DNA of 64,000 bases, from the NCBI RefSeq assembly GCF_963676485.1, contig NZ_OY781114.1, positions 1,302,001 through 1,366,000 on the forward strand. The letters run 5' to 3'. Origin of the DNA: an uncultured Cohaesibacter sp. (lineage in GTDB: Bacteria > Pseudomonadota > Alphaproteobacteria > Rhizobiales > Cohaesibacteraceae). Positions 1 to 64,000 of the stretch are shown piece after piece. Position 1 is the first letter of the stretch; the number at the start of each line of letters is the position of its first letter. The notes under the pieces are model-generated. The model was given only the letters and a program-made list of their open reading frames with translations. It did no database searches and was not told the origin of the DNA. A program made the translations under genes and the position numbers.

Positions 1-135
1 CAGGAAATGACACTGACCTTCATTCCAAAGATCCTCGTCATTTTCCTGATGCTCATCGCCAGCGGCACTTTCATAGGCACCCAGATCACCAGCTTCACCC
101 AGATCGTTTACGATCATATCGAGCATGGCTTTTAG
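1..135 (+). CDS. fliQ: Flagellar export apparatus protein FliQ (C-terminal part)
   Basis: The reading frame open at the window edge encodes 44 residues ending in TAG at 133-135. It contains the conserved FliQ segment EMTLTFIPKIL followed by a hydrophobic helix, which matches the second half of this roughly 88-residue family. FliQ is an inner-membrane part of the FliPQR export gate that passes rod, hook and filament subunits through the flagellar basal body. The start lies outside the window. It is the only flagellar gene here on the plus strand, and a clear terminator follows at once, so it is the last gene of its transcript. The partner gate gene fliP lies at 6.2-6.9 kb on the other strand. 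Confidence 0.9.
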   Translation, partial: QEMTLTFIPKILVIFLMLIASGTFIGTQITSFTQIVYDHIEHGF

Positions 136-172
136 GCACTCCGCTTCTGCCTTGGCGGGGTGCTTTTCTTTT
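136..172 (+). terminator. Rho-independent terminator after fliQ
   Basis: A 9-bp stem (136-144 with 155-163, one G.U pair) and a 10-nt loop are followed by TTTTCTTTT. It begins directly after the fliQ stop codon. Confidence 0.8.
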
Positions 173-179
173 GCTCTAA

Positions 180-600
180 AGTCATGAGCCCTGGTTCCTT
201 ACCCATGGATGGCTCCGCCGGACGTCGACCTGTGCTGGCTATTATGACTTTCTTTGCGCCTCACCTGCATCCTGATGGCGCCAACTCTGCTTCCCTTATC
301 TCCCCAGGTCTTTCTCCAAGCGCCAAGTAGCCAGTAAGCAGCCGAAGTGTGTCCTCCACCCTGTACGGGGCCCACGGCGGCCATATGACAGCCTATGGCT
401 GCCCCTTGCTTTGAAGGGTACAGCGAAACGCCTGCGATTGCTGTCAGGCCTGTTTGTTTCTTTTCTGCATGAAGATGGATTGCTCGGTAAGACCGGGCGC
501 GCATTGGCCCGCTTACGGCAAGCGGTAAAATGCAGGCGTCTTCCTTGCCCCCTACGCACCTGCGGAGAGCTGACTATGCGAACAATCATTCGGGGACATG
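180..600 (-). other. Gene-free region, possible structured RNA
   Basis: No convincing protein gene lies between the fliQ terminator and about position 686. Two overlapping minus-strand open frames (199-504 and 296-589) give low-complexity, basic, unrecognised products and look like by-products of GC-rich sequence. The stretch is rich in nested inverted repeats: 256-260 with 277-281, 389-393 with 397-401, and 501-505 with 529-533 enclosing 509-514 with 520-525. That is more structure than typical spacer. I could not match it to RNase P RNA, tmRNA, SRP RNA, 6S RNA or a known riboswitch. The strand assignment is a guess. Confidence 0.2.
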
Positions 601-685
601 CTATCTGACCCTCTTTTCGGGCACAGCAAGTCTGCTCAGGCTCGTTTCCACATAAAGGAACCTAAGGGCACATCGCTCCTGCGCA

Positions 686-895
686 TCAGGCAGAAAGAGC
701 AACGACGGGGCATTTGAGAGCATGCTTCATGCTGCCGCTCAAGATACCGTTTTCTTTTTTGAAAACCCTCAAGGCGGACTGCCTGTCGGGAGAAGAATGT
801 TCCATTTCGGCCTTCATGCCGAAATGCCAATATAAGGGTAAATCTTGAAATAACTTCGTATCAATCAGATTACGGCCAGTTGCCGTTATTGTCAT
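686..895 (-). CDS. Hypothetical small protein downstream of ftcR
   Basis: A 69-codon frame starts at an ATG preceded by a strong AGGAGG, although the spacing of about 2 nt is short. It lies 72 bp downstream of the ftcR stop on the same strand, so it could be cotranscribed with ftcR. The product (MTITATGRNL...) is mixed and polar, with no signal peptide, membrane helix or family I recognise. The frame contains a perfect 9-bp hairpin at 803-826. It may be a real small gene, or an untranslated RNA that happens to stay open. Confidence 0.35.
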   Translation of the reverse strand: MTITATGRNLIDTKLFQDLPLYWHFGMKAEMEHSSPDRQSALRVFKKENGILSGSMKHALKCPVVALSA

Positions 896-967
896 GACCT
901 CCTGTTGGTTCCTGCTCCGGTCCAGTATAAGCGGAGCCAAATGCAACCTATTTTGCGACCTTCTTGT

Positions 968-1657
968 CTAGCCCTGCTCAGTGAGAGCGTTGAACATATA
1001 GCCAAGATAACGTTTGGAATCGATGGGATCATAGCCAAGGCGCAGCTTCAGCTTTTTACGCAGCTTGCTAATATGGCTTTCCACGACGGTTTCTTCGACA
1101 TCTTCGTTCAGCAGCCCATAAACCGCATTATAGATCTGAGCGCGGCTCACGCGACGATCCCTGTTCTTGACAAGATATTCCAGAATGCGACGCTCACGAC
1201 GCGGAAGCTCGAGCGCTTCACCGCAAATCTCTGGGGAACGCCCGTCGAAATAGACACGGACATCGCCTTCTTCATGCTGCATTTCAGCTTCTACTCCTGC
1301 TCGACGGCTGATCACAGCAGCTCTGACGAGGATTTCTTTTACATGGATAGGTTTGCTAACCACATCATCAAAACCGGCTGCAAACAGATCCAGGGTCTGT
1401 TCCAGAGAGGTTTTGTCATTGAGTGCGATGAGGGGGGTTTTGCGGCAACGGGATCGAATGAGACCAGGATAACTGATCCTTTCCTCACAATCCCCCAGAA
1501 GGAAAGCTTCAACCGCATTGATATCTGTATCAGACAGAGAGGTAACCCAACTGCCGAATTCCTGCGGCACAATGCCGATGGAGGGCACACCTTCCCGCTG
1601 AAATCCGGCGGTATAGCCGTCAGACACCAGCTCCCGCTTTTCAATTAGTACGATCAT
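968..1657 (-). CDS. ftcR: Flagellar transcriptional regulator FtcR/Rem, OmpR-type
   Basis: This 229-aa protein opens MIVLIEKRELVSDGYT and is recognisably the FtcR (Brucella) / Rem (Sinorhizobium) regulator that activates flagellar genes in Rhizobiales. Residues 1 to about 105 form a receiver-like domain and about 125-225 a winged-helix DNA-binding domain (ELPRRERRILEYL, VVESHISKLRKKL). The receiver is atypical. The acidic pair near the N-terminus is replaced by EK and no phosphorylatable Asp is visible at the usual place, while the SKP lysine is kept. The ATG at 1657 was chosen because GGAG lies 7 nt upstream and the product then begins as in the family; the frame stays open 60 codons further. 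Its position beside the flg and fli operons fits its role. Confidence 0.9.
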   Translation of the reverse strand: MIVLIEKRELVSDGYTAGFQREGVPSIGIVPQEFGSWVTSLSDTDINAVEAFLLGDCEERISYPGLIRSRCRKTPLIALNDKTSLEQTLDLFAAGFDDVVSKPIHVKEILVRAAVISRRAGVEAEMQHEEGDVRVYFDGRSPEICGEALELPRRERRILEYLVKNRDRRVSRAQIYNAVYGLLNEDVEETVVESHISKLRKKLKLRLGYDPIDSKRYLGYMFNALTEQG

Positions 1658-2154
1658 TGAAATACTCCATTCTTGGTAGGTATAGAGGTATTGCAATGAC
1701 GCGCTGTCGTCACTAGAAAACACGCCCTTCAAGACAGCTTTCAGAAGGCGCGGGAAAAAAAATATAAATAGGAAAGGTGCCCTTTTAGTAGAATTATGTC
1801 TAAAACTGGCACTATTTTTCGGGAGGATTTTATTCAAGTGGGCTAATGCACTCGAGTTATTACAAAAATATGCTTCGACTTTGGCACAATCAAGGCATGG
1901 ATCAGGAAATAGTTAATGACTGTTTACAATTATATTCCACACATTCCAATAACACCATTGAAACAATAACTTTTCAAATTTTATGCTTTGGATAAGTTTT
2001 CTTCGTGTTATTACATAGTTCGGATAAACTGACATTGTAAAAATTACCCATGTCTAGTGTGGTGCCACAATACGTCTAGATATATTGCCGGAGCGGTACC
2101 GGCATAGCCTTCCCTCCCTAGTCCGAAGAACAGCAACAAATCAGATCACAAGAC
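1658..2154. other. AT-rich promoter region of ftcR
   Basis: No gene is visible. The region is markedly AT-rich and must hold the ftcR promoter and leader. At 1913-1927 it has TTAA-N7-TTAC, one mismatch from the CtrA consensus TTAA-N7-TTAA. This is suggestive but could easily be chance in such AT-rich DNA. Confidence 0.4.
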
Positions 2155-2180
2155 AACAAAAAGGGCCTCGAAAGGCCCTC
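2155..2180 (-). terminator. Terminator of the flgB-flgI operon
   Basis: A perfect 7-bp hairpin (2162-2168 with 2173-2179) with a CGAA/TTCG loop is followed on the minus strand by TTTTTGTTG. It lies 110 bp beyond the flgI stop. Confidence 0.8.
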
Positions 2181-2290
2181 TCCATTAACCTACAGCGATG
2201 ATTGTGCTTCCTTGTGAAGGCAAGGGATAGAGCCCTTCCGATAAAGCCTCTCAAGCTCTTGTAGGCCACGTCCTAGCGGCTTTGCGGTGG

Positions 2291-3403
2291 CTACTGGATC
2301 ACGAGTTCCGCTTGCAGAGCGCCGACCGTTTTCATGGTTTGCAGGATGGAGATCACGCCAGATGGCCTGAGCCCGATCCGGTTAAGCCCACTGACAATCG
2401 TCTGCAAGTCTGTCCCCCCGATGATGGACAGGGAGCCGCCATCCTGATTGACGTCGATGCTGGTGTCCGGCAAGACGACGGTCTGCCCATTTTCGGAGAA
2501 TGGCTCTGGCTGGCTTGCGATCGGTCTTTCGGTGATGCGGACCACCATGCTGCCATAGGTCACCGCGACCGTAGAGATCTGCACATGATTGCCGATGACG
2601 ACAGTGCCCGTGCGTTCATCGACCACCACCTTGGCGGGCGTATCGGGCTGAATAGCCAGTCCCTCAATCTGGGCGATGAAGCGGGTGGCGCTTACCTTGC
2701 CAGGCTTGCGCAGGACGACAGAGCGGAAGTCGCGCTCCTTGGCCAGCTTTACGCCATAGCGCTCGCGGGAGAAGGCATTGATGGCATCGGCGATGCGTAC
2801 AGCCGTGTTGAAATCCGGATTGGTCAGCTGCAGCACGAAGGACCGCAGATTGATGAAATCATCGGCTAGTTCCCGCTCGACGATTGCGCCATTTGGAATC
2901 ATGCCGGATGTGGCTATGCCTTCACGCAGGGATTGAGCGTCTCCCTGTTCGGAGAAGCCGGCAACGGCAAGTCCCCCTTGTGCAACGGCATAGACCTTGC
3001 CATCCGATCCCATCATCGGGGTTGCGATCAGCGTACCCCCTGACAGAGACGATGCGTCCCCCAACGAGGCCACATTGATATCTATTTTCGTGCCCTTTTT
3101 GACAAAGGCAGGGAAATTGGCCGTCACGACGACGGCAGCAACGTTACGGGTTCTCAGATTGGCATCGCGCACATTGACCCCCATGCTATCGAGCATGGAT
3201 TGTAGCGATTGCTCGGTAAAGGGCGAGTTGCGCATGGTATCGCCCGAGCCCTTCAGCCCGACGACGAGCCCATAGCCGATGATCTGGTTATCGCGCATGC
3301 CCTCCAGAGAGGTCACATCCTTGATGCGCACGGCTGCATTGACACTGGTTGCCAGCAACAGGGTGCATATGGCTGCCGCGAGGCATCTGCTGAAAATTGT
3401 CAT
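2291..3403 (-). CDS. flgI: Flagellar P-ring protein FlgI
   Basis: A 370-aa protein with an N-terminal signal peptide (about residues 1-23, ending VNAA) followed by the family signature RIKDVTSLEGMRDNQIIGYGLVVGL. FlgI polymerises in the periplasm into the P ring, the bushing around the rod at the peptidoglycan layer. Length and sequence match the family along the whole chain, including the C-terminal ELVIQ. The ATG sits one base after the flgA stop, so translation is coupled. It is the last gene of the flgB-flgC-fliE-flgG-flgA-flgI operon and is followed by a terminator. Confidence 0.97.
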   Translation of the reverse strand: MTIFSRCLAAAICTLLLATSVNAAVRIKDVTSLEGMRDNQIIGYGLVVGLKGSGDTMRNSPFTEQSLQSMLDSMGVNVRDANLRTRNVAAVVVTANFPAFVKKGTKIDINVASLGDASSLSGGTLIATPMMGSDGKVYAVAQGGLAVAGFSEQGDAQSLREGIATSGMIPNGAIVERELADDFINLRSFVLQLTNPDFNTAVRIADAINAFSRERYGVKLAKERDFRSVVLRKPGKVSATRFIAQIEGLAIQPDTPAKVVVDERTGTVVIGNHVQISTVAVTYGSMVVRITERPIASQPEPFSENGQTVVLPDTSIDVNQDGGSLSIIGGTDLQTIVSGLNRIGLRPSGVISILQTMKTVGALQAELVIQ

Positions 3404-3404
3404 G

Positions 3405-3917
3405 TTATGGCCCTATCGAAATCGTTCCATTTTCTTCAACACGCCCGACGATAATCAATCCGGTGTCCACATTCCGGACCCGGATAATCTCTCCCACGAC
3501 GCCATCTTCAAGAGGCTCGACATGGGCAACAATTTCCAGACCGCGATCCTGAAATACCAACTGAGCGGGCTCACCGCGCTTAACGGCTTCGCGTCGCCGC
3601 AAGGCTGACTTGGGAATGGGCTCTCCCACTGGCAGGCGGCGCACCGCTTCCTTGCCTAAAATATCGTTGATGTTGGGCACCACCGAAAAGCGATCTATCC
3701 TGTTGGCTCTGAAACGGCGTTTCTCCAAGGCAGACAGCGTGATTATCTCCCCTTGCGCAATTGTCGCGCGGGGCACCGGCAAGGTGACTGCAGGAGTGGC
3801 TGCCAAAGCCTCTTGCGCCCACAGGCAAAGCAGAAGGAGCATTGCACCAAGCAGAGACAACAAACGGCGCTGTCTCTCTGCCATGGCCATAGCCCGCGTT
3901 TGAACGGCCCCGCCCAT
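3405..3917 (-). CDS. flgA: Flagellar basal body P-ring chaperone FlgA
   Basis: This 170-aa protein has a signal peptide (hydrophobic core LLSLLGAMLLLLCLW, cleavage around ALA-AT) and an SAF-type domain with the segments VPRATIAQGEIITLSALEKRRF and GEPIPKSALRRRE. FlgA is the periplasmic chaperone needed for P-ring assembly by FlgI, whose gene follows directly. The ATG overlaps the flgG TGA by one base. The protein is the short rhizobial form, without the extra N-terminal domain of the enteric protein. Confidence 0.93.
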   Translation of the reverse strand: MGGAVQTRAMAMAERQRRLLSLLGAMLLLLCLWAQEALAATPAVTLPVPRATIAQGEIITLSALEKRRFRANRIDRFSVVPNINDILGKEAVRRLPVGEPIPKSALRRREAVKRGEPAQLVFQDRGLEIVAHVEPLEDGVVGEIIRVRNVDTGLIIVGRVEENGTISIGP

Positions 3918-4705
3918 CAGCGTATTCCCTGCGTGACAACGCCTGCCATATCGTCGACAGCCTGAATAACCTTGGAGTTCATCTCATAGCCACGCTGGGC
4001 TGCGATGAGAGCTGTGATTTCCTTGACCGGATCAACGTTGGAATCTTCCAGATATCCCTGTCGGATGATGCCGAAGCCCTCGTCACCGGCATTGCCCTCG
4101 ACCGCTTCACCGGAAGCCTCGGTTTCTGCAAACAGGTTGGCTCCCTTGGCTTCCAGGCCGGAATCATTGGCAAAGACAGCCATTTGCAGCTGTCCAAGCA
4201 ACTGAGGCGCGTCCTGTCCGTCGATTTTGGCATAAACCTGACCGGTTTCGTTGATCTCGATATCTGTTGTGTCTTCAGGCACCGTGATGGCTGGCTCAAC
4301 CGGATAGCCATCGGACGTTACGAGCCGCCCCTCGCCATTGGTGTTGAAAGACCCGGCTCGGGTATAGAAGGTCTCGCCATCGGCATTGCTGACCGTGAAC
4401 CAGCCCTTGCCATCAATGGCCAGATCGAAACTACCCGATGTGTTATTCAGAGTGCCTTGGGTATGCAGATTGCGGATTGCAGCAGCCCGCACACCAAGGC
4501 CAAGCTGGGCCCCTTCCGGTATCGGCGCTTCACCTGTGCGGTTGGGAACTCCCTGCACACGCACGGCCTGATACAGAAGGTCTGTGAATTCGGCACGCGC
4601 CCGCTTGAAGCCGGTGGTGTTCATGTTGGAGATGTTGTTGGCAATCACTTCAACATTAAGCTGCTGCGCGCTCATTCCGGTCGCAGCAATGGCAAGAGCT
4701 TTCAT
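3917..4705 (-). CDS. flgG: Flagellar distal rod protein FlgG
   Basis: A 262-aa protein, the normal length for FlgG. The N-terminus has the rod/hook motif ([37 protein letters not shown]) and the C-terminus the matching segment with [16 protein letters not shown], the two helices that pair in the rod. The central region has the FlgG/FlgE-type [22 protein letters not shown] segment. FlgG forms the distal rod that crosses the P and L rings. GAGG lies 8 nt before the ATG. An 82-bp gap separates it from fliE. Confidence 0.97.
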
Positions 4706-4787
4706 TGTTTTTCCCTCGATCTGAAATAGAAAGTGACATCAACGGCAAAGGAGACTTCAGAGCCCGTCTGCTGTCTCCCCCGAACCG

Positions 4788-5135
4788 TCAGATGGTCATG
4801 CGACTGACTTCCTGATAGGCCGCAACGACCTTGTCCCGAATGGCGATCGCGCTTTGCAGCGCCAGCTCGGCATTCATGACCGCGTCCACCACATTCTGCA
4901 CGGACTCCTTGCCCTCAATGCCTTCAATGGCAGCGGCTTCGCCCATCTTGACGGTGTTGATCGCGTCGGTGGTCACTCCGGAGAAATAATCTGCGAATGT
5001 ATTGCCCGCTTCGTCGACTTCGCCGGTTATGTCAACGGCATTGCTGCCATTGCTCATGAAGCGCGTTTCCGAAACGCCGTTGAAATCACTACCCCGGGTT
5101 GTGAAGCTGGATACTGCATTCAAACTGTCTATCAT
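4788..5135 (-). CDS. fliE: Flagellar hook-basal body protein FliE
   Basis: A 115-aa protein whose C-terminal half (AELALQSAIAIRDKVVAAYQEVSRMTI) is the conserved FliE helix region. FliE joins the MS ring and export gate to the proximal rod. Two starts are possible: a GTG overlapping the flgC stop (5138) and the ATG at 5135. The ATG has the better spacing (6 nt) from AGGAG. It lies in the usual rhizobial order between flgC and flgG. Confidence 0.93.
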   Translation of the reverse strand: MIDSLNAVSSFTTRGSDFNGVSETRFMSNGSNAVDITGEVDEAGNTFADYFSGVTTDAINTVKMGEAAAIEGIEGKESVQNVVDAVMNAELALQSAIAIRDKVVAAYQEVSRMTI

Positions 5136-5137
5136 CA

Positions 5138-5554
5138 CTAGCTCCTGAGCAGATCGATGGTACGCAGAACCATGCTGCGCGTCTGGGTCATGACTTTGAG
5201 GTTGGCTTCGTAGCTGCGATTGGTCTCGCGCATGTCGGCCAACTCAATCATGGTATTAACGTTGGGCATTTTCACCTGCCCGGTTTCATCAGCTGCCGGA
5301 TTGGTCGGGTCATATTCGACCGAGAAAGGCGCGTTATCGATGCCGATATTCTTCACCTTCACAAGGGAAGCACCTGCGGCCCGATCCATTTCTTCGGAGA
5401 AAACGATCGTTTTGCGCTGATAGGGATCGGAGCCGGGGGTCGCTCCGGTGGACTGGGCGTTTGCCAGGTTTTCGGAAATGACGCGCATGCGCTCTGCCTG
5501 CGCGGACAATCCGGTAGAGGAGATGCGAAATGTCGCGGAAAGAGGATCAATCAT
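5138..5554 (-). CDS. flgC: Flagellar proximal rod protein FlgC
   Basis: A 138-aa protein beginning MIDPLSATFRISSTGLSAQAERMRVISENLANAQ, the FlgC N-terminal rod motif, and ending with the matching helix ANLKVMTQTRSMVLRTIDLLRS. FlgC is one of the proximal rod subunits. The ATG overlaps the flgB TGA (TGATG), with AAGG 7 nt upstream. A GTG one codon earlier is also possible. Translation is coupled to flgB. Confidence 0.95.
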   Translation of the reverse strand: MIDPLSATFRISSTGLSAQAERMRVISENLANAQSTGATPGSDPYQRKTIVFSEEMDRAAGASLVKVKNIGIDNAPFSVEYDPTNPAADETGQVKMPNVNTMIELADMRETNRSYEANLKVMTQTRSMVLRTIDLLRS

Positions 5555-5937
5555 CACTGTGCCTTCGCTGCCATCAACATCATACTGTGGATGGATTTGA
5601 TCAAATTCGTTGTCAGAGTGTGATCTCGGGCGACTTCACCGGCTTTCATCATTTCCTGTTCCAGTGAGACCGAGTTTCCGGAATATGTGACGTCCCAGCT
5701 ATCCTTCTTCTCAACATCGACACTCCGCGTTGCAGCATTCATGGCGGTCATGTGTCCAGGTTGGGTGCTGGCCATGCGAACATGGGCTTTGTCAAAGAGC
5801 GCGGTGAAGCTTTCCACGTCCTTTGCCCGATAGCCTGGTGTGTTGGCATTGGCGACATTCTGGGCGATCGTGTTTTCACGAACCGATAGCCAATTCTGAT
5901 GCGCGTTTGCCAGCTTCATCAAATAGACAGGTTCCAT
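5554..5937 (-). CDS. flgB: Flagellar proximal rod protein FlgB
   Basis: A 127-aa protein with the FlgB signature NWLSVRENTIAQNVANANTPGYRAKDV near the N-terminus and a C-terminal helix carrying ARDHTLTTNLIKSIHSMMLMAAKAQ. FlgB forms the rod base with FlgC and FliE. It is the first gene of the six-gene operon running down to flgI. Confidence 0.95.
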   Translation of the reverse strand: MEPVYLMKLANAHQNWLSVRENTIAQNVANANTPGYRAKDVESFTALFDKAHVRMASTQPGHMTAMNAATRSVDVEKKDSWDVTYSGNSVSLEQEMMKAGEVARDHTLTTNLIKSIHSMMLMAAKAQ

Positions 5938-6114
5938 TTGGATTCTCCATCAAATTCCGATGATCCAGTCTTAAGGCACCAAGCTTGCCCGAAGCTGTCG
6001 AGACGTCCTATATCTTATTGATTTTATTTTACTATTTTTTGTTTTAATTCAAATTTTCAGCGAAATTTTCTCGCCTTTTCGACAAAGGCGAACCGCTTTG
6101 CCAATCCGCGTTCA
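5938..6114 (-). promoter_or_regulatory. Promoter region of the flgB operon
   Basis: This 177-bp gap lies between the fliP terminator and flgB, with a very T-rich core at about 6008-6055 on the plus strand. It must hold the flgB operon promoter. No clean sigma consensus could be assigned. Confidence 0.4.
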
Positions 6115-6148
6115 TGCAAAAAAGCCAGACACTGAACCAGTGCCTGGC
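6115..6148 (-). terminator. Terminator of the motE-fliP operon
   Basis: An 11-bp stem (6124-6134 with 6138-6148, one G.U) with a tight 3-nt loop is followed on the minus strand by TTTTTT. Confidence 0.85.
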
Positions 6149-6202
6149 AAGTGGGCTATGCTGCCTTGGGATGAAGGTTGGATAAAGGAGGGCGTCTCTT
6201 GA

Positions 6203-6946
6203 TCAGAAGAAAGACCGTATGAGACTGCCGACAAGAATATTCCAGCCGTCGATCAGAACGAAAAAGAGGGCTTTGAAGGGGAGCGAGATGGCCGTTGGGG
6301 GCAGCATCATCATGCCCATGGACATGGTGATTGTCGCAACGATCAGGTCGATCACCAGAAAGGGCAAGGCGATAAGGAACCCCATTTCAAACCCGCGCCG
6401 CAGCTCGGAAATCATGAAGGAAGGGATCAACACCCGCATCTCCACTTCATCTGGCGAGGTTGCCTCCTTGGCGTGGAGATTGGCTATGGCCAGATCAGAA
6501 AACATGCCGATATCTTCATCGCGCACATGCTGAAGCATGAAGGAGCGAAAGGGCGAAGCCACCTTCTCATAAGCCTGCACTTCGGTGATTTCATTATTCA
6601 GCAGTGGCTGGACACCATTGCGCCAGGCCTGATCGAAGGTTGGTCCCATGACATAGAAGGTCATGAAGAGCGCCAGAGAGATCATCACCATGTTGGACGG
6701 CGTCGATTGCAGCCCCATGCCCGACCGCAAGAAGGAAAAGGCGATCGAGAAGCGGATGAAGCTGGTCACCATGATGAGGAGACCGGGTGCCAGAGACAGG
6801 ACGGTGATCAAAGCAATCAGCTGGATCATCCTGCCAGATGCAGAGGCTTCACCGCTTGGCAAAATGCTGTTCAGGTCAATCGACTGGGCCCATGTGGGGC
6901 TGGCAAGCAGCAGAAAGAGCGGAAGGCCGTAAACTAGTCTTTTCAC
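6203..6946 (-). CDS. fliP: Flagellar export gate protein FliP
   Basis: A 247-aa membrane protein with a cleavable signal peptide (about 1-20, ending WAQ). Its hydrophobic helices carry FliP signatures such as PGLLIMVTSFIRF, MVMISLALFMTF and PFLVIDLIVATITMSMGMMMLPP. FliP forms the central pentamer of the FliPQR export gate. The ATG overlaps the fliL TGA (ATGA). It is the last gene of the motE-flgH-fliL-fliP operon and is followed by a strong terminator. Confidence 0.97.
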   Translation of the reverse strand: MKRLVYGLPLFLLLASPTWAQSIDLNSILPSGEASASGRMIQLIALITVLSLAPGLLIMVTSFIRFSIAFSFLRSGMGLQSTPSNMVMISLALFMTFYVMGPTFDQAWRNGVQPLLNNEITEVQAYEKVASPFRSFMLQHVRDEDIGMFSDLAIANLHAKEATSPDEVEMRVLIPSFMISELRRGFEMGFLIALPFLVIDLIVATITMSMGMMMLPPTAISLPFKALFFVLIDGWNILVGSLIRSFF

Positions 6947-7449
6947 TGGATCACCATCGTTTCGAGGATGAATTCACGAATATTGCCATCCGCCCTGATT
7001 TTCGCACGCTGATTGAGGTCTTCCCGCAAATTCTGCAATCCGGTGGCGCCCTCCAGATCAGACACCTTCAGGGTTCTGAGATAGGCCGCTATGTCGCTCT
7101 CCACCTGACTGATCAGAATTTTGGACTGCTCCATTGCCGCTTCATTGAATACAATGGAGCCCTGCACACGGACGAAGGCCTTCTCGACGCCAGACAGGTT
7201 GACGATGATCGGCTTGATCGCCACGATTTCGCTGGGGCTATCGTAAAGAGCGTGAACGGGAGGATTGTCTCTCTCCCTTTTTTCTTCCAGAACGATGTGG
7301 CGGGTCTGGTTGACCAGTTGCATGCCAACAAAAGCGCCAATTCCGGCGGCCAGAAGCGTCATGATGAGGATCATCACAAACAGGCCCATATCTGGCTTGC
7401 TCGATTTGGCCTTCATCTCACCATCTGACAGAACCATAATATTCGACAT
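6943..7449 (-). CDS. fliL: Flagellar basal body-associated protein FliL
   Basis: A 168-aa protein with a short cytoplasmic tail, one membrane helix at about residues 22-45 (MGLFVMILIMTLLAAGIGAF) and a periplasmic domain that ends in the typical NIREFILETMVIQ. FliL surrounds and stabilises the stator ring of the motor. The gap of 104 bp to flgH holds nothing recognisable, and the gene overlaps fliP by 4 bp. Confidence 0.93.
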   Translation of the reverse strand: MSNIMVLSDGEMKAKSSKPDMGLFVMILIMTLLAAGIGAFVGMQLVNQTRHIVLEEKRERDNPPVHALYDSPSEIVAIKPIIVNLSGVEKAFVRVQGSIVFNEAAMEQSKILISQVESDIAAYLRTLKVSDLEGATGLQNLREDLNQRAKIRADGNIREFILETMVIQ

Positions 7450-7553
7450 CTTGGCGGAGTATCCTTCTTATTCTTGCAAGGTTGGATGGGCAGTGCAGAA
7501 GATGAATGCGAGGGGAATGCCCGCATTCTCAAACGGGTGGGCGTTGACGCTTC

Positions 7554-8270
7554 CTAGAAGGGCACATACCGATCATAGATCTGCTGGCCCCATGCAGGCT
7601 GTTGCATCTCGGTAATACGACCACGGCCACCATAGGAAATGCGCGCTTCAGCGATCTTGTCGTAGGTGATGACATTGTCCGCTGCGATATCTCGCGGGCG
7701 CACGATGCCCTCTACATTGAGAACCCGAACTTCGGCATTGACCCGCACCTCCTGGCTGCCAGAGATCACCAGATTATGATTGGGCAGAACCTGGGTCACG
7801 ACGGCAGCAATCTGCAGGTCGATCTCTTCCTTGCGGTTGATGGCGCCCTTGCCCTTGGAGGAACTTTTCGAATCCGCATCCAGATCCGCGTTGCCGTCTT
7901 CACCAAAACCGAAAAGGCTGAAGCCAAAGCCCAGAGACTGCTTCTCCGAGCTATCGCGGCTGCGGTCGGAGGCATTGTCGAGGCTGGCTTCATCTTCAAT
8001 ATTGATAAGAACCGTCAGCACATCCCCCACCCGCTTGGCGCGGGGCTCAAGGAAGAACTGATTGCGATCCTCGGTCCAGATGGCATGAAAGCTTTTGCGC
8101 TCGGTTGGCTGGTAGCCCACAAGCGTCGGGTTGATCAGGGGCTGCCGCAAGCCATTGCCCATGGGAGACAGTTCCGGGGTCGCCCCGATCTTCTCCTGAT
8201 TGTTGGCGCATCCCGCAATGAGCAAGATCCCGAAGAGGGGGACCAGAGCTTTGGTAAGAAGAGTGGTCAT
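7554..8270 (-). CDS. flgH: Flagellar L-ring lipoprotein FlgH
   Basis: A 238-aa lipoprotein with the lipobox LIAGC (lipidated Cys21). The later segments (RVGDVLTVLINIEDEASLDN, LVISGSQEVRVNAEVRVLNVEGIVRPRDI, RISYGGRGRITEMQQPAWGQQIYDRYVPF) are characteristic of FlgH. It forms the outer-membrane L ring of the basal body. Its ATG overlaps the motE stop (ATGA). Confidence 0.97.
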   Translation of the reverse strand: MTTLLTKALVPLFGILLIAGCANNQEKIGATPELSPMGNGLRQPLINPTLVGYQPTERKSFHAIWTEDRNQFFLEPRAKRVGDVLTVLINIEDEASLDNASDRSRDSSEKQSLGFGFSLFGFGEDGNADLDADSKSSSKGKGAINRKEEIDLQIAAVVTQVLPNHNLVISGSQEVRVNAEVRVLNVEGIVRPRDIAADNVITYDKIAEARISYGGRGRITEMQQPAWGQQIYDRYVPF

Positions 8271-8860
8271 TGATCCCGTTCTCCAGACTTAATTTCAACC
8301 AGTGACGCCATCTCCTGCGTCAGGTCCGATGCCTTGGCGGCATCCATTTCATTGAGAATGGCGCTCACAACGCGCGGCTTCATTTTGGCCAGAAGCGCAA
8401 TGGCAACCTCATCATCGACGGCGGCGAGCCTTTCGGCTGCGGCCTCAGGGCGCATACGTTCATAGACCAAGATGATATGTTCCTTGACGTCGCTGAGAAC
8501 CTTGTCACGCTTGGCGATCCAGTCCTTGACGTCCGCACGCAGCGCTTCGAGTTTTTCCAGGCGCTCGTCTATGTCGCTTTGCAGCGCAATGAGATTTTGC
8601 AGCTGCCAGGCATATCTCTGCTCCGACGCCAGATCGGAGATATTTTCGCAGAAACTGTTTGCGTCGATCTGCTCAACGTTTCTTGCCTTTGGCTTGGGCC
8701 TTATTCCTGCCTCAACCGTTTTACCGTCTTTAGGGCTTTTAGCGTCAGCAACAGTGGCCATGGACACTACAAGTACCAAGCCAATTACCTGCAGCAGGCT
8801 CGTTCGGAGAGAGGAGTGCAGAGAAAAGTATTTTCCCATCAAGCCGTCTGAGTCGCTCAT
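8267..8860 (-). CDS. motE: Motility protein MotE, stator-associated chaperone
   Basis: A 197-aa exported protein with a signal peptide (core LLQVIGLVLVVSMATVADA), a coiled-coil stretch (about 80-130) and an MgtE_N-like domain (about 130-190: MRPEAAAERLAAVDDEVAIALLAKMKPRVVSAILNEM). In rhizobia MotE is the periplasmic chaperone that stabilises MotC, and it sits exactly here, upstream of flgH. GAGGA lies 5 nt before the ATG. Confidence 0.85.
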   Translation of the reverse strand: MSDSDGLMGKYFSLHSSLRTSLLQVIGLVLVVSMATVADAKSPKDGKTVEAGIRPKPKARNVEQIDANSFCENISDLASEQRYAWQLQNLIALQSDIDERLEKLEALRADVKDWIAKRDKVLSDVKEHIILVYERMRPEAAAERLAAVDDEVAIALLAKMKPRVVSAILNEMDAAKASDLTQEMASLVEIKSGERDQ

Positions 8861-9242
8861 CTAATCCTCGCTTTGACGCGCTCGTCGTCGCATCGGGTTC
8901 GCAATTGAACTCCAAAATGCCCGAGCAAACTTGCGTCAAGCTGTTGCATGAGGCGGAAGGACGTCGGTTTTTTGCGAGTAGAGGGCGCAAGAGAGGGCAA
9001 AACGGCTGTTTTGCTCACAAATATCCACTTCTGAGGAAAAGTGATGCGACCAAAATCCCATAGGTCGCAGTGTTTGCGTAACGCATGACAAGGGATAGAC
9101 TGGGGATACGGCTCAGGGTGTGGCGAGATGCCCCATGTAAAAGCACTTGATTTTCAAATATGACTAAAAGATGCACTTTTGCGCTCTGACGCAGGGTGCA
9201 TGCAAGACCACTCAGAATTCAAACAAAATTGAACAACGATCG
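8861..9242. other. Divergent promoter region, motE / DUF2946 gene
   Basis: No gene is visible. Two inverted repeats stand out: 7-bp arms TGCGACC/GGTCGCA at 9045-9051 and 9063-9069, and the 11-bp palindrome TGCGTAACGCA at 9075-9085. They lie close together between the divergent genes and could be operators. The regulator is unknown. Confidence 0.4.
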
Positions 9243-9653
9243 ATGAACCAGAAATCCACCCTGTTCAAACACCTGCGTAGCCAACGAGCGGCCACTCTGC
9301 TCGCTTTGTGCGCGATGTGGTTGCAGGTTCTGGCTCTCGGCATTCACTTGTCTACCAGCGCGCAAGCGGCAGCTGGTGCTTCAGGTGATGAAATCTATTT
9401 CGGGATCATCTGCACAGCCAACGGTCTGGCTTCTGTTCCTTTCGATGGCCAAGACGCCCCCGCCACCTTTGAAGAAAATTGCACCTTCTGCGCGCTCACG
9501 GCGCTGCATAACCTTGGCGTCAATATTAATGCACAGCCTTGCGTGCGGCCAGTCCATTCGATTAAAACTGTTTTCTGGCCAACCTCCCCATCAGACGGGA
9601 CGCTGTCTCTTTCTCCTCGCGTTGGCAGCAGCCGCGCGCCTCCTCTTGTTTAA
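9243..9653 (+). CDS. DUF2946-type small exported cysteine protein
   Basis: A 136-aa product with a signal peptide (core TLLALCAMWLQVLALGIHL, cleavage around AQA). The mature part has an early Cys, then CTFC and another Cys, the pattern of the DUF2946 family of small periplasmic proteins often found with copper genes. The ATG at 9243 gives a normal signal peptide, but no clear Shine-Dalgarno sequence is visible. The gene precedes cydA by 114 bp on the same strand, so a role in metal supply or redox handling for the bd oxidase is an inference. Confidence 0.6.
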   Translation: MNQKSTLFKHLRSQRAATLLALCAMWLQVLALGIHLSTSAQAAAGASGDEIYFGIICTANGLASVPFDGQDAPATFEENCTFCALTALHNLGVNINAQPCVRPVHSIKTVFWPTSPSDGTLSLSPRVGSSRAPPLV

Positions 9654-9767
9654 ATGCCCAACACTCTGTTCACTCAATAACTGACCAATCGACCACACTG
9701 CAGGATCCTGACTGCTATAGGACCGACACCCTGCAAATGGGTTGATACAGCATCAAAGAGAGCTGTC

Positions 9768-11354
9768 ATGGAACCTATTTATGGCGATCTATTCGTCGAT
9801 CTGTCGCGTTGGCAATTTGCCGCCACTGCGCTCTACCACTTCCTTTTCGTTCCCCTGACGCTGGGCATCACATGGATGCTCGTGATCATGGAATCGGTCT
9901 ATGTGATGACCGGCAAGGAAGTTTATAAAGACATGACCAAATTCTGGGGCAAGTTGTTCGGTATCAACTTTGCCCTGGGTGTGACCACCGGCTTGACCAT
10001 GGAGTTCCAGTTCGGGACGAACTGGTCCTACTATTCCCATTATGTTGGGGATGTGTTCGGTGCGCCACTCGCCATTGAGGGCCTGATGGCCTTCTTCCTT
10101 GAATCCACCTTCGTGGGTCTGTTCTTCCTTGGCTGGGACAAGCTTTCCAAGCGCCAGCATCTGGCGGTGACCTTCTTCACCGCTCTTGGTTCGAACCTGT
10201 CGGCCTTGTGGATTCTGGTTGCCAACGGCTGGATGCAAAATCCGGCAGGCTCCGAATTCTCCGCCGAAACCATGCGCATGGAAATGACCAACTTCGCTGA
10301 AGTCGTTCTCAACCCTGTCGCTCAGGTCAAGTTCGTGCATACGGTTGCCGCTGGCTATGTCACCGCTTCCATCTTCGTGATCGGCATTTCCGCATGGTAT
10401 ATCCTCAAGGGCCGCGATCTGGCCTTTGCCAAGCGGTCCTTTGCTGTTGCTGCTGGCTTCGGGCTTGCTGCGTCGCTGTCAGTCATTGTTCTGGGCGACG
10501 AGTCCGGCTACGAGTTGGGTGACGTGCAGAAAGTGAAACTGGCCGCAATCGAAGCGGAATATCACACGGCAGAAGCACCGGCAGCCTTCAACCTGGTAGG
10601 CTGGCCGAATGACAAGGAAATGAAAGTCGATTATGGCATCGAGATTCCTTGGGTCATGGGCCTCATCGCCACGCGTTCTCTGGATAAGCAGGTCATCGGC
10701 ATCTCGGAGCTGAAAGAGCAGCATGAAGCACGCATTCGCTCTGGTATGATCGCCTATGACAAACTCACCAAGCTGCGCGCTGGTGACAAGTCTGATGAAA
10801 CCACAGCGATCTTCAATCTGCACAAGAAAGATCTGGGCTATGGTCTGCTTCTCAAGCGCTATATTGACAACCCGTTGGACGCCACCGACGAGATGATTAA
10901 AGCGGCGGTGGACGATTCCATTCCGTCAGTGCCTTATCTCTTCTGGAGCTTCCGCATCATGGTGGCCTTCGGTTTTGCCATGCTCGCTCTGTTCGCCCTT
11001 TCCTTCTACTACACTGCCAAACGGCAGATTGAGAATAAACGCTGGCTGCTCAAGCTGCTGGTTATCAGCATTCCGTTGCCATGGCTGTCTGTTGAGCTTG
11101 GCTGGTTCGTGGCCGAATATGGCCGTCAGCCCTGGGCCATCGGTGAAGTTCTGCCGACCTTCCTGGCTGCATCCAGCCTGACGATTGCGGATCTGATCTT
11201 CTCGCTCACCGGCTTCCTTGCCTTCTACACATTCCTGTTGGTCATCGAAGTGTGGCTGATGTTCAAGTTTGCACGACTGGGCCCGAGCTCGCTCCACACC
11301 GGTCGCTATCACCATGAACAATCCAAGCCGTCGTCTTTGGCTCCGGCTGAGTAA
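9768..11354 (+). CDS. cydA: Cytochrome bd ubiquinol oxidase subunit I
   Basis: A 528-aa membrane protein. His24 in [13 protein letters not shown] corresponds to the heme d ligand region, [16 protein letters not shown] carries the proton-channel glutamates, and [10 protein letters not shown] holds the b558 His. A periplasmic Q-loop follows (about 250-370) and then the hallmark [13 protein letters not shown]. CydA binds quinol and hemes b558, b595 and d and reduces oxygen to water with high affinity. It heads cydA-cydB-cydX with short spacers, and the assembly exporter cydDC follows. Confidence 0.97.
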
Positions 11355-11376
11355 GACCCACTGATAGGAAAAAGCG

Positions 11377-12534
11377 ATGATTATCGATTATGAAATCCTG
11401 AAATTTGCCTGGTGGGCGCTCGTAGGCGTGCTGCTCATCGGCTTTGCCGTCACAGATGGCATGGATATGGGGGTTGGTACTTTGTTGCCATTCCTCGGCA
11501 AAAATGACTCTGAACGCCGCATCATCATCAATACCGTCGGCCCACACTGGGACGGCAACCAGGTGTGGTTCATCACCGCCGGTGGTGCCATCTTTGCTGC
11601 ATGGCCTGCTGTTTATGCTGCTGCATTCTCGGGCTTCTATCTGGCCATGTTGCTGGTGCTGTTTGCCCTGTTCTTCCGTCCTGTCGGCTTTGACTATCGC
11701 TCCAAGATCGAGAATCAAGGCTGGCGCAACGCATGGGACTGGGGTCTGTTTGCCGGTGGCTTCATCCCGTCCTTGATCTTCGGTGTTGCGTTCGGCAACC
11801 TGTTGCAGGGTGTTCCATTCCATCTGGATGAATTCCTGCGCGTTACCTATGATGCCAAATTCATTTGGGCTCTGCTGCCGCTCCTCAACCCGTTTGCCAT
11901 TCTGGCCGGGCTGATATCGGTTGCCATGCTTGCTGGCCATGGCAGCACATGGTTGCAGATGCGTGCCGATGAAGTGGTCGCTGCGCGGGCACGTCAATTC
12001 GGCTTCTATGCCGGCATTGCAACGGCTGTGATGTTCGCTCTTGCCGGTCTGTGGATCTGGGCGGGCAACTTCAACTGGTTCGTTATCGTCAGCCAGCCAG
12101 CCTATGATGCCTTGCCGAACCCGCTCGCCAAGCAAGTGGCGCGCGAAGCCGGTGCCCTGTTCAACATCTACAGCAACTATCCAATCGCCATGCTGGCTCC
12201 GGCCCTTGGCATTCTCTGCCCACTTCTGATGGCTCTGATGAGCAAGGCCAACAAGGGCGGCTTTGCCTTCCTGTTCAGCGCATTGGGCATGACGGGAATC
12301 ATTTCCACTGCGGGGCTTTCCATGTTCCCGTTCATCATGCCTTCCATCACTGACCCGAATTCTTCGCTTACAGTGTGGGATGCCACCTCCAGTCACCTGA
12401 CCCTGACGGTTATGTTCTGGACGGCTGTCATCTTCGTGCCAATCGTGCTGCTCTACACCATCTGGTGCTACTGGCGCATGTGGGGCCGTGTCACGATGGA
12501 AGAAATCGAAGCACGCAGCCATTCGGCTTACTGA
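11377..12534 (+). CDS. cydB: Cytochrome bd ubiquinol oxidase subunit II
   Basis: A 385-aa polytopic protein. The N-terminal segment GFAVTDGMDMGVG and the motif GPHWDGNQVWF are diagnostic of CydB, the structural partner of CydA in the inner membrane. It lies 22 bp after cydA with a GATAGGAAAAA ribosome site. A 450-codon open frame runs antisense here, but it is a compositional shadow. Confidence 0.97.
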   Translation: MIIDYEILKFAWWALVGVLLIGFAVTDGMDMGVGTLLPFLGKNDSERRIIINTVGPHWDGNQVWFITAGGAIFAAWPAVYAAAFSGFYLAMLLVLFALFFRPVGFDYRSKIENQGWRNAWDWGLFAGGFIPSLIFGVAFGNLLQGVPFHLDEFLRVTYDAKFIWALLPLLNPFAILAGLISVAMLAGHGSTWLQMRADEVVAARARQFGFYAGIATAVMFALAGLWIWAGNFNWFVIVSQPAYDALPNPLAKQVAREAGALFNIYSNYPIAMLAPALGILCPLLMALMSKANKGGFAFLFSALGMTGIISTAGLSMFPFIMPSITDPNSSLTVWDATSSHLTLTVMFWTAVIFVPIVLLYTIWCYWRMWGRVTMEEIEARSHSAY

Positions 12535-12556
12535 TAACCGGAAAGGAGACCTAATT

Positions 12557-12664
12557 ATGTGGTATTTTGCATGGATCCTTGGATTGACCGCCGCCCTTTC
12601 CATCGGCGTGATCAATGTGATGTGGTATGAAGCCCAAGACAGCTATGGCGAAAAGGATACTTGA
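12557..12664 (+). CDS. cydX: Cytochrome bd small subunit CydX
   Basis: A 35-codon gene starting ATG-TGG-TAT (MWYFAWILGLTAALSIG...), the typical CydX opening: a single membrane helix (about residues 2-23) and a short charged tail (YEAQDSYGEKDT). CydX is a small subunit needed for stability and activity of the CydAB oxidase. AAAGGAG lies 9 nt upstream, 22 bp after cydB. It is easily missed because of its length. Confidence 0.93.
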   Translation: MWYFAWILGLTAALSIGVINVMWYEAQDSYGEKDT

Positions 12665-12694
12665 TTAGTAGCTTTCAACCATTATAAACCTTTT

Positions 12695-12718
12695 CATGAC
12701 CGGGCACGCCCGGTCATG
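12695..12718 (+). other. Strong hairpin between cydX and cydD
   Basis: A perfect 10-bp stem (12695-12704 with 12709-12718) with a CACG loop and no T-run. It more probably protects or attenuates the cydABX mRNA than terminates it, setting different levels of oxidase and exporter. That function is an inference. Confidence 0.5.
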
Positions 12719-12759
12719 TCGTATGTGGGCCACTAAAGGCCGAACAATCAGGGACCTCA

Positions 12760-14532
12760 ATGTCCACAAAGCATATTACCGCCTTTCTCAAAGCCCAGTC
12801 GCGCAGAGCCCGGCATCCCCTCAATCTTTCCATCGTGCTTTCCTTTGCCGCCGGCATCGTTCTGATCGTGCAGATGGGCGTGATTGCCTTCTGTGTGGAT
12901 TCTGTCCTGACCAAACAGGCAACTCTCACAGATCTGCTATTTGCCTTGCCTCCGTTGCTGATCCTGTTTTTTCTCAGGGCGATTCTTTCCTATTTTTCCG
13001 AGCGTCTGGCCCTCAAAGCGGCCATTGATCTCAAACACACGCTGCGCAAAGATCTGCTTACGCGCCTCATAGCCAAGGGGCCTATCCTTGAGCGCGGCAG
13101 CGAAAATGCCGTTGGGGATCAGGTCACGACATTGACCGAAGGCATCGAAGCACTGGAAGGTTATTTCGCCCGCTATATGCCAGCGATGGTGATGACGGTG
13201 CTGCTGCCCTTTGCCATTCTGGCAGTTACCCTCACGCGTGATTGGGTATCGGCTGTGGTGATGGTGGTCACCGCGCCGCTTATTCCGGTTTTCATGATCC
13301 TCATAGGCAAGGGCACCGAGCGGCTGAACCAGAAGCAATGGCGAAAGCTGGCGCGGCTTTCTGCGCATTTCCTTGATATGATACAAGGTCTGACGACGCT
13401 CAAGCTCTTCAACGCTTCGCGCCGGGAAGCCGAGACCGTTTCGCGCATGGCTGAAAGCTATCGCCGCACCACGATGAGTGTGTTGCGCGTAGCCTTCCTT
13501 TCCTCGCTTGTTCTGGAATTCTTCGCCACGGTTTCGATCGCCATCATCGCCGTTTTCATCGGCTTTCGCCTGCTCTATGGCAACATGACCTTTTTCGATG
13601 GCTTCTATGTGCTGCTGCTGGCTCCGGATTTCTATCTGCCCTTGCGCAACATGGGTACCCATTATCATGCCCGCATGGAAGCGGTCGGCGCTGCCGAAGC
13701 GATGGTGTCCGTCATGGAATTGGACGATGGCTCGGCAAAGAAAGATGGCGCCCTGGATACTCTGCCAGACCTCAAGCAAGGCATTTCACTTGAATTCCGC
13801 TCTGTCGGCTTTGTCTATCCCGATGGCACCCGCGCACTTGAGGATGTTTCCTTCACGCTCGATGCAGGCCAAAGCCTCGCCCTTGTCGGCCCGTCTGGCG
13901 CAGGCAAGAGCACCATCATCGATCTGATCCTGGGCCTCGCCCAGCCCAGCGAAGGCCAGATACTGGTCAATGGCATTGATCTCTCCACCCTGCCAATCGG
14001 CGCTTGGCGTCAACAGTTGGCCTATGTGCCGCAAAAGCCAACGCTCTTCTCAGGCACCATTATGGATGCCATTCGCTATGGACAGCCCGATGCCGGGATG
14101 GAGGCTGTTGAAGCCGCAGCAAAATTGGCCCAAGCTCATGATTTCATCACGGGTTTGAGCGATGGATATACCCATCAACTCAACGAAAAAGGCGCAGGCC
14201 TTTCCGGTGGGCAGATCCAGCGGATTGCCATTGCACGTGCCCTTTTGCGTGATGCGCCGCTTGTTCTGCTGGATGAACCCTCCGCGCATCTGGATCGGGA
14301 GAATGAAGCAAGGATCCAGAATGCGCTTCATGCCTTGGAGCAAAGCGCAACGACGATCACAATTGCCCACCGCTTGCACACAATCGAGCAAGCGGATGCC
14401 ATTCTTGTCATGCAGCAGGGGAAAATTGCGGAAATGGGACGGCATGATGCACTTGTAGAGAAAGACGGTGCCTATGCGGCGCTGGTGCGCTCGACTTTTG
14501 ATGGTGCGTCCGAGGAGATGCAGAATGGCTGA
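12760..14532 (+). CDS. cydD: Heterodimeric ABC exporter subunit CydD
   Basis: A 590-aa ABC exporter half-transporter with an N-terminal six-helix domain (about 1-330) and a C-terminal ATPase. Walker A is GPSGAGKST, the signature is [15 protein letters not shown], and Walker B is LVLLDEPSAHLD. CydDC exports glutathione and cysteine and supports heme loading and assembly of cytochrome bd. Its end overlaps cydC by 8 bp. Confidence 0.95.
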   Translation: MSTKHITAFLKAQSRRARHPLNLSIVLSFAAGIVLIVQMGVIAFCVDSVLTKQATLTDLLFALPPLLILFFLRAILSYFSERLALKAAIDLKHTLRKDLLTRLIAKGPILERGSENAVGDQVTTLTEGIEALEGYFARYMPAMVMTVLLPFAILAVTLTRDWVSAVVMVVTAPLIPVFMILIGKGTERLNQKQWRKLARLSAHFLDMIQGLTTLKLFNASRREAETVSRMAESYRRTTMSVLRVAFLSSLVLEFFATVSIAIIAVFIGFRLLYGNMTFFDGFYVLLLAPDFYLPLRNMGTHYHARMEAVGAAEAMVSVMELDDGSAKKDGALDTLPDLKQGISLEFRSVGFVYPDGTRALEDVSFTLDAGQSLALVGPSGAGKSTIIDLILGLAQPSEGQILVNGIDLSTLPIGAWRQQLAYVPQKPTLFSGTIMDAIRYGQPDAGMEAVEAAAKLAQAHDFITGLSDGYTHQLNEKGAGLSGGQIQRIAIARALLRDAPLVLLDEPSAHLDRENEARIQNALHALEQSATTITIAHRLHTIEQADAILVMQQGKIAEMGRHDALVEKDGAYAALVRSTFDGASEEMQNG

Positions 14533-16189
14533 GTTCAGAAAATTGCTCGGGCTCATGCGCCCCTGGACAGGCTGGATCATCCTGGGGGTTTTCCTCTCTC
14601 TGATCACGGCGCTGGCCAATGTGATCCTGATGTCCATCTCCGGCTGGTTCATTGCCGCCATGGCGCTGGCCGGACTGGCTGGCGTGAGCATGAATTATTT
14701 CACCCCGGCAGCCGTCATTCGTGCCATGGCAATCACCCGCACCGTCGGGCGCTATGCGGAGCGACTGGTCACCCATGAGGCGACCCTCCGGCTGGTAGCA
14801 GAACTGCGGCGCTGGTTTTATGATCGCATGGAGCCTCTGGCCCCTGCCGGATTGCAAGGCCTGAAGAGCGGCGATGTCTTCTCTCGGATCGGTGCGGATA
14901 TCACCACGCTGGAGAATTTCTATCTGCGCGTTCTGGTGCCGTCATTGGTGGCTCTTATTGCCGTGCCCAGTTTCTGCTTCTTTGCGGGCTATTTCTCGGC
15001 CGGATTGGCCCTCTCGCTGATCGTGCTTTATTTCCTCGGAGGCATTCTAACGCCTTGGCTCATCCATCATTTCGGGCGCAAGGCTGCCAGCGATCAGGTG
15101 CTGGAATCAGCCCAGATGCGGTCCACATTGGTGGAAGGGCAACAGGCCTTGCGCGAAATGCTGGTCTATGGCCGCGATGATGATTATTTCAAGACGGTTG
15201 AAGCGCAGTCAGGCAGCCTGTGTGCCAGCCAGTTGCGTCTTGCCAAGCTGCAAGCAGCATCCCAAAGCGCGCTGACCCTTGCGGCCAGCCTTGCCATGTT
15301 CGCCGCGCTCTGGTTCATCATTCCCAAAGTCAGTGACAGCACTTTTGAAGGCCCGATCTTGCCCATGCTGATGCTGTTTGCCATGGCAAGCTTTGAGGTC
15401 ATCGTCCCCTTGCCCGTCGCTATCCGCGCTTTCATCGAGACGCAGGTTGCAGCCAAGCGCCTGTTTGGCCTGACGGATCAAGAGCCCAAAGGAGTCTCTG
15501 CATGGGGCGAAGAGGCGATTGATGTCAAGCCAACCTCTACACCTACCCTCGACCTCAAGGCAGTCAGCCTTGCCTACGAAGAGGGAGCCCCGAGCGTTTT
15601 TGACAAGCTCAGCCTTGCTGTTGCGCCGGGTGAACGGGTTGCTATTGTCGGCCCTTCAGGCATCGGCAAGTCGAGCATTATCAATGCATTGGTCGGTTTC
15701 TGGCCGCTCTCAGGCGGAGAAATTCTCATCGACGGGCAGCCGCACAGCCGCTTTAGCGCGCAAAGCCTGCGGGCGCATTTTGCCGTTGCGCCGCAAAAGC
15801 CGCATCTGTTCAATTCCACTCTCAAGGGTAACCTGCTAGTGGCCAATCCAGACGCAAGCGACGCAATGCTCAACAAGGTGCTCGATCAGGTGCAACTGTC
15901 CGATTATGTGGCCTCCCAGGAAGACGGTCTGGACAGCTTTGTCGGAGAAGCGGGGGGCACGCTTTCCGGCGGACAGATCCGGCGGCTTTCCATCGCCCGC
16001 GCCCTGCTGTCGCCAGCGCCTATTCTGGTTTTGGATGAACCGGGTGAAGGGCTTGATCCGCAAATGGAGCGGGAAATTCTCAATCGGATTCTGGACGAAG
16101 AGACGGATCGCTCGATTCTGCTTATCACCCACAACAACGCCGCCCTTGAGCGCATGGACAAGCAGTTGGTGCTGGCGGAAACCGCATAG
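14525..16189 (+). CDS. cydC: Heterodimeric ABC exporter subunit CydC
   Basis: A 554-aa partner of CydD. The membrane domain (about 1-310) contains SGWFIAAMALAGLAG and TRTVGRYAERLVTHE, typical of CydC. The ATPase has GPSGIGKSS, LSGGQIRRLSIARAL and ILVLDEPGEGLD. The ATG at 14525 (MAEFRKLLG) overlaps the cydD stop and has GAGG nearby. Upstream in-frame codons lie inside cydD and give a non-family start. A bidirectional terminator follows. Confidence 0.95.
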   Translation: MAEFRKLLGLMRPWTGWIILGVFLSLITALANVILMSISGWFIAAMALAGLAGVSMNYFTPAAVIRAMAITRTVGRYAERLVTHEATLRLVAELRRWFYDRMEPLAPAGLQGLKSGDVFSRIGADITTLENFYLRVLVPSLVALIAVPSFCFFAGYFSAGLALSLIVLYFLGGILTPWLIHHFGRKAASDQVLESAQMRSTLVEGQQALREMLVYGRDDDYFKTVEAQSGSLCASQLRLAKLQAASQSALTLAASLAMFAALWFIIPKVSDSTFEGPILPMLMLFAMASFEVIVPLPVAIRAFIETQVAAKRLFGLTDQEPKGVSAWGEEAIDVKPTSTPTLDLKAVSLAYEEGAPSVFDKLSLAVAPGERVAIVGPSGIGKSSIINALVGFWPLSGGEILIDGQPHSRFSAQSLRAHFAVAPQKPHLFNSTLKGNLLVANPDASDAMLNKVLDQVQLSDYVASQEDGLDSFVGEAGGTLSGGQIRRLSIARALLSPAPILVLDEPGEGLDPQMEREILNRILDEETDRSILLITHNNAALERMDKQLVLAETA

Positions 16190-16216
16190 CCGCCATACAG
16201 CTCCCATTCTGAAGGG

Positions 16217-16245
16217 AAAAGGCGACTGCAAGCAGTCGCCTTTTT
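16217..16245. terminator. Bidirectional terminator, cydC / DUF1513 gene
   Basis: A perfect 9-bp stem (16221-16229 with 16232-16240) is flanked by AAAA and TTTTT, so it can end transcription from both convergent sides. Confidence 0.85.
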
Positions 16246-16271
16246 CTTATGCTTATTTCAAACGCATAAGC

Positions 16272-17363
16272 CTAGCCGATGGGAATCAAATGATTGTCCC
16301 ACTGATAGCGATGGGTGACGCGCAGCTTGTCCATTTGGGTGCCCGCCATGTCTTCTGAGAGGCAGACGATGCCCATGCCACTGGTGCGGACAAGCTTGTG
16401 ATCGCGAATAGCCAAGCCGCAGACATCTTCTTCATGGAGCGCACCGAGAAACGCACCGGTGTCAGTGTCGAACTGATGCACCACGCCGCCACGAGGGGAT
16501 GAGGCGGCAAGCAGTTTCAAGTCCATATCCAGAGCAACACTGCCTACATAGCCATGCAAAGCGCGTTGCTCTTCTTCAGGAGCCGCAAGCAGGCTGGCTT
16601 CTTGGCCGCGCTTGTGAAGCCCCAACATGGCTGGTGCGTTGTTGATGTCGCCCTGCCACTGCATGGCAAAAGCCACTGTTCCGTCGGCTCCAAGGCTGAG
16701 ATGGCGGATTGAGCTTTTATACATCTCTTGCGGCAGCTCTACCATCTCTACCAGTGCACCCTCCAGTGTGACATAGGCCAGATTCGGCTTCATTGTAGGA
16801 ATATTGAGCTTTTCGCGCCCACTGTCGGGGTGGGTTTCGATGCCGCCATTGGCTATCACCAGATGCTGCTTGTCGGGCATCAGCTTGAGATCGTGCGGAC
16901 CGACACCATGAGAGGCGAATTCGCCCGCACGCTTATAGCCCTGATCGACATTCCAGATGCCGATGACGCCTCTGGCGTGATCATAATCATTCTCGGCCGT
17001 ATAGAGCTGACTGCCATCTTCCGAGAAAGCGCCATGCCCCTGGAAATGGCGGCCCTTCGGACAATGGAGCACCGATTTCGTTTCACCATTGCGGCAATCA
17101 AGCACCATGGCGAAATTGCCTGGGCGCCGGGCAAAGGCCACCGCTTCTGGCCGCTTGGGATGGGCAGCGGCAGCATGGCCTCGTCCGGGAAGCGCGATGT
17201 CAAAGATGGTGCGCCCCTGCTCCGAGATGCCGAACAGGGCATAGGACCCATCGGGCTTGCGCGCAGCAGACAAGAAAGCCGGGCTACCCGCGTCGGCCCA
17301 TGTGACCGAGGGACAAAGACCTAGAGCAAACAGGCCGGTGATAAATGAGCGACGATCAGGCAT
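16272..17363 (-). CDS. DUF1513 protein, Tat-exported, iron operon
   Basis: A 363-aa protein with a twin-arginine signal (MPDRRSFITGLFALGL, cleavage around WADA) and repeated beta-propeller-like segments typical of DUF1513. Proteins of this family accompany imelysins and di-heme oxidoreductases in iron-regulated alphaproteobacterial operons. The biochemical role is unknown. The ATG lies 1 bp after the stop of the upstream imelysin gene. The frame stays open upstream, but those codons lie inside the imelysin gene. Confidence 0.8.
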   Translation of the reverse strand: MPDRRSFITGLFALGLCPSVTWADAGSPAFLSAARKPDGSYALFGISEQGRTIFDIALPGRGHAAAAHPKRPEAVAFARRPGNFAMVLDCRNGETKSVLHCPKGRHFQGHGAFSEDGSQLYTAENDYDHARGVIGIWNVDQGYKRAGEFASHGVGPHDLKLMPDKQHLVIANGGIETHPDSGREKLNIPTMKPNLAYVTLEGALVEMVELPQEMYKSSIRHLSLGADGTVAFAMQWQGDINNAPAMLGLHKRGQEASLLAAPEEEQRALHGYVGSVALDMDLKLLAASSPRGGVVHQFDTDTGAFLGALHEEDVCGLAIRDHKLVRTSGMGIVCLSEDMAGTQMDKLRVTHRYQWDNHLIPIG

Positions 17364-17364
17364 T

Positions 17365-18366
17365 TCAATCTCCATCCAGTGCGTTAAAGCCAGCAGAGAT
17401 ACCCAGTTTCGGCCCCAGATATTCTGCCACGAGATCGTCGGTGAGAAGAATGGCCCCCAGCAAAGCCTCCACGCGAATGCGCCCCTGCACAGAGCCGACG
17501 CCCGCAAAGGCTGGATCATCCAGCTCTTCGGCCAGACGGATCGCACGCGCAAACCCTCTGTCAATGTCCGCATCATTCTCCGAGAGGATTGAGGCCAATT
17601 GCCGATTTGCCTGAAGCGAGAGCAGAACGTGGCGCTGGGAGCGCCCGGACCGTCTGGCTTCGGCACGGTTGGGGCGCGGCCTGTCAAAGCTGCCCATGGG
17701 GCGGCCAAGCCGCGTTTGGGCCGTAAATTTTAGTCCGGTCGTAAGGGCTGTATAGAGTTGGCGCACCGCCTCGTCGGGCGCACGATAGATATCATTGTCC
17801 GCCTTGATCATCATCTGCGCATAGCCCTTCTGCCAGTCGTTGAGGATTGCTGCGGAATTGTCGGCGATATCCTTTGCCATGACGGACATCAGATCGCAGC
17901 GCAAAGAGGCGGGCTGATCGGCAAATTGCGGGTCATAGAGCAGGAACTCCATCGGATAAAACCCCCGCGCGGCGATGGAGACCGATTGGAATTTTTCCAC
18001 ATCATGAATGGCCGGATCATTCTCGCTGAGCAAGCTGGCGAGGGTTTTTGGGGTGAAGCCTCGCGTATCAGGCCAGAAGGCCAGTGCAAAGGCGCGGTTA
18101 TCCTTTTCCGAAGGCCCAAAGCGCAGGTGACTGACCCCCATCCAGGCATCAAAAGCATCATTATAAGCGGCCTTCACCGCACCAAGATCATCAGGGCACC
18201 GTGCCTCGACGACCTTGGATAGTGCTGCCGAACGGGTCGCAAGGCGTTCATAGCCGGGCAGAATATGCTCATGCACGCCATTGAAGACGAGCTTCGGCAT
18301 ATCGATCTCTTGCGCCAAGGCCGGAGCGAGAAGCAGACTGTAAATAATAAGGCAATATTTCCACAT
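17365..18366 (-). CDS. Imelysin-family (M75) periplasmic protein, divergent
   Basis: A 333-aa exported protein with a signal peptide (about 1-18, ending ALAQ) and an imelysin-like all-helical fold (GVHEHILPGYERLATRSAAL, AYNDAFDAWMGVSHLRFGP). Imelysins are surface or periplasmic iron-uptake proteins related to EfeO. The usual GxHxxE motif reads GFYPMEFLLY, so the histidine is replaced by tyrosine. That suggests changed or lost metal binding at this site. It lies between the di-heme oxidoreductase and DUF1513 genes with 1-2 bp gaps. Confidence 0.85.
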   Translation of the reverse strand: MWKYCLIIYSLLLAPALAQEIDMPKLVFNGVHEHILPGYERLATRSAALSKVVEARCPDDLGAVKAAYNDAFDAWMGVSHLRFGPSEKDNRAFALAFWPDTRGFTPKTLASLLSENDPAIHDVEKFQSVSIAARGFYPMEFLLYDPQFADQPASLRCDLMSVMAKDIADNSAAILNDWQKGYAQMMIKADNDIYRAPDEAVRQLYTALTTGLKFTAQTRLGRPMGSFDRPRPNRAEARRSGRSQRHVLLSLQANRQLASILSENDADIDRGFARAIRLAEELDDPAFAGVGSVQGRIRVEALLGAILLTDDLVAEYLGPKLGISAGFNALDGD

Positions 18367-18368
18367 GG

Positions 18369-19892
18369 TTACAAACTTTCCAGAAATGAAATCAAGGCGG
18401 CCCGGTCAGCTGGCGGCATGGCAACAACGGCCTTGCGCTGTGGCTCGGCCTCCCCGCCATGCCACAGCACGGCTTCGAGCAGGGAGCGGGCGCGGCCGTC
18501 ATGCAGAAAGAAGCTATGGCCGGAGACCTGAGCGGTCAGGCCAATGCCCCAAAGGGGCGGCGTGCGCCATTCCCGCCCGTTGGCGCGGGCTTCGGGTTGG
18601 CCATCCGCAAGCCCTTCCCCCATATCATGCAACAGAAGATCAGTATAAGGCCATATCAGCTGGAAGCCCAATTCCGGCTCATCTTTGAGGCGATGGGTTA
18701 CATAGGCGGGCGTATGGCAGCTGGCACAGCCGGTTTCATGAAACAGCTTCTTGCCACGCAAAACGGTCTCGTCTGCCACTTTGCGGCGAGCTGGTACGCC
18801 CAGATGGCGGCTGTAGAAGGTGACAAGATCAAGGCCCTTCTGGTCCACTTCTTCTCCACGGACATCCTTGTCACCATGGGGAGCCGCGCGACATGCGCTT
18901 TGGCTTTGGGAGCAATCGCCCCAAGCCTTGGGGAACAGCGGATTGGAGAGACCAATGTCTCGAAAGAAGGCCGCTGCGGATTGTTCTTCAACGGTCGGGC
19001 GACCCGCCTTGAGGCCAAAACGCCCCAGCATGGGCATCTGATAGCGCTCTGACCAGACGATATTGGGCTTTCCGGAAATTCCGTCGCCATCGGTGTCTTC
19101 CGGGTCTGCTTTGGCAAGAATATCCTTGGCCGGAATAGCTTCCAACAACCCAAGGCCGATCATCTGCGGCGCAATGCGCGGGCTGAGGGTGGCATCGGGA
19201 TGCAGAGGCCCATAGGCCAGATCGGCAGCTCTGTAGGTTGGCTTGCGCAAACTGGCCTGCTCTCCCCCCGCAAGAGGCACAATCCTCTCTTCATAATCAA
19301 TGTGCAGGCGATATTCTGCCGGATATCCAGCCAATGCAAAATCCTGTAGCTGCCCGCCATAAACAGGGTCAGGCTTGGTGCCATGGTATCCCTCGATGCG
19401 CTTGGCCATGGGATCCGCTTCATTTGGCACGGCGACGCGCAGGAACATGGAAACCGCACTGTCTTCATGGCTTTCAGGCGGATGGCCGCGCCCATCATTG
19501 ATATGGCAACGCATGCAGGAGCGCGCATTATAGAGCGGGCCAAGGCCGTCAGAAGCCTTGGTCGACGAGGGAGACGACACCCAGAGCTTTTCGAACATCG
19601 CCTTGCCCAACTCGAACTCCAGCTTGTCTTCAAAACTCATGCTCGCAGAGGGCTTGGAGAAGGCATCGGCATCCTTGCGCACCCGGACAGTTGCTGCACC
19701 TGCCGATAGAGCTTCAAAGCGTTGAGGCGCATCAAAATTCTGTGGCGGCGCCGTCACGCGCGCAATGCGCTCTGCTTCCGCGGCTGTGCGCGGAATAATA
19801 GACAGATGTGGCTCATCAAGCGGCCCGGCGATAGCCGGCAGGGCAATAAAAAAGGGCAGGCATGTGAAACTGGGGCGAAGCATACACGTCAT
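18369..19892 (-). CDS. Di-heme oxidoreductase (DHOR, c-type)
   Basis: A protein of about 507 aa with a signal peptide (LRPSFTCLPFFIALPAIAG) and two c-type heme motifs, CMRCH near residue 126-130 and CASCH in the C-terminal third. The layout matches the di-haem oxidoreductase / putative peroxidase family (DUF1111, PF06537). It probably works in the periplasm as the redox partner of the imelysin iron system. The start is uncertain: ATG codons at 19892 and 19883 both give a signal peptide, and neither has a good ribosome site because the upstream terminator is very close. Confidence 0.85.
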   Translation of the reverse strand: MTCMLRPSFTCLPFFIALPAIAGPLDEPHLSIIPRTAAEAERIARVTAPPQNFDAPQRFEALSAGAATVRVRKDADAFSKPSASMSFEDKLEFELGKAMFEKLWVSSPSSTKASDGLGPLYNARSCMRCHINDGRGHPPESHEDSAVSMFLRVAVPNEADPMAKRIEGYHGTKPDPVYGGQLQDFALAGYPAEYRLHIDYEERIVPLAGGEQASLRKPTYRAADLAYGPLHPDATLSPRIAPQMIGLGLLEAIPAKDILAKADPEDTDGDGISGKPNIVWSERYQMPMLGRFGLKAGRPTVEEQSAAAFFRDIGLSNPLFPKAWGDCSQSQSACRAAPHGDKDVRGEEVDQKGLDLVTFYSRHLGVPARRKVADETVLRGKKLFHETGCASCHTPAYVTHRLKDEPELGFQLIWPYTDLLLHDMGEGLADGQPEARANGREWRTPPLWGIGLTAQVSGHSFFLHDGRARSLLEAVLWHGGEAEPQRKAVVAMPPADRAALISFLESL

Positions 19893-19914
19893 TTCTGGCA
19901 ATGGGCGGAAACGC

Positions 19915-19946
19915 AAAAAGCGCAGCTTTGAAAAGCAGCGCTTTTT
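19915..19946 (-). terminator. Terminator/attenuator after the first imelysin gene
   Basis: A 12-bp stem with one mismatch (19915-19926 with 19935-19946) ends in TTTTT. It lies inside the imelysin-DHOR-imelysin-DUF1513 gene run, so it may only partly stop transcription and lower expression of the later genes. Confidence 0.7.
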
Positions 19947-19964
19947 GTTTTTATCCAGTTTGGC

Positions 19965-21242
19965 TTATTGGAAAACAGCGTTGGGATTGTCGAGGCTGTC
20001 GGACCCTTCAAACTCGATATCATCGAGCTTGAGGGCAGAAACCACGCGCTCGATGGACTTGGTCTGATCAACCAGAGCATCGACGCCGCCCATCACGAGC
20101 GCTTCACCGCCTTCGTTGCCGCGCGCCAGCATCTGATCATAGCTGAAGCCCGCTTCGGCCGCAGACTTGATGGCTCCGAGTTTGATCATGGTGGTGTTGA
20201 GCTTTCCGGTCAGCTCATCATCAAGAGCCTTGTCAGAGGTTGCAACCAGATCAGACAGGGACGGGCCGGAAACGCGGGAGCCATCGATGCGCACATACTC
20301 ACCGACATAAGCATTGCGGATGCCAAGACCGTCATAATAGTGGCTGTTGTGGGTGTTGTCGGAGAAGCAATCATGCTCTTCTTCCGGATCGTTCAACATC
20401 AATCCAAGGCGCATGCGTTCGCCAGCCTGTTCCCCATAAGAAAGGGAGCCCATACCGGTGACAATGGTCACGATGCCTGCATTTTCGTCAGACATCAGGG
20501 TGGCGCGGGCTTCTCCGCCGGTTTCCCACTGCTTGGCCATCCAGTCGAGATCGGAAACGAGCAGATCGGTTGCAGCCTTGAGGTAGGCTGCACGGCGATC
20601 ACAATTGTCATTGGTGCAGGCATCGCCTTTGGCATAATCTGTCCAGGAACGCTCACCGGCTCCATGCTCGGTGCCATGCAGATCCTGCCCCCAGAGCAGG
20701 AATTCGATGGCATGATAACCGGTGGCCACGTTGGCTTCGATGCCGTCCGCTTCATGCAGGGTTTCCGCCAGCAGCTCAGGCGTGATGGCGCTTGCGTCAA
20801 TCTCCTTGCCCGAAAGGGTAAAGGACGGGTTGGCGATTACATTAAGGGCGGCATATTCGTTTTCATCGGTTGGGCCACCATAGGAGGCGTCAACATAGTC
20901 AATCAGGCCCTCATCCAGAGGCCACGCATTGACCTTGCCTTCCCAGTCATCGACGATGGCGTTGCCAAAGCGATAGACTTCTGTCTGCTGATAAGGCACG
21001 CGAGACGCAAGCCAGGCCGCGCGTGCTGCTGTCAATGTGTCTGCCGATGGATTGGCGATCAGGGCATCAACTGCGCTTTGCAGCTTCTGGGCAGCAATCA
21101 GGCTATCGGTATATTTGGCTTCAGCGATATTGGCATAGGTTTCAAGAACAGCTTTCTTGCTCACTGGCTCTGCTGCGGTTGCTGCGACGCCGAGGCCAAG
21201 CAGGCAAGCCACAGAATATCCAAGCAATCGATGTGTCTTCAT
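19965..21242 (-). CDS. Imelysin family iron-uptake protein
   Basis: A 425-aa exported protein with a signal peptide (MKTHRLLGYSVACLLGLGVAATAA). The intact imelysin motif GYHAIEFLLWGQDLHG (GxHxxE) lies near residue 200, and the C-terminal repeat has the pattern SLSYGEQAGERMRLGLM. Family members (IrpA/ICMP/imelysin) are iron-regulated and take part in iron acquisition. The ATG at 21242 has GGGGAA upstream. It is the first gene of the iron operon. Confidence 0.93.
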   Translation of the reverse strand: MKTHRLLGYSVACLLGLGVAATAAEPVSKKAVLETYANIAEAKYTDSLIAAQKLQSAVDALIANPSADTLTAARAAWLASRVPYQQTEVYRFGNAIVDDWEGKVNAWPLDEGLIDYVDASYGGPTDENEYAALNVIANPSFTLSGKEIDASAITPELLAETLHEADGIEANVATGYHAIEFLLWGQDLHGTEHGAGERSWTDYAKGDACTNDNCDRRAAYLKAATDLLVSDLDWMAKQWETGGEARATLMSDENAGIVTIVTGMGSLSYGEQAGERMRLGLMLNDPEEEHDCFSDNTHNSHYYDGLGIRNAYVGEYVRIDGSRVSGPSLSDLVATSDKALDDELTGKLNTTMIKLGAIKSAAEAGFSYDQMLARGNEGGEALVMGGVDALVDQTKSIERVVSALKLDDIEFEGSDSLDNPNAVFQ

Positions 21243-21588
21243 TGAATTATTTCCCCAATTTTCTCGTGTCTCAATGGGTTCCAAACGAGCCGGCATCGAA
21301 GCGATGGACTCATTGGAGCGCGTCAAGACCGCCGACCAGCCGGTTCGACACCAACAGCTTCAGCGCGCCTTATTTCCTTCTCAAGGCCCAAAACTTGAAT
21401 TAAAAGTTCATCTTTGTAAAGTTGATTATTATGTTCATAATAAAAACCTGTTGAGAGGACCGAAAAAATAGAGAAACTCTAGCGCAATTCTGCCCAACCC
21501 TTAACAAGCCTCACGCCTTCTGAAACGAATTATGCTATGCAGAACAAAGGTCTTCTATTCATGAAGATGCGAGGGGGAGAGCAACATC
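21243..21588. other. Divergent promoter region of iron genes
   Basis: This 346-bp gap between the imelysin operon and the VIT-family gene has no gene of its own. It is AT-rich at 21395-21480 and holds the RirA-like site listed separately. Confidence 0.5.
21396..21410. promoter_or_regulatory. Possible RirA iron-responsive operator
   Basis: TGA-N9-TCA (21396-21398, 21408-21410) in AT-rich DNA 154 bp upstream of the imelysin gene matches the rhizobial iron-responsive operator consensus. The consensus is short, so chance is possible, but the genes on both sides concern iron. Confidence 0.4.
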
Positions 21589-22317
21589 ATGACGATTGAC
21601 TGGGATCACCATAGGCGAGAAGTCCACAATCTGGGTGGCGTGCATGATTTTCTCAAGCAGATCGTCTATGGAGGCAATGATGGTATCGTGACCACCTTTG
21701 CCATTGTGGCTGGCTTTGCAGGTGCGCAAACAGAAGGCGTAGCACAGATCGGTGCCATTGCGGTTTTGGTGTTTGGCCTTGCCAATCTTTTTGCCGATGC
21801 CGTGTCCATGGGCTTAGGCGAATTTCTCTCCACCCGCTCGCAAAAAGATCTCTATCACAAACAGCGCAAATTCGTTTTTGAAGAGCTCAAGCATCATCCC
21901 CAGCAGGAATATGCGGAACTCGTGCAGATGATGACTGAGCGCGGTTTGACCCTGAATTCAGCAAAGAAGATAGCAACCGAAATCATGAAAAGCCCGGAAC
22001 TGGTTGCAGATCTGATGATGAGCTACGAGTTGGAGATGCATGACATGCGGCAGGTATCGCCAGCTCTGGACGGGCTGGTGACATTTGTATCCTTCGTAAC
22101 CTTTGGTGTTATTCCGTTGGTGCCCTATCTTCTGCTTCCGCCCACCCAGAGCGCCTTTTTCCTTTCGGTTTTAACAACCTTCATGGCGCTTGTCGGGCTT
22201 GGTCTCTTACGCTGGTGGTCAACGCGTGAGAAGATCCTGCGCTGCGTGGGCGAGACTGTTCTGGTTGGCGGCGCCTGTGCCATCGTTGCTTTCATCGTCG
22301 GTGCCGTCGTCGGCTGA
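21589..22317 (+). CDS. VIT1/CCC1-family iron/manganese transporter
   Basis: A 242-aa membrane protein of the vacuolar iron transporter family. The first helix carries GGNDGIVTTFAIVAGFAGA, followed by AVSMGLGEFLSTRSQKDLY. A cytoplasmic metal-binding helical region (about 90-150, rich in Glu, Met and His) precedes three C-terminal helices. Such proteins export or detoxify Fe(II)/Mn(II). The start has a strong GAGGGGGAG ribosome site. Its position opposite the imelysin operon fits a balance of uptake and efflux. Confidence 0.9.
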   Translation: MTIDWDHHRREVHNLGGVHDFLKQIVYGGNDGIVTTFAIVAGFAGAQTEGVAQIGAIAVLVFGLANLFADAVSMGLGEFLSTRSQKDLYHKQRKFVFEELKHHPQQEYAELVQMMTERGLTLNSAKKIATEIMKSPELVADLMMSYELEMHDMRQVSPALDGLVTFVSFVTFGVIPLVPYLLLPPTQSAFFLSVLTTFMALVGLGLLRWWSTREKILRCVGETVLVGGACAIVAFIVGAVVG

Positions 22318-22410
22318 TCACCCAAAGCACCATATGCGCGATGAAGTCTGGTCATTGAGACCAAAAAGCGATAGAGAAGATAGTCAGATGCGCAACGGGC
22401 GCACTTTGCG

Positions 22411-22650
22411 ATGGAGGCAAGTTTGTTCGACACTTCACATCCCATGCTCAAGCCTCTTTGGGTTCGGCTCCTCATTTGCGGTGTGACCCTGGGCTGGGGT
22501 CTCTTCGAATTTCTCATGGCCAGCTCGACATGGGCCGTAATCTTCGGCGTCGTCGGGTTGATTTGCGTTTACCACCTGCTACTGGAATATGAGCCGCCTT
22601 TAGACCAGCCTGCAAACGCACCAAGCGAGAAAGAGGAAGAAGCCTCATAG
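22411..22650 (+). CDS. Small two-helix membrane protein
   Basis: A 79-aa product with two hydrophobic segments (about 16-35 and 40-57) and an acidic tail (PSEKEEEAS). No family recognised. It is 93 bp downstream of the VIT gene on the same strand. Starts at 22411 or 22444 are both possible and neither has an ideal ribosome site. Confidence 0.5.
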   Translation: MEASLFDTSHPMLKPLWVRLLICGVTLGWGLFEFLMASSTWAVIFGVVGLICVYHLLLEYEPPLDQPANAPSEKEEEAS

Positions 22651-22794
22651 TTCAGCCCCCTGTTCCGTAAGCAAAGTCCTTTTCGCGCCGCCATGCGGCA
22701 ACACCTCTCGCCAAATCAAAGAGACAGCTTCGTAAGATCGCCTCTTTGCCATTTCTTTTCCTTCCTGTGTCTTTCCTATCCAGAGCTTTCTCCC

Positions 22795-23778
22795 ATGCCA
22801 GATAATTTTGCCATTTCATTTGACGATATTCTGAGCGCTGCCAAACGCCTTGAAGGCCACGCCGTGCGCACTCCCCTGCTCGAGTTTGCCCCGCTGAATG
22901 ACAAGCTTGGCAAGCGGGTCTTGGTCAAGTTCGAGGGAGCACAGCATACCGGGTCTTTCAAATTTCGTGGGGCCTTCAACCGCATTTCGACCATCGACCC
23001 GTCCGCAAAGGCGGCCGGTGTGGTGGCCTGGTCTTCGGGCAACCACGCTCAGGGTATTGCGGCGGCGGCCAGCATGAATGACATCCGGGCAACCATCGTC
23101 ATGCCCAGCGACGCGCCCAGGATCAAGGTCAACAACACCCGCGCCCTTGGTGCCGATATCGTCTTTTATGATCGATACACCGAATCCCGCGAAGAAATCG
23201 CCATGGCGCTCGTCCAAGAACGGGGCGCTATTCTGATCCCGTCCTATGATGACCCCTTCATCATTGCCGGTCAGGGCACCGTCGGGCTGGAAATTGCCCA
23301 GCAGGCGCAAGAGGCCGGTGCGGACATCGGAGCCGTCATTGCGCCTTGTGGCGGTGGGGGACTTATGTCTGGGACGGCAACTGCCATCAGGGAAAAATGC
23401 CCTGACGCCAAGGTTTATTCGGCTGAACCGGAAGGCTTTGACAGCACGGGCCGGTCACTTGGCAGCGATGAGCCTGCCGGAAATATCCCTGACGCGCGCT
23501 CTATTTGCGATGCTTTGCAGTCCCCCTATCCGGGCAAGTTGACCCTTCCGATCAACAAGCAGAAGCTGGCCGGGGGGGGGGCCGTCAGCGATGACGAGGT
23601 GCGCACGGCCGTGCGCTTTGCATTCGAGAAACTCAAGCTTGTGGCGGAGCCGGGTGGGGCTGCCGGACTGGCAGCGGCCCTAGCAGGCAAGATCCCCGAG
23701 CATGACGGAGCGCTGGCGATTGTCATTTCCGGTGCCAATGTCGATCCTGAGCTCTATTGCGAGATTCTCTCCGCCTGA
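22795..23778 (+). CDS. Threonine/serine dehydratase-like PLP enzyme
   Basis: A 327-aa fold-type II PLP enzyme. GSFKFRGAFNR holds the Schiff-base lysine, SSGNHAQGIAAAA is the asparagine loop, and CGGGGLMSG is the phosphate-binding glycine loop. It lacks the C-terminal regulatory ACT domain of biosynthetic threonine deaminase, so it is of the catabolic / serine racemase-like type that releases ammonia from Ser or Thr. The exact substrate cannot be fixed. The start at 22795 follows family length; the ribosome site is weak. A run of ten G (23572-23581) lies inside the coding region. Confidence 0.85.
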   Translation: MPDNFAISFDDILSAAKRLEGHAVRTPLLEFAPLNDKLGKRVLVKFEGAQHTGSFKFRGAFNRISTIDPSAKAAGVVAWSSGNHAQGIAAAASMNDIRATIVMPSDAPRIKVNNTRALGADIVFYDRYTESREEIAMALVQERGAILIPSYDDPFIIAGQGTVGLEIAQQAQEAGADIGAVIAPCGGGGLMSGTATAIREKCPDAKVYSAEPEGFDSTGRSLGSDEPAGNIPDARSICDALQSPYPGKLTLPINKQKLAGGGAVSDDEVRTAVRFAFEKLKLVAEPGGAAGLAAALAGKIPEHDGALAIVISGANVDPELYCEILSA

Positions 23779-23859
23779 CGGTCGTCAGTGATGCAGCTGC
23801 TCTTGTTGCTAATGAGCAATGATTGGCTGTATAAAACGCCCAGAACCGAGGTGTTGTGT

Positions 23860-24906
23860 ATGCCCCATAAAAGACCCACTTTGAAGACCATTTCCGAATT
23901 GAGCGGCTTTGCCGTGACCACTGTCTCAAGGGCTCTCAATGATGGCCCGGAGATCGGGGCAGACACCAAGGAAAAGGTCAAGAAGATAGCCCGGGAGATC
24001 GGTTATGTGCGCAACCGATCCGGGCTTGGCCTTGTCACGGGTAGAACCAATGTCATCTCTCTGGTGCTTTCCGCCGATCACGATGTCATCGACGATCACA
24101 CCGGACGGCTGATTTCGGCCATTGCCCACAGTCTGACCGGCACAAATTATCATATGAATATCGTGACATTCTCCTCGCCTGAAGACAGGCTGAATGTCGT
24201 CAAACATGTGGTCGAGACCCGCGCAGCGGATGCAATCATTCTCAACCAGACCAAGCCGGAGGATGAACGCGTCGCCTATCTCATGGAACGCAACTTTCCC
24301 TTTGCGGCCTATGGGCGCACCAGCTGGCAAGACCAGCATCGCTATTTTGACTTCGACACCGAGGCCTTCGGAGAGATGGCGGTGCAGCGTCTTTATGACA
24401 AAGGTCGCCGTCATTTTCTGGTGGTCTGCCCGCCTGAAGATCTCAGCTACAGCCAGCATTTGATCACAGGACTGGAACGGGCCAACCAGACGCATGACTT
24501 CACGCTGGACGTCCTCAAAGGCGCGACCAGTCACGACACAAGCGAAAAGCTTCTGCAAGCATTGCTCACCTGGCTGGAAAGGGATAGAAGTGTTGATGCC
24601 ATTATTGCCCCATCAACAGCCACGGCAGTGCTTTCCCTTGCGGCCATCGAGCAAAGCGGCAGAGCCATCGGTGTCGATATTGACGTTTTCGCCAAAGAAG
24701 CCAGCCCTTATCTGAAGTTCATCCGCGGCGAAGTCATTTCCGTTTATCAGGATCTCACCGAAGCAGGTGATTTTCTCGCCAAGGCTGCCATTCAGGCCAT
24801 AGAAGAGCCCAAAGCTCCCCCGATGCAAAAGCTGGAGCCGACAACAGAAGAGTTTAAACCCCTTAGCTTGCGTTCCTCGCGCCAGCTTCAGACACATCCC
24901 TCCTAG
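23860..24906 (+). CDS. LacI-family transcriptional regulator
   Basis: A 348-aa protein with an N-terminal LacI helix-turn-helix (PTLKTISELSGFAVTTVSRALN, about 6-27) and a periplasmic-binding-like ligand domain. The start at 23860 is preceded by GAGG; upstream codons are not family-like. The HAD phosphatase gene follows 51 bp later on the same strand, suggesting a sugar or sugar-phosphate inducer. The ligand is unknown. Confidence 0.88.
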   Translation: MPHKRPTLKTISELSGFAVTTVSRALNDGPEIGADTKEKVKKIAREIGYVRNRSGLGLVTGRTNVISLVLSADHDVIDDHTGRLISAIAHSLTGTNYHMNIVTFSSPEDRLNVVKHVVETRAADAIILNQTKPEDERVAYLMERNFPFAAYGRTSWQDQHRYFDFDTEAFGEMAVQRLYDKGRRHFLVVCPPEDLSYSQHLITGLERANQTHDFTLDVLKGATSHDTSEKLLQALLTWLERDRSVDAIIAPSTATAVLSLAAIEQSGRAIGVDIDVFAKEASPYLKFIRGEVISVYQDLTEAGDFLAKAAIQAIEEPKAPPMQKLEPTTEEFKPLSLRSSRQLQTHPS

Positions 24907-24957
24907 CTGGAGCCTCTCCCTTTTGGGACAGGCTTCCCGATCAAACAGGACATTCAT

Positions 24958-25647
24958 TTGAAATCTCACCCCCTTTCCGGCATCAAGGCCGTTATCTTCG
25001 ATTTTGATGGCGTTCTTGTCGACAGTGAGCCAATTTCCCTTGGCGAGCTTAAAAACAGTTTTGAAGAACATGGCATCCAGATGGAATGGAGCGCTCTGGT
25101 CAAGGGCTTCCTTGGTACGGCCCCACGCGACATCACCCGCTTCATGCATGAGGAGACTGGGCGCGATCCGGCTGGCATTTTCCCCGAAGGCTGGCATGCG
25201 CGGGTCATGAAGCGCTTTGCTCAGGGCCTAACCATGATCAGCGGTGCTGAAGCCCTGCTCGACAAGCTTGATGCAGACGGCATCCCCTATTGTATCGCAT
25301 CCGGCAGCCATCCGGATCGACTGCAGCTGGCGCTCTCAACGATTGGGCAGGAAAAACGCTTCGAAGGCCGCAGCTTCAGCACGGAAATGGTTCCCCATGG
25401 CAAGCCTGCTCCGGATATCTTCCTATATGCAGCCAAGGCCCTGAATGTGGATCCGAAGGACTGCATGGTTGTGGAAGATGGCACAGCAGGCACAATTGGT
25501 GCCAAGGAAGCGGGCATTGGCACCATTGTAGGATTGGTTGGTGGCAGCCATCTTAACGATGCAGAGCTCAAAGCCATGCACGCCAAGGCGCTCACAAAAG
25601 CTGGCTCGAACCTGATTGTGGAAACGCTGGACGAACTCCTCGACTAG
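24958..25647 (+). CDS. HAD-superfamily phosphatase, PGM-like
   Basis: A 229-aa HAD-IA hydrolase. Motif I is FDFDGVLVDSE (nucleophile and acid Asp), motif II CIASGS, motif III lysine in HGKPAPDIF, and motif IV VVEDGTAG. A small helical cap lies at about 20-90. This is the layout of the beta-phosphoglucomutase / sugar-phosphatase group. The start is a TTG with AGGA 8 nt upstream. It is probably cotranscribed with the LacI regulator. Confidence 0.88.
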   Translation: MKSHPLSGIKAVIFDFDGVLVDSEPISLGELKNSFEEHGIQMEWSALVKGFLGTAPRDITRFMHEETGRDPAGIFPEGWHARVMKRFAQGLTMISGAEALLDKLDADGIPYCIASGSHPDRLQLALSTIGQEKRFEGRSFSTEMVPHGKPAPDIFLYAAKALNVDPKDCMVVEDGTAGTIGAKEAGIGTIVGLVGGSHLNDAELKAMHAKALTKAGSNLIVETLDELLD

Positions 25648-25724
25648 ATGCTTTTTCCAAAGCACCTGGAGCCGCGGCCCCTGACAAAGGGTGGGGCCAG
25701 CCTTTCCATCTTTGTGACTGATAA

Positions 25725-25755
25725 CTGAAAAGGGCGCAGCTTGGGCGAGCGCCCT
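25725..25755 (-). terminator. Terminator after mntR
   Basis: A perfect 7-bp stem (25731-25737 with 25749-25755) is followed on the minus strand by TTTTCAG. It overlaps the last base pairs of mntR. Confidence 0.65.
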
Positions 25756-26203
25756 ATTCCTTGTCCGCCAGATATTTGTCGAATGCTGCAAGGGTCTGTT
25801 GGGAGACATGGTGCTCGATGCCTTCGGCATCTATCTCGGCGGTTTCCCTCGGCACACCAACGGCGACCAGCAATTCGACCACGGAGCGATGGCGCGCGCG
25901 CACGCGATTGGCCAGCGCATCTCCCTCATCGGTCAGAAACACACCACGATATGGCCTTGAAACCGCGAGCCCTTCCCGTTTGAGCCGCGCGATAGCCTTG
26001 GTGGCGGTGGGATGCGCTACGCCCATGCGCTCGGCAATGTCTGCGGTGCGGGCTTCCCCCAACTCAGCAATAAGATCGCCGATCATTTCCACATAGTCTT
26101 CCATGACCGCGCAGGCCTGAGCCTCGCGCGCACGCACAAAACGAAGGCTTTGTTTGGATGGACGACTTGGACTTTCTGGCATTTTCTTCTTCTTTGCGTG
26201 CAT
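25754..26203 (-). CDS. mntR: Manganese-responsive regulator MntR (DtxR family)
   Basis: A protein of about 149 aa with an N-terminal winged helix (EDYVEMIGDLIAELGEARTADIAERMGVAHPTATKAIARL) and a C-terminal metal-binding dimerisation domain ending EGIEHHVSQQTLAAF. It resembles enterobacterial MntR, including the REAQ region before the helix-turn-helix. It represses Mn(II) uptake when Mn is plentiful. It is divergent from mntH with two matching operators between. Start codons at 26203 or 26182 are both plausible; neither has a strong ribosome site. Confidence 0.92.
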   Translation of the reverse strand: MHAKKKKMPESPSRPSKQSLRFVRAREAQACAVMEDYVEMIGDLIAELGEARTADIAERMGVAHPTATKAIARLKREGLAVSRPYRGVFLTDEGDALANRVRARHRSVVELLVAVGVPRETAEIDAEGIEHHVSQQTLAAFDKYLADKE

Positions 26204-26328
26204 TGGTGTATGGCCGACCATCATGGCCGGGATTCTCTTGAAGCCTTGGGTAAAGAATGTGCCGACAATTTGCAATTGGCAAATATGGCGCACATGTTAA
26301 CATGAATTTTTGTTCATTGTTTAAAATA

Positions 26329-26340
26329 TAGTCAAGGCTA
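26329..26340. promoter_or_regulatory. MntR box, imperfect copy
   Basis: TAGTCAAGGCTA differs by one base from the core of the perfect box 28 bp downstream, about 2.7 helical turns away. Confidence 0.6.
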
Positions 26341-26353
26341 CATCTTGAAATTT

Positions 26354-26371
26354 GTTTAGCCAAGGCTAAAC
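26354..26371. promoter_or_regulatory. MntR box, perfect palindrome
   Basis: The 18-bp perfect palindrome GTTTAGCC-AA-GGCTAAAC lies 52 bp upstream of mntH. Its TAGC-AAGGCTA core resembles the enterobacterial MntR operator. It sits between divergent mntR and mntH. Confidence 0.8.
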
Positions 26372-26423
26372 TTAAGAGATAAAGGATTAAATTATATACC
26401 AGCCCATAAAAAGAGACCAAGCC

Positions 26424-27710
26424 ATGTTTGCAACAGACCAAACGCGCCTCAAAATGAGCGCTGTTCTATCAGGAGAAAGACGAGGTTGGAGCGGTAAGCT
26501 TCTGTTTGCCGGCCCGGCGATTATTGCATCTGTGGCTTACATGGACCCGGGCAACTATGCCACAAACATTCAGGCTGGTGCTGGCTATGGCTATGGATTG
26601 CTATGGGTCGTCTTGCTTGCCAACCTGATCGCCATGCTGTTTCAGGCGCTTTCGGCCCGGCTGGGCATTGTGACGGGCAAGAATCTGGCAGAGCTTTGTC
26701 GCGATAATTTTTCCACGCCCGTTGTCTGGATCATGTGGGCCGTCAGCGAAGTCGCTGCCATGGCGACCGATCTGGCTGAGTTTCTGGGCGGCGCGATCGG
26801 TCTGGCGCTGTTGTTTGATATGCCGCTGATGACAGGCATGGGCATTACCGCCATCGTCACCTATGGCGTGTTGTTGTTCGAGAGCAAGGGGTTCCGCCCC
26901 ATGGAACTGATCATCGGGGCGATGGTCGGCGTTATCGGGCTTTGCTATCTGGCTGAAATCTTTGTGGCTCCTATTTCATGGGGAGAAACGGCAACGGGCC
27001 TTGTCACTCCAGAATTGGCAGATGCCGCAGCCCTGACCATCGCGGTGGGAATCATCGGGGCAACGGTCATGCCCCATGCGATCTATTTGCATTCGGGGCT
27101 CACCCAGTCACGCGTGGCTATTCGCACCGAGAGCGAACGCAAGAAAGTGCTGAAATATTCCAACTGGGAAGTTGTCATCGCTCTGGCCGTTGCCGGTATG
27201 GTCAATATGGCGATGGTGATGATGGCAGCCAGTGCCTTCCACCATGGGCATAGCGAAGTGGCCGAGATTGAAACTGCATATCATACTCTTACGCCACTGC
27301 TTGGTGTGTTCGCAGCAGGCGCCTTTCTGGTGTCTCTCATCGCATCGGGCATTTCCAGCTCGGTGGTTGGCACCATGGCGGGACAAATGATCATGCAGGG
27401 CTTTCTGCACTACAGGATTCCGGTTTGGCTAAGACGCCTGATCACCATGATTCCGGCTTTCGTCGTTGTCGCCATGGGGGTCAATGCAACGCAGGCACTG
27501 GTGGTCAGCCAGGTCATCCTCAGCATCTCCCTGCCAGTCCCGATGATCGCCCTGATCATTTTTACCTCCCGTCGCGACATCATGGGGGACTATGCCACCG
27601 GGAAAATTCTCCGCGCCTTGGCAGCGCTCGGTGCTACGGCCGTGCTGGTGCTCAACTTCGTTCTGTTGGCCGATACCTTCGGCATCCCTGTGCCATTCTT
27701 CATCAGCTAA
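26424..27710 (+). CDS. mntH: Mn(II)/divalent metal transporter MntH (NRAMP)
   Basis: A 428-aa membrane protein of the NRAMP family. The metal-binding DPGNYATNIQAG segment lies in the first helix and MPHAIYLHSGL in helix 6. It uses the proton gradient to import Mn(II). The ATG is the first after the MntR boxes. Control by the neighbouring mntR is very likely. Confidence 0.96.
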   Translation: MFATDQTRLKMSAVLSGERRGWSGKLLFAGPAIIASVAYMDPGNYATNIQAGAGYGYGLLWVVLLANLIAMLFQALSARLGIVTGKNLAELCRDNFSTPVVWIMWAVSEVAAMATDLAEFLGGAIGLALLFDMPLMTGMGITAIVTYGVLLFESKGFRPMELIIGAMVGVIGLCYLAEIFVAPISWGETATGLVTPELADAAALTIAVGIIGATVMPHAIYLHSGLTQSRVAIRTESERKKVLKYSNWEVVIALAVAGMVNMAMVMMAASAFHHGHSEVAEIETAYHTLTPLLGVFAAGAFLVSLIASGISSSVVGTMAGQMIMQGFLHYRIPVWLRRLITMIPAFVVVAMGVNATQALVVSQVILSISLPVPMIALIIFTSRRDIMGDYATGKILRALAALGATAVLVLNFVLLADTFGIPVPFFIS

Positions 27711-27749
27711 GGGAACCCTCAGAGCATCAAGGCACATGGAAACTCAACC

Positions 27750-27790
27750 AATGAGTCGCTTCTTTAAAAAGGCAGCGGCTCATTATTTTT
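27750..27790 (+). terminator. Terminator after mntH
   Basis: An 11-bp stem (27750-27760 with 27774-27784, one G.U) is followed by ATTATTTTT. It overlaps the 3' end of the convergent acdR gene. Confidence 0.75.
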
Positions 27791-28231
27791 GACTTCCTTC
27801 ATCACAAAGAAGGTTCGCGTTTGACGCACACCGGGCAAGGCGATGAGCTGTTCCCCATGCAATGTGTTAAAGTCGCTCATATCCCGGACGCGGATGGTTA
27901 TGAGATAGTCGTAATCCCCCGCCACAAGATTGCAATTGAGCACAACTGGCATCCCGGCGATCGCATCTTCAAAAGCCTTGAAGCTTTCAGGCGTCGAGTG
28001 ATCCAGCACGACTCCCACCATGACCAGAGCGCCCAGCCCGATCGGCTTTGGATTGATATGGGCATGCACCCCCAGAATATAGCCTTCCTCAAACAGGCGC
28101 TGGGTGCGCCTGTGGCAGGTCGCGGCGCTCACGTTGACCTTCTCGGCCAGCTCCGCGTTAGAAAGCCGTCCGTTTTTCTGCAGATATCGCAAGATGTTCT
28201 TATCGACTCGGTCGAGCTCGGAATTATCCAT
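27764..28231 (-). CDS. acdR: Lrp/AsnC-family regulator AcdR
   Basis: A 155-aa Lrp-type protein with an N-terminal helix-turn-helix (LDRVDKNILRYLQKNGRLSNAELAEKVNVSAATCHRRTQRL) and a C-terminal RAM/ligand domain. It is divergent from acdS, the arrangement known for AcdR, which activates ACC deaminase genes in proteobacteria. A perfect inverted repeat lies just upstream of its start. The gene end is overlapped by the mntH terminator. Confidence 0.88.
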   Translation of the reverse strand: MDNSELDRVDKNILRYLQKNGRLSNAELAEKVNVSAATCHRRTQRLFEEGYILGVHAHINPKPIGLGALVMVGVVLDHSTPESFKAFEDAIAGMPVVLNCNLVAGDYDYLITIRVRDMSDFNTLHGEQLIALPGVRQTRTFFVMKEVKNNEPLPF

Positions 28232-28232
28232 A

Positions 28233-28247
28233 TGAAAGATTCTTTCA
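28233..28247. promoter_or_regulatory. Candidate AcdR/Lrp operator
   Basis: The perfect inverted repeat TGAAAG-ATT-CTTTCA lies immediately upstream of the acdR start in the acdR-acdS divergent region. The position suits autoregulation and acdS control. Confidence 0.5.
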
Positions 28248-28401
28248 CTTTATATAACAAATATTATAAATATCTCTCATACTATAGAGACATATCCGAT
28301 TTATGGCAAATTTCTACAAGCCTATTTCGAAGCACCTTTCATGCCTTTTTTGCTAATCTGTGGTCATTGAAAAAAATCACCAGATCAAAAGAGGCAAACC
28401 C

Positions 28402-29415
28402 GTGCTCGAACAATTTGAACGCTATCCCCTAACCTTCGGCCCGACGCCGATTGAAAAGCTCCCTCGCCTGTCCGAAGCCCTCGGCGGCAAGGTTGAAATT
28501 TATGCCAAACGCGAAGACTGCAACTCCGGCCTCGCCATGGGCGGCAATAAGCTGCGCAAGCTGGAATATATCCTTCCTGATGCCATCGCTTCGGGCGCCG
28601 ACACGCTGGTATCCATTGGCGGGGTGCAATCCAACCATACCCGCATGGTTGCCGCTGCTGCTGCCAAAGTCGGCATGAAGTGCGTCGTGGTGCAGGAAAA
28701 ATGGGTGCCCCATTATGATGCCGTCTATGATCGGGTCGGCAACATTCTGATGACGCGCCTGATGGGGGCCGACAGCCGCCTGGTCGAGGATGGCTTTGAT
28801 ATCGGGATTCGCCAGAGCTGGGAAAATGCCATTCAGTCGGTCAAGGATGCAGGCGGTGTACCTTATGCCATTCCGGCGGGCGCTTCTGTGCACAAATATG
28901 GCGCTTTGGGCTATATCGGCTTTGCCGAGGAAGTCGCGCAGCAGGAAGAAGAGCTCGGCTTCAAATTCGACTATATCGTCGTATGCGTTGTAACCGGCTC
29001 CACTCAGGGCGGCATGATTGTCGGCTTCGCCGCACAGGATCGTGCAGACAGGGTGATTGGCATTGACGCTTCAGCCACCGTTGACCAGACCCGCGCGCAG
29101 GTCCGCTCCATTGTCGACAACACGGCTGAACTTGTCGGTCTTGGCCGCACCGTGCGTGATGATGAAATCGTGATCAATCCCGATTATGCCTATCCAGCCT
29201 ATGGTGTACCTTCTGAGGCGACCAACGACGCGATCCGGCTTGCTGCCCGCACAGAGGCCATGATGACCGACCCGGTTTATGAAGGCAAAAGCATGCAGGG
29301 CATGATCGACCTCACCAAGAAGGGCTTCTTCCCTGAAGGTTCCAAGATTCTCTATGCCCATCTGGGTGGTGCACCTGCGCTCAACGGCTATAGCTATTAT
29401 TATAAGGACGGCTAA
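28402..29415 (+). CDS. acdS: 1-aminocyclopropane-1-carboxylate deaminase
   Basis: A 337-aa PLP enzyme that converts ACC, the ethylene precursor, to 2-oxobutyrate and ammonia. The GTG at 28402 with GAGG 8 nt upstream gives the family start ([22 protein letters not shown]) and family length. Lys50 ([10 protein letters not shown]) binds PLP, and Ser77 lies in VQSNHT. The residues that separate true ACC deaminases from D-cysteine desulfhydrases are present: Tyr293-Glu294 and Leu321. It is divergent from acdR, and a strong terminator follows. Confidence 0.95.
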
Positions 29416-29440
29416 GGATCTGGTGCCAACCCCGTCCCCG

Positions 29441-29502
29441 GGGCCGCTTTCTCCAGCCCCCCAAAGTCGGATAACGACGCAAGAAAGCGGCCCTTGGTTT
29501 TT
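29441..29502 (+). terminator. Terminator after acdS
   Basis: A perfect 12-bp stem (29441-29452 with 29482-29493) is followed by TTGGTTTTTC. Confidence 0.8.
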
Positions 29503-29624
29503 CATTTTTCCTTCCCTTTGCGAATCCGCTAGCTTCAAGGCAACCAAGCCCCCTGATTCGAGCGCGCTCTGGCTTGCCGCATCATCAGGTGAAAGAGCAA
29601 GCCTCTTCGTGAAGGATAAATCTC

Positions 29625-30389
29625 ATGGCCCCCGCTGCCATCCGCGAAACCGACCTTTATGCCCCCGTCAAACTCTATCTGCAAAAGCAGGGCTATGAGG
29701 TGAAAGGGGAAGTGGGCGCTGCCGATATCGTCGCCAGTCGCGGCGAAGATGATCCACTCATCGTCGAACTGAAGCTGGGCTTTTCCCTCACACTGTTCCA
29801 TCAGGCCATCACCCGACAAGCTGTTACTGACGCGGTCTATATCGCTGTGCCCCATAGTGGCAGTCGGCAATTCCAAAAATCCCTCAAGAATAATATCGCG
29901 CTCTGTCGCCGTCTTGGTCTGGGGCTGATCACTGTGCGGCTCAAGGATGGGTTTGTTACGCCTCATCTGGATCCTGCCCCCTATAAGCCCCGCCAAATGA
30001 AGACGCGCAAAGCGCGCCTGTTGCGCGAATTTGCCCGCAGGGTGGGCGACCCCAATGCTGGCGGATCGGCACGCAAGAAGGCTTTGGTGACCGCCTATCG
30101 GCAGGACGCACTCAAATGCCTTAAATATCTGACAGAAAACGGGCCGACAAAAGCAGCGATCGTGGCGCGTGTCACTGGCGTGGACACAGCGCGCCGCATC
30201 CTTGCTGATGATCATTATGGCTGGTTTGAACGCGTCTCCCTGGGCATCTATCAGATGACGCCGAAGGGCGAAGGCGCGTTGGCCGACTATGCAGAAGAAA
30301 TGGCGCAGCTCAATTTTCCAGAAAAGGCCCGTATAGAAGAGACCTGTGCTACAGAGACTAGCAAGACTAGTCCCAAGGAATCTGATTAA
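29625..30389 (+). CDS. DUF2161 protein, PD-(D/E)XK-like
   Basis: A 254-aa cytoplasmic protein of the DUF2161 family. The N-terminal half has a nuclease-like pattern, GAADIVASRG...LIVELKLG (Asp then Glu-x-Lys), as in PD-(D/E)XK enzymes. The C-terminal half resembles a winged helix (KCLKYLTENGPTKAAIVARVTGV). Substrate and role are unknown. It stands alone between two terminators. An ATG at 29625 follows a GAAGGA ribosome site. Confidence 0.75.
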   Translation: MAPAAIRETDLYAPVKLYLQKQGYEVKGEVGAADIVASRGEDDPLIVELKLGFSLTLFHQAITRQAVTDAVYIAVPHSGSRQFQKSLKNNIALCRRLGLGLITVRLKDGFVTPHLDPAPYKPRQMKTRKARLLREFARRVGDPNAGGSARKKALVTAYRQDALKCLKYLTENGPTKAAIVARVTGVDTARRILADDHYGWFERVSLGIYQMTPKGEGALADYAEEMAQLNFPEKARIEETCATETSKTSPKESD

Positions 30390-30656
30390 GCCGTTTCGCC
30401 CTAAAGCAGCCTGCGCATAACGCCAGCACAAGCCACCAAGCCCACTTGCAACTTGGGCCGAGTGCCCCTACTCCTATGCATAGCGTTGTACAACACCCAT
30501 TTGGTGTGTCTTCTTCCGGACCGGGGAACAAGAACAGCTCATGCGTTTGCCTCCCAACAAGCCATCATGTGCTGGTCGCAATCGCTTTTCATTATCAGTC
30601 TGGCCATGGCATTCCTGCCTGCCCAGAAGAACCAGACTCACGATTTGGAGCATGAC

Positions 30657-31046
30657 ATGAAGATTGCTGTATCCTCTCAGAATTTCCGCACGGTCACCAA
30701 CCACGCAGGACGAGCCCGCCGATTTATCGTCTATACAGTGGGAGAAGACCTTCAACCCGTCGAAACCGACCGCATCGACCTGCCCAAGGAACTGAGCATG
30801 CATGAAGTGGGCGATAGTGGCATTGCCCATCCTTTGGATTTTGTTGATGTCATTCTTTCCGCCTCTTTTGGCGCAGGCTTTGCCCGCCGGATGCATGCGC
30901 GCGGCCTGATTGCCAGCATCACCGAGAAGACCGATCCACTTGAAGCGGTCAAGGAATTCATGATGAACGGCCAGAATCTACCGCAGCTCTGTGACTGCAA
31001 TCACGACCATGATCATGCGCATGGCCATGCCGGACATGAAGCCTGA
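30657..31046 (+). CDS. NifX/NifB-like iron-molybdenum cofactor domain protein
   Basis: A 129-aa protein opening MKIAVSSQNFRTVTNHAGRARRF, the dinitrogenase iron-molybdenum cofactor biosynthesis (NifX/NafY-like) fold. The tail is strongly metal-binding: CDC, then alternating His/Asp over about 12 residues. No nitrogenase genes are nearby, so a general metal or Fe-S handling role is more likely. The ATG at 30657 has GGAG 6 nt upstream; longer forms have no support. Confidence 0.8.
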   Translation: MKIAVSSQNFRTVTNHAGRARRFIVYTVGEDLQPVETDRIDLPKELSMHEVGDSGIAHPLDFVDVILSASFGAGFARRMHARGLIASITEKTDPLEAVKEFMMNGQNLPQLCDCNHDHDHAHGHAGHEA

Positions 31047-31090
31047 ACACAGAAACTGATTATTTTCCCAGAATCACAATGTGATCCGAA

Positions 31091-31114
31091 AAGGGGCCAG
31101 CCGGCCCCTTTTTT
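31091..31114 (+). terminator. Terminator after the NifX-like gene
   Basis: A perfect 8-bp stem (31091-31098 with 31103-31110) is followed by a T-run. Confidence 0.85.
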
Positions 31115-31374
31115 CATAAATACGGAAAGCATGGCTTTTCACGCCTCTCAAGAGAACGCCTCAAGGCAAAGGCCAATGTCTCGAACGGTCTCTCAACGCC
31201 CATAGCAAGCCCTTTCACCACGGACAGAAACCTTAAGCTGCCCCTTGAAAAGTCCAAATTCCCTTTCTACGCACACCAGCTACGCCAGGCGGACGGTTTG
31301 TTCGGCACAAATTAAGCGCAGAAAACTGCGCTCTCGGCGTTGGTTTGTGTGTTTTTTGCAACAACCCTTTTGAA

Positions 31375-31401
31375 TTGACAATTGGACTCTCAAAGTATGT
31401 T
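31375..31401 (+). promoter_or_regulatory. Porin promoter candidate
   Basis: A consensus TTGACA at 31375-31380 is followed by TATGTT at 31396-31401 (15-bp spacer, slightly short). Transcription from here would give a leader of about 60 nt before the porin ATG. Confidence 0.5.
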
Positions 31402-31433
31402 TGCGATTTACAATTAAACGGTTATTGTCTCCT

Positions 31434-31443
31434 TGTCGCAAGC
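31434..31443 (+). promoter_or_regulatory. Porin leader site complementary to putative sRNA loops
   Basis: TGTCGCAAGC, 27-36 nt upstream of the porin ATG, is an exact 10-nt complement of the loop motif repeated at 33842-33857 and 33906-33921. Confidence 0.4.
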
Positions 31444-31469
31444 TTATCAAAAATACTAGGGTCAGAATT

Positions 31470-32603
31470 ATGAACATCAAGAGCCTCATCCTCGGTTCTG
31501 CAGCAGCTTTGGTTGCCGGCGGCGCAGCCCAGGCAGCAGACCTGCCAGTAGCAGAGCCTGTAGATTATGTAAAAGTATGCGACGCTTATGGCGCTGGCTA
31601 CTTCTTCCTCCCAGGCACCGATACCTGCCTGAAGATCAGCGGCTATGTCCGTACTGAAGCTCGTTTTCAGGAAGGCAACCGCGCTGCTGACAAATTCAAC
31701 CTCTGGGCACGTGGTCAGGTAAACTTCGACGCTAAAGAAGAAACCGAACTGGGCACTCTTGCTTCTCGCGTTCGTATCGAAGGCGAACATGACGGTAACA
31801 TCAAAATTGCTAAAGCATGGTTGTCTTTGGGTGGCTTCTATGCTGGTTACCTCTCCTCCGGTGGCATTGTTGACTATGTAGGCGACATGTACGGCGGCGA
31901 CTATGATCTGGGCGATATCGATGTTGCTCAGATGGGCTATAACATGGCCTTCGGTAACGGCGTAACCGCTACTCTGGGTATCGCAAACACCCAAAACCTT
32001 GGCGACCTGAACGGCACTGCCACCGGTGATGGCTTTGCTGGTCAGTCCATGCCTACCGTGGTTGCCCGCTTGAAAGTTGATCAGGCTTGGGGTTCTGTAT
32101 CTGTTGGCGGTATCGTTGGCGAAGCTCGTTATAGCGATGCACAGTATGACAACGACGTTGTATATTCCGTAGCTGCAGGTGGTATCTTCAACCTCGACAT
32201 GCTGTCTGCTGGTTCCAACTTCGCTCTGAACGGCTTCTACACCAAAGGTGCAATGGGCTGGAACGGCATCAACGATTCAACCTACATGGCTGATGCTACC
32301 CTTGATACAGCTAAAAATGAGTACGAACTCAACGAACTGTATGGTGTATCCGCAAGCTTGAAATATGCTTTCGCTGACAACCTGTGGACCGTTATTTCCG
32401 GCGGCTATGCTGAATATGACGATCAGGGCGCAGCTAACGATTTCGATCAGTGGACCGCTTCTGCAGAACTTGGCTACAAGCCAGTTAAAAACCTCAAAGT
32501 TATCGCCGGTGTCCAGTATACCGATCGTGACTTCGAAACTGCATCTACCACAGCCGACTATGACAATTGGGAAGGCAAACTGCGTCTGCAGCGTGACTTC
32601 TAA
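31470..32603 (+). CDS. Outer membrane porin, Omp2b type
   Basis: A 377-aa outer-membrane porin of the alphaproteobacterial Omp2b family (PF02530). It has a signal peptide (MNIKSLILGSAAALVAGGAAQA), then DLPVAEPVDYVKVCDAYGAGYFFLPGTDTCLKISGYVR with the paired family cysteines, followed by beta strands to the terminal RLQRDF. Codon choice (GCT, GGT, GTA, CTG) differs from the neighbours and suggests very high expression. The ATG at 31470 has AGGG 8 nt upstream. It is followed by a strong terminator. Confidence 0.93.
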   Translation: MNIKSLILGSAAALVAGGAAQAADLPVAEPVDYVKVCDAYGAGYFFLPGTDTCLKISGYVRTEARFQEGNRAADKFNLWARGQVNFDAKEETELGTLASRVRIEGEHDGNIKIAKAWLSLGGFYAGYLSSGGIVDYVGDMYGGDYDLGDIDVAQMGYNMAFGNGVTATLGIANTQNLGDLNGTATGDGFAGQSMPTVVARLKVDQAWGSVSVGGIVGEARYSDAQYDNDVVYSVAAGGIFNLDMLSAGSNFALNGFYTKGAMGWNGINDSTYMADATLDTAKNEYELNELYGVSASLKYAFADNLWTVISGGYAEYDDQGAANDFDQWTASAELGYKPVKNLKVIAGVQYTDRDFETASTTADYDNWEGKLRLQRDF

Positions 32604-32632
32604 GAACAGTTAATACTGTTTCTGATAGTTGG

Positions 32633-32665
32633 GTCCCGAGAGCATCGCTCTCGGGACTTTTTTAT
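32633..32665 (+). terminator. Porin terminator
   Basis: A perfect 10-bp stem (32633-32642 with 32648-32657) is followed by TTTTTTAT. Confidence 0.9.
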
Positions 32666-32697
32666 CTTTAAAGGGTTCCAGAGCCTCATGCAGCCAC

Positions 32698-32732
32698 GAA
32701 AAAGCCGAGCCCTGGAAAAGAGGAGCCCGGCT
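32698..32732 (-). terminator. Terminator of the tetR gene
   Basis: A 10-bp stem with two G.U pairs (32703-32712 with 32723-32732) is followed on the minus strand by TTTTTCG, 50 bp past the stop. Confidence 0.75.
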
Positions 32733-32781
32733 ATGGAAATCAAGCTGCTATTCTATTCAGGCGCTAGTCCTGCTTATCCTT

Positions 32782-33360
32782 TCAAGCGGCCTCTTCCCCT
32801 TGGGATGTCAGCGCCAGAATGGAGGCCGATAGCGTATCCAGTAGGCGGTTTAGTTCCTCAATGGAATTGGCCCTACCGCATTTCATTTCCCGGCATGTCA
32901 TGATGATGAATTCAGCCATATGGGCAGGACATTGCCCCGAAGCGCCGATATATTTGGTGTAGGGAACCAGAAGTTCGGCAAGAAATTGCTTATGCTCCTG
33001 CTTGAGCTTGGCAATCGCCGGATGGTTGTTCATATCGGCGTCATTCCAGAGCGTTATCGCCTCTGGATGCTTCTGTAAGAAGATGAAAGGCCGAACAACC
33101 ATATGCTCGAAATAGATATTCAATTGATCAGCCAGAGAGGTGCAATGTGTGATCTCTTCCCGTGTATTTCTCAAATGCTCTCGAAAGACATGATATGAAG
33201 TTTCAGCAAACAGATCCTCCTTGTTGGCAAAAACAGCATAGACGGTCTGTCGAGACAGACCTGCATGTTTGGCAACGTCTGTCATAGAAGTACGATTGTA
33301 GCCATAGCGCGAAATCAACTCTTGCGCGGCCTGAATAACCTTATCTTTTGTGTTTGTCAT
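32782..33360 (-). CDS. TetR-family transcriptional regulator
   Basis: A 192-aa protein with an N-terminal TetR helix-turn-helix (about 20-50: RYGYNRTSMTDVAKHAGLSRQTVYAVFANKEDLF) and an all-helical ligand domain. The ligand is unknown. The bases just before the ATG (33362-33376 on the plus strand) are identical over 15 nt to the loop sequence of the putative structured RNA upstream. No ideal Shine-Dalgarno sequence is visible at normal spacing; GGGGA lies about 15 nt upstream. Confidence 0.9.
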   Translation of the reverse strand: MTNTKDKVIQAAQELISRYGYNRTSMTDVAKHAGLSRQTVYAVFANKEDLFAETSYHVFREHLRNTREEITHCTSLADQLNIYFEHMVVRPFIFLQKHPEAITLWNDADMNNHPAIAKLKQEHKQFLAELLVPYTKYIGASGQCPAHMAEFIIMTCREMKCGRANSIEELNRLLDTLSASILALTSQGEEAA

Positions 33361-33532
33361 CCTGCTTGCGACACATCCCCTGCGACACGAATGTGCTTCC
33401 CCTGTTTTTAAAAAATCTGGACTGCAATATCGCCTATCGTCGAAATATATTAACTTTGGCGATTAAAATTATTTTTCGATAAGGAACAATATACGAAATC
33501 CTGAATACTGTAAATTTTTTTCCCCTTAAAGA

Positions 33533-33561
33533 TTGACAATCAATGTCTGTTTGTCTATTTT
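33533..33561 (+). promoter_or_regulatory. Sigma70-like promoter of the putative sRNA
   Basis: TTGACA (33533-33538), a 17-bp spacer and TATTTT (33556-33561). An imperfect palindrome GACA-N5-TGTC (33535-33547) overlaps the -35 box and could be the operator of the divergent TetR regulator. No credible coding region lies downstream before the convergent opp genes. Confidence 0.55.
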
Positions 33562-33747
33562 CATCTTACACAAAATGTCATTTCGTAATGGCGCTTTGGT
33601 CAAACACCCTCTAGTTGCCAGTTTGTAATTGGAGTTTGGTTTCCGAAAATGCGCCGACTTATGACTAAGCTCTGAACGCAAATAGTCGGTGCATCATCAT
33701 TTGGATGCGAAGATTTTTTGATTGTTTTGGAGAAGAGTTTCAATGTG

Positions 33748-33781
33748 CGGCATATTAGGAATTTGAATTCCTAATATGCCG
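33748..33781. repeat. Perfect 34-nt palindrome
   Basis: Arms of 16 bp (33748-33763 and 33766-33781, starting CGGCATATTAGG) with a 2-bp centre. There is no T-run, so it is not a usual terminator. It lies between the promoter and the two-hairpin RNA. Confidence 0.85.
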
Positions 33782-33827
33782 AAACATAGAGATACCATTT
33801 GATGCTGCGTCAACAGCTTGAATGGTT

Positions 33828-33949
33828 ACAGTCTGTCCACCTTACTGCTTGCGACACATGGTGGACACTGTCGTCACGGGGCGAGTTTGGTTACCTGTCT
33901 AAGCTTTACTGCTTGCGACACCTGACGGGTAGTGCTTGCTCCGTGACGA
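33828..33949 (+). ncRNA. Putative two-hairpin antisense small RNA
   Basis: Hairpin A (33828-33871): a 12-bp stem with a 2-nt bulge around an 18-nt loop. Hairpin B (33871-33949): a 16-bp outer stem (three G.U) and an 8-bp inner stem (33892-33899 with 33924-33931) around a 24-nt loop. Each apical loop contains the same 16 nt, TTACTGCTTGCGACAC (33842-33857 and 33906-33921). The loop is complementary over 15 nt to the tetR translation start region and over 10 nt to the porin leader. RNA ends are unknown; a promoter lies at 33533 and there is no clear intrinsic terminator (a weak hairpin at 34041-34056 is the best candidate). A 72-codon TTG-start frame covers the region but has no family features. 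Repeated protein-binding DNA sites are the main alternative. Confidence 0.5.
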
Positions 33950-34217
33950 AATTTATATCAGCAGAAATTTTCTTTGAAAAGCCCACCTACAAGCTTTCAG
34001 CAATTGTCACATTGTAAATTCGTCGTATCGGGCGGTTTATGCGCGTTTTGACGCGCCTTTATCCACAGACGCAAGGCGAGATTCACGCTCAAATGCCATT
34101 AAGGTGGCGAACCAGCAGCATATCTATACTGGCTTTTGCCAAGCCGAATCCTCCCAACAACACCGTGTCTAGCCCCTCATAGGCCAAGCTATGTCCGTCG
34201 CAACCATGTTGGGCGCA

Positions 34218-34244
34218 CAAAAAAAGGCGCCGTTGCCGGCGCCT
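34218..34244 (-). terminator. Terminator of the opp operon
   Basis: A perfect 7-bp GC stem (34225-34231 with 34238-34244) is followed on the minus strand by TTTTTT. Confidence 0.85.
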
Positions 34245-34268
34245 CTTGTTCGTTCTTAAAGGGGATGA

Positions 34269-35888
34269 TCAGGCAGAGATCGGCTCCAGATCGAATGCAG
34301 CAGCCATCAATTGCTTGGTATAGAGTTCTCTTGGCGCATCAAAAATCTGCTCCGTCAGACCCTCTTCCACAATCACGCCCTGCTTCATGACCATCACATA
34401 ATCAGACATGGCCCTTACGACCGTCAGGTCGTGCGAGATGAAGATATAGGAGAGGTTGTTCTTTTCCTGAAGATCCTTCAGCAGATCAACGATCTGCTTT
34501 TGTACTGATCGATCAAGAGCGGATGTTGGCTCATCCAAAACCACGATCCTTGGTTTGAGCACCATGGCACGCGCAATGGCGATACGCTGGCGCTGCCCAC
34601 CGGAAAATTCGTGCGGGTAACGGTTGCGCATGGAAGGATCAAGCTGCACCTCCTCCAGCGCTTCTATGGCTCGCAAATCTCGTTCCTTGGACGACAGTTC
34701 CGGATGATGCACCAGCAGACCTTCGGTGATGATCTGCCCGACCATCATGCGCGGAGACAAGGAGCCAAAGGGATCCTGGAAGACCAGTTGCAGACGCTTG
34801 CGGTGTTCCCGCATAGCTTCTCCCGCGATCTGGCTCATATCGACACCATCAAGCAACACTTCGCCGCTGATATCCGTCAGCCGCAAGAGTGCCCGCCCGA
34901 GGGTGGATTTTCCTGAGCCCGATTCTCCCACGATGCCGATTGTCTGCCCTTGATGCAGGCGAATATCAACATTGTTGACCGCGCGCAGCACATGCGTCTG
35001 TGATCCGAAAAGACCCGATGTGATATTGAAGTTCACATTGACGCCCTTGCCTTCCAACAAGATCGGTGCGCCCGTATCCGGCGCTTCCTTGGTCCCTTCC
35101 GGTTCGGCAGAAAGCAGCATTCTGGTATAGTCATGGCTCGGATTGTCGAAGATTTCTGCAGTGTTGCCTTCTTCGACCACTTCCCCGGTTTTCATCACAT
35201 AGACTCGATCGGCAAAGCGCCTGACGATGTTGAGATCGTGGGTGATGAAGAGAATGGCCATGCCCAGTTTTTTCTGAAGATCTGCCAGCAGCTGCAGAAT
35301 CTGGGCCTGAATGGTGACATCCAGCGCTGTGGTCGGCTCATCGGCAATGAGCAGATCCGGATCGTTGGCAAGCGCCATGGCGATCATCACGCGCTGCCGC
35401 TGCCCACCCGACATTTCATGAGGATAGGATTTCAACCGATCTTTAGGCTCGGGGATCCCCACCAGCTCAAGCAGCTCCAGTGCACGCGCCATGGCTCTCT
35501 TTTTGTCCATTTTCTGGTGCACGCGCAATGGTTCGCAAATCTGCCGTCCGATGGTGTAGAGCGGATCAAGCGAGGTCATGGGCTCCTGAAAGATCATGGT
35601 CATCTTGGAACCACGATATTTGTTCAGTTTGCGCTTGGAGAGCCCCAGAATCTCGGTCCCATTATATTTCACCGAGCCTTCCACCCAACCATTATCGGCC
35701 AGAAGGCCCATGGCGGACATCATGACCTGGCTTTTGCCCGACCCGGATTCTCCAACCACGGCGACCGTTTCGCCCTTTTCGATATGCATGTGAATGCCGC
35801 GCACGGCATACACATCCTTGTCGCTATTGGTTTCAAAATGCACATGCAGATCGTTGATATCGAGCAGAGGTGTTTTGGTATCTGTCAT
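34269..35888 (-). CDS. Oligopeptide ABC transporter, fused ATPase (OppDF type)
   Basis: A 539-aa protein with two complete ABC ATPase domains. Domain 1 (about 6-260) has [18 protein letters not shown] and [12 protein letters not shown]. Domain 2 (about 275-530) has [18 protein letters not shown] and [12 protein letters not shown]. It equals OppD and OppF in one chain, common in rhizobia. It energises peptide import through the two permeases encoded upstream. AGGAG precedes the ATG. It is the last gene of oppA-oppB-oppC-oppDF. Confidence 0.95.
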
Positions 35889-35900
35889 TGTCCCGTGCTC

Positions 35901-37052
35901 CTATCGATCTTTGGGGTCCAGCGCATCGCGCAGACCGTCACCAATGAAATTCAGTGCAAACAGCGTTGCCGTCAGGAAGATGGATGGGAAAATCAGCATC
36001 CAGCTTGCCCCTTGCAAGTTGCGTGCACCTTCTGAAATCAGAACACCCCATGAGGTCATGGGCTCCTGCACCCCCAGTCCAAGGAAAGACAGGAAGCTCT
36101 CGAGCAGAATGACCTTTGGCACCAGAAGCGTCACGAAGATGACCACCGGTCCCAAGGTATTGGGAATGATATGACGGCGCAGGATACCCCCTGCCCCGAC
36201 ACCCATGGCCTCGGCAGCAAGCACATATTCCTGCCGCTTGATGGACAGAGTCTGGCCGCGCACGATACGCGCCATGTCAAGCCATTCAACAGCCCCCACG
36301 GCTATGAACATCAAGATGAAGTTTCGCCCGAAGAAGACCACCAGCAGAATCACGAAGAAAATGAAGGGCAGCGAATAGAGCACATCGACGACGCGCATCA
36401 TGACAAGATCCACCCTGCCGCCGAAATAGCCAGACAGCGATCCGTAAGTCACCCCGATAAGCAGGGCCACACCGGAGGCGAGCAAGCCGATGATCAGCGA
36501 GATCCGTCCGGCGATCAGCGTTCGGGTCAACAAGTCGCGCCCATTGGCGTCGGTGCCAAAATAGAAATGGATCCGATCAATCTTGGCCGTGATCGTCACA
36601 CTTTTCTTGTCTGCGGAAAAGTTGGAGAAAGCTGCCTGCTTGAAGAGATCTGAGCGATCGAAATAGCGTACGGCTTTCTCACTAATCGCACGCTTGGAGG
36701 TGGCCTTTACGATCACTTCCTTATCGGCAATTTCGATATTATCAGCGGTCAGCCGTGCGCGCTTGAGCACCTTTTCGAGAGCTGGTGCAATTTCATCATC
36801 GCGCGGATAAGCAGCCAGAGAACTGGGCACTTTCACATAGTTCCGGTAGACAGTGTCATACTGGTGACCGGTGAAGAAAGGGCCAATGAAGCAGGCTATG
36901 GCTATGACAAACAGCACGACAAAAGATGTCATTGCTGCACGGTTGGCCTTCAGGCGGGCCCATGCGTCATCCCACAGGGAGCGGCCCACTTGCGCTTCAA
37001 CCAGCTTTTCGGCTGCCTGTCCGGCCTTGGTTTTTGAAGTTTTGTTATTCAT
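35901..37052 (-). CDS. oppC: Oligopeptide ABC transporter permease OppC
   Basis: A 383-aa permease. The first helix at about 40-60 is followed by a periplasmic insert of about 100 residues, then five helices with the EAA loop (EYVLAAEAMGVGAGGILRRHIIPN). It forms the translocation channel with OppB. The ATG at 37052 has GAGGGA upstream and lies 7 bp after oppB; the frame stays open into oppB, which is not used. Confidence 0.93.
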   Translation of the reverse strand: MNNKTSKTKAGQAAEKLVEAQVGRSLWDDAWARLKANRAAMTSFVVLFVIAIACFIGPFFTGHQYDTVYRNYVKVPSSLAAYPRDDEIAPALEKVLKRARLTADNIEIADKEVIVKATSKRAISEKAVRYFDRSDLFKQAAFSNFSADKKSVTITAKIDRIHFYFGTDANGRDLLTRTLIAGRISLIIGLLASGVALLIGVTYGSLSGYFGGRVDLVMMRVVDVLYSLPFIFFVILLVVFFGRNFILMFIAVGAVEWLDMARIVRGQTLSIKRQEYVLAAEAMGVGAGGILRRHIIPNTLGPVVIFVTLLVPKVILLESFLSFLGLGVQEPMTSWGVLISEGARNLQGASWMLIFPSIFLTATLFALNFIGDGLRDALDPKDR

Positions 37053-37059
37053 TGTTCCC

Positions 37060-37983
37060 TCAATCGTAGCGCACGCGTGGATCGAGCCAAGCATAAAGCA
37101 GGTCGACGATCAGGTTGAAGACCATGATGAAGACCGCAATCACAATCACGGTGCCCATGACCAGAGGATAGTCGCGGTTGAGCGCGCCTTGCACGAAATA
37201 GCGGCCAACACCGGGAATACCGAAGACGGTTTCGATCACCACAGACCCCGTGAGCAGGGCAGCCGCTGCCGGACCAGCATAAGAAACCACTGGCAGCAAG
37301 GCGCCTCGCAGGGCGTGAACCACAACGACCATCCAACCGGGCAAGCCGTTGGCACGAGCCGTTCGGATATGGTGCGAGCGCAGGGCCTCGATCATGGCGC
37401 CACGAGTGAGGCGCGCAACCACGGCAACCTGAGGCAAGCCCAAGGTCACAATCGGCAAAATCTTGTTTTCCCAGGCGCCATTGTTCCAGCCACCAACAGG
37501 CAACCATCCCAGCATCACCCCGAAGAGCAGCGTCAGGATCGGCGCGACAACGAAGTTGGGGATGGTGATGCCCATGGTCGCAACCGTCATGACCGAGTAG
37601 TCCGGCAGATGGTTCTGTTTGAGAGCGGCCCAGACACCGAGTGCTCCCCCTACGAGAATCGCCATCAACAGCGCATATCCGCCAATTTCGATCGATATTG
37701 GCAATCCGTTGCCAAACATTTCGGCGACCGAGAAATCGCGGAAGAAGAAGCTCGGGCCCAAATTGCCGTGCAGCACATTATTCATATAGATGAAATATTG
37801 CTCCAGCAGGGACTTATCGAGATTGTAGATCTTATTGAGATTTTCCATCACCTTTGGATCGAGCGGACGCTCCAGATCAAACGGCCCGCCGGGGGCCACG
37901 CGGATGAGGAAAAAGGAAAGCGTGACAATGATAAACAATGTCGGAATCGCGGTTAGCAGTCGCTTGAACACATATCGCAGCAT
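37060..37983 (-). CDS. oppB: Oligopeptide ABC transporter permease OppB
   Basis: A 307-aa permease with six helices. The N-terminus MLRYVFKRLLTAIPTLFIIV and the EAA loop HHIRTARANGLPGWMVVVVHALRGALLP are typical of OppB/DppB. AGGA precedes the ATG. The partner oppC follows within 7 bp. Confidence 0.95.
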   Translation of the reverse strand: MLRYVFKRLLTAIPTLFIIVTLSFFLIRVAPGGPFDLERPLDPKVMENLNKIYNLDKSLLEQYFIYMNNVLHGNLGPSFFFRDFSVAEMFGNGLPISIEIGGYALLMAILVGGALGVWAALKQNHLPDYSVMTVATMGITIPNFVVAPILTLLFGVMLGWLPVGGWNNGAWENKILPIVTLGLPQVAVVARLTRGAMIEALRSHHIRTARANGLPGWMVVVVHALRGALLPVVSYAGPAAAALLTGSVVIETVFGIPGVGRYFVQGALNRDYPLVMGTVIVIAVFIMVFNLIVDLLYAWLDPRVRYD

Positions 37984-38245
37984 AATGCGTCCTTCTGAAT
38001 GAAGTTGCCTGCTCCCCTTCCCCCGATCGGAGGCATAGGTGCAGTCTCATCGGATACCCGGACCTGACTTTTCGTCGACATCATTGAGGCTTTTGAAATC
38101 GAAGACATCTTGACGGCCGCATAAATTGCGAAAGCACGTCCGAGGTTCACTTCTTATTTTTCTTATGAAGCCGTATCGCTTTTTGCTTGGCAATTCTAGC
38201 AGTCCGTCCACAAAAAGCGAACGTTAAAGCCACAATTGTACACAA

Positions 38246-38270
38246 AAGGGCTGCCTAAAAGGCAGCCCTT
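38246..38270 (-). terminator. Hairpin terminator/attenuator after oppA
   Basis: A perfect 10-bp stem (38246-38255 with 38261-38270) is followed on the minus strand by TTTTGTG. It lies between oppA and oppB and probably explains higher expression of the binding protein. Confidence 0.8.
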
Positions 38271-38286
38271 CGCGATTTCTAACGGC

Positions 38287-39873
38287 TTAGTCCTTGGACA
38301 TCCAGCGAGAAGGATGAACGTTCAGCAGGTTATCTTTCCAGCCGTGCAGCTTGTCGGAGACAAGGCTGAGGGAGCTGTAGTAAAGCAGCGGCAGATAAGG
38401 CTGATTTTCCGCGAAGATCTTTTCTGCTTTGAAGAGAGTCTTAGCGCGTTTGTCGAGATCAACGGTCTTTGCAGCTTCGTCCATCAGCGCATCATATTCA
38501 GGATTCTTCCACTGTGCATAGTTGAAGCCGGAATCCGATTCAACGAGCATCAGGAAGTTCTGCGGGTCGGAATAGTCGCCGATCCAACCAGCGCGCGCAA
38601 AGTCGAACGGAGCATGTTCGCGCAGGTTCGCATAGTGGGTTTTGGTGTCGGTGTTAAGCAGCGTGGTTTTCACACCGATCTGTTTCCACATGTCTGCAAT
38701 GGCAACAGCCGTATTTTTGTGGTTTTCCGAAGTATTGTAACGGATTTCCACTTCAAGCGGCTTGTCTTCGGTGTAACCGGCTTCTTCCAGAATAGCTTTT
38801 GCTTTGTCTTCGCGGTCGAACTGATCCATGCCCTTGAAGTCGGCATAGGCAGGCTCGCCATAGTTGCCAATTCCAGGAGGAACGAGCGAGTAACCCGGCA
38901 GCATGGTGCCACCCCAGATATCGTCGGCGATAAATTCACGATCGATAGCCATGGACAGGGCGCGACGGATTTTCGGATCGGCCAGCTTTTTTTCCGTGGT
39001 GTTCACGGCATAATAGTAGGTGCCCAAATAAGGCGCTACGCGGAACTGGTCACCCAGATTTTCGCGCATGAAATCGACCTGCTCGATCGGAGCATCGTTG
39101 TTGGAATCCAGCTCGCCAGCCTGGAAGCGGCGCAGAGCGGCCCCACGGTCTTCGGTCGGATAATACATGACAGCGTCGATTTTCACATTCGCAGCGTCAC
39201 GGTATAGCGGGTTCTTGACGGCTTTCACATGGCTGTTCGGAACGAACTCAGCCAGAGTGAAGGCACCGTTGGAAACCATGTTGCCCGGTTTGGAGAAATC
39301 GTCACCATATTTCTCAACACTTGCCGGATGCACAGGCAGAGCAGACTGATGGCAAAGCTGCCCCAGGAAATACGGGGTAGGCGCATTCAGCTTGATTTCC
39401 AGAGTGGCATCATCAATTGCCTTTACACCGAGCTCTTCGGTTGGCAGCTCGCCCTTGTTGACTTTCTCGGCATTCACAATCGGATACATGATTGTTGAAT
39501 ACTGGGCTGCCGTTGCCGGATCTTCAATGCGGCGCAGCGAATAAACAAAGTCACTTGCGACCACCGGATCGCCATTGGACCATTTTGCATCATCGCGGAA
39601 ATGGAAGGTATAAACCATGCCATCTTCGGAGACATCCCAAGACTTGGCAACACCAGCTACGCATTTGCCATCAGCGCTATAGGTCAAAAGACCTTCATAC
39701 AGGTCGCGCAGAATATGCGCTTCATAGACGGTCTGTGTCTTGTGTTGATCAAGAGTTTCCGGATCAGCAGCATTCCCTCGGTGATACACGACTTCTGCCG
39801 CTGCAGTCGTCGCTGCGAGCGGAAGTGCACACACCCCGGCCAGCAATAGGGCTGCAATAGAATTTTTCATCAT
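38287..39873 (-). CDS. oppA: Oligopeptide-binding protein OppA
   Basis: A 528-aa periplasmic binding protein (SBP_bac_5 family). It has a signal peptide (MMKNSIAALLLAGVCALPLAATTAAA), then VVYHRGNAADPETLDQHKTQ and the middle motif GAFTLAEFVPNSHVKAVKNPLYRDA typical of OppA/MppA. It captures peptides for the oppB-oppC-oppDF transporter. GGAG lies 9 nt before the first of two adjacent ATG codons. Confidence 0.95.
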   Translation of the reverse strand: MMKNSIAALLLAGVCALPLAATTAAAEVVYHRGNAADPETLDQHKTQTVYEAHILRDLYEGLLTYSADGKCVAGVAKSWDVSEDGMVYTFHFRDDAKWSNGDPVVASDFVYSLRRIEDPATAAQYSTIMYPIVNAEKVNKGELPTEELGVKAIDDATLEIKLNAPTPYFLGQLCHQSALPVHPASVEKYGDDFSKPGNMVSNGAFTLAEFVPNSHVKAVKNPLYRDAANVKIDAVMYYPTEDRGAALRRFQAGELDSNNDAPIEQVDFMRENLGDQFRVAPYLGTYYYAVNTTEKKLADPKIRRALSMAIDREFIADDIWGGTMLPGYSLVPPGIGNYGEPAYADFKGMDQFDREDKAKAILEEAGYTEDKPLEVEIRYNTSENHKNTAVAIADMWKQIGVKTTLLNTDTKTHYANLREHAPFDFARAGWIGDYSDPQNFLMLVESDSGFNYAQWKNPEYDALMDEAAKTVDLDKRAKTLFKAEKIFAENQPYLPLLYYSSLSLVSDKLHGWKDNLLNVHPSRWMSKD

Positions 39874-40181
39874 AGAAAATATCTCCCTGTTGTTCCCAAA
39901 AGGCTTGTTCCATTTATTGGTCAAAAGCTAATTCGTTTAGTCCAACATTCGCAAGCAAAATAAAGCAATTTTACATGAATCCTGAAAAAATGAACGATTT
40001 GCCAGCTTTTGTTTCTTAGGAACTTACATCGCTTGCATAGTGAAAATTGTTCAAAAGAGCAAGCACTTCACCATCCATTCACATGCTGCCGCAAGGAGCT
40101 TCGAGCCCTATCTGGACGCTTGGTGTTAAAAAGGGTGGGGAAGTGTGCCGCAGATGCGCACCCGCTCGCGGAGCGGGGGAG
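39874..40181 (-). promoter_or_regulatory. Upstream region of oppA, no gene
   Basis: A 308-bp gap between oppA and the uxuA terminator. It holds the oppA promoter and a perfect 7-bp GC hairpin at 40161-40177 (loop GCG). Open frames across it are not gene-like. Confidence 0.4.
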
Positions 40182-40234
40182 AAAAAGCCGGCGCGCAATC
40201 TCAAAGCAGGTTTGCTTGCTGGAGATTGCGCGCC
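40182..40234 (-). terminator. Terminator after uxuA
   Basis: A perfect 13-bp stem (40190-40202 with 40222-40234) with an inner helix, followed on the minus strand by GGCTTTTTC. Confidence 0.9.
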
Positions 40235-40243
40235 TCATCTTTT

Positions 40244-41401
40244 TTAGTCGAGATTGCCACCAAGAGCGACCATCGCGCCGCGCAATTCGGCAAGCCCTCT
40301 CAATCGTCCAATCGCCGGATAGCCCGGGTTGGAGCGACGAGTTAGATCATCAAGAATCTGGTGGCCGTGGTCAGGGCGGAACGGAATCGACTTGCCCACC
40401 TTGTCTTCCACGCTCTTGAAGTGCTTGATGACTTCAACCAGATTGCCATCGCCTTCCAGATGGTTTGCTTCATAGAAGCTCTTGCCATCGCGCTTGGTAG
40501 AACGCAGATGGAAGAAGTGAATGAAGTCAGCAAATTCATCAATCATTGCCATAAGGTCATTGTCACCGCGCACACCGTAGGAACCGGTACACAGGGTAAA
40601 GCCATTGGCCGGGCTCGGGTTGATGGCCCTGAGAGCCCGCATGTCTTCAACGGTGGAGACGATGCGCGGCAGACCGAACAGCGGACGGGGCGGATCATCC
40701 GGATGGATGGCCATAACGGCCCCCACTTCATCGGCAATTGGCAGAACAGTGTTGAGAAATTCAGCCAGATGCTCGCGCAGCTTGTCCGCATCAATCTCCT
40801 TGTAGAGATTGAGCTGGGCACGGAACTGCTCAATGGTGTAGCTCTCTTCGGAGCCAGGTAGACCTGCGATCATGTTGCGCACCAGAAGATCCTTGTCTTC
40901 CTGGCTCATCGCATCAAAGCAGGCCTTGGCAGAGGCTTTTTCTTCGTCTGTATATTCGTCCTGTGCTTCTGCACGCTCGAGAATATAAAGATCGAAGGCA
41001 GCAAACCGATCCGCATCAAAGCGCAGGCAGCGCGCGCCGGTTGGCAGTTCCCAAGCCAGATCGGTCCGGGTCCAGTCCAGAACGGGCATAAAGTTGTAGC
41101 AAATGTTGTTGACGCCTTCCAAGGCCAGATTGCGCAGGGATTCCCCCCAGTTAGCAATCAGGGTCTTGTAATCTCCACGCTGCAGCTTGATGTCTTCATG
41201 CAACGGAATGGACTCAACAACAGACCAAACAAGCCCCTTGTCTTCGATGATCTTTTTCCGCTCGGCAATCGCTTCGCGGCTCCAAACAGTGCCGTTTGGA
41301 ACGTCATGCAAAGCGGAAACAATGCCGGTAGCCCCAGCCTGACGGATATCGTCAAGGGTGACCGGATCGTTAGGCCCGTACCAGCGCCAGGTCTGTTTCA
41401 T
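40244..41401 (-). CDS. uxuA: Mannonate dehydratase UxuA
   Basis: A 385-aa enzyme opening [33 protein letters not shown], the UxuA signature. It contains [33 protein letters not shown] and [12 protein letters not shown], which carry the metal ligands. It dehydrates D-mannonate to 2-keto-3-deoxygluconate, the step after UxaC and UxuB, whose genes lie 9-12 kb away on the other strand. GAGG precedes the ATG. It ends the minus-strand arm of the glucuronate island. Confidence 0.97.
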
Positions 41402-41508
41402 TTTTAGCCTCTTATTTCCAGTTTAGATGCTCCGGTCTGCGGATCATTTGCAATCGGGAGCAGGGTTTCTTGCCGGTTTCGCCACACCAACTTGGCTGGA
41501 CCGGCCTA

Positions 41509-42264
41509 TTATTTGTTCAGCTTGACGACCTTGGGCGTCTTGAACAGATCTCCATCGAATTTCGGGTCCTCAACATCGGAGAGAACAAGAAGCGTGTTGC
41601 GCACATTCTCCAGATGGTTCCACATGGCATCGCGGGCCTTGCCCGGATCCTTGCGGTTAAGCGCGGTGAGAATTTGCTGATGATCATCCAGCCATTTCTG
41701 GCGGTAGCTCTCATCAAAAATACGGGCATGCAGGCCATCCCAGATCTGGTTGCCTTTTCTGAGGCGCCACATATCGTTGACCATATCGATCAGCACGCCA
41801 TTCTGGGTGGATTCGGCAATCAGGCGGTGAAACCATTCATCGCCGTCATAGTCGGCCTTGCCGGATTCAATGGCCTGAATTTCCATGTCCAGAGCTTCCT
41901 GCATGCGCTGGATATCATTCTTGGTCACCATGGTTGCAGCAAAGGCCGCAATATTGCTCTCGAGCAATTGGCGGGCCTGCAGCAGCTCAAAGGGTCCAAT
42001 ATCCGATCGTGCAGTGGCGTTCTTTTCAGACTGATTGGGCAGGCGCTCGATATAGATGCCCGACCCTTTGCGCACCGAAACGAGGCCTTCGATTTCAAGC
42101 ATGATGATCGCTTCACGGACAACCGAACGCGATACATCGAAATCTTCCGCAATCTGCCTTTCCGTGCGCAAACGCGTACCCACAGAGAGGGACTGATCAA
42201 TCATTTCCTTTTTCAGCGCTTCGGCAACTTCCTGATAGCGTCTCTTACCTGTATCCGTGATCAT
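41509..42264 (-). CDS. GntR/FadR-type regulator, UxuR-like
   Basis: A 251-aa protein with an N-terminal winged helix (EALKKEMIDQSLSVGTRLRTERQIAEDFDVSRSVVREAIIMLEIEGLVSVRKGSGIYI) and a FCD effector domain, the UxuR/ExuR arrangement. Placed between uxuA and uidA, it is probably the repressor of the island, induced by a glucuronate intermediate. The TTGG-N4-CCAA palindromes at 45.5-45.8 kb fit its operator class. Confidence 0.9.
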   Translation of the reverse strand: MITDTGKRRYQEVAEALKKEMIDQSLSVGTRLRTERQIAEDFDVSRSVVREAIIMLEIEGLVSVRKGSGIYIERLPNQSEKNATARSDIGPFELLQARQLLESNIAAFAATMVTKNDIQRMQEALDMEIQAIESGKADYDGDEWFHRLIAESTQNGVLIDMVNDMWRLRKGNQIWDGLHARIFDESYRQKWLDDHQQILTALNRKDPGKARDAMWNHLENVRNTLLVLSDVEDPKFDGDLFKTPKVVKLNK

Positions 42265-42396
42265 CCTAGGCCCTCGCTAGCCACGGCAGGAGGCACATGA
42301 AACATGTGTGGTCCCTGCGCTTTGCTTCTTGCCGATCCCTGACCGGCGGCGACTGGGTCATGCTGCGCCTTACGGTCCTGATTCGGACTTCTTGTG

Positions 42397-44211
42397 TTAT
42401 TCTTCACCTTCCATTCGCTTCTCGGCATAGAAGGCCGCGAGCTTGTGGAATGCTTCTTTCTTGGTCGCCTTGTCAGCGTCGATCAGCCCCTTCTTGTTGC
42501 CTCCCCGCTGGAAGACATTCTGACGGCGCTCCACGCGGAAATCGTAGAGAATCCAAGGAGAAATCCCTTTGACATACTCAAGTTCCCGCAAGGTTGCGAT
42601 CTGTTTTTCGTAGACCTCGGTCTGATAGGCTTCACTAAAGAGCCCTTTCTTTGGCCCCGTCGCACTGATATCGGCATCCGCTCCAGTTTCGGAAATGACA
42701 ACCGGTTTGTCAGGAGAAGAGTTCACGCCGATTTCAACGAGATCTTCAAAGTTTTCCTCATACCAGCCGTAATATTCATTGATCCCAATCACGTCGATGT
42801 AATTCGACAAGCGATCTTCAATCTTTTTCTTTGCGTGGTTGATCAGACAAGCCGCAGATGTCAACCGTGTCGGGTCTAGCTGTTTTGCGGTTTCTGACAA
42901 GCGGCGCATGAAATCAAGGCGAGCATCGGTATCCGGGTTTTCGTTGCCGACAGACCAGATGATGACGCTGGCGCGGTTGCGATCACGTTTGATCAGTTCC
43001 ATCAGCTGGTTCTGCGCATCCTTGAAAGTCGCCGGATTTTCAAAGTCGATTGCCCAATAAACAGGGATTTCTTCCCATAGGAGGAAGCCCAGCTCATCGG
43101 CCATCCTGGCGGCCATTTCATGGTGAGGATAGTGAGCCAGACGCAGGAAGTTGCAGTTGAGATCCTTGGCATGCGCGAAGCGACGCTCCAAATCTTCCTT
43201 GTTTGTCACCTTGCCCTTGACCTTGTCATCTTCATGCACGGAAATGCCCCGCAGAAAAAGCGGCTTTCCGTTCAGCAACAAGCCAGCGCCGACCTGCTCA
43301 ATCTGGCGAAAGCCAATCCGGTCACGCACTTCGTCTTCGCCAAGGCGCGCGATAACGTCATAAAGGCGCGGGTTTGAGGGAGACCATAGTTCCGGGCTGG
43401 CTTCAATCTCGGCTTTCACCAAGCCATCTTGGGAAGCTGCAATGACTGTATCAATGCCGAGATCGGGGAGCTGAATATCAATCTGGGACCCCTGAGCATC
43501 TGGACCATCGATCACAGCCTCAATGGCAATGCGGCTATAGGTCCCGTCCGGCACGAGGCTGACAAAAAAGTCACGTATGAAGGTCTTGGGCGTGGTGTAA
43601 AGCTCAACCTCGCGATAGACACCACCATAGTTGAACCAGTCTGTGTTGCGCATCGGCACCCGATCCAGGGTTCGGGTATTGTTGACGCAAAGCATCAGCC
43701 AGTTCTCTCCTTGACGGAGCTTTTCTGTCAGCTCGACGCAGAAGGGAGTGGAGCCACCATAATGGTTGCCCAGAAATTCACCGTTGAGAAAAATCTTGCA
43801 GTCATATTGCGCAGCACCGATACGCAGGAATTTACGCTCGTCCGCACCAAGGCGGGCGGCATTAAAGGAGCGGCTGTACCAGGCGCTGCCTTCAAAGAAA
43901 TACCATTTGTCTTTCAACATCTGCCAGTTGGAAGGCACCACAACCTGCTCGCCCATATAGGGGTCATAGTCATATGGCTCGATGCGTTCTTCGGGAGCCA
44001 TCTGGTCCATTTCGAACCATTTCTGACGCAAGCCGGTATCCAGCAGGTCCACACAGAAGTTCCAGGCTCCATCAAGGCTCTCACCTTCGCGGCCACCAAC
44101 AAACAGCAACGTTTCATGATTGAGATTCTGCCAATTGTAGGGCGCGTCATAGGCTTCATCATGAAGGCACTGGAGGGCATTTTCCGCCAATTCAGATCGC
44201 TCGAGAACCAT
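42397..44211 (-). CDS. uidA: Beta-glucuronidase (GH2)
   Basis: A 604-aa GH2 enzyme with sugar-binding, immunoglobulin-like and barrel domains. The acid/base is Glu424 (GNENPD) and the nucleophile Glu508 (ISETGAD). The NxK motif that recognises the uronic acid carboxylate is present at Asn572-Lys574 (GGNKKG), which distinguishes glucuronidases from beta-galactosidases. Positions and length agree closely with the E. coli enzyme. There is no signal peptide, so it acts in the cytoplasm on glucuronides imported by the TRAP transporter. The ATG at 44211 has AGGAAG 7 nt upstream. Confidence 0.93.
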   Translation of the reverse strand: MVLERSELAENALQCLHDEAYDAPYNWQNLNHETLLFVGGREGESLDGAWNFCVDLLDTGLRQKWFEMDQMAPEERIEPYDYDPYMGEQVVVPSNWQMLKDKWYFFEGSAWYSRSFNAARLGADERKFLRIGAAQYDCKIFLNGEFLGNHYGGSTPFCVELTEKLRQGENWLMLCVNNTRTLDRVPMRNTDWFNYGGVYREVELYTTPKTFIRDFFVSLVPDGTYSRIAIEAVIDGPDAQGSQIDIQLPDLGIDTVIAASQDGLVKAEIEASPELWSPSNPRLYDVIARLGEDEVRDRIGFRQIEQVGAGLLLNGKPLFLRGISVHEDDKVKGKVTNKEDLERRFAHAKDLNCNFLRLAHYPHHEMAARMADELGFLLWEEIPVYWAIDFENPATFKDAQNQLMELIKRDRNRASVIIWSVGNENPDTDARLDFMRRLSETAKQLDPTRLTSAACLINHAKKKIEDRLSNYIDVIGINEYYGWYEENFEDLVEIGVNSSPDKPVVISETGADADISATGPKKGLFSEAYQTEVYEKQIATLRELEYVKGISPWILYDFRVERRQNVFQRGGNKKGLIDADKATKKEAFHKLAAFYAEKRMEGEE

Positions 44212-44321
44212 TGGTAACTTCCTGTTATTGCAATAGCCTGCCTGTTCTTTCAAGGGGTCCCGGGCAGGGCGGGAAAAACATGGCGGAAAGGCGCCCGCCA
44301 TGCTTGAGAGTTTGGTACCGG

Positions 44322-44345
44322 CAAGAGGCAAATGCCTTTTGCCGA
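44322..44345 (-). other. Intercistronic hairpin between dctP and uidA
   Basis: An imperfect hairpin (arms GGCAAGAGGCA/TGCCTTTTGCC, loop AAA) lies after the binding-protein stop without a T-run. It probably stabilises the dctP mRNA. Confidence 0.4.
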
Positions 44346-44372
44346 ACCTGAGCCTGACTTTAAAGCCAGTTC

Positions 44373-45353
44373 TTATTTGACAGCCTTGATGCGTGAAATC
44401 AGGTCAGCCAGACGATCGGACTTGGCAGCCAGTTCTTCATGCATCGGCATAACGGCTTCGATGAAAGGCGCTTTGTCGACTTCGATGAATTCAACACCCA
44501 GATCAGTCTTGGCTTTTTGGATCTCTTTGGTGACGATTTCGTTCCAGAGGGTACGATGGTAATCCATGGATTCACGCGCAGCCTGCTTCACAGCTTTCTG
44601 CTGGTCTTCGGTCAGACGGTCCCATTTCTTGGTGGACATCACCAGAACGGAAGGGATCATGGTATGTTCGTCTTTGGAGAAGATCTTGGCCACTTCACCA
44701 TGACGCGCAGTGGTCATCGCGGTCGGGTTGTTTTCAGCACCATCAACAACACCCTGTTTCAAAGCGCTGTAGAGCTCACCCCAAGTGATCGGGGTCGGGT
44801 TGCCACCAAGCAGCTCAACCATGCGGATAGCCGAAGGGGATGGCTGCACGCGGATTTTCATGCCTTTCAGATCAGCAGGCGTCTTGATTGCCTTGTTGGC
44901 ATAGAAGGAGCGGGCCCCTTCATAGTAGTAGGTCAGACCAATGAAGCCCTTGTCCTTGGAAGACATCAGAATGTCGTCGCCGATTTCGCCGCCAAGAGCC
45001 TTAAAGAAGTGATCTTCGGAGGTGAAGAGATAGGGCAGGTTCAGTGCGCTGTAGGATTCTTCAAATGCTTCAAGTTCGGAAGCATTGGATTTTGCCATGG
45101 CCAGAGTGCCGTTCTGGACCAGTTCCATGGATTCGCGCTGCGTACCAAGCTGGGCGTTGGCGTAGATGCGCACTTTGACGTCGCCATTGGTCAGCTCTTT
45201 CACGCGATCTGCAAAGAATTCCATGGATTTATGGACAGGATGATCTTCAGGGTTGTTATGGCTGATCTTCAAGGTAACAGCGCTTGCTGCCGTTGCAGTC
45301 AAAGCGAAAGCTGCACCAACGACAGCACTAATAATGGAAAGCTTACGAGTCAT
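44373..45353 (-). CDS. dctP: TRAP transporter substrate-binding protein DctP
   Basis: A 326-aa periplasmic protein with a signal peptide (ending ASA) and the DctP family pattern: LKISHNNPEDHPVHKSMEFFADRV, then LKGMKIRVQPSPSAIRMVELLGGNPTPITWGELYSALKQGVVDGAENN. The conserved arginine in KIRVQ binds the substrate carboxylate. Neighbouring genes indicate glucuronate or glucuronide-type ligands. It is divergent from dctQM and leads the minus-strand arm of the island. Confidence 0.95.
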   Translation of the reverse strand: MTRKLSIISAVVGAAFALTATAASAVTLKISHNNPEDHPVHKSMEFFADRVKELTNGDVKVRIYANAQLGTQRESMELVQNGTLAMAKSNASELEAFEESYSALNLPYLFTSEDHFFKALGGEIGDDILMSSKDKGFIGLTYYYEGARSFYANKAIKTPADLKGMKIRVQPSPSAIRMVELLGGNPTPITWGELYSALKQGVVDGAENNPTAMTTARHGEVAKIFSKDEHTMIPSVLVMSTKKWDRLTEDQQKAVKQAARESMDYHRTLWNEIVTKEIQKAKTDLGVEFIEVDKAPFIEAVMPMHEELAAKSDRLADLISRIKAVK

Positions 45354-45502
45354 TTTTCCCTCCCGAATGAAATCTCAGTCGGTTTGTTTGCCTTGCATCC
45401 CTGCAAATGAAAGCGGGATGCCATTCATCCAACCAAGGCATAATTGCAATCAGTTCTTGTGCTGACCACAGACACCTCAACCGGTCTAACCAATATCTCA
45501 TT

Positions 45503-45516
45503 TTTGGTTGACCAAA
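45503..45516. promoter_or_regulatory. UxuR-like operator 1
   Basis: TTTGGTTGACCAAA, palindromic arms TTTGG/CCAAA, resembles the UxuR/ExuR operator TTGGT-N2-ACCAA. It lies in the divergent dctP / dctQ promoter region. Confidence 0.65.
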
Positions 45517-45556
45517 CAATTCTTCATTTTGAAATTTTTGTCAATCAATTTTTATT

Positions 45557-45568
45557 TTGGTTGACCAA
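45557..45568. promoter_or_regulatory. UxuR-like operator 2
   Basis: TTGGTTGACCAA, an exact repeat of the operator 1 core, 53 bp (five helical turns) away. Confidence 0.65.
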
Positions 45569-45829
45569 TTTTGTTTTTTGAGCAATGTGTATAGCCAACA
45601 GAGATGCCGAATGGCACACCAAGTCTGCGGACATTTTGTAAGAGATGCTTTTAGAAAACCGCTATGTAACTGATATATAGCAACTTTCCTTCAAGCCATA
45701 CGAATGCAGGCCGATTTGCTGCTGATCTGCATCCCTCGATTTCGCGTGGCGATACCGACTGGAGAAAAGATATTCTTCAACTTTTGGTCGAGCCACTCGC
45801 TGTCAACCTGGGAACGGCTGTTGATAATT

Positions 45830-45841
45830 TTGGCCGACCAA
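45830..45841. promoter_or_regulatory. UxuR-like operator 3
   Basis: TTGGCCGACCAA, two mismatches from the other copies, lies 73 bp upstream of dctQ. Confidence 0.5.
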
Positions 45842-45914
45842 TTCTCTTCCAAGGGGCAGTCATTTCGCGCTCGATTGGTTCGAGCTGAGAACAAACAGCT
45901 ATTGGAGTGCAGCC

Positions 45915-46439
45915 ATGAAGCAAGCTGTTCGCCTGGTAAATGCGGTTCTGGGAACCCTGACCGTTCTGGTCTTTACCATTCTTGTCATCTGCGTTGTCTG
46001 GCAGGTGGTCTCACGTTTTATTCTAGGAACACCGAGCACCACCACCGATGAGATCGCACGTTTTCTCTTCATGTGGGTCGCCTTTGTGGGCGCCGCATAT
46101 ACGCTCGGCCTCAAGCGGCATCTGGCGATTGACATCATAACCCTGATCATTGACGGCCCCGCAGTTCGTTATATTCGTCTGGCTGTTCTCTTGATTGTTG
46201 CAGCCTTCGCAGGTGTCGTGATGCTCTATGGCGGCCTTGAGCTGATGTTCAAGACCCTTGAATCCGGCCAGATGACCCCGGCTCTTCGTCTGCCAATGGG
46301 ATATGTCTATGGCGCAATTCCCTTCTCGGGCGCCATGATGCTCTTTTACTGCGCAGCGTTGATCGTTGAACTGTTTTCGCCAGAAAGCGGGGAAGAGAGC
46401 GAAGAAAGCTCCGAGCCAACCCCAGTTGAAATAGACTAA
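45915..46439 (+). CDS. dctQ: TRAP transporter small permease DctQ
   Basis: A 174-aa protein with four membrane helices and the DctQ motif TTDEIARFLFMWVAFVGAAYTLGLKRHLAID. It bridges the binding protein and the large permease. The C-terminal tail is very acidic (SPESGEESEESSEP). dctM follows 26 bp later. Confidence 0.93.
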   Translation: MKQAVRLVNAVLGTLTVLVFTILVICVVWQVVSRFILGTPSTTTDEIARFLFMWVAFVGAAYTLGLKRHLAIDIITLIIDGPAVRYIRLAVLLIVAAFAGVVMLYGGLELMFKTLESGQMTPALRLPMGYVYGAIPFSGAMMLFYCAALIVELFSPESGEESEESSEPTPVEID

Positions 46440-46465
46440 CGGATCGAAAAGAGAGTAACCAAACC

Positions 46466-47776
46466 ATGGAATGGCAAGCAACAATCACGCTGTTTTCGAT
46501 CTTCATCGTCCTGATGGCATTCAGCGTTCCTATTTCCTTTGCAATCGGTATCGCGACCATGTTCACCTTTATGGTGATCGACATGTCGTTCGACCAATCG
46601 ATTTTTATCGTCGCCCAGCAGATGGCCTCCGGCCTTGACAGCTTCACCTTGCTGGCGATCCCCTTCTTCATTCTGGCTGGCAATATCATGAACCGTGGCG
46701 GCATCGCCATGCGCCTGATTGAATTTGCCAAGATCCTCGGCGGGCGCCTGCCCGGTTCACTAGCCCACTGTAACGTGCTGGCCAACATGATGTTCGGGGC
46801 GATCTCCGGCTCGGCGGTTGCTTCGGCTGCTGCTGTGGGTGGTGTGATGTCTCCGCTGCAGAAGAAGGAAGGCTATGATCCAGCCTATTCCGCAGCCGTG
46901 AATATTGCCTCCTGCCCGACCGGCCTTCTGATCCCGCCATCAACCACCTTCATCGTTTACTCCCTCATCACCGGTGGTACTTCCATTGCCGCCCTGTTCG
47001 TGGCTGGCTATCTGCCTGGCATGCTGATGGGGCTCGGACTGATGATCGTTGCTGGCATCATCGCCAAGAAACGTGGCTATGGTGTAGCGGAGAAGCCGAC
47101 CCGCAAGGAAATGTGCGAAAAGACCAAGGCAGCCATTCTGCCACTGGGCCTGATCATCATCATCATGGGCGGCATCATCGGCGGTATCTTCACCGCGACG
47201 GAAGCCTCTGCGGTTGCTGTGGTCTACACCCTGTTCCTCGCTCTGGTCTGGTACCGCGAAATCTCTGTGCGCGACCTGCCGAAAATCATTCTGGAATCGG
47301 CTGTCACCACCTCCATCGTGCTGCTGATGATCGGCTGCTCGATCGGTATGTCCAAGGCCATGGCCTTCTCGGATATTCCTTTCTACATCTCCGACGCTCT
47401 GCTGTCGATTTCCGATAACCCGATCGTCATCCTGCTGGTAATGAACCTTGCTCTGCTGATCATCGGCACTTTCATGGACATGACACCAGCCCTGTTGATC
47501 TTCACCCCGATCTTCCTGCCAGTGGTTCAGGATCTGGGCATGGATCCGGTTCACTTCGGTGTCATGATGACTTTCAACCTCTGCATCGGCATCTGCACGC
47601 CGCCGGTTGGGTCTGCCCTGTTCATTGGTTGCTCGGTCGGCAAGGTTCCCATTGCCAAGGTCCTCAAACCAATGCTGCCTTTCTATGCAGTGCTGGTCGT
47701 CCTTCTCATGGCAGTCACCTACATTCCCGAGCTGTCCCTGGTCCTGCCACGCTTTTTCCTTGGCTACGGCGGCTAA
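46466..47776 (+). CDS. dctM: TRAP transporter large permease DctM
   Basis: A 436-aa, roughly 12-helix protein with family motifs LLAIPFFILAGNIMNRGGIAMRLI, MMFGAISGSAVASAAAVGGVM and GICTPPVGSALF. It forms the Na+-coupled channel of the TRAP system. Its gene sits between dctQ and the GH31 gene, with all on the plus strand. Confidence 0.96.
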   Translation: MEWQATITLFSIFIVLMAFSVPISFAIGIATMFTFMVIDMSFDQSIFIVAQQMASGLDSFTLLAIPFFILAGNIMNRGGIAMRLIEFAKILGGRLPGSLAHCNVLANMMFGAISGSAVASAAAVGGVMSPLQKKEGYDPAYSAAVNIASCPTGLLIPPSTTFIVYSLITGGTSIAALFVAGYLPGMLMGLGLMIVAGIIAKKRGYGVAEKPTRKEMCEKTKAAILPLGLIIIIMGGIIGGIFTATEASAVAVVYTLFLALVWYREISVRDLPKIILESAVTTSIVLLMIGCSIGMSKAMAFSDIPFYISDALLSISDNPIVILLVMNLALLIIGTFMDMTPALLIFTPIFLPVVQDLGMDPVHFGVMMTFNLCIGICTPPVGSALFIGCSVGKVPIAKVLKPMLPFYAVLVVLLMAVTYIPELSLVLPRFFLGYGG

Positions 47777-48032
47777 CAGATCAGCCTGACGAACAGGATG
47801 GCGGCCTCTTTTCAAGCTGCGTCGCCATCCCGCACCGATACCTGACGCGACAAGTCAGAAACCAGCGAGTGATGGCCCGGTTGACCTGATGGCAGGTTCA
47901 GCCTGGCTTGCGCCACTTGCCCCATATGAACCAGCATTTCCTGCCAGCAGGAGCTGCTGCAAATCCTCTAGATTCGGCTCATCCAATATCCGGTCGAAAA
48001 GCGCTATCGACAAAGAGCCCAGGGAGACCTTC

Positions 48033-50417
48033 ATGTATCAGCTGAAAAAATGGACGCTTAAAAGCCAGACCGCAACGGGTCTAGTGCTCGAAGTCGAAGG
48101 ACGGCACAGCCTGCAGATCGATATTCTTGAAGACCGCATGGCTCGCGTGCAGCTTCTCAAGGATGGCAGTTATCGTCTTGACCGCAGCTGGACCGTTGCC
48201 CCCAAGGGCGATGCGCCCCTCGAAGGCCGCAATCGCGCCTCGCTCGACGGCTTTTCCTGCCCCTCCTTTACCTGCGAAACCGATAGCGACAGCGTGACGC
48301 TCGCGACCGATTGCCTGAAAGTGGTTGTTCGTCAGCCATTGGGGCTGGTCTGGTTCGGGCGCAGCAACGCCAGCGATGAATGGCAGAAGATTGCAGAAGA
48401 CCGCCCGACCGGCGCCTATATGCTGGGCCGCAAGGATCATGCGCATAGCCACTTCCTGTGCCGCGCAAAGACGGATCGTTTCTACGGCCTTGGCGAGAAA
48501 TCAGGGGAACTGGAACGCTCCGGTCGCCGCTTTGAAATGCGCAATCTGGATGCGATGGGCTATAGTGCCAGCTCCACCGATCCGCTTTACAAGCACGTGC
48601 CTTTCACGATCACCCGTCTGGAAAGCGGGCTGTCCTATTCGCTCTTTTACGACAATCTGGCCCCTTGCTGGTTTGATCTGGGCAACGAGCTGGACAATTA
48701 CCATCAACCATTCCGCTCCTATCGCGCTGAAGACGGCGATCTTGATTACTATTTCGCCCTTGGAGACTCTATTCTGGAACTGACTAAGACCCATACGCAG
48801 CTGACAGGCGGCACCGCCTTCTTGCCGCGCTGGTCTTTGGGTTATTCCGGCTCGACCATGTCCTACACCGATGCGCCCAATGCGCAGGAACAGCTGCATG
48901 GCTTTGTGCGCCTTATCCAGGAGCATGACATCCCGTGCGACAGCTTCCAGCTTTCTTCCGGCTACACTTCCATCGGCCCGAAACGCTATGTGTTCAACTG
49001 GAACACGGACAAGGTGCCTGATGCAAAAGGCATGGCCAAAGTCTTTGCCGATGCGGGCCTTGAGTTGATTGCCAATATCAAGCCTTGCCTGCTGCAAGAC
49101 CATCCGCGCTATGGCGAAGTGGACAATCTGGGCCTTTTCATCAAGGATAGCGACACCGGAGCTGCCGAGCGCTCTGTCTTCTGGGATGATGAAGGCAGCC
49201 ATCTGGACTTCACCAATCCGAAAACCCAGAAATGGTGGCGCGACAATGTCAAGACCGCCCTGCTGGACTATGGCATCCACTCCACCTGGAACGACAATAA
49301 CGAATATGAGATCTGGGACCGTCAGGCCCAGTGCGATGGCTTTGGCTCTGCGGTCGACATCAACCTGATCCGTCCGGTTCAGCCGCTTCTGATGACACGT
49401 GCGTCCAACGATGCACAGGTTGCGTTTGCGCCTGAAAAACGCGCCTATCTCATCTCCCGCTCCGGCTGCCCGGGTATCCAGCGCTATGCACAGACCTGGT
49501 CCGGCGATAACCGCACCAACTGGAACAGCCTCAAATATAATATCCGCATGGGCCTCGGCATGAGCCTTTCGGGCCTTTACAATGTCGGCCATGACGTTGG
49601 TGGCTTTTCTGGCGATCGTCCGGATCCGGAATTGTTCGTGCGCTGGGTCCAGAACGGCATCTTCCACCCACGCTTCACCATTCATAGCTGGAATGACGAC
49701 CAGACGGTCAACGAGCCATGGATGTATCCGGAGGTAACGGCCCATATCCGCAACGCAATCAATCTGCGTTACACCCTGCTGCCCTATCTCTACACCCTGC
49801 TCTACAAGGCCGTGGCAGAAGACGAACCGATGATCCGGCCAACCTTCCTTGACCATGAGCATGACGAACGCTGCTATGCGCCGACCGACGATTTCTTCCT
49901 TGGTCGCGACATGCTGGTGGCGAACGTGGTGGAAGAAGGCGCCAAGACGCGTACACTCTACCTGCCGGATAATGGCGTTGGCTATTATGACTTCTGGTCC
50001 GGGGACTATTTCCACGGCGGTCAGGAAGTCACAGTTCCGGTGGCCCTTGGTTCCATCCCGCTGTTCGTGAAGGCTGGCACCGTATTGACCCTGTCTCCGG
50101 GCGTGAAGCGCTCTGGCTCGGTTGAAGGCCAGTTGCGCCAGATCGTCATCTATCCGCTGCATGGCGATGCCAGCTGCACCTTCGAAGCAGAAGCCTATGA
50201 GGATGACGTGGATAATGTCGATGCGCTTTCGGGCAACCATCGTCTGACGACCTTCAAGGTCACCCAAACGGCGACCACCCTCGACCTTGTATGGCTGCAT
50301 GACGGCCAGTTCAATCCGGCCCTTGAGGGCTGCAAGGTCAGCGTTGCCACCCGCGATTCCCGCCTGCTGTCCGTAGCTGGCGCCCCCTATAAAACCGGCA
50401 CCCTGTTGCCATTCTGA
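48033..50417 (+). CDS. Glycoside hydrolase family 31 enzyme
   Basis: A 794-aa GH31 protein: N-terminal beta domain, barrel from about 265 to 600 and C-terminal beta domains. The predicted nucleophile is Asp421 (WNDNNEYEIWD) and the acid/base Asp492 (TWSGDNRTNW). GH31 enzymes remove terminal alpha-linked sugars such as glucose or xylose. In this setting it may act on alpha-linked glucuronate-containing oligosaccharides. There is no signal peptide. The ATG at 48033 has GGGAG upstream. It lies 13 bp before uxuB. A 654-codon frame antisense to it is only a shadow. Confidence 0.88.
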   Translation: MYQLKKWTLKSQTATGLVLEVEGRHSLQIDILEDRMARVQLLKDGSYRLDRSWTVAPKGDAPLEGRNRASLDGFSCPSFTCETDSDSVTLATDCLKVVVRQPLGLVWFGRSNASDEWQKIAEDRPTGAYMLGRKDHAHSHFLCRAKTDRFYGLGEKSGELERSGRRFEMRNLDAMGYSASSTDPLYKHVPFTITRLESGLSYSLFYDNLAPCWFDLGNELDNYHQPFRSYRAEDGDLDYYFALGDSILELTKTHTQLTGGTAFLPRWSLGYSGSTMSYTDAPNAQEQLHGFVRLIQEHDIPCDSFQLSSGYTSIGPKRYVFNWNTDKVPDAKGMAKVFADAGLELIANIKPCLLQDHPRYGEVDNLGLFIKDSDTGAAERSVFWDDEGSHLDFTNPKTQKWWRDNVKTALLDYGIHSTWNDNNEYEIWDRQAQCDGFGSAVDINLIRPVQPLLMTRASNDAQVAFAPEKRAYLISRSGCPGIQRYAQTWSGDNRTNWNSLKYNIRMGLGMSLSGLYNVGHDVGGFSGDRPDPELFVRWVQNGIFHPRFTIHSWNDDQTVNEPWMYPEVTAHIRNAINLRYTLLPYLYTLLYKAVAEDEPMIRPTFLDHEHDERCYAPTDDFFLGRDMLVANVVEEGAKTRTLYLPDNGVGYYDFWSGDYFHGGQEVTVPVALGSIPLFVKAGTVLTLSPGVKRSGSVEGQLRQIVIYPLHGDASCTFEAEAYEDDVDNVDALSGNHRLTTFKVTQTATTLDLVWLHDGQFNPALEGCKVSVATRDSRLLSVAGAPYKTGTLLPF

Positions 50418-50430
50418 TCTGGAGATTTTC

Positions 50431-51900
50431 ATGACCATTTCCGATTTGCTCAACGCTCCGGGCAACCCGCAATTGCCCGACTATGACCGCAAGGGTCTGC
50501 GTCCGCGCCTTATCCATCTGGGCTTTGGCGCCTTCGCCCGTGCGCACTGGATGAGCTACCATCAAGACTTCCTGCTGAAGCATCCGGCCAGTGACTGGGG
50601 CGTCGTTGTCAGCGACATCCTGTTCGGTGCCGACCGTTTCGCCCAGTTGGAAGAAAATGACCATCTTTATAGCGTTCTGGAACATGGTGATGCCGGCTCC
50701 AACCTGCGCATCATCGGGTCCATCGTCAAGACCGCGCATCCAGAGCGCGGCGGCATGAATGCCTTCTTTGCCCCATTCCTTGAACCAGACGTCGCCATCG
50801 TTTCCATGACAGTCACGGAAAAAGGCTATTGTCTGGCAGGCGGCAAGCTGGATGAAAACAACCCGGCCATCAAGCATGACCTTGAAAATCCGCATACGCC
50901 GAAGTCGGCCATCGGAGCGCTGGTGGAAGCGCTGCGTCGGCGCCGTGATGCCGGCCTTGACGGCTTCACCATACTAAGCCTGGACAACTTGCCCTCCAAC
51001 GGCAAGCTGTGTCAGCTGGCGGTGACGAGCTTCGTTGAAAATCTGGATGCCGAACTTGCCAAATGGATCAAGGCGCATGTGACATTCCCTTGCTCCATGG
51101 TTGACCGCATCGTTCCGGCCCTCACCGACGAGAGCCGCGCTCTCATCAAGGAAACCCTTGGTGGCATGGAAGATCCGAACGGCATCGTTTGTGAACCGTT
51201 CCGTCAGTGGGTTATCGAAGACAATTTCGTCAAGGGTCGCCCACAATGGGAAGAAGTCGGGGCCCAGTTCGTGCCAGACGTCGAGCCTTTTGAGGAAATG
51301 AAACTGCGCACCCTTAATGGTGCCCATTCCTTCCTCGCCTATCTTGGCTATCTGGGTGGCTATGAAACCATTGATGCCTGCATGGACGACGAGCATTACA
51401 AGAAAGCCGCCCACACCCTGATGGTCAAGGAGCAGCAGCCAACCCTGTCTGTTCCGGGAGACGTGGATCTGGATGCCTATGCAGACGCGCTGATCGCGCG
51501 CTTCTCCAATAGCCAGCTCAAACACAAGACCGCACAGATTGCCTCTGACGGCAGCCAGAAGCTGCCGCAGCGCATGCTGGCCTCCATTGCGTGGCACATG
51601 GACCATGACTCTGACTGGCCGCTGCTGGCGCTGGGTGTTGCCGGTTGGCTCCGCTTCATGACCGGCGAAGACGAAAATGGCCAGCCAACGCCGATCAATG
51701 ATCCTCTCGCCGATCAGATCGCACAGAAGGCACTGCAGTTGCCAAACTGGGAAGCTTACATTAACGGCGTTTTGGAAATGGATGCAATTTTCCCTGCAAA
51801 ACTGGCCCAAGATACTCACTTTGTGACGCGTATCAAAGCATCCTATGCTGCTTTGGTTCAGAGGGGTGCGAAGGCAACTGTGGCTGCCGTGCTCTCTTAG
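50431..51900 (+). CDS. uxuB: Fructuronate reductase (mannonate oxidoreductase) UxuB
   Basis: A 489-aa polyol-specific long-chain dehydrogenase. The N-terminal Rossmann segment is LIHLGFGAFARAHW and the catalytic signature KLRTLNGAHS holds Lys291, Asn296 and His299. It reduces fructuronate to mannonate with NADH. Its position between the GH31 gene and uxaC, with uxuA in the same island, supports UxuB over mannitol dehydrogenase. GGAG precedes the ATG. Confidence 0.92.
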   Translation: MTISDLLNAPGNPQLPDYDRKGLRPRLIHLGFGAFARAHWMSYHQDFLLKHPASDWGVVVSDILFGADRFAQLEENDHLYSVLEHGDAGSNLRIIGSIVKTAHPERGGMNAFFAPFLEPDVAIVSMTVTEKGYCLAGGKLDENNPAIKHDLENPHTPKSAIGALVEALRRRRDAGLDGFTILSLDNLPSNGKLCQLAVTSFVENLDAELAKWIKAHVTFPCSMVDRIVPALTDESRALIKETLGGMEDPNGIVCEPFRQWVIEDNFVKGRPQWEEVGAQFVPDVEPFEEMKLRTLNGAHSFLAYLGYLGGYETIDACMDDEHYKKAAHTLMVKEQQPTLSVPGDVDLDAYADALIARFSNSQLKHKTAQIASDGSQKLPQRMLASIAWHMDHDSDWPLLALGVAGWLRFMTGEDENGQPTPINDPLADQIAQKALQLPNWEAYINGVLEMDAIFPAKLAQDTHFVTRIKASYAALVQRGAKATVAAVLS

Positions 51901-51996
51901 GACCATCAGGAGATGCCAATTTACAAGAAGCCTTCAGATCCTTGATTTGAGGGCTTCACTTTCATGCGGTCCATCGCTCATGACAGGAGAAATACC

Positions 51997-53409
51997 ATGC
52001 AAACATTTCTAGGCCCTGATTTCCTGCTGGACACCGCAGCAGCGCGCCATCTTTACCATGACGTTGCAGCTGGCCTGCCGATTGTTGACTATCATAACCA
52101 TCTCATCCCCGAGCAAATCGCGAATGACAAGAAATGGGATACCATCGGCGAAGCCTGGCTCGCAGGTGACCATTACAAATGGCGCGCCATGCGCTGGGCT
52201 GGCATTCCAGAAGAAAAATGCTCTGGAACAGCGTCTTTCCGCGAAAAATTCGACGCCTTCGCAAGCGTTGTCCCGAAATGCTTCGGCAACCCGCTCTATC
52301 ACTGGACCCATCTGGAACTGCAGCGTTATTTCGGCATCAATGAGTTGCTTTCACCAGAAACCGCAGACATGATCTGGGAAAAGGCAAACGGCATGCTGGC
52401 TGAAGACAGCCACTCTGCACGCGGCCTGCTGCGCCAGCTCAAGGTTGAATTTGTCGGCACCACCGATGCTCCTTGCGACGATCTGGCCTTTCACAAACAG
52501 ATAGCAGAAGACGCAAGCCTCAGTGACATGGTTGTGGCTCCAAGTTTCCGTCCCGATGTTGCCTACAAGATCGACCTGCCGGGCTTTGACGGTTTCATCG
52601 CAGATCTGGCCAAGATTGTCGGCTATTCCGTCGACAGCTATGCACCTTTGATGAAAGCCCTCATCGAACGGCTTGATCACTTTGTAGCTCATGGCTGCAA
52701 AGCAACCGACCACGGCATCGACGTTCTGCGCTTTGCCAAACCGGTTGACGAAGCCAGCCTTGATGCGATCATCGCCAAACGCCTTTCCGGCGAAGCACTG
52801 AGCGAGCTGGAAATCGCCCAGTTCCAGACCAACATGTTTGTTGACCTGTCCAAGGCTTATTATGAACGCGATCTGGTCATGCAGCTGCATATCGGCGCTG
52901 TGCGCAACAGCAACCATCGTCTCTTCAAGTCACTTGGTCCGGATGTTGGCGGAGATTCTATCAATGACCGTCCGATCGCTATCGAGCTGAACGGGCTGAT
53001 GGGCGAAATGGACCGTGATGGTCACCTGCCGAAAACGGTTCTCTACCACCTCAACCCATCCTTCAACGAAGTCATCGTCTCCACGGCGGGCAACTTCCAG
53101 GATGGTGAAATTGCAGGCAAGGTACAGGCTGGCTCAGGCTGGTGGTTCAATGATCAGCTCAACGGTATGGAACGCCAGATGACCCAGCTTTCGCAGATGG
53201 GTCTGTTCTCCCATTTCATCGGCATGCTGACGGACAGTCGTTCCTTCCTGTCCTTCCCACGCCATGAATATTTCCGTCGTCTGGTCTGCCAGATGGTTGG
53301 TCGTTGGGTAGAAAATGGCCATGTGCCAAATGATACAGAAATGCTCGACAAGCTTGTGCGCGATGTTTGCTACCAAAATGCAGCAAACTGGTTCCTGCCG
53401 CAGAAGTAA
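51997..53409 (+). CDS. uxaC: Glucuronate isomerase UxaC
   Basis: A 470-aa enzyme of the normal family length. The metal-binding DYHNHLIPEQIAND motif lies near the N-terminus, with VEFVGTTDAPCDDL and MQLHIGAVRNSN further on. It isomerises D-glucuronate to D-fructuronate (and galacturonate to tagaturonate), the entry step of the pathway. The ATG at 51997 with AGGAGA 7 nt upstream is preferred over an in-frame upstream codon. Confidence 0.97.
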   Translation: MQTFLGPDFLLDTAAARHLYHDVAAGLPIVDYHNHLIPEQIANDKKWDTIGEAWLAGDHYKWRAMRWAGIPEEKCSGTASFREKFDAFASVVPKCFGNPLYHWTHLELQRYFGINELLSPETADMIWEKANGMLAEDSHSARGLLRQLKVEFVGTTDAPCDDLAFHKQIAEDASLSDMVVAPSFRPDVAYKIDLPGFDGFIADLAKIVGYSVDSYAPLMKALIERLDHFVAHGCKATDHGIDVLRFAKPVDEASLDAIIAKRLSGEALSELEIAQFQTNMFVDLSKAYYERDLVMQLHIGAVRNSNHRLFKSLGPDVGGDSINDRPIAIELNGLMGEMDRDGHLPKTVLYHLNPSFNEVIVSTAGNFQDGEIAGKVQAGSGWWFNDQLNGMERQMTQLSQMGLFSHFIGMLTDSRSFLSFPRHEYFRRLVCQMVGRWVENGHVPNDTEMLDKLVRDVCYQNAANWFLPQK

Positions 53410-53445
53410 GACTCCTGCTCTGACAGCATTCAGATGACAAAGCCA

Positions 53446-53479
53446 AATAGTCCGACGGATTGCAATCCGTCGGACTATT
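53446..53479. repeat. Perfect 34-nt palindrome after uxaC
   Basis: 16-bp arms (53446-53461 and 53464-53479, AATAGTCCGACGG...) with a GC centre. It probably ends or protects the uxaC mRNA, but there is no T-run. Confidence 0.8.
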
Positions 53480-53726
53480 GCATATCTGGTACAAAAATAT
53501 GCGTAAAATCATTAACGCAATTTTCTGGAAATTGATCAGAGTTTGTTCAATTGTGATATAAATTCAAAACAAGAGGAAATGCGAATATCAACCTTCGCCA
53601 ATACAAACCAGCCAACAGAAGAGAATTCGACATTTCTACTCTTATATAAATCAAACAGAAACCAAGTACATCTGCCATGATGCTTCGCTTGTAAATCCTA
53701 CTAATGAAAAGCATAAGGGATATACC
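53480..53726 (+). other. AT-rich leader region of eda
   Basis: No gene. The AT-rich 247 bp presumably hold a separate eda promoter; AAGGGATATACC before the ATG is the ribosome site. Confidence 0.4.
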
Positions 53727-54374
53727 ATGCATCCAAAAGTCTCCCCGCTCCTTTCAGGAACAAAGGTTATTCCGGTTCTTGTGATCGAGAATACCGATGA
53801 TGCCCAACCTCTAGCGCAATGCCTTGTCGATAACGGTCTGCCAGTGTTGGAAGTAACATTACGCAGCCACGAAGCGCTCAGGGCCATCGAAATCATCGCC
53901 AATCAGGTGCAAGATGCCGTGATCGGCGTTGGGTCCATTCTGTCCGAAATGCAGCTCAATGCAGCCCAGGCCGCTGGAGGCTGGTTCGGCGTATCTCCCG
54001 GCGTGTCCGAAAAGCTGTTACAGGCTCTCAAGCTCCACGACTGGCCCTTTCTGCCCGGCGCTTCCACGCTATCGGAGATCATGACACTCAGAGAATCCGG
54101 CTTCATGGAGCAGAAGCTTTTTCCGGCCAACATCGTAGATGGCATCCCGATGCTGCGCGCGATTGCCGGCCCTGTGAGCGATGTCTCATTCTGCCCGACG
54201 GGCGGCATCAGCCCCGACACTGCCGATGACTATCTTGTCGAGGACAATGTCTTTGCGATCGGCGGCAGCTGGATTGCCCCTGTCGATCTGATACGCGCCA
54301 AGGATTGGCATGAAATCGGGCGCCGCGCCCGCAATGCGGCCAATCTGGGCACGCAATGGCGCGCGGCCGTTTGA
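53727..54374 (+). CDS. eda: KDPG/KHG aldolase Eda
   Basis: A 215-aa class I aldolase. Glu42 (VLEVTLR), the Schiff-base Lys130 (QKLFPAN) and Thr158 (FCPTGGI) match the catalytic residues of the E. coli enzyme with a constant offset of 3. It cleaves 2-keto-3-deoxy-6-phosphogluconate to pyruvate and glyceraldehyde 3-phosphate, the end of the glucuronate route. The kinase that makes its substrate from KDG is not in the window. Confidence 0.95.
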   Translation: MHPKVSPLLSGTKVIPVLVIENTDDAQPLAQCLVDNGLPVLEVTLRSHEALRAIEIIANQVQDAVIGVGSILSEMQLNAAQAAGGWFGVSPGVSEKLLQALKLHDWPFLPGASTLSEIMTLRESGFMEQKLFPANIVDGIPMLRAIAGPVSDVSFCPTGGISPDTADDYLVEDNVFAIGGSWIAPVDLIRAKDWHEIGRRARNAANLGTQWRAAV

Positions 54375-54401
54375 TCCCTTTTGCAAACGGACACATCCCG
54401 C

Positions 54402-54431
54402 AAAGGCCGGCAGATCGCTCTGCGGCCTTTT
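54402..54431 (+). terminator. Terminator after eda
   Basis: A stem with one bulge (54402-54413 with 54420-54430) is followed by TTTTG. Confidence 0.65.
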
Positions 54432-54553
54432 GCTTATGAGACAATCGCGCTTGCCTTTGTGCCTGAGCACGGAGAAATAGGCGCTAGACCCAATGTGCCT
54501 TTTCACCTAGCATCGCGACCATATTCTTTTCTTTTTCATCGCCGGAGAGCGCT

Positions 54554-55675
54554 ATGGCCTTGCGATATTCTGTTTCCTCTACCCTGTCCTTTCTTTGCAG
54601 CCACAGAAAATACTGGGTCGGTATGTGCGGCGCGGCTCTGCTGGGCCTTTCCTGCGGCAGCGTACAGGCGGCGGAGAATGATCCAATCATTGATCTACGG
54701 CTGTTCGGGGAGAATGTCATAGAAGGCCATAACGGGTGTCACCTTGCCTTCTGGCAAGCAAACAAGGCGCCTGAAACAGACAAATATGCCTATGTGTTTT
54801 ATGCCCCTTTCAACGATGGAGAAGAATTGCCCGCATGGATGAAAGTGGGCAAGACCGTCTATGAATTCCAACGTCAGGATAGCAGCGCAACAAACGGGCA
54901 GACTCTGGAACCTCTGCGGCTCTATCGCACATCCAAAGGCACTTTTACCACACTCATAGAGGTGCTGGATCAACATACCTCCGGCAACGCCATCGTCGTC
55001 GATAAAGCCAAGCTAACCATCACCCGCGCCAAGCATTACCCCTTCGTGATCTCGGTCAAGGGCGGCATTTTCTGTCCGCAACAGCCGGAACAGACACAAG
55101 CCCCGCAAGAACCTCAACCGAACAAGGCAGCAAGCAACAGCGTAATTCAGGTCGATCCACCCTTTGGCGATCCGGTACCGCTGGGCAAGGCGGTCCCCTT
55201 TGACAGTCTCGATGCTGTGCCGCGAGGTATACGCAATGCCATCCGCAGGGATGCGCCGGACTGCGCAATGGAGCAAACGGCAGGCATTGGCGCCCATTAT
55301 GCCATCAGCGACGCCATAACCCTTTGGAAAGTGCCCTGCAACCTCTATGCCCGCACGGGAAGCTCCACCTATGTGGTCAGCATGAATGACAATACGGACT
55401 ATTCGACCGTCTTGCCCTTCCCCTCTCTGCCCGGAATCGAGACCCATGATGGCAGCAACGAGATCCGCAATCCTCAAATGGACCCAGCAAGCGGCACAGT
55501 GACCTCGGAATTTTATGACGGGGATGGTACCTGCGGCAGCTTTGCGGCCTATCAGTTGCGTTCCGTGGAAGGAGAGGCCTTGGAGTTTTTCCTGACGGAA
55601 TATCGCGAAAAGCCGAATTGTGACGGCGTGGAGACCAGTGCTCGCCAATTCCCTCTCGTCTATTCCGCTCGATAA
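54554..55675 (+). CDS. DUF1176 exported protein
   Basis: A 373-aa protein with a long signal sequence (core VGMCGAALLGLSCGSVQA). The C-terminal pattern (NPQMDPASGTVTSEFYDGDGTCGSFAAY...FFLTEYREKPNCDG) matches the DUF1176 family, with paired cysteines. A proline-rich linker (about 175-190) joins two halves. Function unknown; likely periplasmic. GGAG precedes the ATG. Confidence 0.75.
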   Translation: MALRYSVSSTLSFLCSHRKYWVGMCGAALLGLSCGSVQAAENDPIIDLRLFGENVIEGHNGCHLAFWQANKAPETDKYAYVFYAPFNDGEELPAWMKVGKTVYEFQRQDSSATNGQTLEPLRLYRTSKGTFTTLIEVLDQHTSGNAIVVDKAKLTITRAKHYPFVISVKGGIFCPQQPEQTQAPQEPQPNKAASNSVIQVDPPFGDPVPLGKAVPFDSLDAVPRGIRNAIRRDAPDCAMEQTAGIGAHYAISDAITLWKVPCNLYARTGSSTYVVSMNDNTDYSTVLPFPSLPGIETHDGSNEIRNPQMDPASGTVTSEFYDGDGTCGSFAAYQLRSVEGEALEFFLTEYREKPNCDGVETSARQFPLVYSAR

Positions 55676-55684
55676 AGCTCCTGA

Positions 55685-55716
55685 TCAAAAACTATCTGGC
55701 CCCCATTCGGGGCCAG
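55685..55716. terminator. Bidirectional hairpin terminator
   Basis: A perfect 8-bp stem (55696-55703 with 55709-55716) between convergent genes, with a TTTTT on the minus-strand side. Confidence 0.65.
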
Positions 55717-55754
55717 AGCATTTGGGGCGCGCACCTTGAGCTAAGAAGGTTCAC

Positions 55755-56639
55755 TCAGGCGCGAAGCCTGTATTTCTCTTCGAATTCGAACCCAACTTCG
55801 CTGGCTTCAAACGGGTTGGGGGAAAGAGAATAGGTTGCTTCGCGCAGATACCCCATGAGGGCCTTGCTGTCTTTGGAAAGGGGATCAAGCACATCGCGTC
55901 CGATTGGCTCACCGACCACAACTTTTACCGGCGTCCCAACCCGTTTCTTGAATTCCTTGATCAGCAGCCCCATGCGCAAGGTATAATGCATATGGCTGGC
56001 GATCTGGAACAGACGCGAGGTGTGCCCGTCAAAGAAAATCGGCACCACGGTGGCTTCCGACTTGCCAATCATGCGCGCGGTAAAGCCCCGCCAGTTGGGG
56101 TCCATGGGGCGGGAGAAGGGCTTGGCGGCCGTGCTCACCGTCCCTCCGGGAAAAATGCCGATTGCGCCGCCGTCGCCCAGATACTGCAAGGCGCTTTTGC
56201 GGGTCTCGATATTCTGCCGCACCGCCTCTTTGGTTTCTTCAAAGGATATGGGCAGAATGATGCGATTGATGTCGTCAGCCTTGCGAAACACCTTGTGGGC
56301 CAGAATGCGGAAATCACCACGCAATTCAGACAGGATATGGCCCATCATGAGACCATCCAGAATGCCATAGGGATGATTGGCAATAAGAATGAGCGGACCT
56401 GAGCGCGGAATGTTGCTCAAATGCCCGCCGATCACATCCAGCGAGAGCCCATAGCGCTCCACCATCACTTCCCAGAAATCCCGGCCAGCGGCGACGTCAC
56501 GTTCATAGCCATCCGCGCGCTTGATCAGTTGCAAGCGTCCGGTTGTGTTTTCCAGCAGCTTGATAACCGCACGGCCCCGTCTTGTTTCCGCTGAATGGGC
56601 ATAGGTTATGTCACGCGCGACATGTCTGTGAGAGGACAT
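55755..56639 (-). CDS. Lysophospholipid acyltransferase-family protein
   Basis: A 294-aa membrane-associated acyltransferase (PlsC-like). The motif NHPYGILDG is the catalytic NHx4D box, and GIFPGGTVS with downstream FFDGHTSRLF covers the glycerophosphate-binding blocks. It is longer than standard PlsC and like the alphaproteobacterial group that includes OlsA-like and hemolysin-type acyltransferases. The acceptor lipid cannot be determined. GGAG lies 8 nt before the ATG. Confidence 0.82.
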   Translation of the reverse strand: MSSHRHVARDITYAHSAETRRGRAVIKLLENTTGRLQLIKRADGYERDVAAGRDFWEVMVERYGLSLDVIGGHLSNIPRSGPLILIANHPYGILDGLMMGHILSELRGDFRILAHKVFRKADDINRIILPISFEETKEAVRQNIETRKSALQYLGDGGAIGIFPGGTVSTAAKPFSRPMDPNWRGFTARMIGKSEATVVPIFFDGHTSRLFQIASHMHYTLRMGLLIKEFKKRVGTPVKVVVGEPIGRDVLDPLSKDSKALMGYLREATYSLSPNPFEASEVGFEFEEKYRLRA

Positions 56640-56797
56640 GCATGAAACTCCGGTCCAGACCGCCTCCCTTTAGAGGCGCGACCAAACTCATATATCGGCC
56701 ATGTGACACTTTTGCGAAGCCTCTGTATCGAGATTGACCAACAACCCGACATTCTGGAGAGGGAACCATTGCGCCCGCAGATATTGGATGGCAGGCC

Positions 56798-56831
56798 CAA
56801 AAACAAAAGGCGGGCTTTTGGGCCCGCCTTT
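56798..56831 (-). terminator. Terminator of the NSS transporter gene
   Basis: A perfect 10-bp stem (56806-56815 with 56822-56831) is followed on the minus strand by TTTTGTTTTT. Confidence 0.88.
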
Positions 56832-56855
56832 CACTATGCATTTCATACCAACAGG

Positions 56856-58202
56856 TCAGCTACCGAAATTCAGCAGACCAAGACCGGAGAGCAGAATCAA
56901 CAGGATCGCGACTGGCGCGATAAAGCGCAGGATGAAGATCCAGACATTGGCAAGAAAGCCGGGTGCATTGTCGCCGCAGACTTCCTTGAGGGCACGCGGA
57001 GTAATAACCCAACCAACGAAAATGGCGATCAGGAACCCGCCGATTGGCAGAATGAGGTTCGAGGTCAGGAAGTCCATCAGATCGAAGAAATTCTTCCCGA
57101 ATATGGTAAAGTCGCCCCAGATACCCATCGCCAGCGAGCATGGAATGCCCAGAAGGAAGGACAAAAAGCCCGACGTAATCGTAATCTGCGTGCGCGTGTA
57201 TCCCTTGGATGAGAAAAAGGCAACAAGCGGCTCCAACAGCGAAATGGAGCTGGTCAATGCAGCGATTGTCAGCAACAGGAAGAAGAGCGTACCAAAGAAG
57301 ATCCCGCCCGGCATCGACATGAAGACGGCAGGCAGCGTGACAAAGGTCAGGCCTGGCCCTGCACCCGGATCCATGCCAAAGGCAAAGACGGCTGGCAGAA
57401 TGGCAAGACCGGCCAGAATGGCAACAGATGTGTCAAGGAAAGTCACCTGCCAGGCAGATTTACCGAGATTGGCTTCCCTATCCAGATAGGAGCCGTAGGT
57501 CAGAATGGCGCCCATGCCCAGAGACAGGGAGAAAAAGGCCTGTCCGAGCGCTGCCATGATGGTGGCACCCGAGATCTTGGAGAAGTCTGGAGCAAGGAAG
57601 AAGGCGAGCCCTTTTTCTGCTCCGGGCAGAGTGATCGAACGGATGACCAGAGCAATCAGGATCAGAAACAGGATCGGCATCAAGATCTTGCCGGCGCGTT
57701 CGATCCCGTTGGCAACACCACCAAGCACGACCATCACCGTCAAGGCAACAAAGATGGCCTGATAGATGATCGGCTTAACAGGATCTGAGATGAAACCACC
57801 AAAGGCTTGCCCCAATGCTGCTGCATCCATGCCCGAAAAAGCACCGCTGGCAAACTTGAAGACATAATCAATGGTCCAGCCCGCGACGACACAGTAGAAG
57901 GACAGGATCATGAAAGCCGCCGCTATGCCCATATAGCCGACAATGGAAAAGGCACCCGGTCCCAGCTTCTTGAAGGCATTGATGGCGTCGGACTGACTTG
58001 CCCGACCGATCATGATTTCAGCCAAAAGTACGGAAAGGCCAATGGTAAAGACCAAGGCCAGATAGATGATGATGAAGGCTGCTCCCCCGTTGTCGCCAGC
58101 CATATAAGGGAATTTCCAGATATTTCCAAGGCCGACAGCCGATCCCGCTGTCGCCATGATAAAGCCGAGGCGGGAGCCCCAGTGTTCGCGTTTGGCACTC
58201 AT
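56856..58202 (-). CDS. Sodium:neurotransmitter symporter (NSS) family transporter
   Basis: A 448-aa membrane protein with the NSS signature WGSRLGFIMATAGSAVGLGNIWKFPYMAGDNGGAAF in helix 1 (the Na+ and amino-acid site). Further helices follow to the C-terminus (11-12 in total). It most likely imports an amino acid or related compound with Na+. GGAAGAAG precedes the ATG. Confidence 0.95.
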   Translation of the reverse strand: MSAKREHWGSRLGFIMATAGSAVGLGNIWKFPYMAGDNGGAAFIIIYLALVFTIGLSVLLAEIMIGRASQSDAINAFKKLGPGAFSIVGYMGIAAAFMILSFYCVVAGWTIDYVFKFASGAFSGMDAAALGQAFGGFISDPVKPIIYQAIFVALTVMVVLGGVANGIERAGKILMPILFLILIALVIRSITLPGAEKGLAFFLAPDFSKISGATIMAALGQAFFSLSLGMGAILTYGSYLDREANLGKSAWQVTFLDTSVAILAGLAILPAVFAFGMDPGAGPGLTFVTLPAVFMSMPGGIFFGTLFFLLLTIAALTSSISLLEPLVAFFSSKGYTRTQITITSGFLSFLLGIPCSLAMGIWGDFTIFGKNFFDLMDFLTSNLILPIGGFLIAIFVGWVITPRALKEVCGDNAPGFLANVWIFILRFIAPVAILLILLSGLGLLNFGS

Positions 58203-58624
58203 TGTTGACTTCTTCCCAAAGCATTTTTATCGGATGGTTGTTCCCTTACGGAATATCGACCACCAGCTCCTCGCTGCATGCGCCCAGTCAGCCCTTGCCG
58301 AGATCTCCTGAAACCCCTTCGGGCTGGCCGCTCCACCAGACTGCCAGGACGGCGCAAGGTACTGATAATTCAAATACCTCGCATAAGAAGCCCTGCAGCC
58401 ATCGGCCACATCCGGACGCACATGGCCCAATCCTTAAGACTTGACTAACAGCGCACACTTTTTTTGCGCAATTACTGCTCAAAAGTCGATCAAAGAATCA
58501 ATAAAAAGTCTAATTTGGCTTGAAAACAGGTGTTTTTGGCATGTTTCTCGTGAGAATATTCACAAATCCTGCAAAATGTTCTGTTTTTTAGACAGACAGG
58601 TGTCAAAAAAGCATCACACTGCAC
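58203..58624 (-). promoter_or_regulatory. Upstream region of the NSS gene, no gene
   Basis: A 422-bp gap between the fused TRAP permease gene and the NSS gene, both on the minus strand. It must hold the NSS promoter. Frames crossing it are not gene-like. No strong terminator for the TRAP gene is seen. Confidence 0.4.
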
Positions 58625-60427
58625 TCACAGCATAGCCCGCACGAAGATGAGCAATAGCCCGCCCAGAACAAGCGCAATCCGCAGAGGCAGCCTGTAGTTG
58701 GTGATCAATCCATAGGAGATGGCTGCAAGGCCAGCGCCAACCTGACAGGTCACCAGCAGGGCTTCTACGGGATGTTGCCCCAAGGCAATCAACTCCGGGT
58801 TGGCGATCATGCCAAGGGGAATGATATAGAGGCCGATGCCAAGGGACATTGCCGAAAGAGCCACCTTGAGCCAGTCTTCCCCGATCATGCCCGCCGCGAT
58901 GAACACGGCGCCGCAGACCGGCGGGGTAATCGTGGAAAGAAGCGCAAACCAGAAAACGAACAGATGAGCCTGCAAGGGTTCAAGGCCGGATTCCACCAAG
59001 GCTGGCCCGGCAACGGACACGCAAATAACGTAAGCTGCCGTGGTAGGCACCTCCATGCCCAATACCAGACAGGCAAGCGCTGTCAGCAGCAGGGATGGCC
59101 AAAGAAGACCAGATGAGCCAGACAGGATCAGGGACGTGATCTTGACCCCAAGCCCGGTCACCGACAGCACCCCGATGATGATGCTTGCGCACAGGATGAT
59201 CGAAGCAATCATGGCCACCTGTCGGGCCGCCGTGTTGAAGGCGACCTCGAAGCGCTGGATGATCTGGCTGGGCACTGCCTTCAGATTGCGGTTGATGAAG
59301 AGCATGAGGGCTCCGGCCAGAATGGCCAGACTGGCCGCATATTGCGGCGTATAGTCGGCGACGAACATGCACCACAACAGCACGAAGAAGGGCACCAGAA
59401 AGAAAGCCGACGTGATCAACACATCGCGCAAGGGCGGGTGATCTTCCTCGGCTATGCCAGACAATTCGAATTTTGTGGCATAAGCGTTGATGCCGATCCA
59501 TACGGCAAAGAAATAGAGAACGGCAGGCAACAGCGCGGCCATGATGATCGAGGTGTAGGGAGTTCCTGTCAATTCAACCATGACGAAGGCCCCTGCTCCC
59601 ATGAGCGGCGGCATGATCTGTCCACCTGAAGAGGCAACCGCTTCAACAGCCCCTGCCAGACGCTTGGGATAGCCAAGGCGCATCATGGCCGGCAGAGTGA
59701 TCGCCCCCGTTGAGGCCACATTGGCACTGGCCGAGCCGGAAATGGAGCCAAACAATGCAGAGGATACAACTGAGACCTTGGCCCCACCGCCGGTGAGACG
59801 CCCGGCTGCAGCGGCGGCCACATTCATGAAGCCCTGTCCGGCTTCCCCTGCATTGAGCACCGCGCCAAAGATGACAAAAATAGCGACAACTGAAACAGAA
59901 ACACCGGTCAGGCTGCCCCAGAGCCCCCCTTCAGCGATGGTAAGGGTTCCCAGAAAAGAGCCCAACGGCATGGGCGAGTGGCCGAACTCGCCGGGGATAT
60001 ACTGGCCAAACAGGCCATACATAAGCGCAAGGAAGGCCACGATGGGCAGAGGCCACCCGATGGCACGTCTTGCAGCTTCCAACACGACAACAATCAGCAC
60101 AATCGCCATAAAGATCTGACCGGGCCCCTCAAGAAAACCATATTGGTCAATGAGGTCGGCTTGATTGATTGCGATATAGAGGCAAGCCGAAATACCGGCA
60201 GCCGCCAGCACCCAGCCGGAAAGGCGATAGAGCCGGGCTCCCTTTCTGGAGTGGGCACCGATGACGAGAATCCAAGGCAGCGCCATCGCCATATGCAGGG
60301 GGCGCGCCACCAGATTGGGCGTCAGGCCGGAAAAAATCAGCCCAAGATGAAAGACCACAAGCCCGATTGCCAACAGGGTTACAATCAGTCGGATCGGCAG
60401 GCTCTTGATCTCAGGGGCTTGCATCAT
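58625..60427 (-). CDS. TRAP transporter fused permease (DctQM, TAXI type)
   Basis: A 600-aa protein with an N-terminal DctQ-like part (about 1-130) joined to a DctM-like permease (GSISGSASANVASTGAITLPAMMRLGYPKRLAGAVEAVASSGGQIMPPLMGAGAFVM). This fused form goes with TAXI-type binding proteins, and one is encoded immediately upstream. Substrate unknown, probably a dicarboxylate or amino acid. Confidence 0.93.
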   Translation of the reverse strand: MMQAPEIKSLPIRLIVTLLAIGLVVFHLGLIFSGLTPNLVARPLHMAMALPWILVIGAHSRKGARLYRLSGWVLAAAGISACLYIAINQADLIDQYGFLEGPGQIFMAIVLIVVVLEAARRAIGWPLPIVAFLALMYGLFGQYIPGEFGHSPMPLGSFLGTLTIAEGGLWGSLTGVSVSVVAIFVIFGAVLNAGEAGQGFMNVAAAAAGRLTGGGAKVSVVSSALFGSISGSASANVASTGAITLPAMMRLGYPKRLAGAVEAVASSGGQIMPPLMGAGAFVMVELTGTPYTSIIMAALLPAVLYFFAVWIGINAYATKFELSGIAEEDHPPLRDVLITSAFFLVPFFVLLWCMFVADYTPQYAASLAILAGALMLFINRNLKAVPSQIIQRFEVAFNTAARQVAMIASIILCASIIIGVLSVTGLGVKITSLILSGSSGLLWPSLLLTALACLVLGMEVPTTAAYVICVSVAGPALVESGLEPLQAHLFVFWFALLSTITPPVCGAVFIAAGMIGEDWLKVALSAMSLGIGLYIIPLGMIANPELIALGQHPVEALLVTCQVGAGLAAISYGLITNYRLPLRIALVLGGLLLIFVRAML

Positions 60428-60570
60428 GGGGCGGCTCTTTTTCTATCAGTTTCTTGTCGTTGAATGGCACTCAGGTCTCAAGGGAGCCTGAGATGTGCCT
60501 TAAAGGGCAGGAATAACAAGGCCGTGACCGGCAAGGCCACGGCTTGATTTCTTCTTGATCAGCTTCAGAT

Positions 60571-61527
60571 TTACATCTGGCTTTCGGAAAGCTCGAAACC
60601 GGCTTCCTTATAGTATTTTACGGCACCGGGATGCAGCTTCGTTGTGATGTTGCTCATCAGGTCCTCATTGACCCCCTTCCACCAATGCGCGGTTTCACTC
60701 ATCTTGGCTTTCTGCTCCCAGAAGGTCTTGGTGAGTTCATAAGCAGTGGCGTCATCCATTGCTGCTGTTGCATAGGCAACAACCGGCAGAGAGGTGGTTG
60801 TCACGTCGGCATCTTGCCCTGCATAGGTTCCAGCCGGGATGACCATCTTGGCGCGTTTGGTTTTGGCGATCTGCTCATCCGAGAGGGACAGGATTTTCAC
60901 ATCGGTGGATGCGGCCGCTTCAACCACGTTTGGCGCCGGATAGGAACCGGAGGTGACGAAGCCGTCAATTTGGCCGTTTTTAAGGGCTGGCACTGCGTTG
61001 GACAGCTCAACCTGGGCCAGTTCAATCTTGCCTTCAAGACCGAACAGCTTGAAATATTTTTCCCCTTCGCGCGCGCCGAAGGACCCTTTGCCGAGCAGAA
61101 TGGACTTGCCTTCCATGCCGGTAAAATCCTCAATGCCGCTGTTTTTTGAAACAACGAAATGCATCGTCAGGCTCGGAATGGGGAAGAGCGCACGAATATC
61201 CGCAAATTTCGGGCTGGTCTTGCCTTCAAATGCCCCTTTGCCAGCTTGAGCAAGGCCGACCAGTGCCGGCGGCGTGGTGAAGACGTAATCGGCGCCGCGA
61301 CCACGCACTTCCATCACATTCTGCACCGAGCCCTGGCTTTCTTCTACCGTAACGATGATATCACCGTCGGTGCCAGCCTTGATGGCTTCTGCGATCTGAA
61401 CACCCATCTGATAATAGGATGAGGAGGTCTTAGCAGATTTGTAGGTTACGCGCGTTTCGGCATGAGCCAGTCCGGCTGTTGCGACAACAGCGGCGGCGGC
61501 GAGGAGAGTTCCACCCCATTTGAGCAT
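60571..61527 (-). CDS. TAXI-family TRAP substrate-binding protein
   Basis: A 318-aa periplasmic protein with a signal peptide (MLKWGGTLLAAAAVVATAGLAHA) and the TAXI pattern (TYKSAKTSSSYYQMGVQIAEAIK, YVFTTPPALVGLAQAGKGAF, GKGSFGAREGEKYF). It feeds the fused permease downstream. The ATG at 61527 has GGGAGGA upstream; codons further up are not used. Confidence 0.93.
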   Translation of the reverse strand: MLKWGGTLLAAAAVVATAGLAHAETRVTYKSAKTSSSYYQMGVQIAEAIKAGTDGDIIVTVEESQGSVQNVMEVRGRGADYVFTTPPALVGLAQAGKGAFEGKTSPKFADIRALFPIPSLTMHFVVSKNSGIEDFTGMEGKSILLGKGSFGAREGEKYFKLFGLEGKIELAQVELSNAVPALKNGQIDGFVTSGSYPAPNVVEAAASTDVKILSLSDEQIAKTKRAKMVIPAGTYAGQDADVTTTSLPVVAYATAAMDDATAYELTKTFWEQKAKMSETAHWWKGVNEDLMSNITTKLHPGAVKYYKEAGFELSESQM

Positions 61528-61715
61528 TGTATTTCCTCCCATTTTGGAAAGTTCTGGTGTTGTTGGTCCCAACACTAGCCAAATTTCTGATGGCTGCAAG
61601 GAAAAGGCAGAAGACAAAAGCAATTTTTGACAAATTTCCATGCCCCACAGGCACATTATTGGCATTGCGACAGAGTTATACGCAAGAAAGCATATATCAG
61701 GAGCGCACTGTCTGC
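61528..61715 (-). promoter_or_regulatory. Promoter region of the TAXI-TRAP operon
   Basis: A 188-bp gap after the MFS gene. It holds the TAXI operon promoter; no terminator for the MFS gene is visible. Confidence 0.35.
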
Positions 61716-62915
61716 TTAATGCTTCTCTCCTTTTTGAGGAGGAGCAAGACTTGGGGCGAGCAAAATGATGAGCAGGGCAAGGGAGGAAAGCAACAGGAAC
61801 GCCCAGCGAATGGAAAATGTGTCAGCCAACAAGCCGATGGCCACAGGCCCGAACAGTCCGCCGCCATAGCCAAAGGTTGCCACCGCTGCGATAGCGGGGC
61901 CGGGGGACATGGTGTCATCATTGCCAGCGCGCGAGAAGGCCAGCGGCACAATGAAGGCATAGCCAAGCCCCATCATGGCAAAACCGACAAAGATCGCAGG
62001 AAGAGTCGCAACGGAAATGGCCAATAGCGATCCAGTCGCCGCGAGAAGACCGCTCATGCGGGCCGCTCTCACAGCCCCCAGTCGGCCGATGATCCAGTCT
62101 CCGGCCAGACGCATGGCGACCATGGCAACAGAAAAGCAAGTGTAGCCAAGCGCCGCCGTTCCCTCATTGGTTTGAGCAACCTGCACAAGAAATATGGCGC
62201 CCCAATCGCCCATGGCCCCCTCTCCAAGTCCGGCACAAAGCCCCATGATACCCACCAGAGCCAGCGCCCCTTTGGGCAAGACGAACAAAGCCCGCTTTGC
62301 GCCCGGTTTCCGCTCGATACGCGGCGACGACCAGGTAACAAAGCCGAATGGAAGCGCGAGACACAAACCCAAGGCCCCACCTATGAGAAAATGCACCATC
62401 GGGTCGAGCGCCAGATGCACCGCCAGAAATCCGGTTGCCGCGCCAAGCCCCGACCCCAGGCTCCACATGGCATGAAAGGATGACATGATGGGTTTGCCAC
62501 GCGCTTTCTCCACCTCTCCGGCCCATGCATTCATGGAGACATCCATGGCCCCATGCGAGGCACCGAAAGCAAATAGGGCGGCCCCGAGCAGCAGAACGCT
62601 GGGAGCGAAGGCCAACCCCGCAAGCGCGGCACTATAGACAAGGGCCACCACCTTGGTGACCGACGCACTGCCATAGCGCTCCACCAGACTGCCCGTTGTC
62701 GGGAAAGAAACAATGGCACCGGCGCACATGCTGAGCAGCAGAATGCCAAGCATGGTTTCGCTGAGCTGATGCATTTGCGCAATAGCTGGCACACGCGAGG
62801 CCCACATGCCGAAAAAGGCCCCATTGAGCATGAACATGGCCGAGACGGCTTTCCTAGGTGTCCGCAGTCCATTCCATGGCAAGGGCGCGTTGGCGCAAGT
62901 CGGTGGATTATGCAT
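61716..62915 (-). CDS. MFS transporter, YbjJ/FucP-like
   Basis: A 399-aa, 12-helix major facilitator. The N-terminal MFMLNGAFFGMWASRVPAIAQ and HGAMDVSMNAWAGEVEKARGKPIMSSFHAMWSLGS resemble the YbjJ branch. Substrate unknown. The ATG overlaps the deoR-type gene by 8 bp and has GGAG 7 nt upstream, so the two genes form an operon and the regulator probably controls the transporter. Confidence 0.88.
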   Translation of the reverse strand: MHNPPTCANAPLPWNGLRTPRKAVSAMFMLNGAFFGMWASRVPAIAQMHQLSETMLGILLLSMCAGAIVSFPTTGSLVERYGSASVTKVVALVYSAALAGLAFAPSVLLLGAALFAFGASHGAMDVSMNAWAGEVEKARGKPIMSSFHAMWSLGSGLGAATGFLAVHLALDPMVHFLIGGALGLCLALPFGFVTWSSPRIERKPGAKRALFVLPKGALALVGIMGLCAGLGEGAMGDWGAIFLVQVAQTNEGTAALGYTCFSVAMVAMRLAGDWIIGRLGAVRAARMSGLLAATGSLLAISVATLPAIFVGFAMMGLGYAFIVPLAFSRAGNDDTMSPGPAIAAVATFGYGGGLFGPVAIGLLADTFSIRWAFLLLSSLALLIILLAPSLAPPQKGEKH

Positions 62916-63672
62916 GAATGATCTCCGCACCGGCATCCCCGAAAGGCAACATCGTGGGTGCGTCGGCATCTGTGACAATGGTTGTGATGTCTTCCTTGGG
63001 CAAAATGCGATGGCGCGCCCGCTGGCCTATCTTTTCTTTTGCGCACACAAGAATGGTCTCGTTGGCAGCCTTGATCATCGCACGGGTCATGCTGGCCTCA
63101 TCGGAATGATCCATGCTGAAGCCGAAATCCTGATCCAAACCGCAAATGCCGGGAAAGGCCAGATCGGCGGCCAGATTCTCAAGCGCGGCCTCCGCTTCGC
63201 CTCCAACAGCGCATGCGCCCCATTTGCTCAGTCGCCCGCCGACAAGATAGGTCTGGATATTCTTTTCAAGGGTGATCGAAGCAATGGCGGGTGCCGGCGT
63301 GATGACAAACAGATTTTCAAGTGGCTCAAGATGCTCAGCCAGACGGACAAGCGTTGTGCCCCCACCCAGAATAATTGTCGCGCCCTTGCCGATCAGGGGC
63401 AAAGTGGCCTTGGCGAGCAGGTCATGTGCGATCTCTGGCTCAGCCCGACGCTCTATATAGGGTCTGGTCGCTGAGCGAACGGGAATGGCTCCCCCTCTTA
63501 CCCGTTGAGCCAGCCCTCCGTCTTCCAATGCAAGAAGATCACGCCGAATGGTATCAAGCGAGATACCGAACTCGTCAGCCAAATCAACAGCAACGAGCGG
63601 TTCACCGCTCTCCAAGCGGGAGCGCAGCAAGGTCTGTCTGACGGAAGGATTGTTGAGTGCGAGGTCTGTCAT
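62908..63672 (-). CDS. DeoR-family transcriptional regulator
   Basis: A protein of about 254 aa with a DeoR helix-turn-helix (VAVDLADEFGISLDTIRRDLLALEDGGLAQRVRGGAI) and a DeoRC sugar-phosphate-sensing domain (GGGTTLVRLAEHL, VGGRLSKWGACAVGGEAE). The start at 63672 fits the family; an ATG at 63714 is also open, and neither has a clear ribosome site. It is cotranscribed with the overlapping MFS gene. Confidence 0.88.
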   Translation of the reverse strand: MTDLALNNPSVRQTLLRSRLESGEPLVAVDLADEFGISLDTIRRDLLALEDGGLAQRVRGGAIPVRSATRPYIERRAEPEIAHDLLAKATLPLIGKGATIILGGGTTLVRLAEHLEPLENLFVITPAPAIASITLEKNIQTYLVGGRLSKWGACAVGGEAEAALENLAADLAFPGICGLDQDFGFSMDHSDEASMTRAMIKAANETILVCAKEKIGQRARHRILPKEDITTIVTDADAPTMLPFGDAGAEIIHA

Positions 63673-63844
63673 CAATGGGCCATGTGTTGCAAGAAGTTTT
63701 GCGTTGTTTTGCATATTTATGCATTTTTCTGCAGAAAATTGCAACACATTTCATAAATGCCGCGATAGCCGATAGACAGCGGGTAGAATTTTGGCTCAAT
63801 CCTAATTTGAAAGGAGGAAAGGTGGGCGAAAAACGAGAACTCCC

Positions 63845-64000
63845 CTAGTCGAGTTCTATATCCACGATCTCAGAAATCACCACAAATCCGCTATCAAGAA
63901 TAGGCCAGCTTTTGGCTATCTCCACCGCATCATTTTTGTTTCTAGCCTCAATTTCTGCATAGGCAGACAGGGTTTCCCCAGGCGTCACAGTTTCAACAGT
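63845..64000 (-). CDS. YCII-related (YciI-like) protein, C-terminal part
   Basis: The last 51 codons of a gene that begins beyond the window. The product (LSAYAEIEARNKNDAVEIAKSWPIL... ending DIELD) has the YCII/DGPF-type pattern of a helix in the DAVEIAKS region followed by a strand. Function unknown. It ends in TAG at 63845-63847 and reads toward the DeoR gene. Confidence 0.65.
   Translation of the reverse strand, partial: TVETVTPGETLSAYAEIEARNKNDAVEIAKSWPILDSGFVVISEIVDIELD

Follow-up and report, generated by a model that had tools for sequence, protein, structure and literature searches.

Two adjacent hairpins between a TetR-family regulator gene and an ABC transporter gene raise the question of why stems of different sequence should carry the same 16 nucleotides in their loops (Table 1). 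They lie in the window, the 64,000-nucleotide stretch at C1:1302001-1366000 that was analysed here from the genome of an uncultured Cohaesibacter, a marine bacterium. The original prediction was a multi-loop antisense RNA, and comparison across the genus supports that reading, with stems covarying around constant loops and mRNA leaders complementary to them. We consider it probable that the locus encodes a new small-RNA family, whose same-seed loops would pair with the leaders of TetR and porin mRNAs and lower the expression of both.

Table 1. Features of the locus and of its predicted targets
Feature	Position	Strand	Basis and remarks
Porin a gene	31470..32603	+	Pfam Porin_2; beyond TetR gene
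TGTCGCAAGC in porin a leader	31434..31443	+	10 nt complementary to loops
TetR-family regulator gene, 192 aa	32782..33360	-	Pfam TetR_N
Site 1 in TetR leader, ATGTGTCGCAAGCAG	33362..33376	-	15 nt complementary to loop A; ends one base before ATG
Site 2 in TetR leader (weaker), GTGTCGCAGG	33379..33388	-	Sequence; in 5/9 orthologues by alignment reading
Predicted TetR gene promoter, TTTACA-17-TATTGT	33486..33514	-	Promoter scan and alignment
Inverted repeat ATTGACAA / TTGTCTAT	33532-33558		Overlaps predicted RNA promoter; candidate TetR operator
Predicted RNA promoter, TTGACA-17-TATTTT	33533..33561	+	Promoter scan; conserved position
Upstream hairpin (helix 1)	33744..33786	+	Covarying: changes on both sides in 8/16 pairs
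Second upstream hairpin (helices 2, 3)	33794..33826	+	Covarying: changes on both sides in 4/8 pairs
Hairpin A	33828..33871	+	Loop with TTACTGCTTGCGACAC at 33842-33857; fold and covariation in 10 genomes
Hairpin B	33872..33948	+	Second 16-mer at 33906-33921; fold, covariation, unpaired probabilities
ABC transporter ATP-binding gene	34269-35888	-	Other flank of RNA interval, opposite TetR gene
Porin b gene (core porin)	C1:523830-524897		Elsewhere in genome

The repeated loop sequence and the predicted fold

The 16-mer TTACTGCTTGCGACAC has exactly two copies (0 mismatches) in the 5.08-Mb genome, both in the adjacent hairpins and 64 bases apart, and the longest repeat in 1000 mononucleotide shuffles of 33828-33949 never exceeded 12. 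The twin occurrence that had been noticed in the sequence is thus borne out as a genome-unique pair beyond what shuffling produces. Both loops read UUACUGCUUGCGACAC. The fold also reproduces the shapes first described, with a stem of 5+7 = 12 bp and a 2-nt bulge in hairpin A, and, in hairpin B, an inner stem within an outer one of about 16 bp. The region 33828-33949 as a whole folds at -57.4 kcal/mol (z = -5.1), a value that none of 200 shuffles reached, and hairpin B alone (33869-33949) gives z = -6.5. Hairpin A alone folds weakly (z = -1.2; 25 of 200 shuffles as low), and its being no better than many shuffles speaks for a chance repeat on chance hairpins without function; we find that reading scarcely credible, as it is contradicted by the repeat statistics and by the covariation and distribution described below.

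The 16-mer was originally thought to be exposed in both loops. This holds for loop A, where the majority of bases are open by predicted unpaired probabilities, but only in part for loop B, in which 5 of the 16 motif bases (GCTTG) are predicted to pair with TAAGC (unpaired probability 0.01-0.06). Since these GCTTG/TAAGC pairs are invariant, the genome comparison is neutral here and argues neither for nor against the pairing.

A conserved structured RNA and its strand

Hairpins A and B were aligned from ten genomes (nine distinct rows). Of the alignment cells, 97.1% are paired, compared with 31-48% in slid controls, and changes on both sides occur in 11 of 42 pairs, against a shuffled mean of 3.0 and with none of 500 shuffles as high. 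Further pair types are unremarkable in this alignment (99 of 500 shuffles as high). The wider region, aligned from nine genomes, shows both-side changes in 15 of 66 pairs (shuffled mean 8.0; 0 of 500 as high), and its further pair types, 30 versus 39.4 in shuffles, lie below every shuffle. In 10 of the 18 Cohaesibacter genomes (loop spacing 63-70) the stems have undergone compensatory changes around a constant loop core. As judged by sequence comparison, the region is therefore a structured RNA, for which the plus strand gives the best reading. Compensatory stems around conserved loops, the pattern that the original prediction had proposed to look for in related genomes, are therefore present, and the opposite outcome, in which the stems are lost and the 16-mers kept, did not occur. 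The structure had been described as two hairpins; A and B are confirmed, but the conserved structure is larger, with two more covarying hairpins upstream.

The consensus energy is -57.9 on the plus strand versus -36.0 on the minus strand, and 13 versus 10 pairs show compensatory types. As the minus strand also has compensatory pairs, the strand assignment depends mainly on the energy and the target orientation; a minus-strand RNA was rejected on its worse consensus energy. A coding region was rejected as well: a 72-aa open reading frame runs over the hairpins, but the repeat copies stand in different frames, and indels in two genomes (G012 and G014) break the frame.

Distribution in the genus and searches for known families

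A covariance model of the RNA matched 10 of 298 genomes, all of them in the genus (E 1e-15 or better in 10 of its 18 genomes), and matched none of the 280 genomes outside it at E <= 0.1. This search used stricter filters; a genus-only rerun with laxer filters returned the same ten at E 1e-15 or better and few other matches, with E above 1, the best E in the remaining eight genus genomes being 8.4 (in G013). Orthologues of the TetR gene (71-100% identity) are present in 9 of the 18 genus genomes, and all nine have both hairpins. The tenth twin-hairpin locus (G015) lies beside a porin gene, with no TetR gene seen at the locus. G015 carries two more single seed copies in predicted hairpins (L140, G015:C42; L141, G015:C51), near TetR genes that are 36-39% identical to that of the window.

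In the RNA-negative genomes, a 19-mer was searched for with at most 3 mismatches; the six of its matches that were examined all lie in open frames of at least 146 codons on one strand, and the regions examined contained no further intergenic RNA bearing the 11-mer seed. A 20-mer scan found a single copy in an Acidobacteriaceae MAG (L208), which was taken as chance.

No family of Rfam 15 was matched in the window at its gathering score. A looser search of 33361-34260 (E <= 5) gave eight weak matches, seven between 34107 and 34260 and the eighth a plant-type microRNA model on the upstream hairpin. A known RNA family was rejected on these grounds, with nothing at gathering and the weak matches mostly near a terminator-like hairpin further downstream. 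Rfam contains MicF and MicC, and homology to either is not indicated by any match at gathering, or at E <= 5 over 33361-34260. Full-text literature searches gave no publication on such an RNA in Cohaesibacter among the matches listed.

Complementary sites in the TetR and porin leaders

The 13-mer CTGCTTGCGACAC has three copies in the genome, namely loop A, loop B and the TetR leader at 33362; with one mismatch allowed it occurs at 8 places, versus 4 for the reversed pattern. The TetR mRNA at site 1 reads AUGUGUCGCAAGCAG-G-AUG. The longest complement between the RNA and the TetR leader is 15 nt, and at most 11 in 2000 shuffled leaders. Seven of the nine orthologues have site 1 unaltered over GTGTCGCAAGC, and in G004 the site has a G-U-compatible form. 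It is absent in G012, where the loop A extension is CACAG instead of CACAT. The two distant TetR genes of G015 have no TetR-leader site.

Among the 30 porin genes found in the 18 genus genomes, 27 have TGTCGCAAGC in their leader, and the three further porins have no exact 10-mer there. The site stands at -80 to -84 in porin b (18/18 genomes) and at -34 to -36 in porin a (9/9 genomes). At least 13 nt of the porin b leader are complementary to the loops; the site is extended by GCAGTGAA, with GCAGATG in four RNA-lacking genomes. A putative promoter, TTGAnC-16-TATTGT, a few bases upstream would place the porin b site at the 5' end of the message, and an element TATTGTC..TTGTCGCAAGC is common to the porin a and b leaders near the predicted start, RNA-lacking genomes included. 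The porin b leader has an additional hairpin, GCAGTGA/TCACTGC.

The porin b site is kept in all eight genus genomes where no such RNA was found. Its conservation can hence not be credited to the RNA, and a factor other than the RNA may act there. In a tree of the porin b proteins (midpoint root, long branches flagged), the ten RNA-positive genomes fall within a group of 12, of which G006 and G016 are negative, so that two changes are needed. This is most simply explained by a porin site that came before the RNA, with an origin of the RNA inside the genus and at least one loss.

A protein that recognizes the repeated sequence as a DNA site, be it this TetR or another regulator, would make the hairpins minor or incidental. 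Such a protein would fit the presence of the porin b leader site in 18/18 genomes irrespective of the RNA, its position inside the wider element shared by porins a and b, the small inverted repeat TTG-TCG-CAA in the porins, and the arrangement of the three CTGCTTGCGACAC copies in the window, which repeat in direct orientation on one strand. We nevertheless consider it unlikely. Both 16-mer copies sit in the loops of stems that covary in ten genomes, and in G015 the letters of these stems are largely different; the loop and TetR versions are non-palindromic; the three leader classes are all antisense-oriented to the RNA; the matches of loop A and loop B extend differently; and the site is found in genomes without a window-type TetR.

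The seed occurs at other places as well. The 10-mer is over-represented in the window genome (23 versus 1 for the reversed pattern), its 23 places being the 2 loops, 1 TetR leader, 2 porin leaders and 18 others, which are mostly in open frames, several of them antisense to the gene. The 11-mer is commoner than its reverse across the 18 genus genomes (123 versus 8 in sum), and 20 further 11-mer places in G001, G003, G004 and G010 are mostly in open frames. GCTTGCGACA and TGCTTGCGACA are far above their reversed patterns genus-wide, mostly inside genes. TGTCGCAAGCAGT lies in an apparently non-coding stretch in two genomes (L202, G010:C25 near 108695; L203, G003:C1 near 377429) and could be a further target.

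Fit of each loop to its predicted target

Whole-RNA duplex energies disregard self-structure; they were followed by loop-only energies, with loop ends chosen by us and 500 shuffled loops per row. Loop A and the TetR leader gave -22.0 to -28.0 kcal/mol in 8 of 9 genomes, no shuffle being as good, and were at chance level in G012. Loop B and the porin b leader gave -27.0 to -32.7 kcal/mol in 10/10 genomes, again with no shuffle as good, and either loop with the porin a leader -18.3 to -19.1 in 10/10 (for G015, with the nearest counterpart of porin a). The TetR leader is better fitted by loop A than by loop B in 8 genomes, and porin b by loop B in 10/10, the energy difference between the loops being 0.4 to 5.7 kcal/mol. 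The match to the TetR leader is extended by CACAU for loop A, and that to porin b by UUUAC for loop B. In G015, loop B has changed from U to C and from C to A, and both changes improve the match to an unchanged porin b leader, which then forms 17 pairs by program and 18 by direct reading.

With whole-RNA duplexes, shuffled leaders were as good as that of TetR in 0-8 of 200 cases in 6 of 9 genomes (19 in G003, 64 in G012 and 68 in G004) and as good as that of porin b in 0-5 of 200 in 9 of 10 genomes (18 in G012). Values for porin a were unremarkable, at 34-100 of 200 in 10/10. Thus these energies single out porin a in 0/10 rows, and do not single out TetR in G004 and G012.

The loop-specific extensions, together with the 15-nt match at the start of the adjacent TetR gene, also bear on whether this structured RNA might work in a different manner, for instance by sponging another RNA or a protein, with the leader matches secondary. 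Identical repeated loops would fit a decoy too, and since the porin b site is either older than the RNA or has persisted after its loss, it may be recognized by another factor. Both features of the matches speak against a sponge, as does the lack of any other intergenic RNA with the 11-mer seed among the regions examined in RNA-negative genomes, and we regard this explanation as improbable. Pairing of the loops with the TetR and porin leaders is the reading followed below.

Predicted promoters and a possible regulatory circuit

The promoter scan found 3 promoter-like sites where 1.8 were expected. Because this count is near expectation, the weight is carried by position and conservation: TTGACA stands at the place of the RNA promoter in 11/11 TetR loci looked at, followed by TGT(C/A)TAT. 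TetR repressors use inverted repeats of the kind ATTGACAA / TTGTCTAT. Terminator prediction gave no clear terminator immediately after hairpin B. The genome encodes Hfq.

In the mechanism that we propose, the plus strand within about 33.57-33.95 kb would encode a structured small RNA with presumed transcription and ends, and the antisense seed UGCUUGCGACAC would be displayed twice, once by hairpin A and once by hairpin B. Loop A would pair with 15 nt of the divergent TetR mRNA leader and block its translation. Loop B would pair with approximately 16 nt (G-U included) of the porin b mRNA leader, so that porin b would most likely be lowered; porin a, with a 10-nt match only, would be less affected. 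The model assumes the positions of the porin transcription starts. The RNA may in this way shift which porin is made, similar to MicF, and silence the local regulator, the sign of regulation being presumed. TetR probably represses the RNA, as a TetR-type inverted repeat to which it is predicted to bind overlaps the predicted promoter of the RNA. Repression of the RNA by TetR and pairing of the RNA at the TetR start would form a double-negative loop, which we infer and consider plausible. Comparison among the genomes supports the structured RNA, its strand, the constant loops and the complementary leaders.

Tentatively, and as a possibility rather than an expectation, the locus could be a self-contained porin-switch module in which a two-headed RNA acts together with a porin and a TetR repressor. 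One loop would silence TetR and the other the core porin while TetR represses the RNA, so that the cell would toggle between two outer-membrane states; the RNA would have arisen in the genus to match an older porin b 5' sequence. The locus lends itself to testing whether an RNA and a transcription factor form a double-negative loop, and whether an RNA has evolved towards an unchanging target site inside a single genus.

Relation to known small RNAs

According to the reports cited, alpha-r14 / NfeR1 (SmelA075, SmelA099) of rhizobia carries one and the same loop motif on the differing stems of its three hairpins, and NfeR1 and NtrBC make up a double-negative loop through pairing at the translation start (PMC10746234; PMC3927594). 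LhrC of Listeria is described as carrying redundant seed motifs in two loops plus a single strand (PMC4132741). The initial view that no described small RNA has this layout is therefore not upheld, as both alpha-r14 / NfeR1 and LhrC, in these accounts, repeat one motif in several loops (PMC10746234; PMC4132741). The Cohaesibacter RNA shares with alpha-r14 / NfeR1 one unpaired motif repeated on differing stems. However, the alpha-r14 / NfeR1 motif, as described, is a general anti-Shine-Dalgarno sequence, CCUCCUCCC, whereas the Cohaesibacter loops (UUACUGCUUGCGACAC) hold a gene-specific seed of 13-16 nt that those RNAs lack, and the Cohaesibacter RNA has two seed-bearing hairpins, is confined to one genus and has no Rfam match. 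From its different motif and the absence of an Rfam family at gathering, we take it not to be a member of alpha-r14 / NfeR1. With LhrC it has in common the redundant seeds in two loops of one RNA; LhrC differs, in the account cited, in that its motif is of the UCCC type and directed at a G-rich site before the start codon, and in its Gram-positive host; the two RNAs share no sequence.

MicF and MicC of Escherichia coli are reported to be encoded beside one porin gene and to pair with the 5' region of another porin mRNA, which they repress (PMC5745476). Similarly, the Cohaesibacter RNA lies near porin a, beyond TetR, and is complementary to the porin b leader. Compared with MicF and MicC as described there, it has two seed loops, a TetR gene between porin and RNA, and the TetR mRNA as another predicted target, and its predicted pairing with porin b is far upstream of the ribosome site. 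It shows what marks a trans-acting small RNA, i.e., a conserved structure with an apparently accessible leader-complementary seed, loop B being predicted to be only partly open. In our view it represents a new small-RNA family that resembles alpha-r14 in its layout and MicF in its targets. The repeated-motif layout and the kind of target are already known; the family, its gene-specific seed and the targeting of a porin together with its local TetR appear new. The family, unmatched in Rfam 15, has two same-seed loops whose flanks fit different messages. Through it, MicF-like control of one porin by an RNA encoded beside another would be known from an alphaproteobacterium too, and nothing indicates a common origin.

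Other features downstream of the RNA

A strong G+C-rich hairpin at 34225-34244, between the RNA and the ABC transporter gene, is terminator-like on the plus strand; it is preceded by a run of A and is perhaps a terminator for the minus-strand gene. This hairpin is the source of weak Rfam matches such as STnc40, below gathering. Closer to the RNA, at 34059-34067, stands the DnaA-box-like sequence TTATCCACA; 5 of the 9 genomes aligned have it unaltered, and TCCACA is kept in 9/9.
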